This document shows, in pieces, positions 1 through 64,000 of a stretch of DNA of 64,000 nucleotides. The number at the start of each line of letters is the position of its first letter. Position 1 is the stretch's first letter. The notes under the pieces are model-generated. The model ran no database searches, was not told the DNA's origin, and was given only the letters and a program-made list of their open reading frames with translations. The translations under genes and the position numbers were made by a program. Source of the stretch: Acinetobacter sp. WCHA45 (lineage in GTDB: Bacteria; Pseudomonadota; Gammaproteobacteria; Pseudomonadales; Moraxellaceae); the NCBI RefSeq assembly GCF_002165255.2, contig NZ_CP028561.1, positions 2,812,785 through 2,876,784 of the forward strand. The letters run 5' to 3'.

Positions 1-47
1 ATTTTTACTTCACGTAATTGGTCTAATGCTCTTTGGTCAATACGCAT
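1..47 (-). CDS. rph: RNase PH, N-terminal start only (partial at window edge)
   Basis: The first 15-16 codons of a minus-strand gene run off the left edge and read MRIDQRALDQLREVK. This resembles the N-terminus of Acinetobacter RNase PH, a phosphorolytic 3'-5' exoribonuclease that trims tRNA 3' ends. A good Shine-Dalgarno (AAGGA) lies 6-8 bases before the ATG. The catalytic region is outside the window, so the name rests on a short stretch recognised from memory. Confidence 0.55.
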   Translation of the reverse strand, partial: MRIDQRALDQLREVK

Positions 48-58
48 AACGATTCCTT

Positions 59-90
59 AAAACTATGGCACAAATATGATTGCGCCATAG
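59..90 (-). terminator. Probable terminator of the desaturase operon
   Basis: CTATGGC (63-69) pairs with GCCATAG (84-90) around a 14-nt loop. On the minus strand the stem is followed by TTTT. It lies between the desaturase stop and rph, so it would end desaturase transcription. The stem is short and the U-run modest. Confidence 0.45.
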
Positions 91-155
91 TATAGCTCAA
101 TTACACGTGCTTTCAGTTTTACTTATTCGTTACAATTCCACGAATAAGCAATCCT

Positions 156-1304
156 TTAAGCAAATTTAAATCTCGCTTTTAAATTAGTCCAACCTTGTGC
201 CAATTGTGCCGACGTATCATTTGGCAATGAACATTTTGCTAAGCGCACCCAAACTGTCCAAAATTGCTTCATGAAATTCGCTTCGTTATAGTTCACGCCA
301 TATTCAGCACATAAAGCTCTGATCTGTGGTGCCACTTGCTCATAACGATTGGCTGGCATATCTGGGAACAAATGGTGCTCAATCTGATGGCTTAAGTTAC
401 CACTCATAAAGTGCATCCACTTACCACCTGTGAAGTTACTCGAACCACGGATCTGGCGTAAGTACCATTCAGCCTTGCTTTCGTTCTCAGTATTATCGGC
501 TTCAAAGGTTTCTGCATCTTCAGTAAAATGACCATTAAAAATCACTGCCGAAGACCATAAGTTACGAATCACATTGGCTACAGCATTGCCTGCCAATACT
601 GGGATAAAGTTAATGGTCGCAATCGCAGGGAAAAACACATAATCTTTGAGGACTTGGCGAGTCGCTTTTTTACGAAACTCGGCTGCATCTGCCCACACTT
701 GTTTCCATGTTTTAGTTTTGTAGACCAAAGCATCTTCTAAATGTAGGTTTTGTACGCCCACATACCATTGGAAAAAGAACATTAACTGTAATGCCAATGG
801 AATATTGGCCAAATGACGAACTTCCCATTTTTGATCTTCCGTGACACGTAAGATGCCATAACCAACGTCATGGTCTTTGCCCACAATATTGGTATAAGTA
901 TGGTGCATATAGTTATGAGTAAAACGCCAATCATTCCCTGAACACGTATTGTCCCAGTCATAATCTTCACCACGTAAACTTGGGTCATTCAACCAGTCAA
1001 ACTGACCATGCATGACATTGTGTCCAAGTTCCATGTTCTCAACGATCTTAGATACGCCTAACATTGCTGTACCTAATAACCATACAGGTGGAATCCAACC
1101 ACCAAACATCAACATGCCACGAGATGCAATCTCGGTATAACGCACAAAATTACGGACTTTATAGATATATTTTGAATCTTCTTCGCCTAAATTCTGCATA
1201 ACAGCCAAACGAATCTCTTCTACGCGACGACCAAATGCTTCAACTTGCTCTGGCGTAAAATGTGCTGACTTTGATGCTGCTTTAAATTCTAATGCCATAT
1301 TCAT
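156..1304 (-). CDS. Membrane fatty acid (acyl-CoA/acyl-lipid) desaturase
   Basis: Integral membrane di-iron desaturase that puts a double bond into acyl chains. The three histidine clusters are present: HNVMH (residues 95-99), HNYMHH (130-135) and HQIEHH (306-311), with hydrophobic segments between. The third cluster in HxxxHH form is typical of acyl-CoA and DesA-type desaturases. The ATG at 1304 is chosen over a TTG 15 bases upstream because GAGGA sits just before it. The ferredoxin reductase encoded immediately upstream in the same operon should supply electrons, as with DesB/DesC of Pseudomonas. The divergent FabR/DesT-like regulator and operator array predict control by unsaturated acyl-CoA status. 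Exact substrate and double-bond position cannot be read from sequence. Confidence 0.92.
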   Translation of the reverse strand: MNMALEFKAASKSAHFTPEQVEAFGRRVEEIRLAVMQNLGEEDSKYIYKVRNFVRYTEIASRGMLMFGGWIPPVWLLGTAMLGVSKIVENMELGHNVMHGQFDWLNDPSLRGEDYDWDNTCSGNDWRFTHNYMHHTYTNIVGKDHDVGYGILRVTEDQKWEVRHLANIPLALQLMFFFQWYVGVQNLHLEDALVYKTKTWKQVWADAAEFRKKATRQVLKDYVFFPAIATINFIPVLAGNAVANVIRNLWSSAVIFNGHFTEDAETFEADNTENESKAEWYLRQIRGSSNFTGGKWMHFMSGNLSHQIEHHLFPDMPANRYEQVAPQIRALCAEYGVNYNEANFMKQFWTVWVRLAKCSLPNDTSAQLAQGWTNLKARFKFA

Positions 1305-1328
1305 TTCAATTATCCTCAATATTTGTTT

Positions 1329-2354
1329 TTATAGGTCAATCGTGACTGGGCTAAGGGCTTGGCTTACACATAACTTGATCGCACGATTAGGCTGATCATC
1401 AATCTCACCCGTAATCACGTTCTGTGTTACACCACTAACTTTGGTACAGCTACAGCGATTACATACCCCCATGCGACAACCATGCTGTGGGCGTAAACCT
1501 GCTTGCTCCGCACTACTTAATAGATTGGTCGTTGCAATAAAATTCTGTTGCGCACGGCGGAAAGTAATCGGTTGAGCTTCGTTAGATTGCTCAATTTGTA
1601 CAGGTTGGAAAAACTCTTGATGAAAATTTCCTACCACATCATGTTGAGCATAAATCTCTTGTGCTTGGCGCATCATGCTGTGATGCCCACAAGCATATGC
1701 CTGTAATTCTTTAAAATTAGGAACTAACTTTTCTAATAAAGTGGTATCTAAATGCTGCTTTTGCTGTGCTGTATTAAAAAAGTGATATTTCAGTTGTGGA
1801 TATTGTTTTGCTAAAGCCAATATTTCCTGATGGAACACTTCAGCACGGTTAAAATACACGACATGAATTTCTTTAAGCTTTTGAGCAACTGCCTGTTTTA
1901 ACAATGAGTAAATTGCAGTGATCCCTGAACCTGATGCAATTAACAGCGCAGGTTGTTGTCCTTGATGTAGCACAAAATCGCCTTGTGCTTGAGAGATTTC
2001 AAAACGATCCCCTACACGCAATTGTTGTGCTGCTTTTGATACTAAGCCTTGAACCTTAATGCCTAATCGAATTTCACCATTTTTAGTCATATCGACAATT
2101 GAATAGCTACGTTGATGATAAACCCCATTGATCATTAGCGTGATCAAAACACTTTGACCTGCTTCAACTTCAATTAAATCAAAGTTGTGGTTTGGTTTTA
2201 TGGTGAGTAAAACCATATCTGAGCTTAACGACTTTACAGCGGTAACTTCTGCAAGAATGCGTTTCCAAGCAAACGTTGGCTTTATTTTTTGCAAAACAAA
2301 ATCAACAAAATCTTCGCGAATCCAATGTGGCTGATAACTTAACTCTGCGTTCAT
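1329..2354 (-). CDS. Ferredoxin reductase with flavin, NAD(P)H and C-terminal 2Fe-2S domains
   Basis: Electron-transfer partner of the desaturase. The order is an FAD-binding barrel (RSYS motif near residue 83), an NAD(P)H-binding Rossmann domain (SGSGITAIYSLL), then a plant-type 2Fe-2S domain with Cys ligands in GCRMGVCNRCSC and a fourth Cys in KLCVSQAL. This architecture matches the reductases encoded next to bacterial acyl-CoA desaturases. The stop lies about 25 bases before the desaturase start, so the two are cotranscribed. GAGGA precedes the ATG by 4-6 bases. The promoter region faces the TetR gene and carries four operator boxes. Confidence 0.92.
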   Translation of the reverse strand: MNAELSYQPHWIREDFVDFVLQKIKPTFAWKRILAEVTAVKSLSSDMVLLTIKPNHNFDLIEVEAGQSVLITLMINGVYHQRSYSIVDMTKNGEIRLGIKVQGLVSKAAQQLRVGDRFEISQAQGDFVLHQGQQPALLIASGSGITAIYSLLKQAVAQKLKEIHVVYFNRAEVFHQEILALAKQYPQLKYHFFNTAQQKQHLDTTLLEKLVPNFKELQAYACGHHSMMRQAQEIYAQHDVVGNFHQEFFQPVQIEQSNEAQPITFRRAQQNFIATTNLLSSAEQAGLRPQHGCRMGVCNRCSCTKVSGVTQNVITGEIDDQPNRAIKLCVSQALSPVTIDL

Positions 2355-2388
2355 ACGTTCCTCGTTTTGTATCTGGCTATTTATTTTG

Positions 2389-2463
2389 AGTGAACAAATG
2401 TTCTTGTAGTGAACATATGTACACTATAATTATTTGTGTTCACTGAGTCAACACTTGTTCACT
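2389..2463. promoter_or_regulatory. Four tandem 18-bp FabR/DesT-type operator boxes at 19-bp pitch
   Basis: Boxes start at 2389, 2408, 2427 and 2446, each 18 bp with a 1-bp spacer: AGTGAACAAATGTTCTTG, AGTGAACATATGTACACT, TAATTATTTGTGTTCACT and AGTCAACACTTGTTCACT. Boxes 2 and 4 are near-complete palindromes. Box 1 keeps a good left half and box 3 a good right half. The AGTGAAC...GTTCACT form resembles the DesT/FabR operators of Pseudomonas and E. coli. The array lies between the reductase start (2354, minus) and the divergent TetR gene (2667, plus), overlapping where the desaturase promoter should be. Confidence 0.75.
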
Positions 2464-2666
2464 ATTTTTTTGAAAATTTTTTATGCTTTTTATAAGTAAT
2501 TAGAAATATTAATAAAATAATTATTCTTAGGCTTCACCACGCCAAAAGCGATTGCTGATATTTCTTTGTCTAATTGAAAATGTGTCTGATTTAGCTATGG
2601 ATTAGGGCTAAAAAAATGATGTTTTTTTTGCTAGACTCTACCGTATGGTTTTAATGGATCTTATTC

Positions 2667-3317
2667 ATGTCGATTAGAGATGAACGAAAACAACAGAGTC
2701 GTCAGGCTTTACTTGATGCAGCGCTCCACCTCAGTACTTCTGGGCGTTCATTTAGTAGTATTAGTTTGCGTGAAGTTGCACGTGAAGTTGGCTTAGTCCC
2801 AACGGCATTTTATCGTCATTTCCAAGATATGGAGGCATTAGGGCAAGAACTGGTTGACCAAGTGTCTTTGCATTTAAAAAGCTTGATTCATCAATTGGGG
2901 CAAAGCTATTTAAAACATAGCGGATCTGCTAAAACACGGACAAGCATTGAACTGTTTGTACAGGCTGTCAATCATAGCCCTCAGCAATGGCAATTTATGA
3001 TTGCAGAACGTTGGGGCGGCTCCGAAACTGTTCGTATTGCGATTGCACGTGAGATTGAATTTTTGATTGAAGATCTCGCAATCGATTTATGCAAACTCGA
3101 GACCTTTAAACACATTCGAGAAGCCAAAGATTTACAAGTGTTATCAACGATTCTGATTAATATGTCATTTACATGGGCAATGACGTGGATCAACTTACCG
3201 AAACAATTTGGAATTGATCGTTTGTTAGAACAACAAAACTTATTTATTGACAATGCAGCGACCCAAGTCCGCTTACTTTTCCGAGGTATCTCGAACTGGG
3301 AACCACAAAACGCCTGA
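2667..3317 (+). CDS. TetR-family regulator, FabR/DesT type
   Basis: DNA-binding repressor of unsaturated fatty acid genes. The N-terminal helix-turn-helix (SISLREVAREVGLVPTAFYR, about residues 32-51) is very close to E. coli FabR, including the conserved FYRHF turn. The C-terminal half is the variable ligand domain, which in FabR/DesT senses acyl-CoA or acyl-ACP. It is transcribed away from the desaturase-reductase operon across the four-box operator array, the usual arrangement for DesT. A TetR member with another ligand is possible, but HTH identity, neighbours and operator all agree. Confidence 0.85.
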   Translation: MSIRDERKQQSRQALLDAALHLSTSGRSFSSISLREVAREVGLVPTAFYRHFQDMEALGQELVDQVSLHLKSLIHQLGQSYLKHSGSAKTRTSIELFVQAVNHSPQQWQFMIAERWGGSETVRIAIAREIEFLIEDLAIDLCKLETFKHIREAKDLQVLSTILINMSFTWAMTWINLPKQFGIDRLLEQQNLFIDNAATQVRLLFRGISNWEPQNA

Positions 3318-3424
3318 TCTTATCAAAGCTAAAGTTTGATATATAAAAGCATTGCTTAGCGTTATGATTAATAACACACTAATGCAAATGCCGTTTAGAA
3401 CACTATGAGGAGCCTATAAGCATC

Positions 3425-4060
3425 ATGAATCCTGATCGTCATACTCAGTTCTTAATTCGTAAAGAAAAAATTTTGCAGGTTGCAGAAAAACTTTTATTAG
3501 AAAACAACCAAGAAATGACCTTGGATGAACTGGTTGCCGAGCTAGATATTGCTAAAGGTACTTTATATAAACATTTCCGCAGTAAAAATGAATTACTGTT
3601 GGAACTGATTATTCAAAATGAAAAAGAAATCCTAAAGATTTCAGAAAAATATAACACTGATGTCAAAGAATATGCGCCTCGCTATATGCTTTATCATTTA
3701 ACCTCACCGAGTCGTACGATTTTACTGCATCAGTTAGAAGAACATCTGACGATGACTGAGTCCAAGCTCAAACATCTGTTCGATGAGCTTTATGCGATCC
3801 GCCAACAGCGTATTATTTCGCTCAAAGATATGACTGAAAAATATTTAAAATCACAGAATTATGATATGTCGATTCGTGATTATCTTTCTTATATTTGGTC
3901 TCTGACTTACGGCGCAGCTTTGCTATTGAATTCAAGCTATTACCAGCGTTCAATTGGTTCTCGTGAGAAGCTGATTAACCTGTATGTAAACCAAGCTCTG
4001 TCTTTACCGACACAAAAAGTTCAAATCGATTTAAAAGATTTACAAATCGATCAAAACTAA
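3425..4060 (+). CDS. TetR-family transcriptional regulator
   Basis: The N-terminal TetR helix-turn-helix is clear (TLDELVAELDIAKGTLYKHF, about residues 37-56). The remaining 150 residues form a helical ligand domain that I cannot assign. It lies 107 bp after the FabR-like gene in the same direction and has its own Shine-Dalgarno (AGGAG at 3408-3412), a little far from the ATG. It ends at a strong terminator shared with dsbA. The target is unknown; the adjacent fatty-acid genes are a guess only. Confidence 0.8.
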   Translation: MNPDRHTQFLIRKEKILQVAEKLLLENNQEMTLDELVAELDIAKGTLYKHFRSKNELLLELIIQNEKEILKISEKYNTDVKEYAPRYMLYHLTSPSRTILLHQLEEHLTMTESKLKHLFDELYAIRQQRIISLKDMTEKYLKSQNYDMSIRDYLSYIWSLTYGAALLLNSSYYQRSIGSREKLINLYVNQALSLPTQKVQIDLKDLQIDQN

Positions 4061-4062
4061 AT

Positions 4063-4090
4063 AAAAAGGACTGCTACTGCAGTCCTTTTT
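4063..4090. terminator. Bidirectional intrinsic terminator
   Basis: A perfect 12-bp stem (AAAAAGGACTGC / GCAGTCCTTTTT) with a TACT loop. A-rich and T-rich flanks on both sides serve the convergent TetR gene (+) and dsbA (-). Confidence 0.9.
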
Positions 4091-4108
4091 TATTGCTCAT
4101 AGTATGAA

Positions 4109-4729
4109 CTATTTCGCTTTACGTTCTTTTTCTAATAAGTAATCAACAACTTGTGTCACTTTACCATCTTCACCTTGCACAACATACTTACCGTTTACAA
4201 CAACGGCAGGTACGCCCGTAAGTTGATATTGCTGTGCCAATTTATTTGACTCAGCCACTTTTGCAGTGATTGGGAAAGAGTTAAACATACTGTTAAATTT
4301 CTGTTCAGGCACGCCATAACGGGCAAAGAATTTTGCTTGTGATGCTTGATCAAAAATTTGTTGTCCGCCGTCATGGATGGCATGGAACAATGGAATATGG
4401 GTTTTCTTACGTACACCTAGTGCCTCAGACACATAGTAACCTCGAGCACCCTGCTCCCATACTTTATTCATCGCTGCAGGCGTACGGAGGAAATATACAT
4501 CGCTTGGAATCTTCTTTAACCACGTTTGCATATGCGGTTCAAGCTTAAAGCAGTGCGGGCAACCGTACCAAAAGAATTCACGTACTTCAATTTTTCCCGC
4601 TGGCGCAGCTGTTTTACCCGGGTTGGCAACCACGGTATAGTCTTTACCAGCAACAAAATCAGCAGCCATTGCATTCATCGAAAATGCCATTACAGCTGCA
4701 CTTAAACCACCTAATACTAACTTTTTCAT
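4109..4729 (-). CDS. dsbA: Periplasmic thiol:disulfide interchange protein DsbA
   Basis: Oxidase that introduces disulfide bonds into exported proteins and is recycled by DsbB. From the ATG at 4729 the protein is 206 aa. It has a cleavable signal peptide (MKKLVLGGLSAAVMAFSMNAMA, cut near residue 22) and a thioredoxin fold with active site CPHC at residues 57-60. The cis-proline loop TGVPAVVVNGKY lies near the C-terminus. An upstream ATG at 4753 would extend the N-terminus ahead of the signal peptide. The 4729 start has AGAGGA upstream, although the spacing is long. Confidence 0.95.
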   Translation of the reverse strand: MKKLVLGGLSAAVMAFSMNAMAADFVAGKDYTVVANPGKTAAPAGKIEVREFFWYGCPHCFKLEPHMQTWLKKIPSDVYFLRTPAAMNKVWEQGARGYYVSEALGVRKKTHIPLFHAIHDGGQQIFDQASQAKFFARYGVPEQKFNSMFNSFPITAKVAESNKLAQQYQLTGVPAVVVNGKYVVQGEDGKVTQVVDYLLEKERKAK

Positions 4730-4907
4730 TGAGTTTGCTTTTCCTCTAAGCATTTTTCGTAAGTTTATATGCTAAATATAAATCAAACACGACTAATTCG
4801 TTTTGCTTGTGTGAAGTTTTTTATTGGATTTATCGCTTTTTTTTCAAGAAGCGCTACACTAACAACAGATTAAACCGAAATAATCATCCTAATATAGAGG
4901 TATTTCC

Positions 4908-5621
4908 ATGTCACAATTGAATGTTGACCCACAAGAAATCGCAAAATTTGAAGCATTGGCTGCTAAATGGTGGGATCAACATTCTGAGTTCCGCCCACTT
5001 CATCAAATCAATCCTTTACGTTTAAATTGGATTGACGAACGTGTTGGTGGCTTAGCAGGTAAGAAAGTGCTTGATGTTGGCTGTGGTGGCGGTATTTTGG
5101 CAGAAAGTATGGCTCGTCGTGGCGCTGATGTTTTAGGGATCGACATGGGCGAAGCCCCGCTTGCTGTAGGACGTTTACACGCACAGCAAGACAATGTGCA
5201 AAATATTGAATATCGTCAAATCCCAGTTGAGGAGTTGGCGCAAGAACAAGCAGGACAATATGACGTAGTGACTTGTATGGAAATGATGGAGCACGTTCCT
5301 GATCCAGCCTCAATTATCAAAGCCTGTCAAACACTGGTTAAACCAGGTGGACACGTCTTCTTTTCGACCATTAATCGCAACCCAAAATCCTATTTATTCG
5401 CAATTATTGGCGCAGAATATGTCCTACGTTTGTTACCAAAAGGTACGCATGATTATCATAAATTTATCCGCCCTTCAGAAATGGCGCATGATATTCGTAA
5501 CGCAGGCTTGAGTCTAAAAGAAATGACAGGCTTACATTACAACCCTATCACTAAGCATTATTGGTTAGCACCCAATGTAGATGTGAATTATATGGTTCAT
5601 ACCACAAATACAGGTGCCTAA
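4908..5621 (+). CDS. ubiG: Ubiquinone biosynthesis O-methyltransferase UbiG
   Basis: SAM-dependent enzyme that performs the two O-methylations of ubiquinone biosynthesis. Class I methyltransferase motif I is [16 protein letters not shown] (about residues 54-69), and the family-specific N-terminus [19 protein letters not shown] is intact. The length of 237 aa is normal. A GAGG Shine-Dalgarno precedes the ATG. The stop overlaps the start of mupP by one base (TAATG), so the two are translationally coupled. The ubiG-mupP-yciK order is the same as in Pseudomonas. Confidence 0.96.
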
Positions 5622-6319
5622 TGAAAGCCGTTTTATTTGATCTTGATGGTACTTTGATCGACACTGCTGCAGATTTTATTCGCATCATTCAACAAATGTG
5701 CCGTGATGAACAGCGCCCTGTTGTTGATGCAGCAACCATTCGCACTCAAGTATCTGAAGGCGCACGGGCAATGGTCAAATTGGTGTATCCAGAATTGGAT
5801 GTGACCGATCCCATCTTTCTCGCCCATCGCCAGCGCTTTTTAGATGTATACGGTGACAATATTGTGGTGGATACGGATTTATTTGTTGGGATGTATCCTC
5901 TGCTCGAAGAACTTGAGGCAAACCAGATTCCTTGGGGAATTGTCACCAATAAACCACGTGGTTTAAGTGAATCATTATTGGCTGAATTAAATTTAACCGA
6001 ACGCTGTGCAGTTTTGGTTTGTCCTGAAGATGTCACACATACCAAACCCGATCCTGAACCGATGTATCTAGCGGCGAAACAGTTGAATCTGGATGCCAAA
6101 GACATTATCTATGTGGGGGATCACCCACGTGATATTGATGCAGGTCGAAATGCAGAGATGTATACCATTTTGGCAGCTTACGGGTATTTACCAATAGAGT
6201 CTCGTGATGATCTGAACGCTTGGCAAGCAGATGCAATTATCCAAACTGTGACTGAGTTACATCAACTGCTCAAACAGAAAATCTCTGCTTTATCAGAAAA
6301 TCAGGGTATGATGAGCTAA
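5621..6319 (+). CDS. mupP: N-acetylmuramic acid 6-phosphate phosphatase MupP (HAD family)
   Basis: HAD phosphatase of 232 aa with the nucleophile motif DLDGT (D7, D9), motif II VTNK and motif IV YVGDHPRDIDAG. The annotation favours MupP of the peptidoglycan recycling pathway (MurNAc-6-P to MurNAc) over phosphoglycolate phosphatase because it sits directly between ubiG and yciK, as mupP does in Pseudomonas. The ATG at 5621 gives the canonical [11 protein letters not shown] start. A longer upstream reading would only re-read the end of ubiG. Confidence 0.85.
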   Translation: MKAVLFDLDGTLIDTAADFIRIIQQMCRDEQRPVVDAATIRTQVSEGARAMVKLVYPELDVTDPIFLAHRQRFLDVYGDNIVVDTDLFVGMYPLLEELEANQIPWGIVTNKPRGLSESLLAELNLTERCAVLVCPEDVTHTKPDPEPMYLAAKQLNLDAKDIIYVGDHPRDIDAGRNAEMYTILAAYGYLPIESRDDLNAWQADAIIQTVTELHQLLKQKISALSENQGMMS

Positions 6320-6350
6320 ACATTCAACATAAGAACTAGGAGGCATAACA

Positions 6351-7097
6351 ATGAAATATTCAGAATATCAACCTCGTCCAGATCTACTCAAAGATCGTAT
6401 CATTCTCATCACGGGCGCAGGTGATGGAATTGGTCGAGCTGCTGCTCTTAGTTATGCCCTTCATGGTGCAACTGTGGTTTTGCATGGACGTAGCCTGAAT
6501 AAACTTGAAGTCATTTATGATGAAATTGAAGGTTTAGGTGCACCACAGCCTGCAATATTGCCATTACAGCTTTCAACTGCATCCAGTCATGACTATGAGC
6601 TCCTTGTCGATACGCTTGAGCAACAATTTGGTCGCTTGGATGGCATTTTACATAATGCGGGCATGTTAGGTGATCGAGTTGAACTAGCGGATTACCCTGT
6701 TGATGTTTGGGATGATGTCATGGCCGTAAATTTACGTGCACCTTTCGCGTTAACTCAAGCATTATTACCACTGCTTGAAAAATCTGAACATGCTTCAGTG
6801 GTATTTACCAGTTCGAGTGTAGGTCGTGAAGCTCGTGCTTTATGGGGAGCATACTCTGTTTCTAAAGTTGCAACCGAAGCAATGAGTAAGATTTTTGCAG
6901 CAGAAAACACCTATCCGAATATTCGTTTTAACTGCATTAATCCAGGCGGTACCCGTACAGCGATGCGTGCGAAGGCTTACCCAGAAGAAGATCCAAAAAT
7001 CCTTCCAACGCCGGATAGTATTATGCCTGCTTATCTTTATTTGATGGGTGATGATAGTTTAGATATGAATGGACAAAGTATTGACGCTCAATCTTAA
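6351..7097 (+). CDS. yciK: YciK-family short-chain dehydrogenase/reductase
   Basis: NAD(P)-dependent SDR of 248 aa with the cofactor motif TGAGDGIG near residue 22, NAG (HNAGMLG) and the catalytic Ser plus YSVSK (SSSVGREARALWGAYSVSK). It follows mupP by 31 bp with an excellent Shine-Dalgarno (AGGAGG), so it is the third gene of the ubiG operon. The physiological substrate of YciK is unknown. Confidence 0.88.
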   Translation: MKYSEYQPRPDLLKDRIILITGAGDGIGRAAALSYALHGATVVLHGRSLNKLEVIYDEIEGLGAPQPAILPLQLSTASSHDYELLVDTLEQQFGRLDGILHNAGMLGDRVELADYPVDVWDDVMAVNLRAPFALTQALLPLLEKSEHASVVFTSSSVGREARALWGAYSVSKVATEAMSKIFAAENTYPNIRFNCINPGGTRTAMRAKAYPEEDPKILPTPDSIMPAYLYLMGDDSLDMNGQSIDAQS

Positions 7098-7276
7098 CCA
7101 ATTGAATATAATAAATTTAAACTATATTAAATACGGGCTTCGATGATACTTTTCTAGAGAAATTGCTTAAGGATCTCCATCTTTTTAATGGAATAATGAA
7201 TTGATCTTCACAGTTTCTCTGCATTTTTAAGGTACAGTTTTCACATGAGAGACATCCGAAGTCCATAAGGTGCATC

Positions 7277-7660
7277 ATGAAAAAATTTTTCATTATCTTG
7301 GTTTTAGGTTCAACAACCCTATTGAGTAGTATGGGTAGTTTTGCAGGTCCACATTTTGATCGTGATGATGACTCACGCGGTGGGGGCTGGCAAGGTCGTA
7401 ACTTTGATCGTCCAGATGATGAAAACCGTATGCGTGAACGTCGTATGCGTGAAGAACGTGGTGTTGAGCGTTTAAAACAACATCGCTGGCAAGCAGGTTA
7501 CGTCATGCCACAGCATTATCGCGGAAACGGCTACAAAGTTGATTATAAATATAATAATCTCCCACGCCCTGGTCGTAATGAGCAATGGTATAAAATCAAT
7601 AATGATTTTATTTTAGTCAATTCTGATGATAATAGTATTATCCGAATCATGGGGTTCTAA
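7277..7660 (+). CDS. RcnB-like periplasmic protein
   Basis: A 127-aa exported protein with a signal peptide (MKKFFIILVLGSTTLLSSMGSFA). A charged Asp/Arg/Glu-rich mature N-terminus follows, then the RcnB-type domain (WQAGYVMPQHYRGNGYKVDY, then WYKINNDFILVN). E. coli RcnB is a periplasmic Ni/Co homeostasis factor, but this domain is widespread and many members have no known metal role. It stands alone with a 179-bp upstream gap and no metal transporter alongside. Confidence 0.72.
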   Translation: MKKFFIILVLGSTTLLSSMGSFAGPHFDRDDDSRGGGWQGRNFDRPDDENRMRERRMREERGVERLKQHRWQAGYVMPQHYRGNGYKVDYKYNNLPRPGRNEQWYKINNDFILVNSDDNSIIRIMGF

Positions 7661-7765
7661 ACATATTCTCGGACGATGACTGTACAAAGTTGAAGCGTTG
7701 TTTTAGGAATAGATTTATCTTTTTATTTTTTTCGTTAGAATCAGATAAATTGATGTATATCTGAG

Positions 7766-9127
7766 ATGAACATGGCGAACCAAATGACTGAAACTTCACA
7801 TAGCACAACGCAAGATTATGTGCATTGGTTTCGCCACTCAGCACCATATATTAATGCCCATCGTGATAAAACTTTTGTGCTTATGTTTGGTGGTGAGGCC
7901 GTCTTACACCAAAACTTTCAGCATATTATTCATGATATTGCCCTATTGCATTCTTTAGGGATTCGTTTGATTTTGGTGCATGGTGCACGCCCACAAATTA
8001 ATCAAAATCTACGTGAAAACCAAATTGAAACGCCTTTTCATCAAAGTCGTCGTGTGACAACTCGTGCATCACTACGTAGTATCATGAATGCAGTTGGATC
8101 GATTCGTTTAGAAATTGAAGCTCTTCTATCAATGGGCTTAGCAAATTCACCCATGTATGGTGCCCGCATTGATGTGGTTTCGGGTAACTTTGTAACGGCT
8201 AAACCCTATGGCATTCGGGATGGGGTTGATTTTCAGCTCACAGGTGAAGTCCGTTCAATTGATACCGATGCAATTCAACGTCACTTAGATAATCACAATA
8301 TTGTGTTACTAGGGCCTACAGGTTACTCAACCACTGGAGAAGTATTTAACTTATTGGCGGAAGAAGTTGCGACTAAAACAGCAACTGCATTACAAGCCGA
8401 TAAATTGATTTTGTTGGGTGAAAAACAAGGATTAATGAATGAGCAACAACAATTATTACGTGAATTAAGCTCGTATCAACTTGAACCTTATATTCAACAA
8501 TACCAAACACAATATCCAGAATTCGCCTTACACCTCAAACAAGCTCAACAAGCTTCATTATCTGGGGTGCATCGTGTTCACCTCATTTCATATACTTATG
8601 ATGGTGCTTTGATTGAAGAACTATTTACACGCGACGGGATTGGCACTTTAATCACAGATGCCCACTATGAAGAAGTACGCATTGCCAATATTCATGATGT
8701 TGGCGGTTTAATCAACTTATTACGTCCACTCGAACAGGAAGGTATTTTAGTCTATCGTTCACGTGAACGTCTTGAAAGTGAAATAGAACAGTTCGCGGTG
8801 ATTGAACGAGATGGCATGATCTTAGCCTGTGCAGCGCTCTATCCTATTCCTGCTGAATCAGGTGAAATTAAATCCGCTGAAATTGCCTGTGTCGCTGTCG
8901 ATTCGAGTTATCGTAAATCGAATCGTGGTAGCCAAATTTTGCAATTTTTGGAAACCAAAGCAAAACAACAAGGTATTCAACAACTGTTTGTTCTCACGAC
9001 CCGTACCGCACATTGGTTTTTAGAGCAGGGTTTCAGCCCAGCAAGTGTTGATGATTTACCGAATGCTCGACAAGCGCTCTACAATTATCAGCGTAATTCC
9101 TTAGTCTTCAAAAAAGTTTTGTTCTAA
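7766..9127 (+). CDS. argA: N-acetylglutamate synthase ArgA
   Basis: First step of arginine biosynthesis: acetyl-CoA plus glutamate gives N-acetylglutamate. The N-terminal amino-acid-kinase-like domain (FVLMFGGEAVLH...LILVHGARPQIN) carries the arginine feedback site in this family. The C-terminal GNAT acetyltransferase domain (about residues 310-453) ends ARQALYNYQRNSLVFKK. The length of 453 aa is typical of the classical two-domain enzyme. Several in-frame ATGs (7766, 7772, 7784) compete and the Shine-Dalgarno is weak, so the exact N-terminus is open. Confidence 0.94.
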   Translation: MNMANQMTETSHSTTQDYVHWFRHSAPYINAHRDKTFVLMFGGEAVLHQNFQHIIHDIALLHSLGIRLILVHGARPQINQNLRENQIETPFHQSRRVTTRASLRSIMNAVGSIRLEIEALLSMGLANSPMYGARIDVVSGNFVTAKPYGIRDGVDFQLTGEVRSIDTDAIQRHLDNHNIVLLGPTGYSTTGEVFNLLAEEVATKTATALQADKLILLGEKQGLMNEQQQLLRELSSYQLEPYIQQYQTQYPEFALHLKQAQQASLSGVHRVHLISYTYDGALIEELFTRDGIGTLITDAHYEEVRIANIHDVGGLINLLRPLEQEGILVYRSRERLESEIEQFAVIERDGMILACAALYPIPAESGEIKSAEIACVAVDSSYRKSNRGSQILQFLETKAKQQGIQQLFVLTTRTAHWFLEQGFSPASVDDLPNARQALYNYQRNSLVFKKVLF

Positions 9128-9141
9128 TTATATTTGACCTG

Positions 9142-9174
9142 AAGATATCTTTATTTCTGATAAAGATATCTTTT
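9142..9174 (+). terminator. Intrinsic terminator after argA
   Basis: A 13-bp perfect stem (AAGATATCTTTAT / ATAAAGATATCTT) with a 5-nt loop, followed by TT. It lies 14 bases after the argA stop. Confidence 0.8.
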
Positions 9175-9437
9175 GACCTCTTTCTTTTCTATTTTTATTC
9201 AGCTCATTAGAAAAATAAGCGCACTGTTTTTTAAAAAATCAAAATATAAAACAAAAACTTATGTGCTAATTAAATTTCAATCCTTATTCATCTTCTCAAT
9301 AACATTATCTATTTTTCTATTTTGCACTTTTCATCATAAGCAAAGCCCAATTATTTATTTTTTATGCATTAAAAAAAGTTTTAGCTTAATTGCTCAACTT
9401 ATTTAGATCTTGTAATTTTCTGGGGAGCACAATCAAC
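9175..9437. other. AT-rich leader between argA and ssuA
   Basis: A 263-bp stretch, very AT-rich, containing the ssu promoter. No RNA, repeat or convincing small gene is visible. The open frame through it reads as low-complexity, Phe/Ile/Lys-rich sequence without a Shine-Dalgarno. GGGGAG at 9422-9427 is the ribosome-binding site of ssuA. Confidence 0.5.
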
Positions 9438-10430
9438 ATGACTATTTTTATCAATCGCTCATGGGCAACTTCAACCATCATCGCAGCAACTATTGCTGGC
9501 GTAATGGGCGTTGCAGGTTGTGCAAAAAAACCTGAACAGCAAGCAACACCAAAACAAGAAACCACCACATTAAATATCGGCTTTCAAAAGTATGGCATTT
9601 TGCCGATTGTCAAAGCAAAAGGTGAATTAGAAAAGAATCTTGCTGCTCAGGGCGTCCATGTAAAATGGGTTGAATTTCCAGCCGGCCCCCAACTTTTAGA
9701 AGGCTTAAATGTAGGTAGTGTGGTATTTGGCGAGGCCGGTGAAGCGCCTCCGATCTTTGCTCAAGCAGCAAATCCTAACTTGGTCTATGTTGCAAATCAG
9801 CCACCAGCACCTACTGCAGAAGCCTTAATCGTTCAAAAAGATTCACCAATACAATCTGTACAAGATCTGAAAGGTAAACGTATTGCATTGAACAAAGGCT
9901 CAAACGTTCATTATCTTTTATTGAAATTACTAGAAGCCAATAATTTAACTTTAAATGATATTCAGCCTGTTTATTTACCACCATCAGATGCTCGCGCAGC
10001 ATTTGAAAAAGGCGCAGTCGATGCTTGGGTGATATGGGATCCATTCTTCGCAGCAGCAGAGCACCAAATCCATGCACGTGTGATCGCAAACGGCGAGCAT
10101 TTGGTCAGCAATCATCAATTCTATTTAGCTGATCGTAAGTTTGCGGAAGGACATCCCGAAGTTCTAAAAACACTGGTAACAACATTGAATCAAACCACAG
10201 ATTGGGTAAAGACCCATCCTGATGATGCTGCAAAATTACTCGAAAAACCAACTGCACTTGAACTCGATGTTTTAAAAACTTCAATTTCTCGTATGGGTTT
10301 TGGTGTTCAGCCAATTTCTGAAAAAGTTGCAAAAGAACAGCAGTACGTAGCTGATGCCTTTTTTGCTCAAAAATTAATTCCAAAGCAACTGGTCATTGCA
10401 GATGCTGTATTAAAAAACCAAGTTCAATAA
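9438..10430 (+). CDS. ssuA: Sulfonate ABC transporter substrate-binding lipoprotein SsuA
   Basis: Captures aliphatic sulfonates in the periplasm for the SsuBC importer during sulfur limitation. It has 330 aa with a lipoprotein-type signal (IAGVMGVAGC, lipid Cys at residue 28). The NMT1/SsuA-like fold includes GFQKYGILPIVKAKG and VDAWVIWDPFFAAAE. The ATG at 9438 is preceded by GGGGAG; the upstream frame extension is not credible. It is the first gene of a cluster with ssuD, ssuC and ssuB. Taurine or another sulfur compound is possible, but the SsuD neighbour supports alkanesulfonates. Confidence 0.9.
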   Translation: MTIFINRSWATSTIIAATIAGVMGVAGCAKKPEQQATPKQETTTLNIGFQKYGILPIVKAKGELEKNLAAQGVHVKWVEFPAGPQLLEGLNVGSVVFGEAGEAPPIFAQAANPNLVYVANQPPAPTAEALIVQKDSPIQSVQDLKGKRIALNKGSNVHYLLLKLLEANNLTLNDIQPVYLPPSDARAAFEKGAVDAWVIWDPFFAAAEHQIHARVIANGEHLVSNHQFYLADRKFAEGHPEVLKTLVTTLNQTTDWVKTHPDDAAKLLEKPTALELDVLKTSISRMGFGVQPISEKVAKEQQYVADAFFAQKLIPKQLVIADAVLKNQVQ

Positions 10431-10463
10431 TTGAGAGTCTACTTTAGGTAATTTCTCATTGGT

Positions 10464-10531
10464 TTTGATTGTGATCAATCAAAGTGCTTTATCCCCCATG
10501 CAGATTGCAATCTAAAACACGATGCAATCTG
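10464..10531. promoter_or_regulatory. Two inverted repeats between ssuA and ssuD
   Basis: TTTGATTG (10464-10471) pairs with CAATCAAA (10476-10483) over a TGAT loop. CAGATTGCA (10501-10509) pairs with TGCAATCTG (10523-10531) over 13 nt. Neither has a U-tract, so they are not classical terminators. They may be regulator sites or mRNA stability stems separating the abundant binding protein from the enzyme genes. Confidence 0.45.
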
Positions 10532-10571
10532 TCTCATTCACATGATCTCATTCTTCATAAGGAATATCGAC

Positions 10572-11747
10572 ATGAATATTTTCTGGTTCATCCCCACTCA
10601 TGGTGACAGCCGTTACTTAGGCACCAGCAAGGGCGCACGTCAGGTCGATCATGCTTATATGAAACAAATCGCCGTTGCTGTCGACAACCTGGGTTATGCT
10701 GGCGTATTGATTCCAACAGGTCGTTCTTGTGAAGATCCATGGATCACAGCAGCCAGCCTCATTGATGCAACCAAACAATTAAAGTTTTTGGTGGCACTAC
10801 GTCCCGGAATTACGCCCCCCGCATTGGCGGCGCGCATGGCTGCTACCTTTGATCGCCTATCCAATGGTCGTATTTTACTCAATCTTGTAACAGGTGGTGA
10901 CGAGCAGGAACTCAAGGGCGATGGTCTATATGAAGATCACAGCACTCGTTATCAGACAGCCTCTGAATATGTCAAAATTTGGCGTGAGATTCTGACTCGT
11001 TCCCATACAGGCGAATCTTTTACTTTTCATGGCGAACGACTCAGTGTCGATGAAGCAAAATTACTTTATCCACCTGTGCAAAAGCCCTATCCTCCCTTAT
11101 GGTTTGGTGGATCATCAACAGAAGCAACTGAACTTGCCGCTGAACAGGTTGATACTTATTTAACTTGGGGTGAACCACCTGCTGCGGTGGAAGAAAAAAT
11201 TAATCATTTACGTGCCCAAGCAGCAGCCAAAGGACGTACTCTAAATTATGGTATCCGATTGCACGTGATTGTTCGTGAAACCAATGAACAAGCTTGGGCT
11301 GCCGCCGATGAACTCATTCAATATTTAGATGATGAGACTATTGCAGCGGCGCAGAAAAAATTTGCACAAATGGACTCGGTCGGGCAGCAACGCATGGCGG
11401 CTTTACACGGCGGACGCAAAGATCAATTAGAAGTCTCACCAAACTTATGGGCAGGTATCGGTTTAGTTCGTGGCGGTGCAGGTACAGCTTTAGTCGGCGA
11501 TCCAAAAACTGTTGCTGCACGTATTCAAGAATATGCTGACTTGGGGATTGATACCTTTATTTTCTCTGGCTATCCACATTTGGAAGAATCGATCCGCTTT
11601 GCTGAATTAGTATTTCCACTTTTGCCACTCAAAACTCGTGAGAAACTGGCACAACCACATCTCACAGGTCCTTTTGGTGAAATCATTGCCAATAACTATG
11701 TGCCTGAGGTCAAAACACCAAAAGCGTTGGTTCAGGAGGAGGCATGA
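10572..11747 (+). CDS. ssuD: FMNH2-dependent alkanesulfonate monooxygenase SsuD
   Basis: Cleaves the C-S bond of alkanesulfonates using FMNH2 and O2, releasing sulfite and an aldehyde. It has 391 aa of the bacterial luciferase fold and opens [17 protein letters not shown], the typical SsuD N-terminus. [11 protein letters not shown] and PPLWFGGSS are characteristic. The ATG at 10572 has AAGGA upstream and removes a non-conserved 10-residue extension. The stop overlaps the ssuC start by 4 bases. The NAD(P)H:FMN reductase SsuE that normally supplies FMNH2 is not encoded in this cluster. Confidence 0.95.
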
Positions 11748-12547
11748 GTGCAACGCCATTTCTAAATAATGTTTCACGTGGAACACAAAAATTAGGCAAA
11801 GGTCTCCTGCCTTGGTTGTTTCCAATTTTATTGCTGCTGATTTGGCAAGTTGCTTCAAGCTCAGGTCTATTACAAAGCCGTGTGTTACCTGCTCCAACTG
11901 CTGTAGTGAGTGCTTTTTGGCACTTACTGATCAGTGGTGAACTTTGGCATCATGTCAAAGTCAGCGCAGGTCGTGCCCTGCTTGGTTTATTGGTCGGTGG
12001 TGGTCTCGGACTGCTTTTAGGACTACTTAATGGTTCATCACGCATTGCATCGACCTTACTTGATACTACATTGCAAATGATCCGCAATATCCCTGCACTA
12101 GCACTCATTCCGCTGGTAATTTTGTGGTTTGGTATTGATGAAACAGCCAAACTCTTTTTAGTCGCGGTAGGTGTATTTTTTCCAATCTACATCAATACCT
12201 ATCATGGCATTCGCTCAGTAGACCCTCAGTTGATTGAAATGGGTAAAAGTTACGGACTCAATCGCTGGCAATTGTATAAAGAGATCATTCTACCTGGCGC
12301 AATGCCTTCTATTTTAGTGGGACTGCGCTTTGCTTTAGGTTTGGTTTGGGTATTGCTCATCGTGGCCGAAACGATTTCCGCTCAAGCAGGTATCGGCTAT
12401 ATGACCATGAATGCACGTGAGTTCTTGCAAACCGATATCGTTTTGGTCGGTATTTTACTTTACGCCATACTTGGAAAATTAGCGGATGTATTGGCGCGAG
12501 CACTAGAGCGATATTTATTACGTTGGCATGCAGGCTATCAAAAATAA
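11744..12547 (+). CDS. ssuC: Sulfonate ABC transporter permease SsuC
   Basis: Inner-membrane permease of 267 aa with about six hydrophobic segments. The EAA-type cytoplasmic loop is [20 protein letters not shown], the contact for the SsuB ATPase. It overlaps ssuD (ATGA) and is followed by ssuB. A perfect parS site lies inside the coding sequence at codons 9-14 and forces the local residues NVSRGT. Confidence 0.93.
11770..11785. other. parS centromere site 1 (inside ssuC)
   Basis: TGTTTCACGTGGAACA is a perfect match to the universal chromosomal ParB-binding parS sequence. It is within the ssuC reading frame, about 52 kb from the origin region at the right end of the window. Confidence 0.92.
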
Positions 12548-12560
12548 AAAGGTCAACTAT

Positions 12561-13367
12561 ATGAGTAATCTAAATTTAAATTTCTATGAAAATCCCTTGA
12601 TTCAACCCCTTGGTGAATCTGAAGCATCGACTACTGCAAGCAATAGCAATGGTGCAAATATTCTGATTGAACAACTGTATAAGTTTTATGGTGAAGTCAA
12701 AGTGCTCAAAGACTTAGACTTAAATATTCAAGCAGGTGAATTTGTCGCCATAGTAGGTCGCAGTGGTTGTGGTAAAAGCACCCTACTGCGCTTAATCGCC
12801 CAACTTGAAAAACCAAGCTATGGCGAGATTAAATTTCAGTCCGCAAGAAACTTTCGTGAAGGCATCACAAACGATGATATTCGCGTTATGTTTCAAGATC
12901 CACGCTTACTTCCGTGGAAAAATATTTTACACAACGTGCAATTAGGTTTACCAAAAGATCAACACCTACTTGCTGAAAATTTATTAGAAAAAGTAGGCTT
13001 AAAAGACAAATCCACACAGTGGCCAACTCAACTCTCTGGAGGTCAACGTCAACGTGCCGCATTAGCCAGAGCACTTTCTCATGCACCACGTATTTTATTA
13101 CTGGATGAACCCTTAGGGGCGCTAGATGCTCTCACACGTTTAGAAATGCAAAGCCTGATTGAACGCCTTTGGAAAGAACAAGGTTTTACTGCAATTTTGG
13201 TCACACACGATGTGAGTGAAGCGGTACAATTGGCAGATCGAATTATTTTGCTAGATCAAGGACATATTGCACATCAATTTCAAGTGAATTTACCACGACC
13301 ACGTAAGAAAACTATTGCATTTGCGCAGTTGGAACAACAAGTGTTAGATGCGGTTTTAGCAACTTAA
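12561..13367 (+). CDS. ssuB: Sulfonate ABC transporter ATPase SsuB
   Basis: ATPase that energises sulfonate import. Walker A is GRSGCGKST, the Q-loop [10 protein letters not shown], the signature LSGGQRQR and Walker B ILLLDEP, all intact. The ATG at 12561, 13 bases past the ssuC stop, is preferred to an upstream frame extension that overlaps ssuC. The roughly 30-residue N-terminal tail before the ABC domain is Asn/Ser-rich. A stable hairpin spans the stop codon. Confidence 0.93.
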
Positions 13368-13373
13368 AACCGC
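13350..13373 (+). terminator. Hairpin over the ssuB stop codon
   Basis: GCGGTTTTA (13350-13358) pairs with TAAAACCGC (13365-13373) over a 6-nt loop that runs up to the stop. No U-run follows, so it may stabilise the mRNA 3' end or be a weak terminator. Confidence 0.4.
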
Positions 13374-13576
13374 ACCATGATCATAAATTCCACTGGATAT
13401 GCATCAAAAAATGAGCTTATTCATCAGCATTTAACACTGAATTGTTTACAAAATATGTAATTCATTTTTTAGATTTCAAGTATTATCAATTAGATCGCTT
13501 CAATTCATCTTGGAACTGCGTATTTTTCGACAAAAAAACTGTGTTATTGTGCACAAATCGGACAATTTATCTTACA

Positions 13577-14221
13577 ATGTCAATGACATTTTTTGAATCA
13601 AGCTCACAGATGGAACAGAAAAAAAGTACACAAAAGCGCAATCAACTGCTGAATGCTGCCCTCGATGTTTTTTCCGTCTATGGATTCAGTGGAGCTAGTC
13701 TGGATGAGATTGCCCAGCTCGCAAATATGCATAAATCCAATATTTTCTATTATTATGAAAATAAAGAGTCACTTTATGTTGAAGTGCTCACCACGGTATT
13801 ACAAAAGTGGCTTGCACCCTTGCAAACGCTAGAGTCTGAGCTTGAGCCAACTGAAGCCATCACTCACTATTTAATTCAAAAAATCGAAATTTCAAAAGAT
13901 CAACCTAAAGCTTCTCGTTTATTTGCATTGGAAATCATTCAAGGTGCGCCACATATTCTGCCAATCCTGAAAGGTCCATTGAAAAAGCTATTTAAGCGTA
14001 AAACCAAGGTGATTCAAACTTGGCAAGAACAAGGTAAATTGTCGGCAGAGATTGACCCTGAATTGTTGATTCTCAATATCTGGGCAATCACCCAAAACTA
14101 TGCTGATTTTTCGACGCAAATGGAAATGGTCACAGGTAAAACTTTGCGTAACCGTAGTATGTTTCAACGTACGGTTGAGCACACTGTGCATATGATGTTG
14201 TATGGTGTGTTGCCACGTTAA
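13577..14221 (+). CDS. TetR-family regulator, RutR-like
   Basis: The N-terminal HTH (ASLDEIAQLANMHKSNIFYY) and the long C-terminal domain resemble E. coli RutR over the full length, including KASRLFALEIIQGAP and NIWAITQNYADFSTQ. RutR senses uracil or thymine and controls pyrimidine and purine catabolic genes. No rut genes lie nearby, so the target may be elsewhere or be the ssu cluster just upstream. Starts at 13577, 13583 or 13610 are all possible; the conserved part begins at about 13620. A perfect 10-bp palindrome (TTGTGCACAA, 13547-13556) lies just upstream and could be its operator. Confidence 0.78.
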   Translation: MSMTFFESSSQMEQKKSTQKRNQLLNAALDVFSVYGFSGASLDEIAQLANMHKSNIFYYYENKESLYVEVLTTVLQKWLAPLQTLESELEPTEAITHYLIQKIEISKDQPKASRLFALEIIQGAPHILPILKGPLKKLFKRKTKVIQTWQEQGKLSAEIDPELLILNIWAITQNYADFSTQMEMVTGKTLRNRSMFQRTVEHTVHMMLYGVLPR

Positions 14222-14268
14222 GTTTTCTTTAGTTAAAAGCTTTAATTTTAGCAATTGAAATACATAAG

Positions 14269-14295
14269 AAAAGCGACTTTGTGAGTCGCTTTTTC
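14269..14295 (+). terminator. Intrinsic terminator after the RutR-like gene
   Basis: Stem AAGCGACT / AGTCGCTT with loop TTGTG, followed by a U-run. Confidence 0.85.
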
Positions 14296-14741
14296 TTGCC
14301 AAATAATTAAGGCGATTATTCAATTAAGCTCATCAAAAATATAGAAAATTGATTAATAAACATACGTGAAACGTAAAAGATCAAGAAAAACCGTTCCAGA
14401 GCGCTGTTTACTGAAACGGATTTATTTAAAACATTGATAATAAAAAGAAAAATTAAAGTGTTTCGCATAACCCGTATTATGTTAATTTTAGATAAACTTA
14501 ATTTTTAATATCCATATAGCAGCTTTAAACAAAGTTAAAGAATTAGGCCGACCACATACCCGAATTGTCACTTAAATTTGTTTAGCTTAGAGAAACTCTA
14601 TATTTAAAAGCTTCATGCAAAAAAGCCGAAAAGAATCAAAACCGTGTGTTAGCATTATGGAAATAATAGTACCGTTTTTGGTCTCTAAGATTTTTTTGAA
14701 TCGAATATCATTGACTTAAGTCCTTATTCGTAACAGCGCTC
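14296..14741. other. 446-bp AT-rich intergenic region
   Basis: No coding potential is visible. The only structure noted is an imperfect inverted repeat, CCGTTCCAG (14391-14399) with CTGAAACGG (14411-14419). It separates the ssu/RutR block from the diguanylate cyclase. Confidence 0.5.
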
Positions 14742-15644
14742 TCAGGCCGATACAATTCTGTCTTTCCCCGCATTTTTAGCTTCATATAGAGCTAGGTCAG
14801 CTCGTTTGATAGTGTCTTTGTATGAACGATCTTCCGGCACTATAACTGTCACCCCAATACTAACCGTGACAACTGAACTGTCCACTGAAAACTGGCTTAA
14901 CTCTTTTTTGGAACTGTCATGTATACGCTTGGCAAACTGAATTGCCTGCTCATGCTCAGTATTGGGCAAGGCAACAACAAACTCATCGCCACCCAAGCGG
15001 CAGGCACAATCAGTCTTCCGTAGTGTTGAGCGAAGAATGTTAGCTACTGCCCGAATCGCCTCATCGCCTACGTGATGCCCCTTGCCGTCGTTGATTTTTT
15101 TTAGGTTATCAAGATCCAACATCAAGATGGAAGTTGGCACTGAATACCGTACGTATGACTCATAGTCTAGCGCCAACTCATGCTCTAGTTTTCTTCGGTT
15201 GAAAAGGCCAGTTAGCTGATCGGTATCGCCTAGTTCTCTCAGTCTGATTTCCAGGTCGTGTCGCTTTGAAATATTACTTGCGACCCAGAGCACCACATCT
15301 TCGTCGTCCACAGAAAAACTCAGTGCCTGGATGCGTCCTTCGAACCAAATTGGTTTTTCAGGGCCATGATCGGGTAGACCTTTTACATCACTGTTGCTCA
15401 ATTCGTACTCTTCGATGATTAGTTCTCCAGACTCCAGAGTCCGGTCAATCTGTTCAAGAAACCAGTTGGCCTTATCAGGCTTGATTAAATCTGAAATATA
15501 CAGACCAACGAGACAGGAACCATCGTGATAATAGCGCTTATCACGACCACCAAATACCGCAACGTACTTTCCACTTCGGGACAAGATAAAGGCAGGGTCT
15601 GGTAATGTATCAAGAACTATGGACATCTGCTCAATGTTAATCAT
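14742..15644 (-). CDS. PAS-GGDEF diguanylate cyclase
   Basis: Makes the second messenger cyclic di-GMP. It is a soluble 300-aa protein without membrane segments. An N-terminal PAS-like sensor (residues 5-130, LDTLPDPAFILSRSGKYVAV) leads into a GGDEF domain with the intact active site RLGGDEF (GGDEF at 218-222). An RxxD inhibitory I-site (RKTD, 209-212) lies at the usual spacing, so the enzyme should be active and product-inhibited. Codon choice uses more C/G at third positions than the flanking genes. Together with the featureless gaps on both sides, this suggests separate acquisition. Confidence 0.93.
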   Translation of the reverse strand: MINIEQMSIVLDTLPDPAFILSRSGKYVAVFGGRDKRYYHDGSCLVGLYISDLIKPDKANWFLEQIDRTLESGELIIEEYELSNSDVKGLPDHGPEKPIWFEGRIQALSFSVDDEDVVLWVASNISKRHDLEIRLRELGDTDQLTGLFNRRKLEHELALDYESYVRYSVPTSILMLDLDNLKKINDGKGHHVGDEAIRAVANILRSTLRKTDCACRLGGDEFVVALPNTEHEQAIQFAKRIHDSSKKELSQFSVDSSVVTVSIGVTVIVPEDRSYKDTIKRADLALYEAKNAGKDRIVSA

Positions 15645-16004
15645 GAAGCACTTCTTCTGCTTGATTTACAATAATTAACACATTACTCAAATAAAAATAA
15701 AATGCACGTATTTTTTGACCAAAAGCTACTACTACTGGCTATTTGGTGGGTACTGTTGGGTAATCCTCCCATAAATAACCGAAGTTAAAAGTAGAGGTAC
15801 ACATAAGTTAAAATTTTATAGAATTGCTTGAATCCAAAATCTCTAATTAGCATGTATTGAAAACATGTATATTTATCCAAAAAGAGAACTATTTAACATA
15901 ATGGGCATTATGCGAACTCAACACAAAATAACACTTTAGTTTCAACAACTCACCCACCACAAATAAGTCCACTAATTACATACCACAGCATTCAACCATT
16001 GCAT
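15645..16004. other. 360-bp intergenic region
   Basis: It holds the diguanylate cyclase promoter and otherwise AT-rich sequence. No RNA gene, insertion-sequence end or clear hairpin terminator was found. Confidence 0.45.
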
Positions 16005-16574
16005 TTAAAAATGGGCTTGATACAGCGCCAATAATTTCTGTGCCCCCACCAGCAGATTCTCTTCCCAATCTAAATGAGCCGTATCATTGGCACCATCTGT
16101 AATATATTTGACTGAAATCAAACGCACCCCAAGCTTCTGGCACACTTTGGCGAGGGCATAGGCTTCCATGTCCACCAGATTACAGGATACTTTTGGCTGT
16201 CCTGTTTCAAAGGAGTCACCTGTACCACAGATCCCTTTAGGTAAATATTCAAAATGCGGCTGAACATGGATTTCGGCAGGAATGTCCTCATCCATTGGGG
16301 TCACACCCACAGCAAAACCCAGTGGAGACACATCCATATCACGCTGCACGAAAGTGATGACCTCAACTAGACTATGTGCATCGAAGTGTGAACTGCCTGC
16401 ACTACCTAAATTGATCAGCGTTTTGCAGCCAGTTTTCTGAATCACTTCAAAGGCTTTAAATGCTGCATTAATTTTGCCAATGCCACTATAGTGAACCTGA
16501 ATGCCTGCCTGCTCAAACAGACCCTTTGATTCATTCGGCAATGCCATAATTAAAGCAATCTCAGACTGCATCAT
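16005..16574 (-). CDS. MTA/SAH-nucleosidase-like phosphorylase-fold protein (short)
   Basis: Member of the purine nucleoside phosphorylase/MTA nucleosidase superfamily. It has the glycine-rich SGIGKINAA segment, NLGSAGS, CGTGDSFETG, the substrate-binding VDMEAYALAKVC and a final SVKYITDGAN. E. coli MtnN is 232 aa. This protein is about 189 aa, and the missing length lies at the N-terminus and mid-section. It probably cleaves a nucleoside such as methylthioadenosine or S-adenosylhomocysteine, but the exact substrate is unsure. Starts at 16574 and 16571 are equivalent; 16580 would be GTG. Confidence 0.75.
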   Translation of the reverse strand: MMQSEIALIMALPNESKGLFEQAGIQVHYSGIGKINAAFKAFEVIQKTGCKTLINLGSAGSSHFDAHSLVEVITFVQRDMDVSPLGFAVGVTPMDEDIPAEIHVQPHFEYLPKGICGTGDSFETGQPKVSCNLVDMEAYALAKVCQKLGVRLISVKYITDGANDTAHLDWEENLLVGAQKLLALYQAHF

Positions 16575-16755
16575 GATCACCCAACAATTTAAAATGCGTA
16601 GTGTAGCGGATTATCCCACAGAATGAAGTAGGGTCAGCAATTGCCCTGACAACCCTTTCTGCGAATTTTTTGCTGATGAAAAACACAACAGCAAGACGAA
16701 ACGCCGAGAATATGGCAATATATAGCCTTTGCAAAATTCACTGTATTCAACGCCC

Positions 16756-17757
16756 ATGAAGTTGCTTCGTCTCAACGCATTATCGCCAGATTTTCAGTTA
16801 CCGCCGACTGCGGTCACGATCGGCAATTTTGATGGTGTCCATCTTGGCCATCAAGCGATGATTGCCCAACTCAAAACGTTGGCTGAAGCGCAAGGCTTAA
16901 AAACACTGGTGATGATTTTTGAGCCGCAACCGCTTGAATTTTTTAAAGCTTATGATGCACCGCCACGCATCAGCTCCCTCAGAGAAAAAGTAGAATATTT
17001 AACTGAACTTGGTGTGGACTACATTGCAGTTGCGAAGTTTGATCAATATTTCAGAAGCTTAAATGCTACTGAATTTGCAGATTTACTCCAATTAAAACTC
17101 AATGCACAAAGCTTAGTGCTGGGTGATGATTTTCATTTTGGCAAAGACCGCCAAGGCAACAGCGAATTTTTACGCGATTATGGCTTTGATGTCACCAATT
17201 TAAATACGGTGGCACTGAATGGAGAACGAGTCAGTTCAACCCGTATCCGTCAGGTTCTACAGCAGGGCGACCTTGCTTTGGCGGCAAAGCTGCTGGGCCG
17301 TCCCTACAGCATTACGGGACGGGTGCAATATGGCGACCAGATTGGACGCACCCTTGATTTTCCAACCATCAATGTTCGTTTAAACCGTCATAAACCTTGT
17401 TTAAACGGCATTTATGCGGTGGATGTCGTCTGTGAAAATGCCTCACTCACAGCAAAAACAAAGCACACTGATCCTGCTTTGAACGGAATTACAGGCTATC
17501 AAGCTGATAGTTTGTTTGGTGCAGGTCATGTCGGGACACGCCCAGCCATCAAACAAGAACATCCAGAGTGGCGATTAGAAGTACATTTTCCTGATGTTTC
17601 TGCTAATCTGTATGGCTTATTGATGCGGGTGACTTTTCTTCACTATCTACATGGTGAACTGAATTACCCTTCGCTTGAAGCACTCAAAGCTGGAATTGAT
17701 GATGACGTGCAAAAATTACGAGACTATCGTGAACGCACACCAGAATTTCCTTTTTAA
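16756..17757 (+). CDS. ribF: Bifunctional riboflavin kinase/FAD synthetase RibF
   Basis: Converts riboflavin to FMN and then FAD. The N-terminal nucleotidyltransferase domain has the GNFDGVHLGHQ motif and the RVSSTRIRQ loop. The C-terminal flavokinase domain includes GRPYSITGRVQYGDQIGRTLDFPT. The ATG at 16756 gives a 333-aa protein starting MKLLRLNALSPDF. It is the first gene of the ribF-ileS-lspA-fkpB operon, conserved in gammaproteobacteria. Confidence 0.96.
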   Translation: MKLLRLNALSPDFQLPPTAVTIGNFDGVHLGHQAMIAQLKTLAEAQGLKTLVMIFEPQPLEFFKAYDAPPRISSLREKVEYLTELGVDYIAVAKFDQYFRSLNATEFADLLQLKLNAQSLVLGDDFHFGKDRQGNSEFLRDYGFDVTNLNTVALNGERVSSTRIRQVLQQGDLALAAKLLGRPYSITGRVQYGDQIGRTLDFPTINVRLNRHKPCLNGIYAVDVVCENASLTAKTKHTDPALNGITGYQADSLFGAGHVGTRPAIKQEHPEWRLEVHFPDVSANLYGLLMRVTFLHYLHGELNYPSLEALKAGIDDDVQKLRDYRERTPEFPF

Positions 17758-17817
17758 ATTTAAATTTCATTTGTAATACATGTCAGTTTAGACTGATAAA
17801 ACTGGAAGAAAACTTGC

Positions 17818-20655
17818 ATGAGCGATAAGCAAACTCCTGAAAATGCAGTGGATTATAAAGCCACACTCAATTTGCCAGATACTGAATTTGCCATGAAAGC
17901 AAATTTGGCTGTGCGTGAAGCCAAATGGTTAGAAGAGTGGTATGCCGACAACATTTATCAGCAGATTCGTGCATCGCGTATTGGCAAGAAAAAATATGTT
18001 CTTCATGACGGCCCTCCATATGCCAATGGTCAAATCCATTTGGGCCATGCAGTCAATAAAGTTTTAAAAGACATCATCATCAAAAGCCGCGTGATGGATG
18101 GCTTCGATGCGCCATACGTACCAGGTTGGGACTGTCACGGTCTGCCAATCGAACTGAAAGTCGAAGAAAAAGTCGGCAAAGTAGGCGTTAAAGTCGATGC
18201 TTCAACTTTCCGTAAAGCGTGTCGTGAATATGCCTACACCCAAGTCGAATTACAGAAAAAAGACTTCGTGCGCATGGGCGTGTTTGGTGATTGGGATAAT
18301 CCTTACCTCACCATGAACTTTAAGCAAGAAGCAGACATTGTTCGTTCGCTTGGCGCAATTGCCAAAGCAGGTCATATCGAACCCGGCTTAAAACCTGTGA
18401 ACTGGTGCTTGGATTGTGGTTCTGCGCTCGCAGAAGCAGAAGTTGAATATGAAGATAAAAAGTCTGATGCAATTGACGTTGGTTTCAGCGTTGTTGACCT
18501 TAAAGATTTAAGCAGCCGTCTTGGTGTTGATGTCCAAGATGTGACTGATATTGTGATCTGGACAACCACACCTTGGACTTTACCTGCCAACCAAGCCGTT
18601 GCACTCCATGCTGAAATTGACTATCAATTGGTTCAAGTGACAACTGAGCATGGCAAGCAAAACTTTATTCTTGCCAAAGATCTGGTTGAATCTGCAATTG
18701 AGCGCTATAAGCTTGAAAATCCAGTGGTACTGGCTGATTTTAAAGGTTCAGCAATCGAGAATGTCTTATTACAACATCCTCTGATTACTGATCGCCAAGT
18801 GCCTGTGATCTTAGGTGAGCACGTAATTGCGACTAGCGGTACAGGTGCCGTACACACTGCTCCTGGACACGGTGTGGACGACTATAAAGTCGGTCTGCAA
18901 TACAATCTAAAAGTCGATAATCCAGTTGGTGGTAATGGCGTATATTTACCAACTGCACCGATTTTTGCGGGTGAGCACATCTACAAAGCCAATCCAAAAA
19001 TTATCGAAGCTTTGGGTGCTGTCGGTCGTTTATGGGCACATCAGCCGATTAAACATAGCTATCCACATTGCTGGCGTCATAAAACACCGATTATCTTCCG
19101 TGCAACACCACAATGGTTTATCAGCATGGATGCCAAAGGTTTGCGTCAAACTGCTTTAAATGCGATTGAGAATGACATCGAATTTGTTCCAGATTGGGGT
19201 AAAAATCGTATTCAATCGATGATCGAAGGTCGTCCTGACTGGTGTATCTCACGTCAACGTACTTGGGGCGTACCAATCCCATTCTTTGTACACAAAGATA
19301 CTAATGCATTACACCCTCGTACACCTGAACTCATTGAAGAAGTCGCTAAACTGATCGAACAAGAAGGTATTGATGGTTGGTATAACCGCGATGCTAGCGA
19401 CTTCATTGGCGCAGATGCTGAACAGTACAATGCCGTACGCGATACACTTGACGTTTGGTTTGACTCAGGTACTACACATTATGCAGTGTTGCGTGAACGT
19501 GAAGAGTTACAAGACCCTGCAGATTTGTATCTTGAAGGTTCAGACCAACATCGTGGCTGGTTCCAATCGTCATTGTTAACTTCAATTGCGATTAATGAAC
19601 TTGCACCGTATAAAGGTCTACTCACTCACGGTTTCGTCGTGGATGAGAAAGGTCGTAAAATGTCTAAGTCATTAGGCAACATCATCACCCCACAAGACAT
19701 CATCAAAGATATGGGTGCAGATGGTTTACGTTTCTGGATTGCTTCGGCTGACTATCGATATGAAATGACCGCAGGTAAAGAAATCTTTAGCCGTGCGTCT
19801 GATGGTTATCGTCGTATCCGTAACACGTTACGTTTCTTGTTGGCAAACTTAAATGGTTTCAAGCCATCAACAGATGCTTTACCTGTAAACGAATTGATCG
19901 CATTAGACCAATACATCTTGCAACGTGCTGCTGAAGTACAAAAAACCATTCAGCAAGCCTATGAAGAGATGAACTTCCACATTGTAACTAACGCATTGAC
20001 CAATTTCTGTATCAATGACTTAGGTGGTTTCTATCTCGACATCATCAAAGATCGTCAGTACACCACCAAAGCAGATTCACAAGCTCGCCGTTCAGCACAA
20101 ACTGCGCTGTATCATTTAGTACAAGCTTTTGTGCGCTGGATGTCACCAATCCTGAGCTTTACTGCTCAAGAAGCTTGGCCATTGATCCCAGAGCAAACTG
20201 AGAAATATGTATTTACTGCTGAATGGTATGACATCCCAACGGCATCAACAGCAAACTTGCTTTCAGAAGCAGATTGGCAAACATTGATTAGCGTAAAATC
20301 AGCAGTAAATAAACAGATTGAAGCAGCACGTAACGCTAAACTTGTTGGTAGTAACTTATCTGCAAAAGTTGAACTTTGGGCAGATGAAGCATTACAAACA
20401 TTATTAAATCAGTTGGCTGATGAATTACGTTTCGTCTTGATCACGTCTCAAGTCATCGTTTACCCGTATGCTGAACAAGGTGAAAGCACTGACTTAACAG
20501 GATTACGTGTCAAAGTTTCTGCGGCTGATGGTGAAAAATGTGTACGTTGCTGGCATGTATTGCCAGACGTGAATACCCACGTTGGTCATGCTGGTTTATG
20601 CGCTCGTTGTATCGTCAATGTCACTGGTAGTGGCGAAGTGAGAAAGTATGCCTAA
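17818..20655 (+). CDS. ileS: Isoleucyl-tRNA synthetase
   Basis: Class I aminoacyl-tRNA synthetase of 945 aa. The HIGH motif appears as HLGH (residues 74-77) and the KMSKS loop at 614-618. A CP1 editing domain lies between them. C-terminal zinc-finger cysteines are in CVRCWH and CARC. The length and the spread of motifs match the eubacterial type. It lies 60 bp after ribF, and its 3' end overlaps lspA by 8 bases. Confidence 0.98.
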
Positions 20656-21187
20656 TACACAAGCAAAAAAAGGCTTGTTCCAGTTTTATCCTCATAATCT
20701 CATGTGGCTTGGACTTTCAGTCCTTGCCATTGTGTTAGATCAATGGACAAAATGGATTGCAAGTACACACTTAAACTATGCCGATCCTGTTCCTGTATTA
20801 CCTTTCCTGAATTGGACATTACTGCATAACTATGGTGCAGCCTTCAGCTTTTTATCTGATGCGGGTGGTTGGCAACGTTACTTTTTTACTTCTTTAGCAG
20901 GCTTTGTCTCGATTATCTTTATTTTTTGGTTAATGAAAATGCCAAAAAAAATGATCATCCTTCCGATGGCAATTGCATTAATTCTCGGTGGTGCTATAGG
21001 CAACCTTATAGACCGCGTCTCATTGGGTTATGTCGTTGACTTTATTCATGTCTATTATCAAGACAGTCACTTCCCTGCTTTTAATATTGCAGATAGTGCG
21101 ATTACCTTAGGAACAATCCTGCTACTTATTGATACTTTCTTCCTTGAAAAGAAACGTATCCAAAATGCGGAAACAAAAAATGTCTGA
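20648..21187 (+). CDS. lspA: Lipoprotein signal peptidase (signal peptidase II)
   Basis: Inner-membrane aspartyl protease that removes signal peptides from diacylated prolipoproteins. It has 179 aa, four hydrophobic segments and the catalytic aspartates in [15 protein letters not shown] and FNIADSAI. It overlaps ileS by 8 bases and fkpB by 8 bases, indicating tight translational coupling. Its clients in this window include SsuA and the lipoprotein at 51.4 kb. Confidence 0.97.
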
Positions 21188-21662
21188 AATTATCCAACCA
21201 AACGAAGAAATTCGGATTGAAGATGGTTCAAAAGTTGATTTACATTTTTCAGTATCGATCGAAAATGGTGTTGAAATTGATAATACCCGTGGTCGTGAAG
21301 AACCCGTCAGCCTCGTAATTGGGGATGGCAACCTACTCCCAGGATTTGAAAAAGCATTATTTGGTTTACGTGCAGGCGATCGTCGTACTGTACATTTACC
21401 GCCAGAAGATGCTTTTGGTCCATGGAATCCTGAAAATATTCAAACTTTTGATACCGTGAAGTTTGAACAACGTCCTATCATCGGGCATATGATTGAATTT
21501 GAAGATAAAGCTAAAGCAACCTTGTTTGGCATCGTAAAATCAGTCAATGACGACACTACAGAAATTGATTTTAACCATCCTCTTGCTGGTAAAAATATTA
21601 CCTTTGAAGTTGAAATCTTTAAAGTGACCCCAGCAGGTCAGCAAGGCATCAAATTGATGTAA
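21180..21662 (+). CDS. fkpB: FKBP-type peptidyl-prolyl isomerase (SlpA/FkpB type)
   Basis: Cytoplasmic proline isomerase of 160 aa related to SlyD, with the FKBP core (GRGREEPVSLVIGDG-like strand, LLPGFEKAL) and an inserted flap (PPEDAFGPWNPENIQTF). The ATG at 21180 lies inside the lspA end, and the upstream frame re-reads lspA. It lacks the His-rich metal-binding tail of SlyD. It is the last gene of the ribF operon. Confidence 0.92.
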   Translation: MSEIIQPNEEIRIEDGSKVDLHFSVSIENGVEIDNTRGREEPVSLVIGDGNLLPGFEKALFGLRAGDRRTVHLPPEDAFGPWNPENIQTFDTVKFEQRPIIGHMIEFEDKAKATLFGIVKSVNDDTTEIDFNHPLAGKNITFEVEIFKVTPAGQQGIKLM

Positions 21663-21665
21663 CAC

Positions 21666-21692
21666 AAAAGCTCTCAAATGAGAGCTTTTTTT
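21666..21692 (+). terminator. Intrinsic terminator of the ribF-ileS-lspA-fkpB operon
   Basis: Perfect 10-bp stem AAAAGCTCTC / GAGAGCTTTT with an AAAT loop and a T-run, right after the fkpB stop. Confidence 0.92.
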
Positions 21693-21766
21693 AACGCTAA
21701 AGAATTGTATAAGATCATAGAAACATTCATTTTTAAATCAAAGCAATAACACATAGGATTTTAAAT

Positions 21767-22309
21767 ATGCTCATTTATATTATTGTCGGCAGTGTTCGTG
21801 AAAGTCGAACTGCAATTAAAGTTGCAAACTGGGTACAACAAGCAATCTCTGAGCTCACATTAAATAATCTTCAAACAGAAATCGTCGATCTTAAAGAGTG
21901 GGATTTACCGTTATTTGCAGGTGCTCACCCACCTGCAACAGGTATCTATGACCAACCTAAACAGCAAGCTTGGGCAGATAAAATTGCACAAGCACAAGGA
22001 TTCATATTTATTAGCCCTGAATATAACCATGGCTATAGTCCAGCACTCAAGAATGCCTTAGATTATGTCGGTAAAGAATGGCAAGGCAAACCAGCAGCTT
22101 TTATCGGCTATGGTTCAACCAATGGTTCACGTTCAATTGATCAAATCCGTCAGGTAGGCACACAACTTGGGCTGGTTGATTCTAATGCGGTTCTTGAAAT
22201 CCGAGATATTTTTAAACGAAACCAAACAGAAACTTTTGAGGCAAATGAATTTGAAATTAAGACACTCAAAGCTATCATTGAAAAGCTACAAAAATATCAT
22301 GTGAGATAG
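21767..22309 (+). CDS. NAD(P)H-dependent FMN reductase (flavodoxin-like)
   Basis: A 180-aa protein of the NADPH-dependent FMN reductase family: GSVRESRTA phosphate loop near the N-terminus, SPEYNHGYSPALKNALDYV and a C-terminal GSRSIDQIR segment. Such proteins reduce FMN, quinones, chromate or azo dyes. The fold is also that of SsuE, the reductase missing from the ssu cluster, but this gene is 8.4 kb away and shares no promoter with it. It has its own promoter after the fkpB terminator. Confidence 0.85.
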   Translation: MLIYIIVGSVRESRTAIKVANWVQQAISELTLNNLQTEIVDLKEWDLPLFAGAHPPATGIYDQPKQQAWADKIAQAQGFIFISPEYNHGYSPALKNALDYVGKEWQGKPAAFIGYGSTNGSRSIDQIRQVGTQLGLVDSNAVLEIRDIFKRNQTETFEANEFEIKTLKAIIEKLQKYHVR

Positions 22310-22601
22310 ATGTCAGCTTAAACCTACAATAATCAGCGTCTTTAACCAATATACTGCCATCAACTTTAGCTTTAATCTATCAATCATAGAGAGACAGGAA
22401 GTCTCATCGAGAATAATAAAACACATAGGACGTGGTCGTTAATAGGATATCAACGACATAAACTGAATATGAAGAAGCCCCGTCAGGATGATGGGGCTTC
22501 TTGTATTTTGGGCAGAAAAATATCCAAAAGACTGTCGCTGCTAATCCAGAAATCTTTGCGGAGCATCGATACCAAATTGTACACAAAGATGTAACGCTAA
22601 G
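22310..22601. other. 292-bp intergenic region between FMN reductase and accessory pair
   Basis: It contains a small inverted repeat (GTCGTT with AACGAC, about 22435-22457) and a strong GC-rich hairpin at 22474-22500. The last 100 bases on the plus strand are an open frame with no start or Shine-Dalgarno. This may mark the junction where the following genes were inserted. Confidence 0.45.
22474..22500. terminator. GC-rich hairpin, probable terminator
   Basis: GAAGCCCC (22474-22481) pairs with GGGGCTTC (22493-22500), with an 11-nt loop. TTGTATTTT follows on the plus strand. It could end the FMN reductase mRNA or, in reverse, the oxygenase mRNA. Confidence 0.6.
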
Positions 22602-22985
22602 TTATGTGTCTTTCACCCAACCAATACTTAGAACGTACCGACTACCTTTTAAAACCCTACTTACTGCGTGCTCCGAAATGTCAGATCTAAAATATTTGAT
22701 GCGCCTATTTTCAAATATTGGTGATCTACCAATGAACTCGCCTCCGCATTCCGCCGCCTTCAGAACTATATTAAGCCGATAATGTTCGCCCCGATCTACC
22801 TTGTCTACGTGAGGAGGTATTTCTTGGCCCTCGCGAAATCTTAGTATGTAGACATCGAATGGATATGGCCATAGCCCACCACCAACAAGCATCTTGTCGT
22901 AACCAGTATTCTGTCGACCTTTCTGCCACCGAAATAGCTTGGAAAAGAATTTATTCCTGTTCAATAAGGAGATCTCTCTACACAT
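22602..22985 (-). CDS. 2OG-Fe(II) oxygenase-like protein
   Basis: A 127-aa protein with the double-stranded beta-helix signature of iron/2-oxoglutarate dioxygenases. An HxD pair is at H59-D61 (PPHVDKV) and a distal His at 106 (SEHAVSR). An Arg ten residues later (R116) would bind the 2OG carboxylate. It is shorter than prolyl hydroxylases and most AlkB proteins. It sits 59 bp downstream of the HEPN gene on the same strand, so they probably form a two-gene unit. The Shine-Dalgarno is weak. The target (protein, RNA or small molecule) cannot be told. Confidence 0.7.
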   Translation of the reverse strand: MCREISLLNRNKFFSKLFRWQKGRQNTGYDKMLVGGGLWPYPFDVYILRFREGQEIPPHVDKVDRGEHYRLNIVLKAAECGGEFIGRSPIFENRRIKYFRSDISEHAVSRVLKGSRYVLSIGWVKDT

Positions 22986-23044
22986 ATCGCCCGCGTAATA
23001 GGCGCGAGCTTACGAGCGTCCTGATTGACGCGATTGTTATTTTT

Positions 23045-23761
23045 TTATTTGGCACGTAACTTATCTTTATGATGATTATATACAGGTAAAATAGCATCGT
23101 ATAGGTCAAACAATTTTTGCTCTATTCCGTCTAAATACTTTCCAAGCTCTTCCTTTTTTATGCCTAGGTAAGCTTGAGTAATAGCATTAAGCTCGTCTGG
23201 ATCCATGAATTGACCTTTACCAGCTTCTTTAGATAGTTGGTCTGCACTAATAATCAATGTAAGTTGATTAAGCTGCTCTTCTGTGTAACGATCATGATGT
23301 ATTACAGTGTTTCTAATAAGCCTATAATCATTACACACCTTATTAATTGCTTTCAGCTTACCTTCTAAGCTAAATTTTTTAACATTCTCGTTCGTTACTA
23401 ATAGATTATGGTTTATCGTTTCATTGCTGATCCCTAGATCAAGAATCCTATTAGTAAAGATAAGCGCTCGATCATATATTGATTGAACTCTTATGATGCT
23501 ATTTTCAATTAGCATTTCTATATAGGCACTTTTTGAGTAGTCCTCAGCAGCAATTGAATCCAAGTATCCGATATCTAACAATGTCAGAGAAAGCCTAGCT
23601 TTATCTATCGAAGACTGTATGGCACTAAGTGATTTGCTACAAACTAGAATATATACACTAAGATCATCATCTACAGCTACTTCAAGGTTTTCATTAGCAA
23701 CTTTTGCCGTAAATAATGGGCTTTCTTCGTCAAGGATTATTGATTTTTCAATCTGATGCAT
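23045..23761 (-). CDS. HEPN-domain protein (Cthe_2314-like), function unknown
   Basis: A 238-aa largely alpha-helical protein. An Rx4H motif (R150-NTVI-H155, in YRLIRNTVIHHDRY) within a helical bundle is the catalytic signature of HEPN ribonucleases. The helix before it (LEGKLKAINKVCND) and the motif resemble the Cthe_2314-type HEPN family. HEPN proteins occur in toxin-antitoxin, abortive-infection and CRISPR-linked systems. Here the partner would be the 2OG oxygenase downstream. A GAGA Shine-Dalgarno precedes the ATG. The gene is more AT-rich than the core genes around it, as expected for acquired DNA. The family call is from motif recognition only. Confidence 0.62.
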   Translation of the reverse strand: MHQIEKSIILDEESPLFTAKVANENLEVAVDDDLSVYILVCSKSLSAIQSSIDKARLSLTLLDIGYLDSIAAEDYSKSAYIEMLIENSIIRVQSIYDRALIFTNRILDLGISNETINHNLLVTNENVKKFSLEGKLKAINKVCNDYRLIRNTVIHHDRYTEEQLNQLTLIISADQLSKEAGKGQFMDPDELNAITQAYLGIKKEELGKYLDGIEQKLFDLYDAILPVYNHHKDKLRAK

Positions 23762-24010
23762 AATTATCTCGAAAAAATATAACTACTCTTATGCGGTAGA
23801 GATAACACACAAGATGCGAAAACTTGCTACATAAGATACCTGTTTGATTATAAATTGAATAAAAAATAATTGATTTATTTGAACTATAAACCATTTTTTA
23901 ATAAAAAATATCAACTCAAATAGTGATACGCCACAAATATATAACTTATCGAAATGAATAGGCGAATATAGGATAGGTTTTCCTTATATTTCCATTTCCC
24001 TCCGCACAAT
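23762..24010. other. AT-rich spacer between the accessory pair and the rRNA operon
   Basis: About 250 bp, very AT-rich. It contains the likely promoter of the minus-strand HEPN gene and no recognisable gene or repeat. Confidence 0.45.
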
Positions 24011-24046
24011 AAAAAACACCCCCTCTGCGCTAGCGGAGGGGGTGTT
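24011..24046 (-). terminator. rRNA operon terminator
   Basis: A GC-rich hairpin (AACACCCCCTCCGC / GCAGAGGGGGTGTT on the minus strand, one wobble/mismatch) followed by a T-run, directly after the 5S gene. Confidence 0.92.
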
Positions 24047-24057
24047 AGTATTTAAAA

Positions 24058-24171
24058 GCTGGCGATGACTTACTCTCACATGGCAAATGCCACACTACCA
24101 TCAGCGCTAAGAGGTTTCACTTCTGAGTTCGGGAAGGGATCAGGTGGTTCACTCTTGCTATTGTCGCCAGC
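24058..24171 (-). rRNA. rrf: 5S ribosomal RNA
   Basis: Recognised by its conserved interior (read on the minus strand: AACCACCTGATCCC, CCGAACTCAGAAGTGAAAC) and by complementary ends GCTGGCGA...TCGCCAGC. The length is about 114 nt. It is the last gene of the rRNA operon, 200 bp after 23S. Confidence 0.93.
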
Positions 24172-24351
24172 AAACTGTTGTGGTGTTTTGGGGTCTTATT
24201 GATCATGTTGTGTTTTCACTTCATGTCTGCCTTACTTACGAACCAAAGAGTTATTAACGGATTAGATATTGAGTCTAACTTTGTGTTCAGCATTTTAACT
24301 AGTTTTCACACTAAATCAAGTTATGTATTGAATTTATCTTGAATACAACAA

Positions 24352-24370
24352 CTGTTTGGGTGTTGTATAG

Positions 24371-24375
<5 letters not shown>
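24352..24375 (-). repeat. 3' arm of the 23S processing stem
   Basis: About 24 bases here are complementary, with about one irregularity, to 27251-27273 on the other side of 23S. Folded together they form the double-stranded stalk that RNase III cuts to release pre-23S. Confidence 0.8.
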
Positions 24376-27250
<2,875 letters not shown>

Positions 27251-27258
<8 letters not shown>

Positions 27259-27273
27259 TACAACCCCAAACAG
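27251..27273 (-). repeat. 5' arm of the 23S processing stem
   Basis: Complementary to 24352-24375; see that entry. It overlaps the 5' end of 23S and the spacer after tRNA-Ala. Confidence 0.8.
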
Positions 27274-27641
27274 TCGTTAACACTTACAAGTGAGTGTTAG
27301 CGTTGCAAACTTAATTGCTACTATTCGTTGTCTGTGAATTTAATCACCATACAGCTTCAATCTAAATTCATATACCAAAACGCTTGATTCAGTGTTTTTG
27401 CTAGTTCTCATTTCATTCAACTTAAACAATGAATTGTTTAAATCAAAGAATGAGTGAACAATTTATTTCAGACTCAAATTCTAATCTGTTAATGATTAAC
27501 TACCGCCTCGTCAGCGAGTAGTAAACTGTGATAAATCACAGAAGTTAATAAACTCAAATCAAGATCTCTTTTGATTTATTTAGATATTTATTAATTTCTA
27601 TAATTTACTCTAGCTTTGAATTAAATGTTTCATTTAATTCG
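27274..27641 (-). other. tRNA-Ala to 23S internal transcribed spacer
   Basis: About 370 bp, AT-rich. Apart from the processing-stem arm at its 23S end, I see no further gene. Confidence 0.7.
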
Positions 27642-27717
27642 TGGTGGAGACTAGGAGAGTCGAACTCCTGACCTCCTGCGTGCAAAGCAGGCGCTCTACC
27701 AACTAAGCTAAGTCCCC
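27642..27717 (-). tRNA. tRNA-Ala (anticodon TGC)
   Basis: 76 nt including an encoded CCA. The acceptor stem GGGGACT / AGTCTCC includes the G3:U70 wobble that is the identity element of alanine tRNAs. The anticodon loop is TTTGCAC between CCTGC and GCAGG. Confidence 0.97.
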
Positions 27718-27753
27718 AGCTTATCATTTAATGAACGACATATCTTTCAGATT

Positions 27754-27830
<77 letters not shown>

Positions 27831-27844
27831 TCAGATACATCTTC

Positions 27845-27866
27845 GAAGAACAACTTGTTGTGGATT
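27845..27866 (-). repeat. 3' arm of the 16S processing stem
   Basis: About 21 bases here are the reverse complement of 29559-29579 in the 16S leader, with one bulged base. The pair forms the RNase III stalk that excises pre-16S. Confidence 0.78.
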
Positions 27867-27889
27867 CTTACCGATCGTCAATCTTTCGT

Positions 27890-29427
<1,538 letters not shown>

Positions 29428-29558
29428 AAATCATTTGTACTTTACTAAAAGTACTAAATCTGGCTCATCAATTTTCTGACTAAAAATTCGCTCAAATAAA
29501 CTTCGAGAAATTTCTACCATTCAATCAATGAAATATTTTCGATTGATCAACCAGTAAA

Positions 29559-29579
29559 AATCCACACAAGTTGTTCTTC
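29559..29579 (-). repeat. 5' arm of the 16S processing stem
   Basis: In the transcribed leader, complementary to 27845-27866; see that entry. Confidence 0.78.
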
Positions 29580-29631
29580 TATTCTCTTAATGATCTTCTC
29601 GATGATTCGTCATCATCAAGCTAGGTCGGCT

Positions 29632-29659
29632 ATGTTACTCTAATCTAAATTAAAGTCAA
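29632..29659 (-). promoter_or_regulatory. rRNA operon promoter P1
   Basis: On the minus strand TTGACT (-35, 29659-29654) is followed by 16 bp and TAACAT (-10, 29637-29632), then a GC-rich discriminator (AGCCGACC). A 16-bp spacing is typical of stringently controlled rRNA P1 promoters. The A/T-tracts just upstream (29665-29690) look like an UP element. Confidence 0.8.
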
Positions 29660-29689
29660 CAGGTAATTTCGATATTTTTAAAACTCACC

Positions 29690-29986
29690 AATCAACCCAA
29701 GAACCTAACTACTTTAGCCAAATCCTTGTTTCTCAACAAGTTTTTATCTGCATCACCGCCGATGGATGTGCATTCTACACCATTTCAAAACACACGCAAG
29801 CACTTTTAGAAAATTTAAAATTCGGTTGTTTTTTTTTTAAACTTTAACTTACCTAATTTACTGATTTATATAATTTAAAATTTATTAATTTTCTTAAAAG
29901 TGAATTTAATCAACATAAATAACTGTAATTTAATGACTTAATTGAAAATACGGATGTAATTCCACCTAATTTTGATGATCAAATTG
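29690..29986. other. Intergenic region upstream of the rRNA operon
   Basis: About 300 bp, strongly AT-rich. It holds the UP element and perhaps upstream activator sites for the rRNA promoter. No gene was seen. Confidence 0.5.
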
Positions 29987-30026
29987 AATTAAAGCAGAAA
30001 TATTTAAAAATATTTCTGCTTTAATT
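29987..30026 (-). terminator. Terminator-like 19-bp perfect palindrome after ppiA
   Basis: Arms 29987-30005 and 30008-30026 are perfectly complementary with a 2-base centre, and end 1 base before the ppiA stop codon. The stem is long and AT-rich. It probably ends ppiA transcription and insulates the rRNA promoter. Confidence 0.65.
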
Positions 30027-30027
30027 T

Positions 30028-30582
30028 TTACTTCTTGTTCTTTATCTGAACACTAATGATTTTAATCGGCTGTTTAGGGACATCTTGATGCATTCCATAG
30101 TTACCTGTAGGAACACTAACAATTTTATCAACAATATTCATTCCTTTCGTTACCTTACCAAATACAGCATAACCAGCATCCATTTGTGAACGATTTAGGA
30201 AAGTGTTGTCAGCAACGTTAATAAAAAATTGACTCGTAGCAGAGTTAGGATCACTAGTACGAGCCATTGCCAATGTACCGCGCGTATTTTTCAAGCCATT
30301 GCTTGCTTCATTACTAATAGGTGCTTTAGTTACCTTCTCAATCATATTGGCATCCATCCCCCCGCCTTGAATCATAAATCCTGGGATGACTCGATGAAAA
30401 ATAGTTCCAGCATAAAAGTTACTTTTTACATAGCTTTCAAAATTTTTTGCTGATACAGGTGCTTTATCGTTAAAAAGTTCAATTTCAATATTTCCTATAC
30501 TGGTTTTCATATCAACCATTGTGTTGGCAAATAAATGGCTGCTTACTAATAGTAGACTGGTTGTCATCAACAACTTTTTCAT
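30028..30582 (-). CDS. ppiA: Periplasmic peptidyl-prolyl cis-trans isomerase (cyclophilin)
   Basis: Proline isomerase for folding exported proteins. It has 184 aa with a signal peptide ([19 protein letters not shown], cut near residue 19). The cyclophilin core contains [13 protein letters not shown] and [10 protein letters not shown]. The cytoplasmic PpiB lacks a signal peptide, so PpiA is the better name. It is monocistronic on the minus strand. Confidence 0.92.
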
Positions 30583-30685
30583 GATTGCTTTTCTCTGATT
30601 TTAACGAGTGATTTGTTGTACTTCTCAATATTAGTTTTACAGATTTATTTTTGCTATTTCTATTTGTTATTTACTAATAAAAAAA

Positions 30686-30712
30686 CCTATGTTCCACGTG
30701 AAACATAGGCTG
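30686..30712 (-). terminator. Esterase terminator built around a parS site
   Basis: CCTATGTT (30686-30693) pairs with AACATAGG (30702-30709). On the minus strand the hairpin is followed by seven T residues. The stem and loop contain the full 16-bp parS (30690-30705). Confidence 0.85.
30690..30705. other. parS centromere site 2 (in the esterase terminator)
   Basis: TGTTCCACGTGAAACA is a perfect parS, the reverse complement of sites 1 and 3. It is about 33 kb from the origin. Confidence 0.92.
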
Positions 30713-30718
30713 ATTAAT

Positions 30719-31816
30719 TTAATTGTGTTTATCCCAAAACTTTCTGAAGTTTTTAGCAATTTCGATTGTATTGCGTTTAGCTTTACTCGAAATCGGTGTG
30801 AGATTAATAAATCCATGCGTTTGATCTGGATAATCTACATAATGCACTTTAACACCACTGTGTCTTAGTTTATGGCTATAAATCTCACCTTCATCATGTA
30901 ATAAATCATGCCCTGCTGTTACCACAAATGCTGGAGCTAGTTTTTTAAGACTTCCATACGTAGGTGATATTAATGGATCATCTAACGCAACTTGATGCTG
31001 TGCTGAATAATATTTAGTGACGTAATCTACATCTTTACTGGTTAACACCAGACCCTGGCCATAGGCATAAAAAGAAGGATGTTTACTTTTAAAATCTACA
31101 ACAGGATAAAACAACAACTGAGCTTGTGGTGCATACGATTTACCAACCGCATGCTGTGCAACTACAGTACTAATATTTCCTCCTGCACTATCTCCAGCAA
31201 CAGCGATACGATTTTTATAAATTTTTAGCTGACGACGATTTTGATATACCCATGCTAATGCATCATCACAAGATTTAATGAGTAACTGCGGAGATGCTTC
31301 TGGTGCAAGCGGATAATCGATACTCAGAACTTGTACTTTTGCGTACTTCGCAATGAGTCGACAGGCTTCATCATGCGTATCTAAACCACCAACGACGAAA
31401 CCACCACCGTGATAGAACACGATCATCGGTAATTTTTTATTAGGTGCAGGATGATAATGTCTTGCGAAAACAGTGCCACTCTGTAAAGGCAGACGTATAT
31501 CTTCTACCGATTCTATAGAAGTCGATTTATTTAAAATCGCTAACATTTGTGTATCAAATTGACGGCGAGATTCGATCGGATCATCTCCAATAAAACCAAC
31601 ACGCCCTTGTTTAATTTGAACTGCCATTAAGCATTTTGTAAAAGCATCCAAATCTGGATATTGATATGGGTAGCCTAAAACTTTCGCCAATGATTCTTGT
31701 ACAATCTTAGGCAGCTTATCTAGCGCTCGTGCAGCAGGACCTTGTCCTTTATCTAAAATCGTTTGAATTTTTTGAGGTAATGCTGACACGTTCTTCCCCT
31801 TTTTCGCCCTGTCCAT
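30719..31816 (-). CDS. Alpha/beta hydrolase, hormone-sensitive-lipase-type esterase
   Basis: A 365-aa carboxylesterase. The oxyanion-hole HGGGF (in VFYHGGGFVVGG) and nucleophile elbow GDSAGG are characteristic of the HSL group. A catalytic Asp is likely in TAGHDLLHDEGEIY and His in DQTHGF. There is an N-terminal cap of about 100 residues and no evident signal peptide. The ATG at 31816 is the likely start. The substrate is unknown. The decayed LysR gene downstream of the insertion sequence would originally have diverged from it. Confidence 0.9.
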   Translation of the reverse strand: MDRAKKGKNVSALPQKIQTILDKGQGPAARALDKLPKIVQESLAKVLGYPYQYPDLDAFTKCLMAVQIKQGRVGFIGDDPIESRRQFDTQMLAILNKSTSIESVEDIRLPLQSGTVFARHYHPAPNKKLPMIVFYHGGGFVVGGLDTHDEACRLIAKYAKVQVLSIDYPLAPEASPQLLIKSCDDALAWVYQNRRQLKIYKNRIAVAGDSAGGNISTVVAQHAVGKSYAPQAQLLFYPVVDFKSKHPSFYAYGQGLVLTSKDVDYVTKYYSAQHQVALDDPLISPTYGSLKKLAPAFVVTAGHDLLHDEGEIYSHKLRHSGVKVHYVDYPDQTHGFINLTPISSKAKRNTIEIAKNFRKFWDKHN

Positions 31817-31895
31817 AGTTCTTGTTCATATCGACTATATGCTGTTATAAAGTCGTAGATCAAGATAAAGAATTCAAAATCATGCTGTAACCTAA

Positions 31896-31958
31896 ATGGC
31901 TTATCTTAAAAAGTCATTAACCATTTTGCTAATCACTGCTTGCCTTTCATGCCAATAG
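31896..31958 (+). pseudogene. Truncated lipoprotein N-terminus
   Basis: An ATG at 31896 opens MAYLKKSLTILLITACLSCQ, a plausible lipoprotein signal with LITAC as lipobox, then stops at TAG after 20 codons. Reading on past the stop (PSSNTGKRGIF) soon meets the insertion-sequence end at 32013. It looks like the stub of a gene lost in the rearrangement. The parent cannot be identified. Confidence 0.35.
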
Positions 31959-32012
31959 CCAAGCTCAAACACAGGTAAAAGAGGTATTTTCTGATTTTTT
32001 AATATTTCTAAT

Positions 32013-32450
32013 GGCTTTGTTGCACAAACCTATCTGTAAAGGCTTTTCATCGCGGAAATATTGCCATTTGGTTTGATCCTGCTACGCAATGGTATGCTTC
32101 ATCAAAAGGCAAACAAGGGCTAAATCAAACCTACTCCGATGCAGCCATCGAATGCTGCTTAATGATCAAATCCTTATTCCGTCTATCTTTACGTATGGTC
32201 ACTGGCTTTGTGCAAAGTCTGATTAAACTTTGCGGCTGAGCAGCCCCGAATATCAGTGATATTCGTACTCCACGCTTTGTAGAAGACAAAAGCATATTGA
32301 TATTGCAATCAGCTACCAAAAAAGTAGCGATGGGCTGCATCTACTCATGGACTCTACAGGGATGAAGTTTCTAGGTGAGGGCGAATGGAAACGCAAGAAA
32401 CATGGACCTGAATATCGTCGCCAATGGCGTAAACTTCGTGCAACAAAGCC
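32013..32450 (+). mobile_element. Internally deleted IS5-family (IS903-like) element
   Basis: 438 bp bounded by inverted repeats: left GGCTTTGTTGCACAAA (32013-32028), right TTCGTGCAACAAAGCC (32435-32450), one mismatch. Between them are decayed transposase segments: GNIAIWFDPATQWYASSKG, YSDAAIECCLMIKSLF and LRMVTGFVQSLIKLCG. A frameshift and stop follow, then LHLLMDSTGMKFLGEGEW and KKHGPEYRRQWRKL. The catalytic C-terminal half is missing, so the element cannot move by itself. No matching target duplication flanks it. Confidence 0.82.
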
Positions 32451-33233
32451 GATCATCTTGAACATACTTTTTCGACGCGGCTGTTTCAACGTAACACGCA
32501 CAAAGTTTCACTCCCCCCTGCGGGTGAAAAAGCGTTGGTCTATTGTGAGAATATTTTACAGCAGCAACAATTGCTTGAAGGTTTAGCCGCCCCTGAACAG
32601 CACAGTGGTACGATTCGTTTCAGCTGTGGTCTGTTTCTGTTCCAACTGGGTGTGAATGAATGCATTAAACAATTTAAGAAACACTATCCATAGATCCATT
32701 TCGATGTCTATTTAACTGAAAATACGGTCGACCTCATGGATGCTCAGGTTGATCTTGCACTGCGTATTACCCAGAAAATTGTAGATGGGCTGATTGCCCG
32801 ACCAGTTTGTCAAATCGAATCCATCTTTTGTGCACATCCGCACTATTTACAAGATCACACTCCCCTTTCACACCCAAGCCAACTGATTCAGCATGAATGT
32901 ATAGCCCACCATACGCATAATCAGTATTGGACTTTGTTTGATACAGATCAACAACCTCAGAATTATCCATTAAATGTTACGTTTAAAAGTAATGATGTGA
33001 TTGCGCTCTATCAAATATGTCTCAAAGCAGAAGGCATTGCCATGTTACCAACGCTATTGGTGCGTCAGGATATAGCACAACAACGTTTGCAACAGGTATT
33101 TACAGATTTTTCTGCACCTGACCTAACCTTGTCGTTAGTCTATGCATCAAGGCAACATTTACCGAAAATCACACAAGAATTTATTGCTTTTGTCATCGAA
33201 AACTTAAATTTTTACTTAAATCAGCAAAATTAA
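32451..33233 (+). pseudogene. LysR-family regulator, 5' end removed by the insertion sequence, in-frame stop
   Basis: The frame resumes at the base after the insertion-sequence end with DHLEHTFSTRLFQRNTHKVS, the stretch that follows the helix-turn-helix in LysR proteins. An internal TAG at 32692-32694 (after KKHYP, probably once Gln or Glu) breaks it again. The effector domain then runs intact to 33233. The first ~35 codons are absent on the left flank, so insertion was accompanied by deletion. Without a DNA-binding domain it cannot work as a regulator. Confidence 0.82.
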
Positions 33234-33255
33234 AAGATTTAAATCAACCTGAACG

Positions 33256-33280
33256 CTTGAATTTTGTCGCCTTGCCCATA
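33256..33280 (+). promoter_or_regulatory. Sigma-32 heat-shock promoter of grpE
   Basis: CTTGAA (33256-33261), 13-bp spacer, then CCCATA (33275-33280) closely follow the RpoH consensus (CTTGAA, 13-17 bp, CCCCAT). It lies 112 bp before the grpE ATG. Confidence 0.75.
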
Positions 33281-33392
33281 CTTCATCCCTATCTATGAAT
33301 GACCAAGATGTGGCAGTTCGGGTTTAACCCTATGAGCATTCACGCCAAAAGGACTGTACATGTTTAAGAACTTTTTTCAACGGAGATCATCA

Positions 33393-33938
33393 ATGGCTAA
33401 TGAGCACAATGAGCAAGCTCAAGACATTCAAAATGAGCAACAGACTGAACAAACTCAAGCTGAAGGTGTAGAGCAGGCAAACGAGCTTAGCGTTGAAGAT
33501 TTACAAGCGCAAATCACCAAACTCGAAGAAAGCTTGAAATTAGAAAAAGCACGCACTGCAAATGCTGTTTACGAAGCGCAGAAGAGTGTCGAGCGTATTC
33601 AACGCGAATCTGAAAAGCACAAAGAGACTGTGTTGGAAAAATTTGCTAAAGAATTACTGGATTCTGTCGATAATCTTGAACGTGCAATTCAAGCCGCGGG
33701 TGAAGAACAGACACCTGTGCTTGAAGGTATCAAGCTGACCCTGAAATCATTACTGACCACACTGGAAAAATTTGGCGTGCATGAAGCGGATACCCAAAAT
33801 GGCTTCAATGCAGATCTACACCAAGCGGTTGGGATCGATCCAAATGCCAAAGCCAACCAAATTGGCACTGTTTTACAGAAGGGTTATACCTTAAATGGTC
33901 GCCTACTTCGCCCAGCGATGGTGATGGTGGGTCAATAA
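33393..33938 (+). CDS. grpE: Nucleotide exchange factor GrpE
   Basis: Stimulates ADP release from DnaK. It has 181 aa, an acidic Gln/Glu-rich tail, a long coiled coil (residues 30-90) and the C-terminal beta domain ending [12 protein letters not shown]. The ATG at 33393 has CGGAGA upstream. A longer frame from 33360 has no family support. It is directly upstream of dnaK, and no dnaJ follows in this window. Confidence 0.96.
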
Positions 33939-34011
33939 TGCGCGTGAGCAAGCGTTTTTGCTCAAAAGTGCAGAATTTTGAGAGATTTTTGATTTTTTTT
34001 TCATAAAAATG

Positions 34012-34038
34012 CTTGAAAAAAACTGATTGACTCTCATA
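34012..34038 (+). promoter_or_regulatory. Possible second heat-shock promoter, before dnaK
   Basis: CTTGAA (34012-34017), 15-bp spacer and CTCATA (34033-34038) resemble the RpoH consensus, 50 bp before the dnaK start. It would let dnaK be induced independently of grpE. Confidence 0.5.
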
Positions 34039-34087
34039 TCGAATAACAAGCAAAACATTGCAACAAAATTTTAGAGGAACATTCCAA

Positions 34088-36031
34088 ATGGCAAAAATTA
34101 TTGGTATTGACTTAGGTACTACCAACTCATGTGTTGCTGTACTTGAAGGCGATAAAGTAAAAGTAATCGAAAATGCTGAAGGCGCACGTACAACTCCATC
34201 AATCATCGCTTATAAAGATGGCGAGATCTTAGTGGGTCAAAGCGCTAAACGTCAGGCTGTAACAAACCCGAAAAATACATTATTCGCAATCAAGCGTTTA
34301 ATCGGTCGTCGCTACGAAGATCAAGCGGTACAAAAAGACATCGGTCTTGTACCTTATAAAATCATCAAAGCAGACAATGGCGATGCTTGGGTTGAAGTAA
34401 ACGATAAAAAATTAGCACCTCAACAGATCTCTGCTGAAATCTTGAAAAAGATGAAGAAAACTGCAGAAGACTATTTAGGTGAAACCGTTACTGAAGCGGT
34501 AATTACCGTTCCTGCTTACTTTAACGATGCGCAACGTCAAGCAACTAAAGATGCGGGTAAAATCGCTGGTTTAGACGTTAAACGTATCATTAACGAACCA
34601 ACTGCTGCGGCACTTGCGTTCGGTATGGACAAAAAAGAAGGCGACCGTAAGGTTGCAGTTTACGACTTAGGTGGTGGTACATTCGACGTATCAATCATTG
34701 AAATCGCAGACCTTGATGGTGACCAACAAATCGAAGTGTTATCAACAAATGGTGATACTTTCCTTGGTGGTGAAGACTTTGACAACGCGTTAATTGAATT
34801 CTTGGTTGAAGAGTTCAAGAAAGAACAAAGTGTGAACTTGAAAAATGATCCACTTGCGTTACAACGTTTGAAAGAAGCTGCTGAAAAAGCAAAAATCGAG
34901 CTTTCTTCATCAAATGCAACTGAAATCAACCTTCCATATATCACCGCTGATGCGACTGGTCCTAAACACTTAGTGATCAACGTAACGCGTGCAAAACTTG
35001 AAGGTTTAGTTGCTGATTTAGTTGCTCGTACAATCGAGCCTTGCAAAATCGCACTTAAAGATGCTGGTCTTTCGACTTCAGACATCTCTGACGTAATTTT
35101 AGTTGGTGGTCAGTCTCGTATGCCACTTGTACAACAAAAAGTACAAGAATTCTTTGGTAAAGAGCCACGTAAAGACGTGAACCCTGATGAAGCGGTTGCA
35201 ATCGGTGCTGCGATTCAAGGTGCGGTATTGTCTGGTGACAAAACTGACGTTCTTTTATTAGACGTAACACCATTAACTTTAGGTATCGAAACAATGGGCG
35301 GCGTATTGACTCCGATCATTGAGAAGAACACCACGATTCCTGCGAAGAAATCACAAGTGTTCTCTACAGCTGCTGACAACCAACCTGCTGTAGACATTTC
35401 GGTTTACCAAGGTGAACGTAAAATGGCTCAACAAAACAAATTGTTGGGTAACTTCCAATTAGGCGATATCCCACCTGCTCCACGTGGCGTACCGCAAATT
35501 GAAGTATCGTTCGACATCAACGCTGACGGTATCTTAAAAGTATCAGCTAAAGATAAGAGCACGGGTAAAGAGCAATCAATCCAGATTAAAGCGAACTCAG
35601 GTTTGTCTGATGCTGAAATCGAAGCAATGATTAAAGATGCTGAAGCGAATGCTGAAGAAGACCGTAAATTTGAAGAGTTAGCGAAAGCTCGTAACGAAGC
35701 AGATGCTTTAGTATCTAGCTCAAACAAAGCAGTTAAAGATCTAGGTGACAAAGTGACTGAAGATGAAAAAACTGCAATCGCTACTGCGGTTTCTGAGCTT
35801 GAAGCAGCAACCAAAGAAAATGATGTTGAAGACATCAAAGCGAAAACTGAAGCTTTACAAAACATCTTGATGCCAATCACTCAACGTGCTTATGAACAAG
35901 CACAAGGTGCTGGCGGCGCAGAAGGTTTTGATCCAAATGCATTCCAAGGTGGTGATGCGGGTCAACAACAAAAAGCGGACGATGGCGTTGTAGATGCTGA
36001 GTTCACAGAAGTGAAAGATGACAAAAAATAA
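34088..36031 (+). CDS. dnaK: Molecular chaperone DnaK (Hsp70)
   Basis: ATP-dependent chaperone of 647 aa. The nucleotide-binding domain has [14 protein letters not shown] and [11 protein letters not shown]; the linker [16 protein letters not shown] leads to the substrate-binding domain. The C-terminal tail is Gly/Ala/Gln-rich and ends in acidic and Lys residues (FTEVKDDKK). The ATG at 34088 is preceded by AGAGGA. It is followed by a strong terminator. Confidence 0.98.
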
Positions 36032-36042
36032 TTTGTCTCTTT

Positions 36043-36074
36043 AAAAAAGACCGCGCGAAAGCGCGGTTTTTTTT
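36043..36074 (+). terminator. Intrinsic terminator of dnaK
   Basis: CCGCGC / GCGCGG stem with a GAAA tetraloop, flanked by A- and T-runs. It also serves the convergent hydrolase gene. Confidence 0.93.
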
Positions 36075-36077
36075 ATT

Positions 36078-36962
36078 TTAAGATTCATTATTTTGATCGA
36101 AATATAGTTCACCCGAAATCGGCATAAATAATGGTTCGACTCCAGAAGCTTTTATTTCTTCTAAAAATTCAGGAATATTCACACCAGGTAATAATTTTGG
36201 TGGTTGATCAATAGGCGTGAGCATCGTATCCCAATGACATGGAATAATGTATTTCGGTTTCAGTAATCGCACCACATCTTTGACATAGTTCGGACGATAT
36301 TTCCATCCAATCGCACACAGGCACACGATATCTGCCGGTCTCCCCTGCAACTCTTGTTCAATAAAATCGGCGGAATCAATATGCACCACGCTGAGTTTGC
36401 CCGTATGAATCCACCAGTTGAACACCTGACCATGCCGCAGATGATGAAATCTGGGAGGATAAGGAGGTGGAGTGGTCATATCCCCTGGTAATGGCACACG
36501 GCCAAACAGTGCCTTACCATGTATGGATGGTAAACCCACCACTTGCCATTGACCACAATCTATGATTTCTCTTCCCTTTGTTTCAAGCATTTGCGATTCA
36601 GACAAGCCTGCTGAACGTCCATACATTAAAGTCGCTTTGGATCCAATTAAACGTGCTCCTGTTTGCTTACAAACCTCAGGTGCATCTAAAATATGATCGT
36701 AATGAGCATGCCCAATCAATACATCATCTGCATTTGGTATATGTTGTCTGACTAATTCAGAATCACTCAATAAAGGCTGAGTAAACGTTTGGGTTAAGTT
36801 TGGACGACTGATAAAAGGATCAAGCACCACCGTACGATGCTGATCAGAAAGAATGAATCCCGCCGTCCCCAAATATTTGATTTTTAAATTTTCAACTGTT
36901 GCCTGAGCTGGTGATGCAGCTCTCCATGTCGCTTCGGGGGCTTTGAGTAAGTATTTCAGCAT
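36078..36962 (-). CDS. Metallo-beta-lactamase-fold hydrolase
   Basis: A 294-aa MBL-fold protein with the metal motif HxHxDH (GHAHYDHI, near residue 84), further ligands in PSIHGK, HIDSAD and a final His in IIPCHWDT. It is closest in style to the NAPE-PLD/UlaG-like subgroup rather than lactamases. No signal peptide is visible, so it is probably cytosolic. The substrate is unknown. It converges on dnaK. Confidence 0.83.
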   Translation of the reverse strand: MLKYLLKAPEATWRAASPAQATVENLKIKYLGTAGFILSDQHRTVVLDPFISRPNLTQTFTQPLLSDSELVRQHIPNADDVLIGHAHYDHILDAPEVCKQTGARLIGSKATLMYGRSAGLSESQMLETKGREIIDCGQWQVVGLPSIHGKALFGRVPLPGDMTTPPPYPPRFHHLRHGQVFNWWIHTGKLSVVHIDSADFIEQELQGRPADIVCLCAIGWKYRPNYVKDVVRLLKPKYIIPCHWDTMLTPIDQPPKLLPGVNIPEFLEEIKASGVEPLFMPISGELYFDQNNES

Positions 36963-37138
36963 ATTGTGCCTTAATGTTTATTTTATTTATTCCTTCAGAA
37001 TATGCATTAAAGCAGAATGTGATACATGTTGATATATTTTCCAGATATCTCTTATTCTTGTTATAGTTCAATTTATTTAGATCAAAAGTCTCTCTTAAAC
37101 TGATTCATCTCATTTTCAGAAGAATAGAAAATACAATC

Positions 37139-38047
37139 ATGCGCTTTTTAATTTTTTCAGGGTTAATTATTTTCTTATTAGGGTTAAGTTATCAAACTCA
37201 GAAACATCCTCAACTAAAATTCAATTCATTAGCTGACCGTATCACTCATCCAATAGATACTCGCCTGCGTTATCGAATCGCTGAGGTAGATCCTCGTTTT
37301 AAACTCAGTATTGAACAAGTACAAGAAATTAGCCAACAAGCAACTCAAATTTGGAAAGATGGTACAGGTCAAGATTATTTTGTTTATGACCCCAATGCCC
37401 AACTTGCGATTCACCTCATTTACGATGAACGCCAACAAGAAAGTGAACAACGCCGAGAACATATAACTCAACTCGAAGCGAATCAACAGGTATGGAAAGA
37501 TAAAAAACAGCAATTAGAGCAAATTGAACAAGAAATTATGCGGAGTAAGCAATTTTTAGATTTCAAACAACAACAGCTCAATCAACAAATTCAGCAATAT
37601 AATCAAGAGCAGCTTTCTGCTCAACACAACCAATCTTCATCTGGGAATTCGACATATTTTCAGCAGAAACAACAAGAGCTACAAAGTAATATTGAGTTAG
37701 TGCAACAAGAAGTTAATCAATACAATCAAAGAATTACTCAATTAAATCAAAAAATAGATGAACTTAACTCACTGGATCAACAACTAGATGCTTCAGTCAA
37801 ACAATACAAACAACGCTTTCAACCACATTTATTTCATAAAGGCTTATTTAATGGAAAACAAATTTTAATCTATGAGTTTGAATCAGATAACGATTTACGA
37901 TTAACACTAGCACATGAATTAGGACACGCCCTTGGTTTACAACATGCAAACAGCCCTCAAGCTTTAATGTACCCTATTATGAAAGATCAAGAGATGGGCC
38001 ATTTCCGTCTCACTCAGGCTGACCGTGATTTATTATTAACAAGATAG
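37139..38047 (+). CDS. Matrixin-like metzincin protease with long Gln-rich coiled coil
   Basis: 302 aa. An N-terminal hydrophobic anchor or signal segment (about residues 3-17) is followed by a short domain and a Gln/Glu-rich coiled coil (about 100-220). The C-terminal zinc protease motif HELGHALGLQH is followed by a Met-turn-like LMYP, the metzincin signature HExxHxxGxxH. It is probably exported and membrane-anchored. The direct neighbour is a broken partial copy of the same gene. No substrate is suggested by context. Confidence 0.8.
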   Translation: MRFLIFSGLIIFLLGLSYQTQKHPQLKFNSLADRITHPIDTRLRYRIAEVDPRFKLSIEQVQEISQQATQIWKDGTGQDYFVYDPNAQLAIHLIYDERQQESEQRREHITQLEANQQVWKDKKQQLEQIEQEIMRSKQFLDFKQQQLNQQIQQYNQEQLSAQHNQSSSGNSTYFQQKQQELQSNIELVQQEVNQYNQRITQLNQKIDELNSLDQQLDASVKQYKQRFQPHLFHKGLFNGKQILIYEFESDNDLRLTLAHELGHALGLQHANSPQALMYPIMKDQEMGHFRLTQADRDLLLTR

Positions 38048-38053
38048 CCTTTT

Positions 38054-38423
38054 ATGGCTGAATTCGCCCTACAACAAGAGATTCAAGTTTATAATCAAAA
38101 AACTCAGCAACTTAATCGAGATATTCAAAAACTCAATCAAAATAATAAGCAACTTGTAGCATCAGCTCATCAATTTAATCAAACATTTCAGCCACGTTTG
38201 TTTCACAAAGGGCATTTCAATGGTAAACAGATTTTTATTTATGAATTTTCATCACTGGATGATTTACGCCTCACTCTGGCACATGAGTTTGGACATGCAT
38301 GCACTGGGTTTAAAGCATACCAAAGATCCAAAATCAATGATGTATCCAAGAATCAAGGAACAAGATGCGAAGAACTTTCAACTCGCAGATGTCGATCTGG
38401 AACTACTCGGCTTTTCTCGTTAA
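38054..38423 (+). pseudogene. Frameshifted partial duplicate of the metzincin protease
   Basis: Begins 7 bases after the intact gene and corresponds to its last ~120 residues (coiled-coil end, FQPRLFHKGHFNGKQIFIYE, then HEFGHA). A tandem ATGC-ATGC at 38295-38302 shifts the frame inside the zinc motif. Removing one ATGC restores HEFGHALGLKHTKDPKSMMY and an open frame to 38423. It lacks the signal segment, so even unshifted it would be a fragment. Confidence 0.85.
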
Positions 38424-38555
38424 GTCTCTGTTATAAGGATATGAAAAATCTATAAGCTGATGTTTTTAAAAAGATCGTAACAATGAGTCGATTCTTTTGA
38501 TTTATTCATGTTATTGTGGTGTCAAAACATCATCTTAGTATTAATGGAGATCAGC

Positions 38556-38927
38556 ATGAGTTATTATCATATCCTTATTGAAGTGAATGACCACATCAGT
38601 ACGATTGAACAGACTCGTGATATTGAAATCTTAGATATTCAGGATCTTAGTCCGTATCTTCATTCTATTTTGATCCCCTATTTCAATGAACATGAATTAG
38701 AGTTTGAAGATGAGAATCTTGCTTATAATGAAGTTCTACATCTCGAAATTAAACAAACGCTCTTGCCAATTGAACACCTGATTGAAGAAGAACAAAAACA
38801 ACTACCTAGCGATACAGATGTGACCATTACTGCTTACGAGATTTTTAATGATCGTGATTTAAGCCAAGATGTCACTGCGGTAATTTTTGATATTTTAGAA
38901 GCCATAAAATTAGATGCTGCACCCTAA
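38556..38927 (+). CDS. Hypothetical acidic protein
   Basis: 123 aa from the ATG at 38556, chosen for its GGAG Shine-Dalgarno 6 bases upstream. The protein is acidic, without signal peptide or membrane segment (SYYHILIEVNDHISTIEQ, then many Glu/Asp). I do not recognise a family. It is monocistronic and ends in a very strong bidirectional terminator. Confidence 0.65.
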   Translation: MSYYHILIEVNDHISTIEQTRDIEILDIQDLSPYLHSILIPYFNEHELEFEDENLAYNEVLHLEIKQTLLPIEHLIEEEQKQLPSDTDVTITAYEIFNDRDLSQDVTAVIFDILEAIKLDAAP

Positions 38928-38967
38928 ATAAAATAAGGTCTGTGTTTAAGCAGACCTTATTTTATTT
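38926..38967. terminator. Bidirectional terminator
   Basis: A 17-bp perfect stem (38926-38942 with 38951-38967) and an 8-nt loop, with A/T-rich arms. It separates the convergent hypothetical gene and the transglycosylase. Confidence 0.92.
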
Positions 38968-38975
38968 AAATATAT

Positions 38976-40268
38976 TTATTGCATCATTTGTTTTGCTTGC
39001 TCTTGCCTAAATGCACGTAAAATTTGTTGACCAGCACGACCTGTAGGATTCAGGCCTAAGCGCGTTTGCTCTTGGCGAATGGCTTGACGACTTTTGTCTC
39101 CAATCAATCCATCCACCACACCAGTATCATAACCTCGCTTGACCAAAAACTGCTGAATTTCGCGACGCTCTGCTCGAGAAGTCCCTGCATCATCCGTTGG
39201 CCAAGACGTTAAAAATGCTGTACCACCTCGTAAACGATCAGATAAATGAGCGATCGCTAAACCATAACTTTCAGCAGCGTTATAGCTATAAATTGCATCA
39301 AAGTTTTTAAATACCAAAAATGCTGGGCCATTGGCACCTGCGGGTGTAATCAGTCCTGCTGGCGTACTGCCTGACAAATTGCCCTGAATCAAGGCTGTAC
39401 CATCCGCACGAGTCACACCCTGTGCAACCCAGCTATTCAGCGACCTTTTATTACGGCGGCTTTCACCTGCAACTGACATACCTTGTGGAATTGTCACTTC
39501 AAATCCCCATGGCATACCTGTTTGCCACCCTGCCCGTTTTAGGAAATTGGCCGTCGAAGCCAAAGCATCTGTGGTACTTGAAACCAGATCACGGCGGCCA
39601 TCACCATCAAAATCCACCGCCAGACGCTCGTAGGTCGATGGCATAAACTGGGTATGACCAAAAGCCCCTGCCCATGAGCCATAGAGTTGATCTTGTGTTA
39701 AATCACCACGCTGTAAAACACGCATCGTCGCAAAAAATTCACTACGGAAATAACTTTGGCGGCGACCCTCGCAACTGAGCGTTCCCAAAGCCTGCAATAA
39801 TGGATATTTACCTGAAATATCGCCGTAGTTACTTTCCACACCCCACACCGCCACTACAGTTTCTGCGGGTACACCATAAGCCTGTTCAACTCGATTTAAA
39901 ACAGCACGATGTTGAGCAAGTTTTTGTTTGCCCTCTTGGACACGCTCATCATCAACCAAACCTGATAAATAGTCCCAAATTGGAGTCGAAAATTCAGGCT
40001 GGTAATTTAATTTATCAATGACTGAATAATCAGGCGTTAGGTTTTGCGTATAACGATCATAAGTCGCACCAGATACCCCAGATGCGATGGCCTGAGAACG
40101 CAAGTTCGCAATACACGACTGGAAATTTGTATTTGGTGAATAGGTACTGTTGGATGGTGCTGTCGTTGTCGCTGACACCGTTGCACCATTAATAATGAGT
40201 TCTGCATGCGCTTGATTAAATAAAGCAAATAAGGCAGTGCCCATAAATAAAGAAAAATGATGTTTCAT
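38976..40268 (-). CDS. MltB-like lytic murein transglycosylase with peptidoglycan-binding domain
   Basis: Cleaves glycan strands of peptidoglycan in the periplasm. It has 430 aa with a signal peptide (MKHHFSLFMGTALFALFNQAHA). The SLT_2/MltB catalytic domain carries the conserved Glu in AVWGVESNYGDISGKYP and the GAFGHTQFMPSTY motif. A C-terminal PG_binding_1 domain (REIQQFLVKRGYDTGVVDGL) follows. No lipobox Cys is seen, so it is soluble rather than a lipoprotein. Its promoter must lie within the repeat array just upstream, whose first palindrome is 16 bp from the start codon. Confidence 0.9.
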   Translation of the reverse strand: MKHHFSLFMGTALFALFNQAHAELIINGATVSATTTAPSNSTYSPNTNFQSCIANLRSQAIASGVSGATYDRYTQNLTPDYSVIDKLNYQPEFSTPIWDYLSGLVDDERVQEGKQKLAQHRAVLNRVEQAYGVPAETVVAVWGVESNYGDISGKYPLLQALGTLSCEGRRQSYFRSEFFATMRVLQRGDLTQDQLYGSWAGAFGHTQFMPSTYERLAVDFDGDGRRDLVSSTTDALASTANFLKRAGWQTGMPWGFEVTIPQGMSVAGESRRNKRSLNSWVAQGVTRADGTALIQGNLSGSTPAGLITPAGANGPAFLVFKNFDAIYSYNAAESYGLAIAHLSDRLRGGTAFLTSWPTDDAGTSRAERREIQQFLVKRGYDTGVVDGLIGDKSRQAIRQEQTRLGLNPTGRAGQQILRAFRQEQAKQMMQ

Positions 40269-40283
40269 GTCTTAACCAAAGTT

Positions 40284-40844
40284 TTTAAATTTAAATTTCC
40301 TATTCACCTTAACATGCTGTTTGAATATGTACCGTTTGGAAACGTAACTTTGAATTCATTTATTGTCTTTTAAATTTAAAACCTAATTTTTAAATTCATA
40401 ACTCCACCATCGTTTTAAATTTAAAAGTTACCAACACCCTTCATTTAAATTCAAAACAAGCATCAATCACTATCTGTATGTTTGAATTTAAAAATAACTT
40501 CATATCAACCATGTTTTTGAATTCAAAAATAGATGCTTCATTTAAATTTATTCCAATTTACTAAAATAGCTTTAATCTACACATTATTTCTTATATTTCA
40601 TAAAATTAAGATCAAAAATAGATACCCACAATCTAAAAAATTAAATTCAAAACACAGCAATATCTTTAGTTTTAAATTTAAAAACTGCATATTTTTGAAT
40701 TTAAACCACAACACTCAATAACCCACCATAGTTTAAATTCAAATTTTTCACACTATTTTAAATTCAAAAGCTCAGCTTAAAGTTATCCACAGCACTCCAA
40801 AAATGGTATCGCACATTTTTTGAATTTAAAACTTTAAATTCAAA
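40284..40844. repeat. Cluster of 12 perfect and 4 near copies of the palindrome TTTRAATTYAAA
   Basis: Perfect 12-mers start at 40284, 40369, 40414, 40444, 40481, 40516, 40671, 40694, 40732, 40757, 40819 and 40833. Near copies (1-2 changes) start at 40349, 40389, 40541 and 40640. Forms are TTTAAATTTAAA, TTTAAATTCAAA, TTTGAATTTAAA and TTTGAATTCAAA, the last fully palindromic. Gaps between starts vary (14-99 bp), so it is neither a CRISPR array nor a tandem duplication. It looks like a multi-site binding region. A DnaA box sits inside (40783) and another at 40893. No gene is convincing within it. Confidence 0.9.
40783..40791 (+). promoter_or_regulatory. DnaA box
   Basis: TTATCCACA is a perfect high-affinity DnaA box within the palindrome cluster. 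Confidence 0.7.
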
Positions 40845-40860
40845 AAATCATACGCAATAA

Positions 40861-40884
40861 AAAAGCGACCCGAAGATCGCTTTT
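40861..40884 (-). terminator. Terminator of purEK
   Basis: AAAAGCGA / TCGCTTTT with an 8-nt loop lies 20 bp beyond the purK stop, with T-runs in both directions. Confidence 0.85.
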
Positions 40885-40892
40885 TTAGCTAC

Positions 40893-40901
40893 TGTGGATA
40901 A
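40893..40901 (-). promoter_or_regulatory. DnaA box beside the purK stop
   Basis: TGTGGATAA, the reverse complement of TTATCCACA, a few bases past the purK stop codon and opposite in orientation to the box at 40783. Confidence 0.65.
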
Positions 40902-40903
40902 GT

Positions 40904-42025
40904 TTAGATGTTCATATCATCTGTCAGTGCTAATGGAACTGGTAAAATCTGAGCTAATTGGCGGCATAACACGGTCAATTCATCCCTATTGTTCGGCATC
41001 AAAGTAATATGACCAAGCTTACGACCAGCACGCTCAGACTTATTATAAAGATGTAAATGCGCACCTTTCAGTGCTAAAACATCTTCTGATTTCGGGTGTT
41101 GACCAATGATATTGATCATCACTGTTGGACGCACAACATCGGTTGCTCCTAGCGGCAAGCCTGCTACTGCACGGATATGATTTTCAAACTGCGAGCAAAT
41201 CGCACCTTCAATCGACCAATGTCCTGAATTATGAACGCGACATGCCATTTCATTGGCATAAAGCCCTTGTTCAGTCACGAATAATTCAAGTGTAAGTACC
41301 CCCACATAATTAAGATGATTCAACAACCGAGTAATATAGTCTTGTGCAACTGGTTGTAAATCTGTGCTATTTGGTGCAGGAACGATTGAGTGTGATAATA
41401 TGCCATTGTGATGGTGGTTTTCAGCAAGTGCCCAAGTTTTGACATCACCATCTTGACCACGCACCGCAATAATGGATACTTCACGGCTAAATTTCACAAA
41501 ACTTTCTGCAATCAGGCTTTTGGCAGGCCCTAATTCAGCCCAAGCTGTATCAATTTGATCTTCAGAACGTAATACGAACTGACCTTTACCATCGTAGCCA
41601 CCTGTTACGGTTTTTAATACGATAGGTAATCCAAGTTCAGCCACGGCTTGTTTTAAGCTGTCCAAGCTATCCACAGCACGATATGGTGCAACTGGAATAC
41701 CGAGTTCGTCAAACAAACTTTTTTCTGCCAAGCGATTTTGTGCTGTCGCCAAAGCAAGGCGAGGAGGGTGCAGTGTTTTGGTTTGGGTCAAAACATCTAC
41801 ATCAGCAACAGGCGTATTTTCAAATTCAAGACTGAATACATCGGCACTTGCGATGAAATCTTGTAGTGCTTCTGGATTTTTACTTGAAAATACAGGACCT
41901 AAAATAGCTGCTGGGCAGTCTGTTTCGGCTTCGAAAAAGCTACATTGAATATTGAGTGGTAAAGCTGCTTGCGCCATCATGCGCCCAAGCTGTCCACCAC
42001 CAAAAATACCGATGGTTTTATTCAT
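40904..42025 (-). CDS. purK: N5-carboxyaminoimidazole ribonucleotide synthase PurK
   Basis: Purine biosynthesis: ATP plus bicarbonate and AIR give N5-CAIR. It is a 373-aa ATP-grasp enzyme opening IGIFGGGQLGRMMAQAALPL, with VLKTVTGGYDGKGQF and EMACRVHNSGHWSIE. It follows purE by 11 bp on the same strand; the two enzymes act in sequence. Confidence 0.97.
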   Translation of the reverse strand: MNKTIGIFGGGQLGRMMAQAALPLNIQCSFFEAETDCPAAILGPVFSSKNPEALQDFIASADVFSLEFENTPVADVDVLTQTKTLHPPRLALATAQNRLAEKSLFDELGIPVAPYRAVDSLDSLKQAVAELGLPIVLKTVTGGYDGKGQFVLRSEDQIDTAWAELGPAKSLIAESFVKFSREVSIIAVRGQDGDVKTWALAENHHHNGILSHSIVPAPNSTDLQPVAQDYITRLLNHLNYVGVLTLELFVTEQGLYANEMACRVHNSGHWSIEGAICSQFENHIRAVAGLPLGATDVVRPTVMINIIGQHPKSEDVLALKGAHLHLYNKSERAGRKLGHITLMPNNRDELTVLCRQLAQILPVPLALTDDMNI

Positions 42026-42036
42026 GATTGGCCCCG

Positions 42037-42549
42037 TTATACTTGACCAGGAATGTTATTGTTCGATACTTTTTCGGTTTGAGCTGTGCGGAAATCAGCC
42101 ACATTTTTAGCAATATCTGGACGGGTTAAACCTAGAATTTGCGCTGCAAGAATTGCCGCATTGGTTGCACCTGCCTGACCAATCGCTAAAGTCCCCACAG
42201 CAATACCCGCTGGCATTTGTACAATCGAAAGCAATGAGTCAACGCCATTTAAAATTGAAGATTTAACAGGCACGCCAAGCACAGGCAAATCAGTTTTAGC
42301 AGCACACATCCCCGGTAAATGCGCTGCGCCACCCGCACCTGCAATAATCACCTGAATACCACGATCACGTGCTGTTTCAGCATATTCAAATAAACGATCT
42401 GGCGTACGGTGCGCAGAAACCACCTCAGCTTCAAAAGGAACACCCAATTGTTTGAGCATATTAGCGGTATGTTCAAGTGTTGCCCAATCTGATTGAGAAC
42501 CCATGATAATTCCGACTAAAGGTTGGCTATCTGTTGCGACCGCATTCAT
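42037..42549 (-). CDS. purE: N5-carboxyaminoimidazole ribonucleotide mutase PurE
   Basis: Converts N5-CAIR, the PurK product, to CAIR. It has 170 aa with [15 protein letters not shown] and the SAHRTPDR motif, and [16 protein letters not shown] for phosphate binding. The ATG at 42549 follows GGAA with good spacing. An upstream TTG in frame is not needed. Confidence 0.97.
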
Positions 42550-42683
42550 TGGCTTTTCCAAAACATGATAAAAATAGGGAAATGTCTCGACTTACGCCAA
42601 GCACAAAGGAATAAATTGGCAAATATTATAGCGGTTTTTTCAGGCATCCCCAAATAAAGAACATTAGCGCAGTAGCCGAAAAA

Positions 42684-43034
42684 TTAGCTCTGGTTACGGA
42701 ACACAAAATAGACACAGCCCATTAAGCAAAACATCGCCCAGACATAATCCAACTTGAATGGTTGTTTAAACAGAAAAATCATAAAGGGCACAAACACAAT
42801 CAGCGTAACAACTTCTTGGGTGATTTTCATTTCGCCCAAACTCCAACCCTGTTGATTTAATAGTTTAGTTGCAGGAATCATAAAACTATATTCCAATAGA
42901 GCAATCAACCAACTAAACAAAATCGCTTGCCAAAGCGGCGCATTGTGTAAAATTTTCAGATGCCCATACCAGGCCATCGTCATAAAACAGTTAGAAATGA
43001 TCAACAAACATAATGCTAAAAGTGTAGGGCTCAA
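42684..43034 (-). CDS. DMT-superfamily small membrane protein (DUF486)
   Basis: 116-aa inner-membrane protein with four hydrophobic segments and the DUF486 pattern (CFMTMAWYGHLK, then KYSFMIPA-like EYSFMIPATK). The start appears to be TTG at 43034, with AAGGA spaced 8 bases upstream. The first internal ATG would cut into the first membrane segment. The transported substrate, if any, is unknown. Confidence 0.82.
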   Translation of the reverse strand: MSPTLLALCLLIISNCFMTMAWYGHLKILHNAPLWQAILFSWLIALLEYSFMIPATKLLNQQGWSLGEMKITQEVVTLIVFVPFMIFLFKQPFKLDYVWAMFCLMGCVYFVFRNQS

Positions 43035-43249
43035 TCGGATGTCCTTTTATAAAAAATAAGGGCTGAATCATTTGCATTTCAATACATCAGAATAACGTTA
43101 AAATCACTCAATTTTAAGTTAATAACAACAACGAATTTTGACTATCTTTTCCATGTCAGCCTTGCTATCTTTGCGATTGATTTTTATTGATAACGACAAT
43201 CATACACACGAGATTAGTGATGTATGTAAAGCAGTGGAGAAGGCGCATT

Positions 43250-44611
43250 ATGCATCTGCATATTTTGGGTATTTGTGGCACATTTATGGGGTCTTTGGCT
43301 CTGTTAGCACGAGATTTAGGACATAAAGTCACAGGTTCAGATGCCAATGTTTATCCACCGATGTCGACTCAACTGGAAAATGCAGGGATTGAATTGATGC
43401 AGGGGTATGAGCGTAGCCATTTACAACCGCATCCTGACCTTGTGATCGTCGGTAATGCCATGAAACGTGGCATTGATGCCATTGAATACATGCTGAATGA
43501 AGGCCTGCCTTATATTTCTGGCCCACAGTTTTTGGCAGATCATGTCTTGCAGGGCAAGCATGTACTTGGTGTGGCGGGGACACATGGCAAAACCACAACC
43601 ACGACCATGCTGGCTTGGGTGCTTGATCAAGCAGGTTTAAACCCTGGCTTTTTGATTGGTGGCGTACCGCTTGGTTTTAGTGAAAGTGCACGTTTAGGTG
43701 GTGGCAAATATTTCTGTGTAGAAGCCGATGAGTATGATTCTGCCTTCTTCGATAAGCGTTCTAAGTTCGTTCACTATCACCCTAAAACAGCGATTTTAAA
43801 CAACCTTGAATTTGACCATGCCGACATCTTTGATGACCTCGCTGCCATTCAAAAACAGTTTCACCATTTAGTGCGTACCATTCCAAGTGAAGGTCGTATT
43901 ATTGCGCCGATTACTGAAACCAATATTGATGAAGTGCTAGAACAGGGCTGCTGGACGCCTGTGGTTCGTACCAGTCTTGAGCCAAATGACCAAGCTGCTT
44001 TATCTGCGGAGCTGATCAGTGCTGATGGCAGTCATTTTAACGTGCTTGAACACGGTCAAGTGATTGGTGAAGTGAAATGGAACATGACAGGGCAACACAG
44101 TGTTGCCAATGCTTTAGCCACCATTGCCGCAGCTCAGCATGTCGGTGTAACGATTGAACAAGCCTGTGAAGCCTTATCCAACTTCGGTGGCGTTAAACGC
44201 CGTATGGAGCTGTTAGGTACGGTGCGTGGTATCGAAGTCTATGATGACTTTGCCCATCATCCAACCGCAATTGAAACCACGCTGGACGGCGCACGTAAAC
44301 GTCTAGGCGAACGTAAACTGTGGGCGATCATTGAGCCACGCTCTAACACCATGCGTATGGGCAGCCATAAAGATGGTTTGGCACATTCAGCACGTTTAGC
44401 CGATGAAGTGATCTGGTATCAACCAGAAGGCTTGGACTGGGATTTACAGCCTGTGATTGCCGCTTCATCAAACAAGGCCGAAGTCAGCCGCTCTTTAGAT
44501 GAGATCATTGCTCGTGTGGTGAATGAAGCAGGTGAGGGTGATGCTGTGGTGATTATGTCGAATGGTGGTTTTGGTGGATTACACCAAAAGTTGATTACGG
44601 CTTTGTCTTAA
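43250..44611 (+). CDS. mpl: UDP-MurNAc:L-Ala-gamma-D-Glu-meso-DAP ligase Mpl
   Basis: Peptidoglycan recycling ligase that rejoins the released tripeptide to UDP-MurNAc. It is a 453-aa Mur ligase with the N-terminal MHLHILGICGTFMGSLALLA, ATP loop GTHGKTTTTTML and the VYDDFAHHPTAIE region. The ATG at 43250 has GGAGAAGG upstream; the longer frame lacks family support. Together with mupP, this window encodes two steps of cell-wall recycling. Confidence 0.95.
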   Translation: MHLHILGICGTFMGSLALLARDLGHKVTGSDANVYPPMSTQLENAGIELMQGYERSHLQPHPDLVIVGNAMKRGIDAIEYMLNEGLPYISGPQFLADHVLQGKHVLGVAGTHGKTTTTTMLAWVLDQAGLNPGFLIGGVPLGFSESARLGGGKYFCVEADEYDSAFFDKRSKFVHYHPKTAILNNLEFDHADIFDDLAAIQKQFHHLVRTIPSEGRIIAPITETNIDEVLEQGCWTPVVRTSLEPNDQAALSAELISADGSHFNVLEHGQVIGEVKWNMTGQHSVANALATIAAAQHVGVTIEQACEALSNFGGVKRRMELLGTVRGIEVYDDFAHHPTAIETTLDGARKRLGERKLWAIIEPRSNTMRMGSHKDGLAHSARLADEVIWYQPEGLDWDLQPVIAASSNKAEVSRSLDEIIARVVNEAGEGDAVVIMSNGGFGGLHQKLITALS

Positions 44612-44689
44612 TTAACTTCAACATTTTCTCTAACTTATTGAAAAACTATTGTCTCAACGGGGTCTTGCAAGTTCTTATCTGATTTCTGG

Positions 44690-45010
44690 ATCAGCCTGCG
44701 GCTCGCCCTACTTTTCTTTCGAGAAAAGTAGGCAAAACCATTGTCATCCACAAAACCTGATCACTTCTTGCATTTAATTAATGCTTCGCAGAAACAGCAT
44801 TTTGCTGATATTACGCAGGTTGTGGATGACGTTTACGCGTATCATTTTTCTTGTCAAACTCAGATTAAATTAATTTCTTGCTGATATTTACTATTGTGAC
44901 GGCGGCATGGATGCCGCCAGTTGAGCAGGGGTTACATGGATGTACCCTCTGCTCAACAAAAGATTTTTGTTACTTTTCATCTTTGAAAAGTAAGGAAACG
45001 CCTATACCCA
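44690..45010. repeat. Composite multi-hairpin intergenic element
   Basis: A series of palindromes: CCTACTTTTCT-TTCG-AGAAAAGTAGG (44707-44732); GTCATCCACAAAACCTG (about 44742-44758) facing CAGGTTGTGGATGAC (44816-44830); GGCGGC-ATGGAT-GCCGCC (44901-44918); a long stem 44921-44956; and TTACTTTTC / GAAAAGTAA (about 44970-44993). No coding potential. The arrangement is like the REP/BIME-type elements seen between genes in Acinetobacter and relatives. Confidence 0.65.
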
Positions 45011-45086
45011 AACAACTCGACTATTCAGCCTATATGAGGCTGTGCAGCCTTTTCCAAATGAAACATATCCAATCCATTTATTGTAA

Positions 45087-45830
45087 TTAACTCAATTTAT
45101 TTACCAGTTTTAAAGGCAAAATCTTCATTGCTATCCCCATTGGCAACCACGGCCACTGCGGAACATAAGCCTTTACTGATTCCTTCTCAATGGCTTTCAC
45201 CAACGCCTTGCAACCTGTCTTTTCATCCACTTCAAACGGTAATTTCTTCGCACCTTCATTCAATTCAGTACGAATATAGCCAGGGAAAATCGTTGAGACT
45301 TTAATTGGCGTATTCAACAACTCGGCACGAATGCCTTCCGCTAAATGTGCCACTGCTGCTTTGCTCGCAGCATAGGTCGATAAATGCTTTGGTAAACCGC
45401 GCATTGCACTCATTGAGGAGATCACCACCAAATGACCTTTATTTTGCGCTCTAAAGATTTCAACCGCGGCTTCACATTGCGCCAATGCCGAAATAAAATT
45501 GGTTTCAGCCGTAGCGCGGTTTACATCAAAATGACCCTTACCGATACGGCGACCTTCACCCACACCTGCATTGACAATAATTCGGTCAATCGTTCCAAAT
45601 TCTTGCTGAAAGGCTTTAAAAACCGTAAACACATCATCGTAATGGGTCACATCAAGGGTTTTAATCTTAACCTGAATCGAAAACTGGCTTTGTAGCTCCT
45701 GTTTGAGTGTTTCCAAACGTTCCAGCCGCCGTGCACACAACGCAAGATTATAGCCTTTGGCAGCAAATTCACGCGCCATACCTGCGCCCAAACCCGAGCT
45801 TGCCCCTGTAATTAAAATGGTCTTTGCCAT
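45087..45830 (-). CDS. Short-chain dehydrogenase/reductase
   Basis: SDR of about 247 aa: cofactor motif TGASSGLG near the N-terminus, NAG in IVNAGVG, Ser in ISSMSAM and the catalytic YAASK. It is the last gene of a four-gene minus-strand operon with an acyl-CoA dehydrogenase, an APH-like kinase and a histidine phosphatase, so a hydroxyacyl or alcohol intermediate is a reasonable substrate. The ATG at 45830 has AGG upstream. Confidence 0.87.
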   Translation of the reverse strand: MAKTILITGASSGLGAGMAREFAAKGYNLALCARRLERLETLKQELQSQFSIQVKIKTLDVTHYDDVFTVFKAFQQEFGTIDRIIVNAGVGEGRRIGKGHFDVNRATAETNFISALAQCEAAVEIFRAQNKGHLVVISSMSAMRGLPKHLSTYAASKAAVAHLAEGIRAELLNTPIKVSTIFPGYIRTELNEGAKKLPFEVDEKTGCKALVKAIEKESVKAYVPQWPWLPMGIAMKILPLKLVNKLS

Positions 45831-45846
45831 GCCTGCCACCTATTTT

Positions 45847-46545
45847 TTAAATCCATGTTAAAAGTTCAGCATCACGTATTTTTAAATAATGATGCTCATT
45901 AAAGCTCAGTAATTGCAAACGTCCATCTGTCCAACGCAGTGTGGTAATACTGGCATTGGCAATCGACCAATTTAGCGCAAAGATCTGCTTTGCATTCAAA
46001 CCTAATACTTTACCTACCGCCACAGAAATCACGCCACCAGAACTAAATACGACGGCTTGACGATGCTTGGTCATATCAATACTTTCGCAAAGCGATTGCA
46101 ATGCTTGCTCAACACGTGATTGAAAGCCTAACCATGTTTCATGATATTCATGGTCATATTGCGCTCCAATCCAGCGGTCTATTGCACCATCAAAGATTTT
46201 GGCCAGATAAGCACGTGGATTGGCCATCAATTCAACATCCTGTTTCAGCAATTCAGGCTGATTAAAATGCGGTTCATATTGAGCAAAGACATGCTGATGA
46301 TCAAACTCATTCCACGCCGATTCGGTTTGAATGGATGCATTATGGAAACTTTGCGATAAAGCGAGTTGTGCCGTCTGCTGATGACGTTGCATTGAACCTG
46401 CAACCACTAAAGGCGTTTGTTTTAGGGTTTGTTTAAAAAAATCACCCACAACCTGTGCCTGTTGTTCACCTTTAGCTGAAAGCTGATCGTAGCTCGCTGC
46501 ACCAAACGACGCTTGCCCATGCCGCACCAAATAAATTGTGCTCAT
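45847..46545 (-). CDS. Histidine phosphatase family protein
   Basis: 232-aa phosphoglycerate-mutase-like phosphatase. The active-site RHG is in IYLVRHGQASFGAASYDQLS, and a late catalytic His region is in VVFSSGGVISV, where the usual GH is replaced by GG. That position may lower or abolish phosphatase activity. It overlaps the upstream kinase gene by 4 bases (ATGA). Confidence 0.83.
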   Translation of the reverse strand: MSTIYLVRHGQASFGAASYDQLSAKGEQQAQVVGDFFKQTLKQTPLVVAGSMQRHQQTAQLALSQSFHNASIQTESAWNEFDHQHVFAQYEPHFNQPELLKQDVELMANPRAYLAKIFDGAIDRWIGAQYDHEYHETWLGFQSRVEQALQSLCESIDMTKHRQAVVFSSGGVISVAVGKVLGLNAKQIFALNWSIANASITTLRWTDGRLQLLSFNEHHYLKIRDAELLTWI

Positions 46546-47663
46546 CGTTTTAAAATATCCTGTAGTTTTGCAGCATATTCAGGAATCAATGGACGTGCTT
46601 CAGTATTGTTTTGCGCAATCAGTTTTAAGGCCCGAATATGTAAGGCATGAATCAAAATCCAAAAATCCTTAAAGGCGGGATTATCAGTTTGCTGATGGTA
46701 ATAACGATAATAAATCTGTTGCGCAATCACGGCTAAACGGAACAAACCAAACACTTCATAAAAGGCCCAATTCGTTGGTTGCAAACCTGTTTTTTCCAGA
46801 TAGTAATCCACCACCTGTTGACGTGTCAGCATACCTTTTAAATTGGTCGGTTGACGGCGGCTTGATTTCATCAGCGCATCATCATCCTCTTGAATCCAGT
46901 AGGCAAGGGCGCTGCCCAAATCCATCAATGGATCACCGAGTGTTGCCATTTCCCAATCCAGCACACCAATCACTTTTGTAGGTTGTTGTGGATCTAAAAT
47001 GACATTATCAAAACGCCAGTCATTATGAATCACGCAAGTTTTAGCATCGGCAGGGATATGTTCCAACAACCACTCACGCACAAAAGCAAAATCAGGTACA
47101 TTTGGCGTGAGTGCTTTGCTATAACGTGCATCCCAACCTTCGACTTGACGGCGACAATAACCTTCACCTTTGCCCAGTTGTTCCAATTCTGTACCTTGAT
47201 ACGGTACTTGATGCAGCTCGATCAATTTATCTAGAACATTCAGGCACAATTGCTGTACCTGTTGCTCATCTAACTGTAATTCTTTGGGTAGGTTGGCACG
47301 TGGAATAATGCCTTCAATCCGTTTCATCACATAGAAATCACAGCCAATTACGCTCTCGTCCTGACACAGTGCCATCATTTCGGGCAGGACAGGGTAGAAC
47401 TGCGCAAGATGCTTCTGCACATTGTATTCACGTTCCATATCATGTGCTGATTTGGCTTTGGTGCCTTTCGGTGGACGGCGTAAAATTAGATCTGCATTGT
47501 CATATTGCAGGCGATAAGTCCAATTCGATGCACCACCCGAATATTGGGTGACTTGTGCCTGTCCTTGTAGATTTATACCTTGGTCTTTTAACCACGTTTC
47601 CACTGCGGAAATATCCAGTTCTTCGCCATGCCGAACCTGACCACCCACATCAATCACTGCCAT
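46542..47663 (-). CDS. APH-family phosphotransferase (ACAD10/11-type kinase)
   Basis: 373-aa aminoglycoside-phosphotransferase-fold kinase: catalytic loop CVIHNDWRFDNVILD and the DFG-equivalent GVLDWEMATLGDPLMDLG. This subfamily is found fused to or beside acyl-CoA dehydrogenases and is thought to phosphorylate 4-hydroxyacyl-CoA for chain degradation. The acyl-CoA dehydrogenase lies directly upstream here, which supports that role. Confidence 0.88.
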   Translation of the reverse strand: MAVIDVGGQVRHGEELDISAVETWLKDQGINLQGQAQVTQYSGGASNWTYRLQYDNADLILRRPPKGTKAKSAHDMEREYNVQKHLAQFYPVLPEMMALCQDESVIGCDFYVMKRIEGIIPRANLPKELQLDEQQVQQLCLNVLDKLIELHQVPYQGTELEQLGKGEGYCRRQVEGWDARYSKALTPNVPDFAFVREWLLEHIPADAKTCVIHNDWRFDNVILDPQQPTKVIGVLDWEMATLGDPLMDLGSALAYWIQEDDDALMKSSRRQPTNLKGMLTRQQVVDYYLEKTGLQPTNWAFYEVFGLFRLAVIAQQIYYRYYHQQTDNPAFKDFWILIHALHIRALKLIAQNNTEARPLIPEYAAKLQDILKR

Positions 47664-47678
47664 TTTCTTATATCCTTA

Positions 47679-48911
47679 TCAACGACCATAGCCACGTTTT
47701 TTGAGTTCTAGTTTAGCAATCATGCCCTTATGTACTTCGTCTGGTCCATCAGCTAAACGTAAACTGCGTGCTTGATTAAAAAATGCAGTCAGTGGTGTAT
47801 CACGTGACACACCTTCGCCGCCATGAATCTGAATCGCCATATCCACCACATTTTGCAATACGGTTGGTGCAACCACTTTGATTGCAGAAATTTCGGTGAG
47901 TGCCGCCATATTACCTAAAGTGTCCATCTTGTAAGCCGCATACAGCGTTAATAAACGGGCTTGGTCGATTTGCACACGGGCTTCTGCCACACGTTCTAAA
48001 TTCCCACCCAACTTTAATAATTCTTTACCAAATGCTTTACGGGACATGCCACGATCAATCATCAACTCTAAGGCTTTTTCAGCTGCGCCAATACAACGCA
48101 TACAATGATGGATTCGTCCAGGCCCTAAACGCCCTTGAGCGATTTCAAAACCTTGCCCAGCGCCGCCAATAAAGCTGCTGACGGGTACACGCACATTGTC
48201 AAAACTGACCTGTCCATGCCCATGCGGCGCATCGTAATCACCAAACACAGGCAACATTCTTTCAATCGTCACGCCTTGCGTTTCAATCGGTACTAAGACC
48301 ATCGAATGTTGATGATGACGGTCTTTGCTCTCGTCAGGGGTATAAGCCATGAAGATAATCACTTTGGCATTAGGATCACCCAAGCCCGATGACCACCATT
48401 TACGCCCATTCAGGACGATTTCATCACCATCAATCACTGCCGTGGCTTGCATATTAGTGGCATCACTGGAAGCCACGGCGGGTTCAGTCATACAGAACAC
48501 TGAACGGATTTCCCCTGCAAGCAAAGGTTGCAACCATTGCTGTTTTTGTGCCTCGCTACCATAGCGCCATAACACTTCCATATTGCCGCTATCAGGTGCA
48601 TTACAGTTAAATACGGTGGGTGCAAGTAAGCTACGTCCAGTCAGTTCGGCAATATGCGCATATTCCTGAACCGATAAACCAGCACCCAATTCCGCATCGG
48701 GCAAAAACATATTCCATAAGCCAGCCGCTTTAGCCTTATCTTTCAATTGTTGTAATTGTTCAGGCCACTGCCACTTGGTCCAGTCACCATCCACATTGAG
48801 ATGATGGACGTCATCCCAAAATACCTTTTCGATCGGTTCAATTTCTTGTTGGATAAAGGCTTTGGTTCGTGCAATAAAATCCTGTGCGCGCTCAGATAAT
48901 GCAAACATCAT
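47679..48911 (-). CDS. Acyl-CoA dehydrogenase (ACAD11-like)
   Basis: FAD-dependent dehydrogenase of about 410 aa with FCMTEPAVASSDATNMQ and GRKWWSSGLGDPNAKV in the N-terminal and middle domains. The FAD/substrate C-terminal domain ends IQIHGGEGVSRDTPLTAFF. Starts at 48914, 48911 and 48908 are adjacent; GAGGG at 48918-48922 best fits 48911. It is the first gene of the operon and faces a divergent LysR gene. Confidence 0.9.
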   Translation of the reverse strand: MMFALSERAQDFIARTKAFIQQEIEPIEKVFWDDVHHLNVDGDWTKWQWPEQLQQLKDKAKAAGLWNMFLPDAELGAGLSVQEYAHIAELTGRSLLAPTVFNCNAPDSGNMEVLWRYGSEAQKQQWLQPLLAGEIRSVFCMTEPAVASSDATNMQATAVIDGDEIVLNGRKWWSSGLGDPNAKVIIFMAYTPDESKDRHHQHSMVLVPIETQGVTIERMLPVFGDYDAPHGHGQVSFDNVRVPVSSFIGGAGQGFEIAQGRLGPGRIHHCMRCIGAAEKALELMIDRGMSRKAFGKELLKLGGNLERVAEARVQIDQARLLTLYAAYKMDTLGNMAALTEISAIKVVAPTVLQNVVDMAIQIHGGEGVSRDTPLTAFFNQARSLRLADGPDEVHKGMIAKLELKKRGYGR

Positions 48912-49014
48912 CATTTCCCTCAAAGTAAAAATTTGGCGAAGCTTGATTCGCTGCTTTACATCACCATAAGCGAAAATTTATTATGAATGAAATGATTTTA
49001 TTTTATTCAAAACT

Positions 49015-49947
49015 ATGAATCAGATTCATAATACTAGCCCATTGGAAGTGGCTCACTTTCATCGTATTGATATTAATTTATATCCGCTGTTTATTGCGAT
49101 TTTTGAACAAAAGAGCATTTCTAAAGCTGCCCAATTGTTGTGTATCAGCCAATCTGCTGTCAGTCATGCTTTACAACGTTTACGTGTACAACTTAAAGAT
49201 GAGCTGTTTGTGCGTAGTGGGCAAAAAATGCTGCCTACGCCTTATGCTGAGCAGATTTATCAGCCGATTCAAATGGCTTTATTGAGTATTCAAAAAATCG
49301 CTATGCCTCAGCAAGATTTTAGGCCGAGCATGCTACAAAGTATAAAAATCGCGATTCATGATGAAATCGAACCCATTATTTTTCCTCAATTGGTCAATCA
49401 CTTTGCCAAGCAAAATCTCAATATCCAGTTTTTTAGTTCTAAACTTGATCGTAAAAATATGTTGGCTGATTTGTCAGCACAACAAATCGATTTTGTGATT
49501 GACTTAGTACAACCGTATCAAGCTCATTTACAGTTTGAAAACCTGATTGAAGATTATTTTGTGGTCTGCACACAGCAAACTAAAATGAATTTATCTCTGT
49601 ATTTATCATCACCGCATATTGGTGTGTCATCACGGCGTACGGGGTTATTATTAGAGGATATTTATCTCAATCGGCAACAATTGTCTCGGCAAATTTTTTT
49701 ACGCTGTCAGCACTATTCGACAGCTTTACAGGTCTTAGCGCAGCACCCAAATGCAATACTGACTATCCCTCAAAGTATTCTAAAACATCTACACTATTCA
49801 AAAGATTTACAGATTCATGCACTTCCGATTGAATTACCCAAAATCAATATGGGTATGTATTGGCATGAGCACGTAAAACACAATCCTCGACATCAATTTT
49901 TACGCACAGAGATTTTGAAAATTTTTAATCCTGGCCTAATTTGCTGA
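49015..49947 (+). CDS. LysR-family transcriptional regulator
   Basis: 310-aa activator-type regulator. The HTH near residues 31-50 (SISKAAQLLCISQSAVSHAL) and FVRSGQKMLPTPYAEQI are typical; the C-terminal half is a periplasmic-binding-like effector domain. It diverges from the acyl-CoA dehydrogenase operon across about 100 bp, so that operon is the probable target. Confidence 0.88.
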   Translation: MNQIHNTSPLEVAHFHRIDINLYPLFIAIFEQKSISKAAQLLCISQSAVSHALQRLRVQLKDELFVRSGQKMLPTPYAEQIYQPIQMALLSIQKIAMPQQDFRPSMLQSIKIAIHDEIEPIIFPQLVNHFAKQNLNIQFFSSKLDRKNMLADLSAQQIDFVIDLVQPYQAHLQFENLIEDYFVVCTQQTKMNLSLYLSSPHIGVSSRRTGLLLEDIYLNRQQLSRQIFLRCQHYSTALQVLAQHPNAILTIPQSILKHLHYSKDLQIHALPIELPKINMGMYWHEHVKHNPRHQFLRTEILKIFNPGLIC

Positions 49948-50014
49948 AGATTTGCACATTTGCTAAAAATGTGTAATTCTATACACACATTTGGATGTCA
50001 CCATCCATACAGAA

Positions 50015-50120
50015 TTCGTTTGACAAGGGGAGTAGCCTCCTCCAAACCTAGGTAGTGTAGTTAAAATACTTAGGTGTCAGAGCTTCGTCATTACACTTTG
50101 CAAAAAGTCGGACTCTGAGC
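50015..50120 (+). promoter_or_regulatory. yybP-ykoY manganese riboswitch
   Basis: GGGGAGTAGC (50027-50036) is the signature L1 of the yybP-ykoY RNA. CGTCATTACA (50086-50095) matches the conserved L3 that completes the metal site. The hairpin 50047-50074 would lie between them. The gene downstream is TerC/Alx, a classic member of this regulon. Ends are approximate. Confidence 0.82.
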
Positions 50121-50148
50121 ATCGCAATCGATTTGCGATGTAGGCAAG

Positions 50149-50207
50149 ACCTTGATCATGTTGAAACAGATGTATTTATTCATCTGGCAACTGGTCAAGG
50201 TTTTTTT
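50149..50207 (+). terminator. Riboswitch expression-platform terminator
   Basis: ACCTTGATCA (50149-50158) pairs with TGGTCAAGG(T) (50192-50201) around an inner hairpin (CAGATG/CATCTG, 50168-50187), then seven T. An alternative pairing of GCAACTGG (about 50187-50194) with CCAGTTGC just past the T-run could compete with it and let transcription continue. Confidence 0.78.
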
Positions 50208-50235
50208 ATGCCCAGTTGCTAGATAGGGAGTTGTG

Positions 50236-51192
50236 ATGGAAACTATCGGTAATCTATGGCTGTATGTCGTATTCTTCGGCCTTGTCACAGTCATGCTTTT
50301 GGTCGATTTTTTAGGCTTTAAACAAAAACAAAACCAAGATGTTCCAATCAAGCAAGCCGCTTACTGGAGTATTGCTTGGGTCACTGTAGCAGTGCTATTT
50401 GGTGGGGGCTTGTGGCTCTATCTACAGCAAACAGTAGGACTCACCCTTGCGAATCAAAAAACCATGGAATACTTCGCAGGTTATCTACTGGAAAAATCAT
50501 TAGCAATTGATAACGTCTTCGTTTGGCTGATGATCTTCGCAGCTTTTGCAATTCCACCTGCATTACAACGTAAAATCCTGCTGTACGGCGTACTCGGCGC
50601 AATTGTCTTAAGAACCATTTTTATCTTTATTGGGGCTTGGTTCGTACAAGAATTTTCTTGGGTACTTTATATTTTCGGTGCATTCCTTGTTTATACAGGT
50701 TTTAAATTCCTGAAAGGTCAAGACGAAGAAACCAATATTGAAGATATTAAATTACTGAAATGGTTACGCAAACACATGCGTATTACCCCTCAACTTGAAG
50801 GTAATAAATTTTTCGTCCGTCAAAATGGCGTGTTATGGGCAACACCTTTATTTTTAGTTTTAATCTTAGTTGAAGCATCTGATGTTATTTTCGCGGTTGA
50901 CTCTATTCCTGCAATTTTCGCTGTAACCAGTGACCCGTTCATTGTATTAACAGCGAACTTAATGGCGATTTTGGGTTTACGTGCAATGTTCTTCCTGTTG
51001 GCTGGTGCCGCAACCAAACTGCATTACCTACCGTATGGTTTGGGCATTATCTTACTGTTCATCGGTGCGAAAATGTTATTGCTGGATGTGTTCCACATGC
51101 CAATCTGGATTTCATTGAGTTTTATCGTACTGGTACTCAGTATCACCGCTTATCTATCATTACGTCATAATAAAAAGCAGTTGCAATCTTAA
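50236..51192 (+). CDS. alx: TerC/Alx-family manganese exporter
   Basis: 318-aa membrane protein with about nine hydrophobic segments and the acidic TerC motifs (EKSLAIDNVFVW and VEASDVIFAVDSIPAI). E. coli Alx/MeeY exports Mn2+ and is controlled by the same class of riboswitch. The ATG at 50236 directly follows a GTG; AGGGAG is well spaced for it. Confidence 0.9.
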   Translation: METIGNLWLYVVFFGLVTVMLLVDFLGFKQKQNQDVPIKQAAYWSIAWVTVAVLFGGGLWLYLQQTVGLTLANQKTMEYFAGYLLEKSLAIDNVFVWLMIFAAFAIPPALQRKILLYGVLGAIVLRTIFIFIGAWFVQEFSWVLYIFGAFLVYTGFKFLKGQDEETNIEDIKLLKWLRKHMRITPQLEGNKFFVRQNGVLWATPLFLVLILVEASDVIFAVDSIPAIFAVTSDPFIVLTANLMAILGLRAMFFLLAGAATKLHYLPYGLGIILLFIGAKMLLLDVFHMPIWISLSFIVLVLSITAYLSLRHNKKQLQS

Positions 51193-51384
51193 TCAGTTGA
51201 ATTCAGGCATTTGATAAATTCAGGTGCCTGAACAGTTAAATCATAAAAATAGACTGTACATTAAAAAAACAGATCAATATCATATGGCGGCTTAAAGCTT
51301 TTATCTTTCCTAATCAGAAACATAATAAACAAGACTTGCTCACATATTTATGTCGATCAAGCAAATTAAAATGAGTGGGGTCTC

Positions 51385-51774
51385 ATGCGTTCTAAAAAAA
51401 TTAATCTTGTGGTGGTGCCATTGCTACTCACTGCATGTAGCCACAATGATGGACCTCTAGTACAAGATGTTTATAACAATCAATATGATTGTGCAACAGA
51501 CTGGAATACTGAAACTTGTGAAGAAGAAAATAGCTCAGGAAGCGGAGGTTCTACTGCTGGCGTTCGTTATTATGGTGGCTTTGGTTCTGGGCGTTATTTA
51601 GGACCACAATATTATCAACATAATCGTGAAGTCTCTTTTAACGGCAACACCTTGAGACCACATACCAATCTCAGTGTGGGACAACCTTCAATTTCAACCA
51701 CTGCAAAACGCTATTCTGTATCATCACCTATTCGTGGCGGTTTCGGTCGTGGCGGCTCATCATTTGGCGGCTAA
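51385..51774 (+). CDS. Lipoprotein paired with a glutathionylspermidine-synthase-like protein (YgiB-type)
   Basis: 129 aa with a lipoprotein signal (VVVPLLLTAC, lipid Cys about residue 18). A Cys-containing acidic stretch and a Gly/Ser/Tyr-rich C-terminus with repeated GGFG and GRGG follow. Position, size and Gly-rich tail match E. coli YgiB, which sits directly before the synthase-like YgiC. Function unknown; likely envelope-associated. Confidence 0.7.
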   Translation: MRSKKINLVVVPLLLTACSHNDGPLVQDVYNNQYDCATDWNTETCEEENSSGSGGSTAGVRYYGGFGSGRYLGPQYYQHNREVSFNGNTLRPHTNLSVGQPSISTTAKRYSVSSPIRGGFGRGGSSFGG

Positions 51775-51794
51775 TTAAAAGACTGAAACTCAAG

Positions 51795-52955
51795 ATGAAA
51801 AGAAAAATATTAGCACCCCGCACAGACTGGCAACTCGAACACCAAAAAATTGGTTTCGATTATTTTAATTTACCCTCACTGGATGGCTCAATTTACTGGT
51901 CAGAAGGAATTGCCTACGAATTTACATTGAAGCAAATTGAACAGCTTGAAGATGCAGCTAATGAACTGCATCAAATGTGTTTAGCTGTGACAAGTGATTT
52001 GATTCAACGCGGTAATTATCCTGATTATTTCCAGATTCCAGTTGCTGCAATTGCACAAATCGAACAGTCTTGGCGACAAAATGCGCCGATGCTTTATGGA
52101 CGCTTTGACTTTGCCTATGATGGGCGCAATATCAAAATGCTGGAATACAATGCTGATACTCCCACAGGACTGTTAGAGGCATCAGTAGCACAATGGCTAT
52201 GGATCGAACAAGTATCTGGGATTTCGAATCGAGATCAGTTTAACAGTATTCACGAAGACTTGATTAAGCGTTGGCGAACCATTCTACCGCGAGGAAGTCA
52301 CGTGCATTTTGCAGCCTGTCAGGAGGCAGGGCGAGAGGATTGGGGCAATCTAGAATATTTAATGGATACCGCTTTTCAAGCGCATCTACAAGTTTCTGAA
52401 CTTTCAATGGAAAATATTGGCTGGAATGGACAGAGTTTTGTTGATCTGAATAATCGACCCATTCAAAACCTATTCAAGTTATATCCTTGGGAATGGATTT
52501 GGGAAGAATCATTCTCTCAATATCTGAGTCCGCAATCGAATTGGATCGAACCATGTTGGAAAATGCTGCTCTCTAATAAAGCAATTTTAGTGGAGCTTTG
52601 GAAACGCTATCCAAATCACCCACTTTTAGTTGAGACCCATCATTTTGATCCCCAGCAAAAATTCTCTGGCAAATGGGTGAAAAAACCGATCTTAGCAAGG
52701 GAAGGGGCGAATATTCGAGTGTTGCAAGATGGTCAAGATCAAGGTGCTGCTTCTGGTAGTTTCTATTTTGATGACTATGATAAATATGGCTATGTGGTAC
52801 AAAAATGGGTAGAGACTCCATTGTTTGCTGGTCAGTTACCCACGCTGGGTTTATGGATGGTGGGACATCAGTGTGCAGGCATGTCGATTCGTGAGGACTG
52901 CTACGACATTATTGGCAATGATGCCCATTTTGCCGCGCATTATTTTATAGAGTAA
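51795..52955 (+). CDS. ygiC: Glutathionylspermidine synthase-like protein (YgiC type)
   Basis: 386-aa ATP-grasp ligase resembling the C-terminal synthetase half of glutathionylspermidine synthase (GRFDFAYDGRNIKMLEYNAD, then LVETHHFDPQQ and KKPILAREGANI). It lacks the amidase domain. It starts 20 bp after the YgiB-like gene and is cotranscribed. The true substrate of YgiC proteins is unsettled. Confidence 0.88.
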   Translation: MKRKILAPRTDWQLEHQKIGFDYFNLPSLDGSIYWSEGIAYEFTLKQIEQLEDAANELHQMCLAVTSDLIQRGNYPDYFQIPVAAIAQIEQSWRQNAPMLYGRFDFAYDGRNIKMLEYNADTPTGLLEASVAQWLWIEQVSGISNRDQFNSIHEDLIKRWRTILPRGSHVHFAACQEAGREDWGNLEYLMDTAFQAHLQVSELSMENIGWNGQSFVDLNNRPIQNLFKLYPWEWIWEESFSQYLSPQSNWIEPCWKMLLSNKAILVELWKRYPNHPLLVETHHFDPQQKFSGKWVKKPILAREGANIRVLQDGQDQGAASGSFYFDDYDKYGYVVQKWVETPLFAGQLPTLGLWMVGHQCAGMSIREDCYDIIGNDAHFAAHYFIE

Positions 52956-53016
52956 ATCTAGATAACAATCATCAATCGGTCAGGATTTAATGACATACAT
53001 CCTGACCGTATCAAGT

Positions 53017-53490
53017 TTAAATCGTATGTGCTGCCACACGTTTCATATAAGACACTAAGCGAGTGAAAAATAAAATTTGCAGAAAAATGGTAAAAGCCGA
53101 AACACACCATTCGTACCACATTTCAAATGCGGTTTGCGCTAAACCAAAATATTGATAAACTCCCAATAAAACCAGCCCAAAAACAATGCCAAACACAGTA
53201 TTTTGCATCAAAATAGGAAAGGACAACGCCGTGACCCGATTTAAGAAATGGATACCTTGATCAGCACCATTGGCTTGATAAGTCCGTTGAATCCCAATCA
53301 GCATAATCAGTAGGGTCAATGCAGCTTCAATCCCAATCACTCGAATATCAGAATAAGGCGAATACATACCGTAATAGTACACCGCACTCACCACCAATGC
53401 CGCTGCGAGATAATAGTTTTTATAATGTTGTTTACTTAGAGTATCTTCAGCCAACTCATGCGCTAAAGCTTTGGTATTCCAATAATACAT
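53017..53490 (-). CDS. Hypothetical membrane protein
   Basis: 157 aa from the ATG at 53490 (an in-frame TTG lies 15 bases upstream). Four hydrophobic segments are visible (LAAALVVSAVYYYGMY; EAALTLLIMLIGI; ILMQNTVFGIVFGLVLLGVY; VSAFTIFLQILFF). I do not recognise the family. It converges on the ygiC-like gene. Confidence 0.68.
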   Translation of the reverse strand: MYYWNTKALAHELAEDTLSKQHYKNYYLAAALVVSAVYYYGMYSPYSDIRVIGIEAALTLLIMLIGIQRTYQANGADQGIHFLNRVTALSFPILMQNTVFGIVFGLVLLGVYQYFGLAQTAFEMWYEWCVSAFTIFLQILFFTRLVSYMKRVAAHTI

Positions 53491-53676
53491 GTGTATTTTT
53501 CTCAAGAAGTATCATTATTGCTGACAATTTACGTATTTACACCGAAAAGTAAAGTGAATTGATCCAATCAATTACTCATACCTCGCTCGGCTTTCTATAC
53601 TTAAATTAGACGAATAATCCAGTAAAACGAGCAAAATCGAGTACAATCAATCGAAAAAATAAATTGGTAGGTTGTT

Positions 53677-54993
53677 ATGACTTTGGCTACTCCCATCACA
53701 GTTATTCGTGGTCGCTTCTTAGATATTCAAAAAACCGTTTCCCAAGCGAGTGAAATTGCCGATCAAGTCCGTTATCTCGAAGATGGTGTCATCATCACAG
53801 AACAAGGCAAAATTCGCTGGTTTGGCACGTGGAACGACGCTCAAGACCATCTACCTGCAAACGTTGATATTCAGCATTATCCAGAGCAACTGATCATCCC
53901 AGGCATGATCGATACGCACATTCACTTTCCACAAACGGAAATGGTCGGTGCTTACGGCGAACAACTTTTGAGCTGGTTAAACACTTATACTTTTCCAACT
54001 GAAATCCAGTTTAAAGACAAAGCTTATGCGAGCGAGATCGCCAAGTTTTTTGTGAATGAACTACTTAAAAATGGCACAACCACTGCACTAGTATTTTGTA
54101 CGGTTCATCCTGAATCAGTAGATGCTTTATTTGAAGCCGCAGAACAGCATCAGATGCGTCTAATTGCAGGTAAAGTCATGATGGATCGTCATGCACCTGA
54201 AGCCCTGTGTGATAGCGCAGACAGCAGCTATGACGACTCTAAGGCACTGATTGAAAAGTGGCATGGTCAAGGTCGTGCGTTATATGCCATCACACCACGC
54301 TTTGCTCCAACCTCTACACCTGAACAACTTGAAAGAGCAGGGCAACTCAAAGCTGAACATCCTGATGTTTATGTACATACACATCTAAGCGAAAATAAAG
54401 ATGAAATTGCATGGGTTAAAGATTTATTTCCTGAACAAAAAGGCTATCTGGATGTGTATCATCATTATGGTCTAACAGGAAACCGTTCTGTATTTGCTCA
54501 CTGCGTTCATTTAGAAGATGCTGAATGGCAATGTATGCATGAGACCGACTCTGCAATTGCGTTCTGTCCAACCTCAAATTTATTTTTGGGTAGTGGTTTA
54601 TTTCCGCTGAACAAAACATGGCAGCAGCAAGTTAAAGTTGGATTGGGAACTGACGTTGGGGCAGGAACCTCTTTCAGTTTATTACAAACTGTCAATGAGG
54701 CTTACAAAGTTCAACAGCTTCAGGGTGACAAATTATCAGCTTACGAATCGCTGTATCATGCGACCTTAGGTGGCGCAAAAGCGTTAGATTTAGATGACAA
54801 GCTAGGCAATTTCAACGTCGGTAAAGAAGCCGATTTTGTGGTGTTAAATATTAAACCAACCGCACTGCAACAATTACGTCAGTCACGTTCCAAATCACTT
54901 GAAGATAGTCTATTTGCATTATTTACCATGGGGGATGATCGAAATGTCGAGGCAACCTATATCTATGGACAAAAAGCCTATAGTCAAAACTAA
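53677..54993 (+). CDS. guaD: Guanine deaminase
   Basis: Zinc amidohydrolase converting guanine to xanthine. It has 438 aa with metal motif DTHIHFPQTEM, HTHLSENKDE, FAHCVHL and DVGAGTSFS, as in GuaD/AtzC-type enzymes. It is upstream of the hypoxanthine phosphoribosyltransferase gene, both in purine salvage, but separated by more than 200 bp. Confidence 0.93.
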   Translation: MTLATPITVIRGRFLDIQKTVSQASEIADQVRYLEDGVIITEQGKIRWFGTWNDAQDHLPANVDIQHYPEQLIIPGMIDTHIHFPQTEMVGAYGEQLLSWLNTYTFPTEIQFKDKAYASEIAKFFVNELLKNGTTTALVFCTVHPESVDALFEAAEQHQMRLIAGKVMMDRHAPEALCDSADSSYDDSKALIEKWHGQGRALYAITPRFAPTSTPEQLERAGQLKAEHPDVYVHTHLSENKDEIAWVKDLFPEQKGYLDVYHHYGLTGNRSVFAHCVHLEDAEWQCMHETDSAIAFCPTSNLFLGSGLFPLNKTWQQQVKVGLGTDVGAGTSFSLLQTVNEAYKVQQLQGDKLSAYESLYHATLGGAKALDLDDKLGNFNVGKEADFVVLNIKPTALQQLRQSRSKSLEDSLFALFTMGDDRNVEATYIYGQKAYSQN

Positions 54994-55114
54994 AATTTTA
55001 AACAAACAAAAGTTTGGAGTTTTATTGTTGGCTATTGGATCTGCGGTGCTACTGAAACGTGACAGTACATCTGCTCAAAATGAAACATTTTCTTCATCAT
55101 CAAAAGGTGCATGA
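54965..55114 (+). CDS. Possible small membrane protein overlapping the guaD end
   Basis: 49 aa: a basic N-terminus, one hydrophobic segment (GVLLLAIGSAVLL), then a polar Ser-rich tail. The ATG lies 29 bases before the guaD stop, with GAGG about 12 bases upstream (loose spacing). Such one-helix proteins are common, but coding is not proven; it could be chance. Confidence 0.38.
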   Translation: MDKKPIVKTKILNKQKFGVLLLAIGSAVLLKRDSTSAQNETFSSSSKGA

Positions 55115-55217
55115 AATCTGATTTTGTTTTAAAATTGCCACATTAGCTCAAGATTACGAGGTGTTGCAGGTCAACACCTTTTTTATTTTCCCTTTTTTAA
55201 GTTTTAGGAATCTACCG

Positions 55218-55745
55218 ATGACCATTGCAATGCGCATTATGATTTCGAGCGAAGAGATTCAAGCCAAAGTCAAAGAACTTGGTGAAAAGATCAATGCACA
55301 CTATGCTCAAAGTGATAAAGAGCTGGTATTGATTGGCTTACTGCGTGGCTCAGTCATTTTTATGGCAGATTTATGCCGTTCAATCGAAAAACCACACGAA
55401 CTCGATTTTATGACTGTGTCTAGCTATGGTGGCGGGACGGTTTCAACCCGCGATGTCAAAATTTTAAAAGATCTTGATGGTGAGATTCACGGTAAAGATG
55501 TGCTTGTTGTTGAAGATATTATTGATTCAGGGAATACCTTGAGCAAAGTCGTTGAAATGCTCAAAACACGTAATCCAAACTCAATTGAACTTTGTACTTT
55601 GGTGAGCAAACCTTCACGCCGTGAGATTGATTTAGAAGTAAAATTCTTAGGTTTTGAAGTCGAAGATCGCTTTATTGTCGGTTACGGTTTAGATTTCGAT
55701 CAAAAGTATCGTCACTTACCCTTTATCGGTGAAATCGGTCTTTGA
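55218..55745 (+). CDS. hpt: Hypoxanthine phosphoribosyltransferase
   Basis: Salvages hypoxanthine (and guanine) to IMP/GMP. It has 175 aa with the PRPP loop VLVVEDIIDSGNTL and LIGLLRGSVIFMADLC. The ATG at 55218 follows the gene's AT-rich leader; a longer frame from 55161 is hydrophobic and has no family support. Confidence 0.94.
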   Translation: MTIAMRIMISSEEIQAKVKELGEKINAHYAQSDKELVLIGLLRGSVIFMADLCRSIEKPHELDFMTVSSYGGGTVSTRDVKILKDLDGEIHGKDVLVVEDIIDSGNTLSKVVEMLKTRNPNSIELCTLVSKPSRREIDLEVKFLGFEVEDRFIVGYGLDFDQKYRHLPFIGEIGL

Positions 55746-55753
55746 TCAATTAT

Positions 55754-55781
55754 AAAGGCGCTTTAAAGCGCCTTTTTTATT
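55754..55781 (+). terminator. Intrinsic terminator of hpt
   Basis: AAAGGCGCTTT / AAAGCGCCTTT, a perfect 22-bp palindrome followed by more T, just after the hpt stop. Confidence 0.9.
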
Positions 55782-55917
55782 CTAGCTTGTTAATCAAAGC
55801 ACGATAAAGATTGCACAAAAATACGACATAACTCAGTAATCCACTACAGACAGAGTTAGGCTAAATCGAGCAGGATAGTAACAAACAAATACTATGGTAA
55901 AACAAGGAGAAAAGGTC

Positions 55918-56169
55918 ATGTGGTCTCTCATTGTAGCGATTGTGGTCGGTTTTTTTGCAGGTTTAATTGCCCGTGCGTTGCATCCTGGTGAAGATAAAGC
56001 AGGATTTATTGTTACGACCTTATTAGGGATTGCAGGTTCATTATTAGCAACTTATGGCGGTCGCTTACTTGGATTATATGGTGAAAACTCAGCGGCTGGC
56101 TTTATTGCATCGGTCATTGGTGCCATTATTATTTTGTTCATCTACAACTTGGTCACCAAAAAAAGTTAG
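55918..56169 (+). CDS. GlsB/YeaQ/YmgE-family stress membrane protein
   Basis: 83-aa protein with three hydrophobic segments and the transglycosylase-associated (Tgl) family pattern (GFFAGLIARALHPGEDKAGF; GLYGENSAAGFI). A strong AAGGAG precedes the ATG at 55918. These proteins are induced in envelope or general stress; the mechanism is unknown. Confidence 0.88.
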   Translation: MWSLIVAIVVGFFAGLIARALHPGEDKAGFIVTTLLGIAGSLLATYGGRLLGLYGENSAAGFIASVIGAIIILFIYNLVTKKS

Positions 56170-56182
56170 AACAAAATAAATT

Positions 56183-56225
56183 AAAAATGCCCAAATCATT
56201 TTATTACAATGCATTGGGCATTTTT
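56183..56225. terminator. Bidirectional terminator
   Basis: AAAAATGCCCAA (56183-56194) pairs with TTGGGCATTTTT (56214-56225), with a 19-nt loop. Shared by the convergent GlsB-like and dsbC genes. Confidence 0.87.
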
Positions 56226-56228
56226 AAT

Positions 56229-56927
56229 TTATAAACCGAGTTCTTTCCAAATCATCCGAATGTCTTCAGCACTCCGCCCGCCAACCATTTTCAGACCATT
56301 CCCGAATATCAGCGTTGGCGTTCCTTCTATACCTAATTTTTTCCCTAATTCCAGATTGCGATCAATCGGATTAGTACAAGTTTTTTCTTTAGGCTGTACA
56401 TTCTTCTGCAATAAGTTTTTCCACGCATAAGCTTGGTTAGGATCACACCAAATCGATTTTGAGACCGCAATCGATTGTGCTTTTAGTGGGTAGATAAACG
56501 TATAAATGGTGACATCATTGAGCTTATCCAGTTCAGCTTCTAATTTCTTACAATAGGGGCAATTCGGATCTGAAAAAATAGTAAGCTGCTGTTTACCATT
56601 GCCCTTTACCGTTTTTATTGCATCTTTTAAAGGTAATTGTTTCCAGTCAATTGAATTTTGCTTTAGAACCAAGTCCTTGGTCAGATTCTTTTGATCTTTT
56701 AAACGAACCATCGAACCAATAAACATATGTTGGGCATTTTCATCCAAATAAATAATCTGATTGTCTAAATTGGCACTATATAGTCCTGTCATTTCTGTTG
56801 CTTGAATATTGCTAACATGAATATTGGGATATTGCTGATTTAAATTATTTTTTAAGGTTTCTACATTTGCAAAAATCATCGCAGACGTGCAACTCAATAA
56901 TGAAAATAAAGCGATTCTTTTCAACAT
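56229..56927 (-). CDS. dsbC: Thiol:disulfide isomerase DsbC
   Basis: Periplasmic isomerase that rearranges wrong disulfides. It has 232 aa with a signal peptide (MLKRIALFSLLSCTSAMIFA), an N-terminal dimerisation domain and a thioredoxin domain with active site CPYC (123-126). A structural Cys pair (WCDPNQ...KTC) and the cis-Pro loop EGTPTLIFG are present. With dsbA at 4.1 kb, the window holds both the oxidising and the isomerising arms of the Dsb system. Confidence 0.93.
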   Translation of the reverse strand: MLKRIALFSLLSCTSAMIFANVETLKNNLNQQYPNIHVSNIQATEMTGLYSANLDNQIIYLDENAQHMFIGSMVRLKDQKNLTKDLVLKQNSIDWKQLPLKDAIKTVKGNGKQQLTIFSDPNCPYCKKLEAELDKLNDVTIYTFIYPLKAQSIAVSKSIWCDPNQAYAWKNLLQKNVQPKEKTCTNPIDRNLELGKKLGIEGTPTLIFGNGLKMVGGRSAEDIRMIWKELGL

Positions 56928-57028
56928 GTCTCATACTCAACTCATAATTAGCGCTATTTTAATCAGGCTTATCCTCATAAATTGCACAGCTTACTCAGTC
57001 ACAACCAAAAGCCAACCAATCATCGTCA

Positions 57029-57044
57029 TGTTTCACGTGGAACA
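57029..57044. other. parS centromere site 3 (intergenic)
   Basis: TGTTTCACGTGGAACA, a perfect parS between dsbC and the pilus ATPase, about 6.5-7 kb from the origin region. Confidence 0.93.
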
Positions 57045-57369
57045 TCTTTTTTTAAAAAGTGGTTTCAAATCAAAGATAAAAAAGCTCGTTTTGGTAAAAA
57101 AATGACAAAAATTCTCACATTGTATTGATATTCATATAATAAATAAAAATCAAACTAGATCGATTGGTTTATTTTTGGAATAATCCAATCACAATCAGCA
57201 AGGCAACTTTTGTAATCTCGTTCAGCGTGAATGAAAAGCCATGAAATGACTTACAGAACTTTTGAAACTTCATTTTAAAGAAACAAGGATATGTTTTCCT
57301 TTGCATGATTAGTTTTAACTTCACACTATCTGACTCAATCTAGTCTTGTCTTAAAATTTAGGTACATCC
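57045..57369. other. 325-bp intergenic region upstream of the pilus ATPase
   Basis: AT-rich; contains one hairpin (GATTGG with CCAATC, about 57160-57190) and the promoter of the ATPase. No gene seen. Confidence 0.5.
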
Positions 57370-58551
57370 ATGTATAATGCGGAATTATTAGAAGAAGCCA
57401 AAACGTTTATGTTTCATATGTTGACCAAAGTGGTTGAATATGGCGGCTCAGATTTATTCATTACAGCAGACTTTCCACCGAGTATTAAACTCCAAGGTTT
57501 AATGCGTCCTTTAGGTCAGCAAACTTTAACCCCAGAAAAAACTAAGCTATTTGCATATAGCTTAATGAATGAAAAGCAACGCCAAGAATTTGAAAATGAA
57601 TGGGAATGTAATTTCGCAATTAATATTCCAGAAGTATCACGCTTTCGTGTCAATGTATTTAAGCAACAACTACAAATCGGTATGGTTATCCGAACCATTA
57701 CGTCAGAAATCCCAACCTTCCAAAAGCTCAAACTCCCAGAATCATTGAAAAATGTCATGATGGAAAAACGTGGCCTAATATTGGTAGTTGGAAGTACGGG
57801 ATCAGGTAAATCTACGTCATTGGCAGCCATGATTGACCATCGTAATGAAAATTCGGCGGGGCATATTATTACTGTTGAAGACCCCGTGGAATATGTCCAT
57901 AAGCATAAAAAGTCAATGATTACCCACCGAGAAGTCGGTGTAGATTGCCATACTTGGCACCATGCCTTAAAAAATACATTGCGTCAGGCACCTGATGTCA
58001 TTTTGATTGGTGAAATCCGTGATACTGAAACCATGGAACATGCCATTGCTTTTGCTGAAACTGGGCATTTATGTTTAGGAACTTTACATGCCAACAACGC
58101 CAATCAAGCATTAGATCGGATCATGAACTTCTTTCCAGATGAACGCCGTAATCAATTGCTGATGGATCTTTCATCTAATATGAAAGCGATTATTTCTCAA
58201 CGCTTGGTTCGTACTCAAGATGGTCAAGGTCGTCGTGCAGCCGTAGAGATTCTACTGAATACACCATTAATTGCAGAAAATATCTTAAAAGGTCAATTTC
58301 ATAATCTTAAAGAAATTATGACCAAGTCTCGTGAATTAGGTATGCAAACTTTTGATCAGGCCTTGTTTGATTTATACAACGAAGGTGCAATTAGTTATGA
58401 TGAAGCGTTACGTAATGCTGACTCATTGAATGAGTTACGCTTACAAATTAAGCTGAAAAGTACTCGTCAAGAAGGAGTTCCAGCTAGTGCAGCAACTTCT
58501 TTAAATATGCTGAAAGAAGACTCTGAAGAGCAAGAAATGCAAGGCATTTAA
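57370..58551 (+). CDS. pilU: Type IV pilus retraction ATPase, PilT/PilU family
   Basis: 393-aa hexameric secretion-type ATPase. Walker A is GSTGSGKST, the Asp box ITVEDPVEYVH, Walker B VILIGEIRD and the His box HLCLGTLHANN. The long acidic C-terminal tail (EDSEEQEMQGI) and sequence style suggest PilU, the accessory retraction motor. PilT is not adjacent. It is monocistronic and ends at a perfect terminator. Confidence 0.87.
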   Translation: MYNAELLEEAKTFMFHMLTKVVEYGGSDLFITADFPPSIKLQGLMRPLGQQTLTPEKTKLFAYSLMNEKQRQEFENEWECNFAINIPEVSRFRVNVFKQQLQIGMVIRTITSEIPTFQKLKLPESLKNVMMEKRGLILVVGSTGSGKSTSLAAMIDHRNENSAGHIITVEDPVEYVHKHKKSMITHREVGVDCHTWHHALKNTLRQAPDVILIGEIRDTETMEHAIAFAETGHLCLGTLHANNANQALDRIMNFFPDERRNQLLMDLSSNMKAIISQRLVRTQDGQGRRAAVEILLNTPLIAENILKGQFHNLKEIMTKSRELGMQTFDQALFDLYNEGAISYDEALRNADSLNELRLQIKLKSTRQEGVPASAATSLNMLKEDSEEQEMQGI

Positions 58552-58558
58552 ACAAAAA

Positions 58559-58594
58559 AAACAGCCTAAATAATAGGAATTATTTAGGCTGTTT
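58559..58594 (+). terminator. Intrinsic terminator of pilU
   Basis: 16-bp perfect stem (58559-58574 with 58579-58594), AGGA loop and T-run. Confidence 0.93.
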
Positions 58595-58624
58595 TTTAAA
58601 ATCTAAAGATTTATATTCAATATT

Positions 58625-58981
58625 TTAGGAATCAATTGAAAATTTCTTCTTTAAAGCATGCCAATAACGAATCATTTTATTCTTAAAATTTATGATAGTT
58701 GCTTTAAAACCAATTTCTTTTTTCGGCTGGTGCTTTAATCTCTCTTGTAAAAGTTTTTCTTTTTCCTGAATTTCAGCAAGTTTACGTTCTTTTGCTTGTT
58801 GTTGTTCTTTAACCTTATCAGCTACAGTCTGACCTGTACCTTTGCAAGGTTTGGATTGGAATATAACAGATCCATTCTCTTTACATTGATAAACCTCTGT
58901 TTTCGCATAAATAAATGTCGAAAACATACAAAAAAACACAGTCAAAATAAAATAGTTCACGGTATATAACCTAATATTCAT
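58625..58981 (-). CDS. DUF4124-domain exported protein
   Basis: 118 aa with an N-terminal signal (about residues 9-26, ILTVFFCMFSTFIYA). The short DUF4124 motif (VYQCKENGSVIFQSKPCKG) has two Cys likely to form a disulfide. A basic/Glu-rich coiled coil (KVKEQQQAKERKLAEIQEKE) and a Lys-rich end follow. Function unknown. Confidence 0.72.
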   Translation of the reverse strand: MNIRLYTVNYFILTVFFCMFSTFIYAKTEVYQCKENGSVIFQSKPCKGTGQTVADKVKEQQQAKERKLAEIQEKEKLLQERLKHQPKKEIGFKATIINFKNKMIRYWHALKKKFSIDS

Positions 58982-59209
58982 TTTAGAATTTAATCAGTTT
59001 ATCATTACCAATTTTAAAATATATTAATTTATATTCACAAGATAAATTAAAGCTATATAAGCATAAGCAAAATAATGAAACGAATTAATAATTTTTATTA
59101 ATCTAAAAAATTAATTCTTTATTTGGTATAAAATACACAATAAATTCTACAAAAAAAGCACTAAGAAGATATTCTTAATGCCTATATAAAATTTTAAACT
59201 CTTAAAAAA

Positions 59210-60565
59210 TTACTTTCCAATACAGAATGAACCAAAAATTTTTCCGAGTAAATCATCAGCACTGAAATCACCCGTGATTTCGCCCAACGCATTTTGAGCC
59301 AGTCGCAATGATTCAGCTACAAGTTCACCTGCATTAAACACAACTAACTGCTCACGTGCTTCTGCAAGATAGCGCTGAGTACGCTTCATTGCATCTAAAT
59401 GACGTGTTCGGGCGATAAAGGTGTCTTCCTCAGGTTGGAAGCCCGCATGCGCTGTAATCGCCTCTATGAGCGCCTGAACACCCATATCTTGTTTTGCGGA
59501 GACACTGATATGACGGAAGCCTTGATAATCACTTAATGTGGCATCTTGACCCGTTAAATCGCATTTATTGCCAATCAATAGCAAACGTTTTGGCTCAAGA
59601 TGCTCTGAAAAATATTCATACGCCAATTGCAATGGCTCATCACCTTGATTCAAATCATACACCAACAGCAGCAAATCGGCTTGTTCGATTTCCTTGATTG
59701 CACGACGAATCCCTTCCTGCTCTACAATATCGCCCGTCTCACGTAAACCAGCAGTGTCAGTTAAGGTGATCGGCAAGCCATTTAAACTGATCTTTTCATG
59801 TAGTACATCACGAGTAGTACCTGCAATATCGGTCACAATGGCACGCTCATGCCCTGCAAGTGCGTTTAACAGACTCGATTTACCCGCATTGGGCTTACCC
59901 GCGATCACCACCTGCAAACCTTCACGTAACAGCTGTCCTTGCCGTGCAGATTGCTGTACTGCCTTGACCGAATCCTGTACATCATCCAGCAAAGCTAAAA
60001 TCTTGCCATCGGCAAGGAAATCAATTTCTTCTTCTGGAAAATCAATCGCGGCTTCAACATGCAAACGCAAGTGAATGAGCTTTTCTAAAACCGTATTAAT
60101 TTTGGTTGAAAATGCACCTTGTAGGGAACGAACTGCCGAACGTGCAGCCGCCTGTGAGGTAGCATCAATCAAATCAGCAATCGCTTCCGCCTGTACTAAA
60201 TCCATTTTGCCATTTTCAAAGGCACGCATGGAAAATTCACCTGCCTTTGCAGCAGTCGCGCCCAAATCGAGCAAACGTGCCAGCAAAGCATTTTGGATGA
60301 CAGGGCCACCATGCCCCTGTAATTCCACCACATCTTCGCCAGTAAACGAGTGTGGATTTGGAAAACATAGCACGATGCCTTCATCCATCACCGAGCCATC
60401 GGCATCACAAAACTGACGGAAACCTGCCATGCGTGCCGTAGGGAGCTTTTTCTGGGTCAGTTGCTCTGCTATTGCATAGGCTTTCGGTCCAGAAAGTCGA
60501 ATCACGCCCACACCACCACGACCTAATGGGGTAGCAATCGCAGCAATTGTGGTTTGATGTTGCAT
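59210..60565 (-). CDS. mnmE: tRNA modification GTPase MnmE
   Basis: With MnmG, adds the 5-carboxymethylaminomethyl group to wobble uridines of certain tRNAs. It has 451 aa with an N-terminal THF-binding domain, a G domain with P-loop GKPNAGKSSLLN and DTAGLRETGD, and the obligatory C-terminal CIGK. It lies beside yidC near the origin, as in many bacteria. Confidence 0.97.
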   Translation of the reverse strand: MQHQTTIAAIATPLGRGGVGVIRLSGPKAYAIAEQLTQKKLPTARMAGFRQFCDADGSVMDEGIVLCFPNPHSFTGEDVVELQGHGGPVIQNALLARLLDLGATAAKAGEFSMRAFENGKMDLVQAEAIADLIDATSQAAARSAVRSLQGAFSTKINTVLEKLIHLRLHVEAAIDFPEEEIDFLADGKILALLDDVQDSVKAVQQSARQGQLLREGLQVVIAGKPNAGKSSLLNALAGHERAIVTDIAGTTRDVLHEKISLNGLPITLTDTAGLRETGDIVEQEGIRRAIKEIEQADLLLLVYDLNQGDEPLQLAYEYFSEHLEPKRLLLIGNKCDLTGQDATLSDYQGFRHISVSAKQDMGVQALIEAITAHAGFQPEEDTFIARTRHLDAMKRTQRYLAEAREQLVVFNAGELVAESLRLAQNALGEITGDFSADDLLGKIFGSFCIGK

Positions 60566-60626
60566 GTTAAATTCACCTAAAAAACACGAGGGTTATGAAA
60601 CAGGAACCCTAAATACAGACAAAGAA

Positions 60627-60660
60627 AAATCCGCTTAAGATTACCATCTTAAGCGGATTT
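60627..60660 (-). terminator. Intrinsic terminator of the rpmH-rnpA-yidD-yidC operon
   Basis: 15-bp perfect stem (60627-60641 with 60646-60660) and a TACC loop, just after yidC. Confidence 0.92.
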
Positions 60661-60679
60661 ATTCAGTAAAAGTTCGAAC

Positions 60680-62440
60680 TTAAGCGCTCGGCTCAACCTT
60701 GTTGAGACGGTCTTTTTCGACACCTTTGTTAATAAACCATTGTTGCAAAATGGTAATACTGTTGTTGACGATCCAGTAAAGCACCAAACCAGCAGGGAAG
60801 AACAACATGAATACCGTAAACATGATTGGCATGATACGGAATACTTTTGCCTGCATTGGATCAGTCGGTTGTGGGTTCAGCATTTGCTGAACATACATGG
60901 TCACACCCATGATCAACGGCAAGATAAACCATGGATCCATTGCGGATAAATCCTGAATCCAGCCCAACCATGGCGCATGACGAAGTTCAACGGATTCCAT
61001 CAACACCCAGTACAAGGCTAAGAAAATCGGCATTTGTAGCAATAACGGCAAGCAACCAGACAATGGATTGACTTGTTCACGCTTATATAAGGCCATCATT
61101 TCTTGTGAGAAACGCATACGGTCTTCACCAAATTCTTCTTTCATACGTTGCATTTCTGGTGCAATCACACGCATTTTCGCCATCGAACGATAACTTTTTG
61201 AAGAAAGTGGCCATAAAATCAACTTCACCAAGATCGTCAATAAGATAATTGACCATCCCCAGTTACCAACAAGATTATGGAAGAATTGCAAGCCCAGGAA
61301 CAATAACTTGGCAATTGGCCATAACCAACCGTAATCTACAGTTTGGTTTAAACCAGCAGCTAAATCTTTGAGTTCAGACTGAATTTTTGGGCCAGAATAA
61401 AGTTGTGCATCCACTTCCATTGACGTACCCGCAGGTACATTGATCACTGGAGAGGTGAAGCCCATGATATTCATACCATCAGTAGACTGGCGTGATTCTA
61501 ATTTTGCAGCATAAGGCTGACCATCAGCCTGAGTCAGTTTTAAATTCCCAGGAATCCAAGCACTGACAAAATAATGCTGAACCATGGCCACCCAGCCGCC
61601 TTTGGCTTCGACATTCAGTTTTTCATCATTGAAATTCGCAAATTTCAACTTGTTATAATGCGCATCTGGCGTGCCCCATGCGCCACCAAGATAAGTTCCC
61701 AAAGTGAAGATACCTTGAGAAGATTTACCTGGATCATCAGAATTGTCACGCTTTAACTGACCAAACATTTGGCCTTGCCAGTTTTGCTGACTACGGTTAA
61801 CAACCTGATGTTTCACTGTAATTGGGTAATCACCTTGCGTGAAGGTGAACGACTTGATCACTTCCACACCTTCAGGTGTTTTAAATACCAATGGCACAGT
61901 CAACACTTGATGTGTCTTACCATCTTTTGCTGCAACGCTCTTCGCATCCGCCAAAGTATACGCTGTTTTTTCAACATCATACATTGGACGGCCGCTACGG
62001 CTGCTATCTGGTCCATTTAAACCAATTAAACCAGATTGAGCGACATAAGTACGTTTCGCATCACTTTCCAGCATGACAAACGGCTTATCGCTGTCTTTGC
62101 TTTCATCATGGCTTAACAATTCAATACGGACAATATCACCACCTTTTGGATTGATCCACAGGTGATAAAGATCAGTTTGTACTGAAATCAGTTGCTGACT
62201 CACAGATGTATTATGCTCTGTGGTTTGTGATGCAGTCACATTCGCTTGTGGCAAGTCTGAAGCCGCTGTTGCATTTTGAGCGTTTGGCAAATCCGCAGAT
62301 ACGTCATGTGCCGTGACAACCGCCGCTTGTTGTTGCGGTGCGGGTGCAGCATGACCATAGTCTTTTTGCCAAGCCAAAATAAGCAAATATGCGGTAACAA
62401 ACATGGCTCCAAGAATTGCAAATCTGGCCCATTGTTGCAT
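60680..62440 (-). CDS. yidC: Membrane protein insertase YidC
   Basis: Inserts and folds inner-membrane proteins. It has 586 aa with an N-terminal membrane anchor (FAILGAMFVTAYLLILAW), a large periplasmic beta domain (about 60-345) and five C-terminal membrane segments (YGWLWPIAKLLFLGLQFFHN onward) with LILWPLSSKSYRSMAKM. The Gram-negative form. It starts 5 bp after yidD. Confidence 0.96.
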   Translation of the reverse strand: MQQWARFAILGAMFVTAYLLILAWQKDYGHAAPAPQQQAAVVTAHDVSADLPNAQNATAASDLPQANVTASQTTEHNTSVSQQLISVQTDLYHLWINPKGGDIVRIELLSHDESKDSDKPFVMLESDAKRTYVAQSGLIGLNGPDSSRSGRPMYDVEKTAYTLADAKSVAAKDGKTHQVLTVPLVFKTPEGVEVIKSFTFTQGDYPITVKHQVVNRSQQNWQGQMFGQLKRDNSDDPGKSSQGIFTLGTYLGGAWGTPDAHYNKLKFANFNDEKLNVEAKGGWVAMVQHYFVSAWIPGNLKLTQADGQPYAAKLESRQSTDGMNIMGFTSPVINVPAGTSMEVDAQLYSGPKIQSELKDLAAGLNQTVDYGWLWPIAKLLFLGLQFFHNLVGNWGWSIILLTILVKLILWPLSSKSYRSMAKMRVIAPEMQRMKEEFGEDRMRFSQEMMALYKREQVNPLSGCLPLLLQMPIFLALYWVLMESVELRHAPWLGWIQDLSAMDPWFILPLIMGVTMYVQQMLNPQPTDPMQAKVFRIMPIMFTVFMLFFPAGLVLYWIVNNSITILQQWFINKGVEKDRLNKVEPSA

Positions 62441-62445
62441 ATCTA

Positions 62446-62766
62446 TTATCCCAAATGGTTAGAGAGATTTTGCTTGAATAAACGATCACGAAAGGGTACA
62501 GCAACGTGATACATTTGAGAATCTATTTGATGAAACGAAATAAAACGAAGTGCCTTGCGCGGTACGGGATCATAGCCTGAACCACCCCAAGGATGACAAC
62601 GGCAAATTCGTTTAGTCGATAACCAGACACCTTTGACCGCACCATGTGTTTGCAATGCTTCAATCGCATATTGCGAGCAAGTAGGAATATAGCGACAACG
62701 AGGACCCAATAATGGACTAATAGCAATCTGGTAACATCTTATCAACCAATGTAGTAATCGTACCAT
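62446..62766 (-). CDS. yidD: Membrane protein insertion efficiency factor YidD
   Basis: 106 aa with the family core [23 protein letters not shown] and the [13 protein letters not shown] motif. It is one gene of the rpmH-rnpA-yidD-yidC operon, 9 bp after rnpA. The C-terminal 25 residues extend beyond the conserved core. Confidence 0.93.
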
Positions 62767-62775
62767 TGGAGATCT

Positions 62776-63171
62776 CTAATTTTGTGAGGATGTTATAACA
62801 GCTTTTGAATGCTTTTTTGCTAAGCGTTGTAATTTTTGCCAAGCAAACTCTAATTGTTGATGTAATTCTTGATTTGCGATTGCTTCTATACCAACTTTAG
62901 GCATCACCACAATATCGATATCAGCATTAAATTGCACTTTGTGTAAGCGAAAGCTCTCCCGAGCAAGACGTTTTATTCGATTTCGTTCATGAGCACGACG
63001 TACTTTCTTTTTAGCAACAACAATACCCAAACGGCTATTTGGCTGTTCGGTTAATTTTGCTAAAAAAAGGAAATGGGGCTGGTGCACTTTAAAAAGTGCA
63101 CCATCAAATACACTTTTGTAATCAGCGGCACAACGAATACGAGATTCCATGCCGAAACTGTAAAGTGCCAT
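62776..63171 (-). CDS. rnpA: Ribonuclease P protein component
   Basis: Small basic protein that helps the RNase P RNA mature tRNA 5' ends. It has 131 aa with the RNR motif ([15 protein letters not shown]) and a conserved FLAKL-type N-terminal strand. The ATG at 63171 is preferred (63174 is GTG); a later ATG at 63150 is also possible. It lies 27 bp after rpmH. Confidence 0.94.
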
Positions 63172-63198
63172 CACCCAAATCTGGTCAGCTTAACAGTA

Positions 63199-63333
63199 TT
63201 AAACAGTTAAGCTATGACGACCTTTTGCACGACGACGAGCTAAAACTTGACGACCTGCTTTAGTAGCCATACGAGCGCGGAAACCATGAACGCGTTTACG
63301 CTTTAATTCAGATGGTTGGAAAGTACGTTTCAT
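63199..63333 (-). CDS. rpmH: 50S ribosomal protein L34
   Basis: 44-aa strongly basic protein, [20 protein letters not shown] onward, ending KGRHSLTV: a complete L34. It is the first gene of the operon reading away from the origin. Its promoter must lie in 63340-63450. Confidence 0.97.
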
Positions 63334-63339
63334 ATCGAA

Positions 63340-64000
63340 ACTCCCAAAATGATCTTTCTATAAAGGTCCGCGATTTTATTGTGCAATGTTTACGCTGTCA
63401 ATGGAAAATCAAAAACTTTACATTTTGTTTGTTCTGTTTTGGAGCAATAAAACACCTAGCAAATATCTCACATGATGGAAAACAAAAAATATACACAAGC
63501 TATCCCTTTATATTATATCAATATTCAACTATATTCACAGTTTACACGCAGACTTATCAACAACCAAGATTCTAGTTTAAATTTAATTCTTGGATTTTGA
63601 ATTTAAATTTCGATATGCTTAGTTATCCACAACCCAGCCCGATCTTATAAGTAAATTCAAATTTTAAAATTTAAATTTATTCTTATTAGCATGCATTTTT
63701 TATGTGGAAATTGATGTTTTTATAAGTTTAAACAATGATTTACTTTGTGGATAACTATGTTTTTATTAATTTTATAAATTGTGGATAACTTTAGCGCTAA
63801 AACTATCCACAGCTTGTGTAAGAAGTTATGCACAAGTGGTTTTAAATTTAAATTTATAATCAAATGCTTTCTTTTTCGGCAAAAGTCTCATAAATTTGCC
63901 TGACAGATGTGGATAACTTGGTTAGAATGGCGACCCCTTCGAAAGATGGGATTGGTGGTTTCTTTATTTTTGAATTTAAAATGGATATTAGGGGATGCAC
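63340..64000. other. oriC: Chromosomal origin region (oriC) upstream of dnaA
   Basis: AT-rich, non-coding, between rpmH and the window end. DnaA boxes are at 63623-63631 (TTATCCACA, +), 63746-63754, 63780-63788 and 63908-63916 (all TGTGGATAA, -). CTATCCACA at 63803 and TTATGCACA at 63826 (both +) are weaker or relaxed matches. The rpmH-oriC-dnaA order is standard. AGGGG at 63990-63994 would suit a dnaA start just beyond base 64000, so dnaA itself is not in the window. Confidence 0.88.
63596..63980. repeat. TTTRAATTYAAA palindromes in the origin region
   Basis: Perfect copies start at 63596, 63841 and 63969. A near copy is at 63576, with weaker ones at about 63650 and 63670. This is the same 12-mer as in the 40.3-40.8 kb cluster, interleaved with DnaA boxes. 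Confidence 0.8.

What the first reader, a model, noticed from the sequence alone, without database searches (positions are those of the whole stretch)
40269..40903. Dense cluster of a 12-bp palindrome (TTTRAATTYAAA) with DnaA boxes, 23 kb from oriC
Twelve perfect and four near copies of TTTRAATTYAAA lie in 561 bp of non-coding DNA. From base composition alone I would expect well under one perfect copy in the whole window. Outside this cluster and the origin I found a single perfect copy (17753, between ribF and ileS). The unequal spacing and the variants at the two degenerate positions mean sites kept by selection rather than copied repeats. A perfect DnaA box (40783) lies within, and an inverted one (40893) at the purK stop. 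One reading is a DnaA/nucleoid-protein loading or titration locus, analogous in role to datA or DARS of E. coli; another is a multi-site operator for mltB. I know of no described element of this form in Acinetobacter, though I cannot search.
Basis: partly seen in the sequence, partly recalled or inferred. Interest (0 to 1): 0.85.

Follow-up and report, generated by a model that had tools for sequence, protein, structure and literature searches.

The report
Methylated second locus paired with replication origin
Acinetobacter chromosomes usually carry, not far from the replication origin, a conserved patch of non-coding DNA packed with the target site of one dedicated DNA-marking enzyme and with binding sites for the replication starter protein, which looks like an independently evolved way to control when the chromosome is copied.

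Summary
Window 40284-40844 has 12 perfect TTTRAATTYAAA; the 3.09 Mb genome has 26, three at oriC. Of the 80 best mltB loci fetched, 75 carry the array. Paired sites occur somewhere in 39 of 41 Acinetobacter and 4 of 4 sister-genus genomes, 0 of 104 other Moraxellaceae. DnaA boxes (TTATCCACA) sit in 74 of 75 arrays, 3.19/kb inside against 0.037/kb in flanks. All 50 oriC regions read hold at least one site. Sites and boxes stay fixed while spacers diverge. The motif is published: it is the target of the orphan adenine methyltransferase AamA (PMC10483419). That paper's densest methylated regions (29 and 9 sites) equal the strand-sites in the array (29) and oriC (9) of another A. baumannii strain. 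aamA is in 98 of 99 Acinetobacter genomes; SeqA in 0 of 13 tested. Best reading: an AamA-marked DnaA-box locus that works with oriC in initiation control, analogous to Dam/SeqA plus datA. The replication role and any reader of the mark are inferred. Novelty: new variant of a known kind.

The parts
40269..40903 (.). the array: intergenic region between mltB and purK
   Evidence: array present in 75 of 80 fetched mltB loci
40284..40295 (.). AamA motif TTTAAATTTAAA, starting 27 bp upstream of the mltB start; perfect in 13 of 13 close genomes
40369..40380 (.). AamA motif, perfect in 12 of 13
40389..40400 (.). one-mismatch motif (TATGAATTTAAA on the other strand; motif VI of PMC10483419, methylated in 2 of 3, then 1 of 3 copies there)
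40414..40425 (.). AamA motif, perfect in 13 of 13
40444..40455 (.). AamA motif, perfect in 13 of 13
40481..40492 (.). AamA motif, perfect in 13 of 13, letters vary only at R/Y
40516..40527 (.). AamA motif TTTGAATTCAAA, perfect in only 3 of 13 (turnover site)
40640..40651 (.). one-mismatch motif
40671..40682 (.). AamA motif, perfect in 12 of 13
40694..40705 (.). AamA motif, perfect in 13 of 13
40732..40743 (.). AamA motif, perfect in 12 of 13
40757..40768 (.). AamA motif, perfect in 13 of 13
40783..40791 (+). DnaA box TTATCCACA; box columns identical in 12 of 12 relatives
40819..40830 (.). AamA motif, perfect in 13 of 13
40833..40844 (.). AamA motif, perfect in 4 of 13 (turnover site)
40893..40901 (-). 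DnaA box TTATCCACA just beyond the purK stop; box columns identical in 12 of 12 relatives
63340..64000 (.). oriC (rpmH-dnaA intergenic; dnaA is the first gene at the other end of this contig; rpmH named by my reading)
63596..63607 (.). AamA motif at oriC, slot A (occupied in 36 of 41 oriC)
63841..63852 (.). AamA motif at oriC, slot C (28 of 41)
63969..63980 (.). AamA motif immediately upstream of dnaA, slot D (25 of 41)
63623..63916 (.). span of the four exact DnaA boxes of oriC (63623, 63746, 63780, 63908)
38976..40268 (-). mltB-type lytic transglycosylase (TIGR02283, PF13406), neighbour
40904..42025 (-). purK, neighbour (name from the finding and my reading of the protein; no family search run)

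Best explanation
The array is a chromosomal control locus that belongs with oriC. Shown here or in print: the palindromes have the sequence of the 12-bp targets of AamA, an orphan m6A methyltransferase; they occur in one dense array together with DnaA boxes and, in fewer copies, at recurrent places in oriC and just upstream of dnaA; they are under selection. Strongly suggested by matching site counts: in A. baumannii both places are methylated by AamA on both strands. Inferred: replication of oriC and, about 20 kb later, of the array leaves both hemimethylated; this state changes binding of DnaA, or of an unidentified reader protein, so that the array takes up DnaA and the oriC/dnaA-promoter sites are held inactive until AamA restores full methylation. 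In effect a re-initiation block and DnaA sink, working like Dam-GATC/SeqA plus datA, with unrelated sequence and, as far as tested, without SeqA.
For: Motif identity with the AamA target. 29 (array) and 9 (oriC) strand-sites in A. baumannii X4-300 match the paper's region 1 (29, 28 in the second run) and region 2 (9, 9). aamA in 98 of 99 Acinetobacter genomes and 4 of 4 sister-genus genomes at 84-85% identity; in the same family sample genomes with an AamA-like protein below 56% or none have no paired sites (0 of 104). DnaA boxes inside 74 of 75 arrays, 86-fold denser than in the flanks. All 50 oriC read have a perfect site; 105 of 117 oriC sites in 41 genomes fall in four slots drawn after seeing them. 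Selection: fixed motif positions 91% same, boxes 100%, spacers 61%, purK coding end 83%; R/Y positions change mostly by transitions. In 56 of 59 genomes mltB faces dnaA at 15.8-31.9 kb, median 21.2 kb. Paper: aamA loss slows growth; rnpA, dnaA and pitA rise 1.5-2.4-fold. Abstract of PMC9769888: overexpression of the A1S_0222 methyltransferase lowers growth rate. In G097, whose mltB lacks the array, a small motif+box array sits at purE; G073 has a further motif+box cluster.
Against: No experiment shows a replication defect of the array or of aamA mutants; in the paper complementation restored neither growth nor dnaA to wild type, and transcription of about 800 genes changed. No reader protein is known. 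IHF sites, part of datA, are not enriched (14 seen, 13.9 expected). Five of 14 examined genomes without a triple array have no motif at mltB (G019, G029, G030, G031, G076) yet have oriC sites, so the array is dispensable. In G093 the array lies about 125 kb from oriC. The site at -27 could regulate mltB. GATC is mildly more frequent in the arrays than expected (101 seen, 67.6 expected), unexplained.
Confidence: 0.6

Rival explanations
1. An epigenetic operator: AamA methylation of the array tunes mltB (and oriC sites tune dnaA/rnpA). This is close to how the authors of PMC10483419 read their methylated regions.
For: The array ends 15 bp before the mltB start codon and that last site is perfect in 13 of 13 close genomes. 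The paper reports 'mltA' 1.6-fold changed in the aamA mutant, recovered by complementation; that this gene is our mltB is my inference.
Against: A dozen sites over 560 bp plus DnaA boxes is more than one promoter seems to need. An IS30-type insertion parts ten sites from mltB in L053, an IS5-type one splits the array in L059, a desaturase-like gene splits it in L120, sites kept on both sides (kinds by my reading). In the sister-genus genome G141 an RlaP-family gene lies between array and mltB, in G093 two ORFs; in G097 the array is at purE and not at mltB. The genes in between are on the mltB strand in G141 and G093, so a longer operon is not excluded there.
Confidence: 0.13
2. A nucleoid-domain or segregation site: an unknown DNA-binding protein coats the TTTRAATTYAAA sites at oriC and array to fold or anchor the origin region; methylation by AamA only modulates it.
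For: Array and oriC lie among parS-like sites (11770, 30690, 57029). Site spacings cluster near 14, 20, 25, 30, 37 and 45 bp, period about 5.7 bp (R 0.298, n 324 clustered spacers up to 60 bp; 0 of 1000 resamples reach it), as a protein binding on both faces of the helix would favour.
Against: The spacings are inherited among related species, so the spacing test is not independent; changes of spacing show only a slight excess at 10-11 bp. No such protein is known, and the DnaA boxes remain unexplained.
Confidence: 0.2
3. AT-rich drift or copied repeats without function.
For: The motif is AT-rich and two of twelve sites turn over quickly.
Against: The reversed-pattern control has no triple array in any of 99 genomes, against 84 with at least one; fixed positions are conserved while spacers are not; 751 sites inside 75 arrays against 1 in 493 kb of flanks.
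Confidence: 0.01

Closest known systems
AamA target regions 1 and 2 of A. baumannii ATCC 17978 (Yang et al. 2023, PMC10483419)
   Same: Same 12-bp motif; region 2 is at dnaA/rnpA; site counts 29 and 9 equal the array and oriC counts in A. baumannii X4-300. Very likely the same two loci.
   Different: The paper treats them as regulatory regions of genes, with one sentence linking the motif upstream of dnaA to replication initiation. Its main text has 0 hits for oriC, DnaA box, titrat*, replication origin; the sections read do not compare other species for the array.
Dam / GATC / SeqA origin sequestration of E. coli
   Same: Orphan adenine methyltransferase; symmetric sites in oriC and next to dnaA, interleaved with DnaA boxes.
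   Different: 12-bp instead of 4-bp site; 11-54 perfect sites per genome in 99 genomes instead of many thousands (recalled); no SeqA found; no NCBIfam Dam model hit; the largest group of sites is a second locus.
datA of E. coli
   Same: Non-coding cluster of DnaA boxes outside oriC; proposed sink for DnaA.
   Different: No enrichment of IHF sites; carries methylation sites; much nearer to oriC (about 20 kb; datA at about 470 kb is recalled).
CcrM / GANTC of Alphaproteobacteria
   Same: Core orphan methyltransferase with a cell-cycle role suggested by site placement.
   Different: Different methyltransferase family as recalled (AamA is D12 class); GANTC is not enriched in the arrays (46 seen, 77.7 expected).

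Membership tests
AamA methylation target locus | carries TTTRAATTYAAA, the published in vivo motif | tested here: met
   against PMC10483419
AamA methylation target locus | aamA present in the same genome | tested here: met
   one PF02086 protein, 430 aa, behind nrdR and ribD (neighbours named by my reading); identity with A1S_0222 inferred from uniqueness and because the paper names nrdR among the neighbours of its MTase genes
AamA methylation target locus | sites methylated in this strain | not testable with these tools
   no reads; in print for A. baumannii only
datA-type DnaA sink | cluster of DnaA boxes in non-coding DNA away from oriC | tested here: met
   two exact boxes in the window array; 74 of 75 arrays with at least one
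datA-type DnaA sink | IHF site within the cluster | tested here: not met
   14 seen, 13.9 expected in 73 arrays; none in the window array
datA-type DnaA sink | promotes DnaA-ATP hydrolysis; deletion causes over-initiation | not testable with these tools
   needs experiment
Dam/SeqA sequestration | methylation sites clustered at oriC and at the dnaA promoter | tested here: met
   at least one site in 50 of 50 oriC; slot D next to dnaA in 25 of 41
Dam/SeqA sequestration | SeqA present | tested here: not met
   PF03925: 0 of 19 genomes, 13 of them Acinetobacter; E. coli control positive
Dam/SeqA sequestration | GATC-specific Dam | tested here: not met
   the only D12 methyltransferase in this genome is AamA; no NCBIfam family hit; its specificity was not tested here
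mltB operator | array in the mltB promoter region wherever it occurs | tested here: not met
   G097, G141 and G093

The most novel reading that the evidence does not exclude
Acinetobacter has evolved, independently of Dam/SeqA, a dedicated origin-licensing methylation system: a long-specificity orphan methyltransferase whose selected targets are essentially only oriC, the dnaA promoter and one DnaA-box array, where the methylation state of the array acts as a replication-passage timer that releases or captures DnaA, read by a still unknown protein specific for hemimethylated TTTRAATTYAAA.
Probability: 0.35. Interest if true: 0.92.

Novelty: new variant of a known kind. Interest (0 to 1): 0.8.

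Why it matters
How gammaproteobacteria without Dam and SeqA prevent re-initiation is largely open (recalled). This gives Acinetobacter, a major clinical genus, a concrete candidate: one enzyme, one 12-bp site, two main loci. It re-reads published methylome data, in which 38 of 59 methylated sites of A. baumannii (37 of 41 in the second run) fall in regions 1 and 2, from promoter tuning to a likely cell-cycle control, and it would offer a reason for the slow growth and raised dnaA of the aamA mutant. It is directly testable by deleting one non-coding locus in a laboratory strain.

Tried and rejected
Chance or AT-richness: rejected. Copied repeats: rejected, since spacers diverge and R/Y letters vary while fixed letters stay. 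IHF-containing datA homologue: IHF not enriched. Phage origin: a triple array beginning with TTTGAATTTAAA was found in no viral contig (a narrower pattern than used in genomes). Plasmid origin: the window array has one weak match (24% covered, 71% identity) in 72,556 plasmid records (BLAST's low-complexity filter weakens this negative), in a 3.97 Mb A. baumannii record filed as a plasmid that carries purEK, mltB and the oriC-side genes. Helical phasing: a period of about 5.7 bp, but the rows are related and the check on spacing changes is weak, so I do not rely on it. Scattered sites: of the ten outside the window nine lie inside open reading frames (on the ORFs) and no exact DnaA box lies in the stretches read; they look like background, although two pairs recur with the same spacing in G005.

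Rows and choices to know. L182 was fetched at the wrong place (the aamA locus of G018, not mltB), so G018's mltB array is not assessed; it is in the 'noTriple' total, which I do not use. That group also held five genomes that do have triples (G041, G043, G069, G091, G097). Of the 50 oriC regions 46 were chosen by dnaA position or were the window; four (G141, G107, G121, G097) were chosen after their motif positions were known. One search used 13 of 76 arrays (L053 left out as interrupted); one search's conservation test 8 of 41 oriC. L053, L059 and L120 were left out of the spacing-change count and (73 arrays incl. the window); they are, where their insertions lengthen the 'inside' stretch. 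Intervals over 80 bp were dropped. One search covers the 59 genomes with dnaA and mltB on one contig and dnaA away from its start; of 21 more with dnaA at the contig start only five had a known contig length (22.3, 23.7, 28.3, 101.3, 126.3 kb).

Literature was searched only in the held open-access library; no paper describing this locus as a replication element was seen in those listings. Papers: PMC10483419 abstract, sections 16-18 and 20 and passages; PMC10287943, PMC13201069, PMC13227989 passages; PMC9769888 outline, abstract and passages; all others search listings only.

Full report
Observation. The intergenic stretch 40269-40903 between mltB (start 40268, minus) and purK (stop 40904) holds 12 perfect TTTRAATTYAAA in 561 bp, two one-mismatch copies, and two TTATCCACA boxes at 40783 and 40893. 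With one mismatch allowed the window has 26 matches against 4.37 in shuffles (0 of 100 reach it). The whole genome has 26 perfect sites: 12 here, 3 at oriC, 1 at 17753 and 10 scattered, against 15 for the reversed pattern.

What the motif is. An exact-string search of the paper library found PMC10483419: SMRT sequencing of A. baumannii ATCC 17978 and an aamA deletion gave TTTRAATTYAAA as the in vivo m6A target of the orphan methyltransferase AamA. 59 of 66 subtype sites were methylated in a first run and 41 in a second, none in the mutant; methylated sites were dense in region 1 (29, then 28) and region 2 (9, then 9; rnpA and dnaA). PMC10287943 reports two similar motifs, partly methylated in all its tested A. 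baumannii strains, all with aamA homologues (passage). PMC13227989 lists the motif in its strains (figure legend).

Identity of region 1. The array of A. baumannii X4-300, between purK and mltB, has 29 strand-sites of the paper's motif types plus the TTTGAATTCAAA form, including one TATGAATTCAAA, a variant that the paper counts once in its genome and places in region 1. The oriC of the same record has 9, including one TATGAATTTAAA, which the paper places in regions 2 and 6; five related oriC (L211, L212, L222, L223, L228) also have 9. TTTGAATTCAAA, two of my 29, is not among the paper's six subtypes, and the strains differ, so the identification is an inference, but a strong one. In that case 38 of the 59 methylated sites of ATCC 17978 lie in array and oriC.

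The enzyme. The window's genome has one D12-class methyltransferase, 430 aa, directly behind ribD and nrdR (names by my reading); the paper names nrdR among the neighbours of its methyltransferase genes. It hits PF02086 and no NCBIfam family. A match is present in 98 of 99 Acinetobacter genomes, the miss being a 65% complete one; best identities run from 78% to 100%, against a lowest value of 71% for MltB (leaving out G018, where only a paralogue was found). It behaves as a core gene. This differs from the paper's remark that some Acinetobacter species lack it.

Distribution. Three closely spaced sites occur somewhere in 84 of 99 Acinetobacter genomes, the reversed control in none. Pairs occur in 39 of 41 Acinetobacter, 4 of 4 genomes of a sister genus and 0 of 104 other Moraxellaceae; the reversed control rings once, in G125. 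These patterns also count clusters at oriC, as in G098. In the same sample AamA relatives at 84% identity or more are found in exactly these two genera; elsewhere the best are 48-55%. Of 80 fetched mltB loci 75 have the array with 4-15 perfect sites; L121-L125 have none. Of the 15 genomes without a triple array 14 were examined at mltB: seven have 4-7 sites, two have 1-2, five have none (G018 not assessable; only 945 bp were available for G031).

DnaA boxes. Of 75 arrays 74 contain TTATCCACA: 148 in 46.4 kb inside, 18 in 492.7 kb of flanks; palindromes 751 inside, 1 outside. In G019, which has no palindrome at mltB, three TTATCCAC cores and several TGTGGATATC repeats stand upstream of mltB. 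In G097, whose mltB lacks the array, three palindromes and two boxes stand before purE. In G073, which also has an array at mltB, a further cluster of three palindromes and three boxes lies before an ABC-F-like gene. Boxes and palindromes thus tend to go together even away from mltB.

Selection. In 13 close genomes the fixed motif positions are 91% unchanged, spacers 61%, the end of the purK frame 83%, boxes 100%; at the degenerate positions changes are mostly transitions, 15.6% against 2.8% transversions. Two of twelve sites, 40516 and 40833, are recent gains or losses (perfect in 3 and 4 of 13). In oriC (8 genomes) fixed positions are 95.7% unchanged, boxes 99.2%, the rest 77.3%; one of the three window sites (63841) does not align as perfect in all. 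In 41 oriC, 105 of 117 sites fall in four slots about 120 bp apart, the last just before dnaA (slots drawn after seeing the positions).

Place. In 56 of 59 genomes with both genes on one contig mltB faces dnaA at 15.8-31.9 kb, median 21.2 kb; in three (G019, G025, G098) the orientation differs and the array is lost or reduced to 1-2 sites. Among five more with dnaA at the contig start the distances are 22.3, 23.7 and 28.3 kb, and 101 kb in G076 (no array) and 126 kb in G093, which keeps 14 sites about 125 kb from oriC.

Mechanism. Shown here or in print: target sequence, methylation in A. baumannii, DnaA boxes, pairing with oriC, selection. Inferred: hemimethylation after fork passage as a signal, DnaA uptake by the array, a reader protein. 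The published aamA phenotype (slow growth; rnpA, dnaA and pitA up 1.5-2.4-fold; filaments in one medium) fits but is indirect and was not restored by complementation for growth and dnaA. SeqA was not found in 13 Acinetobacter genomes, with E. coli positive, so any reader is unrelated or DnaA itself.

Rivals. An mltB operator is weakened by insertions within or beside the array (L053, L059, L120), by intervening genes in G141 and G093, and by G097, but the site at -27 may well affect mltB. A nucleoid or segregation site cannot be excluded; parS-like sites lie on both sides of the array.

Verdict. A real, conserved and selected element; its chemistry is already in print; its nature as a DnaA-box locus paired with oriC was not found in the library searched. 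New variant of a known kind.

Noticed in passing
L296:180-345 (G073 C1): A further cluster of three AamA motifs and three DnaA boxes in about 165 bp, upstream of an ABC-F-like gene about 82% identical to genes on Acinetobacter plasmids.
   Followed up: partly
L289:2040-2220 (G019): Several DnaA-box-like repeats (TTATCCAC, TGTGGATATC) upstream of mltB with no palindrome, in a genome that keeps aamA and two oriC sites.
   Followed up: partly
L158, L159 (G000 C6:152 kb and 174.7 kb): Pairs of AamA motifs 84 and 108 bp apart inside coding frames; pairs with the same spacings occur in G005. The second lies in a methyltransferase-like gene that may be the paper's smtA region 12.
   Followed up: partly
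window 11770, 30690, 57029: Three perfect parS-like sites around array and oriC, one more with two mismatches at 47796.
   Followed up: no
L053, L059, L120: Insertions (IS30-type, IS5-type, desaturase-like gene, by my reading) inside or beside the array, with motifs kept on both sides.
   Followed up: yes
oriC of G097, G030, G076 (L294, L299, L297): oriC has 5-7 motifs in three genomes whose mltB lacks the array, against 1-6 in the 40 oriC; G031 and G019 do not follow this.
   Followed up: no
window 37139-38455: Two neighbouring ORFs with similar C-terminal parts (protease-like HExxH stretch, by my reading); the second looks shortened, with a second frame open alongside.
   Followed up: no
NZ_CP064203.1: A 3.97 Mb A. 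baumannii record filed as a plasmid carries purEK, mltB, the array and the oriC-side genes; it appears to be the chromosome.
   Followed up: yes
arrays of L046-L120 and window: GATC is somewhat more frequent in the arrays than expected (101 against 67.6).
   Followed up: no
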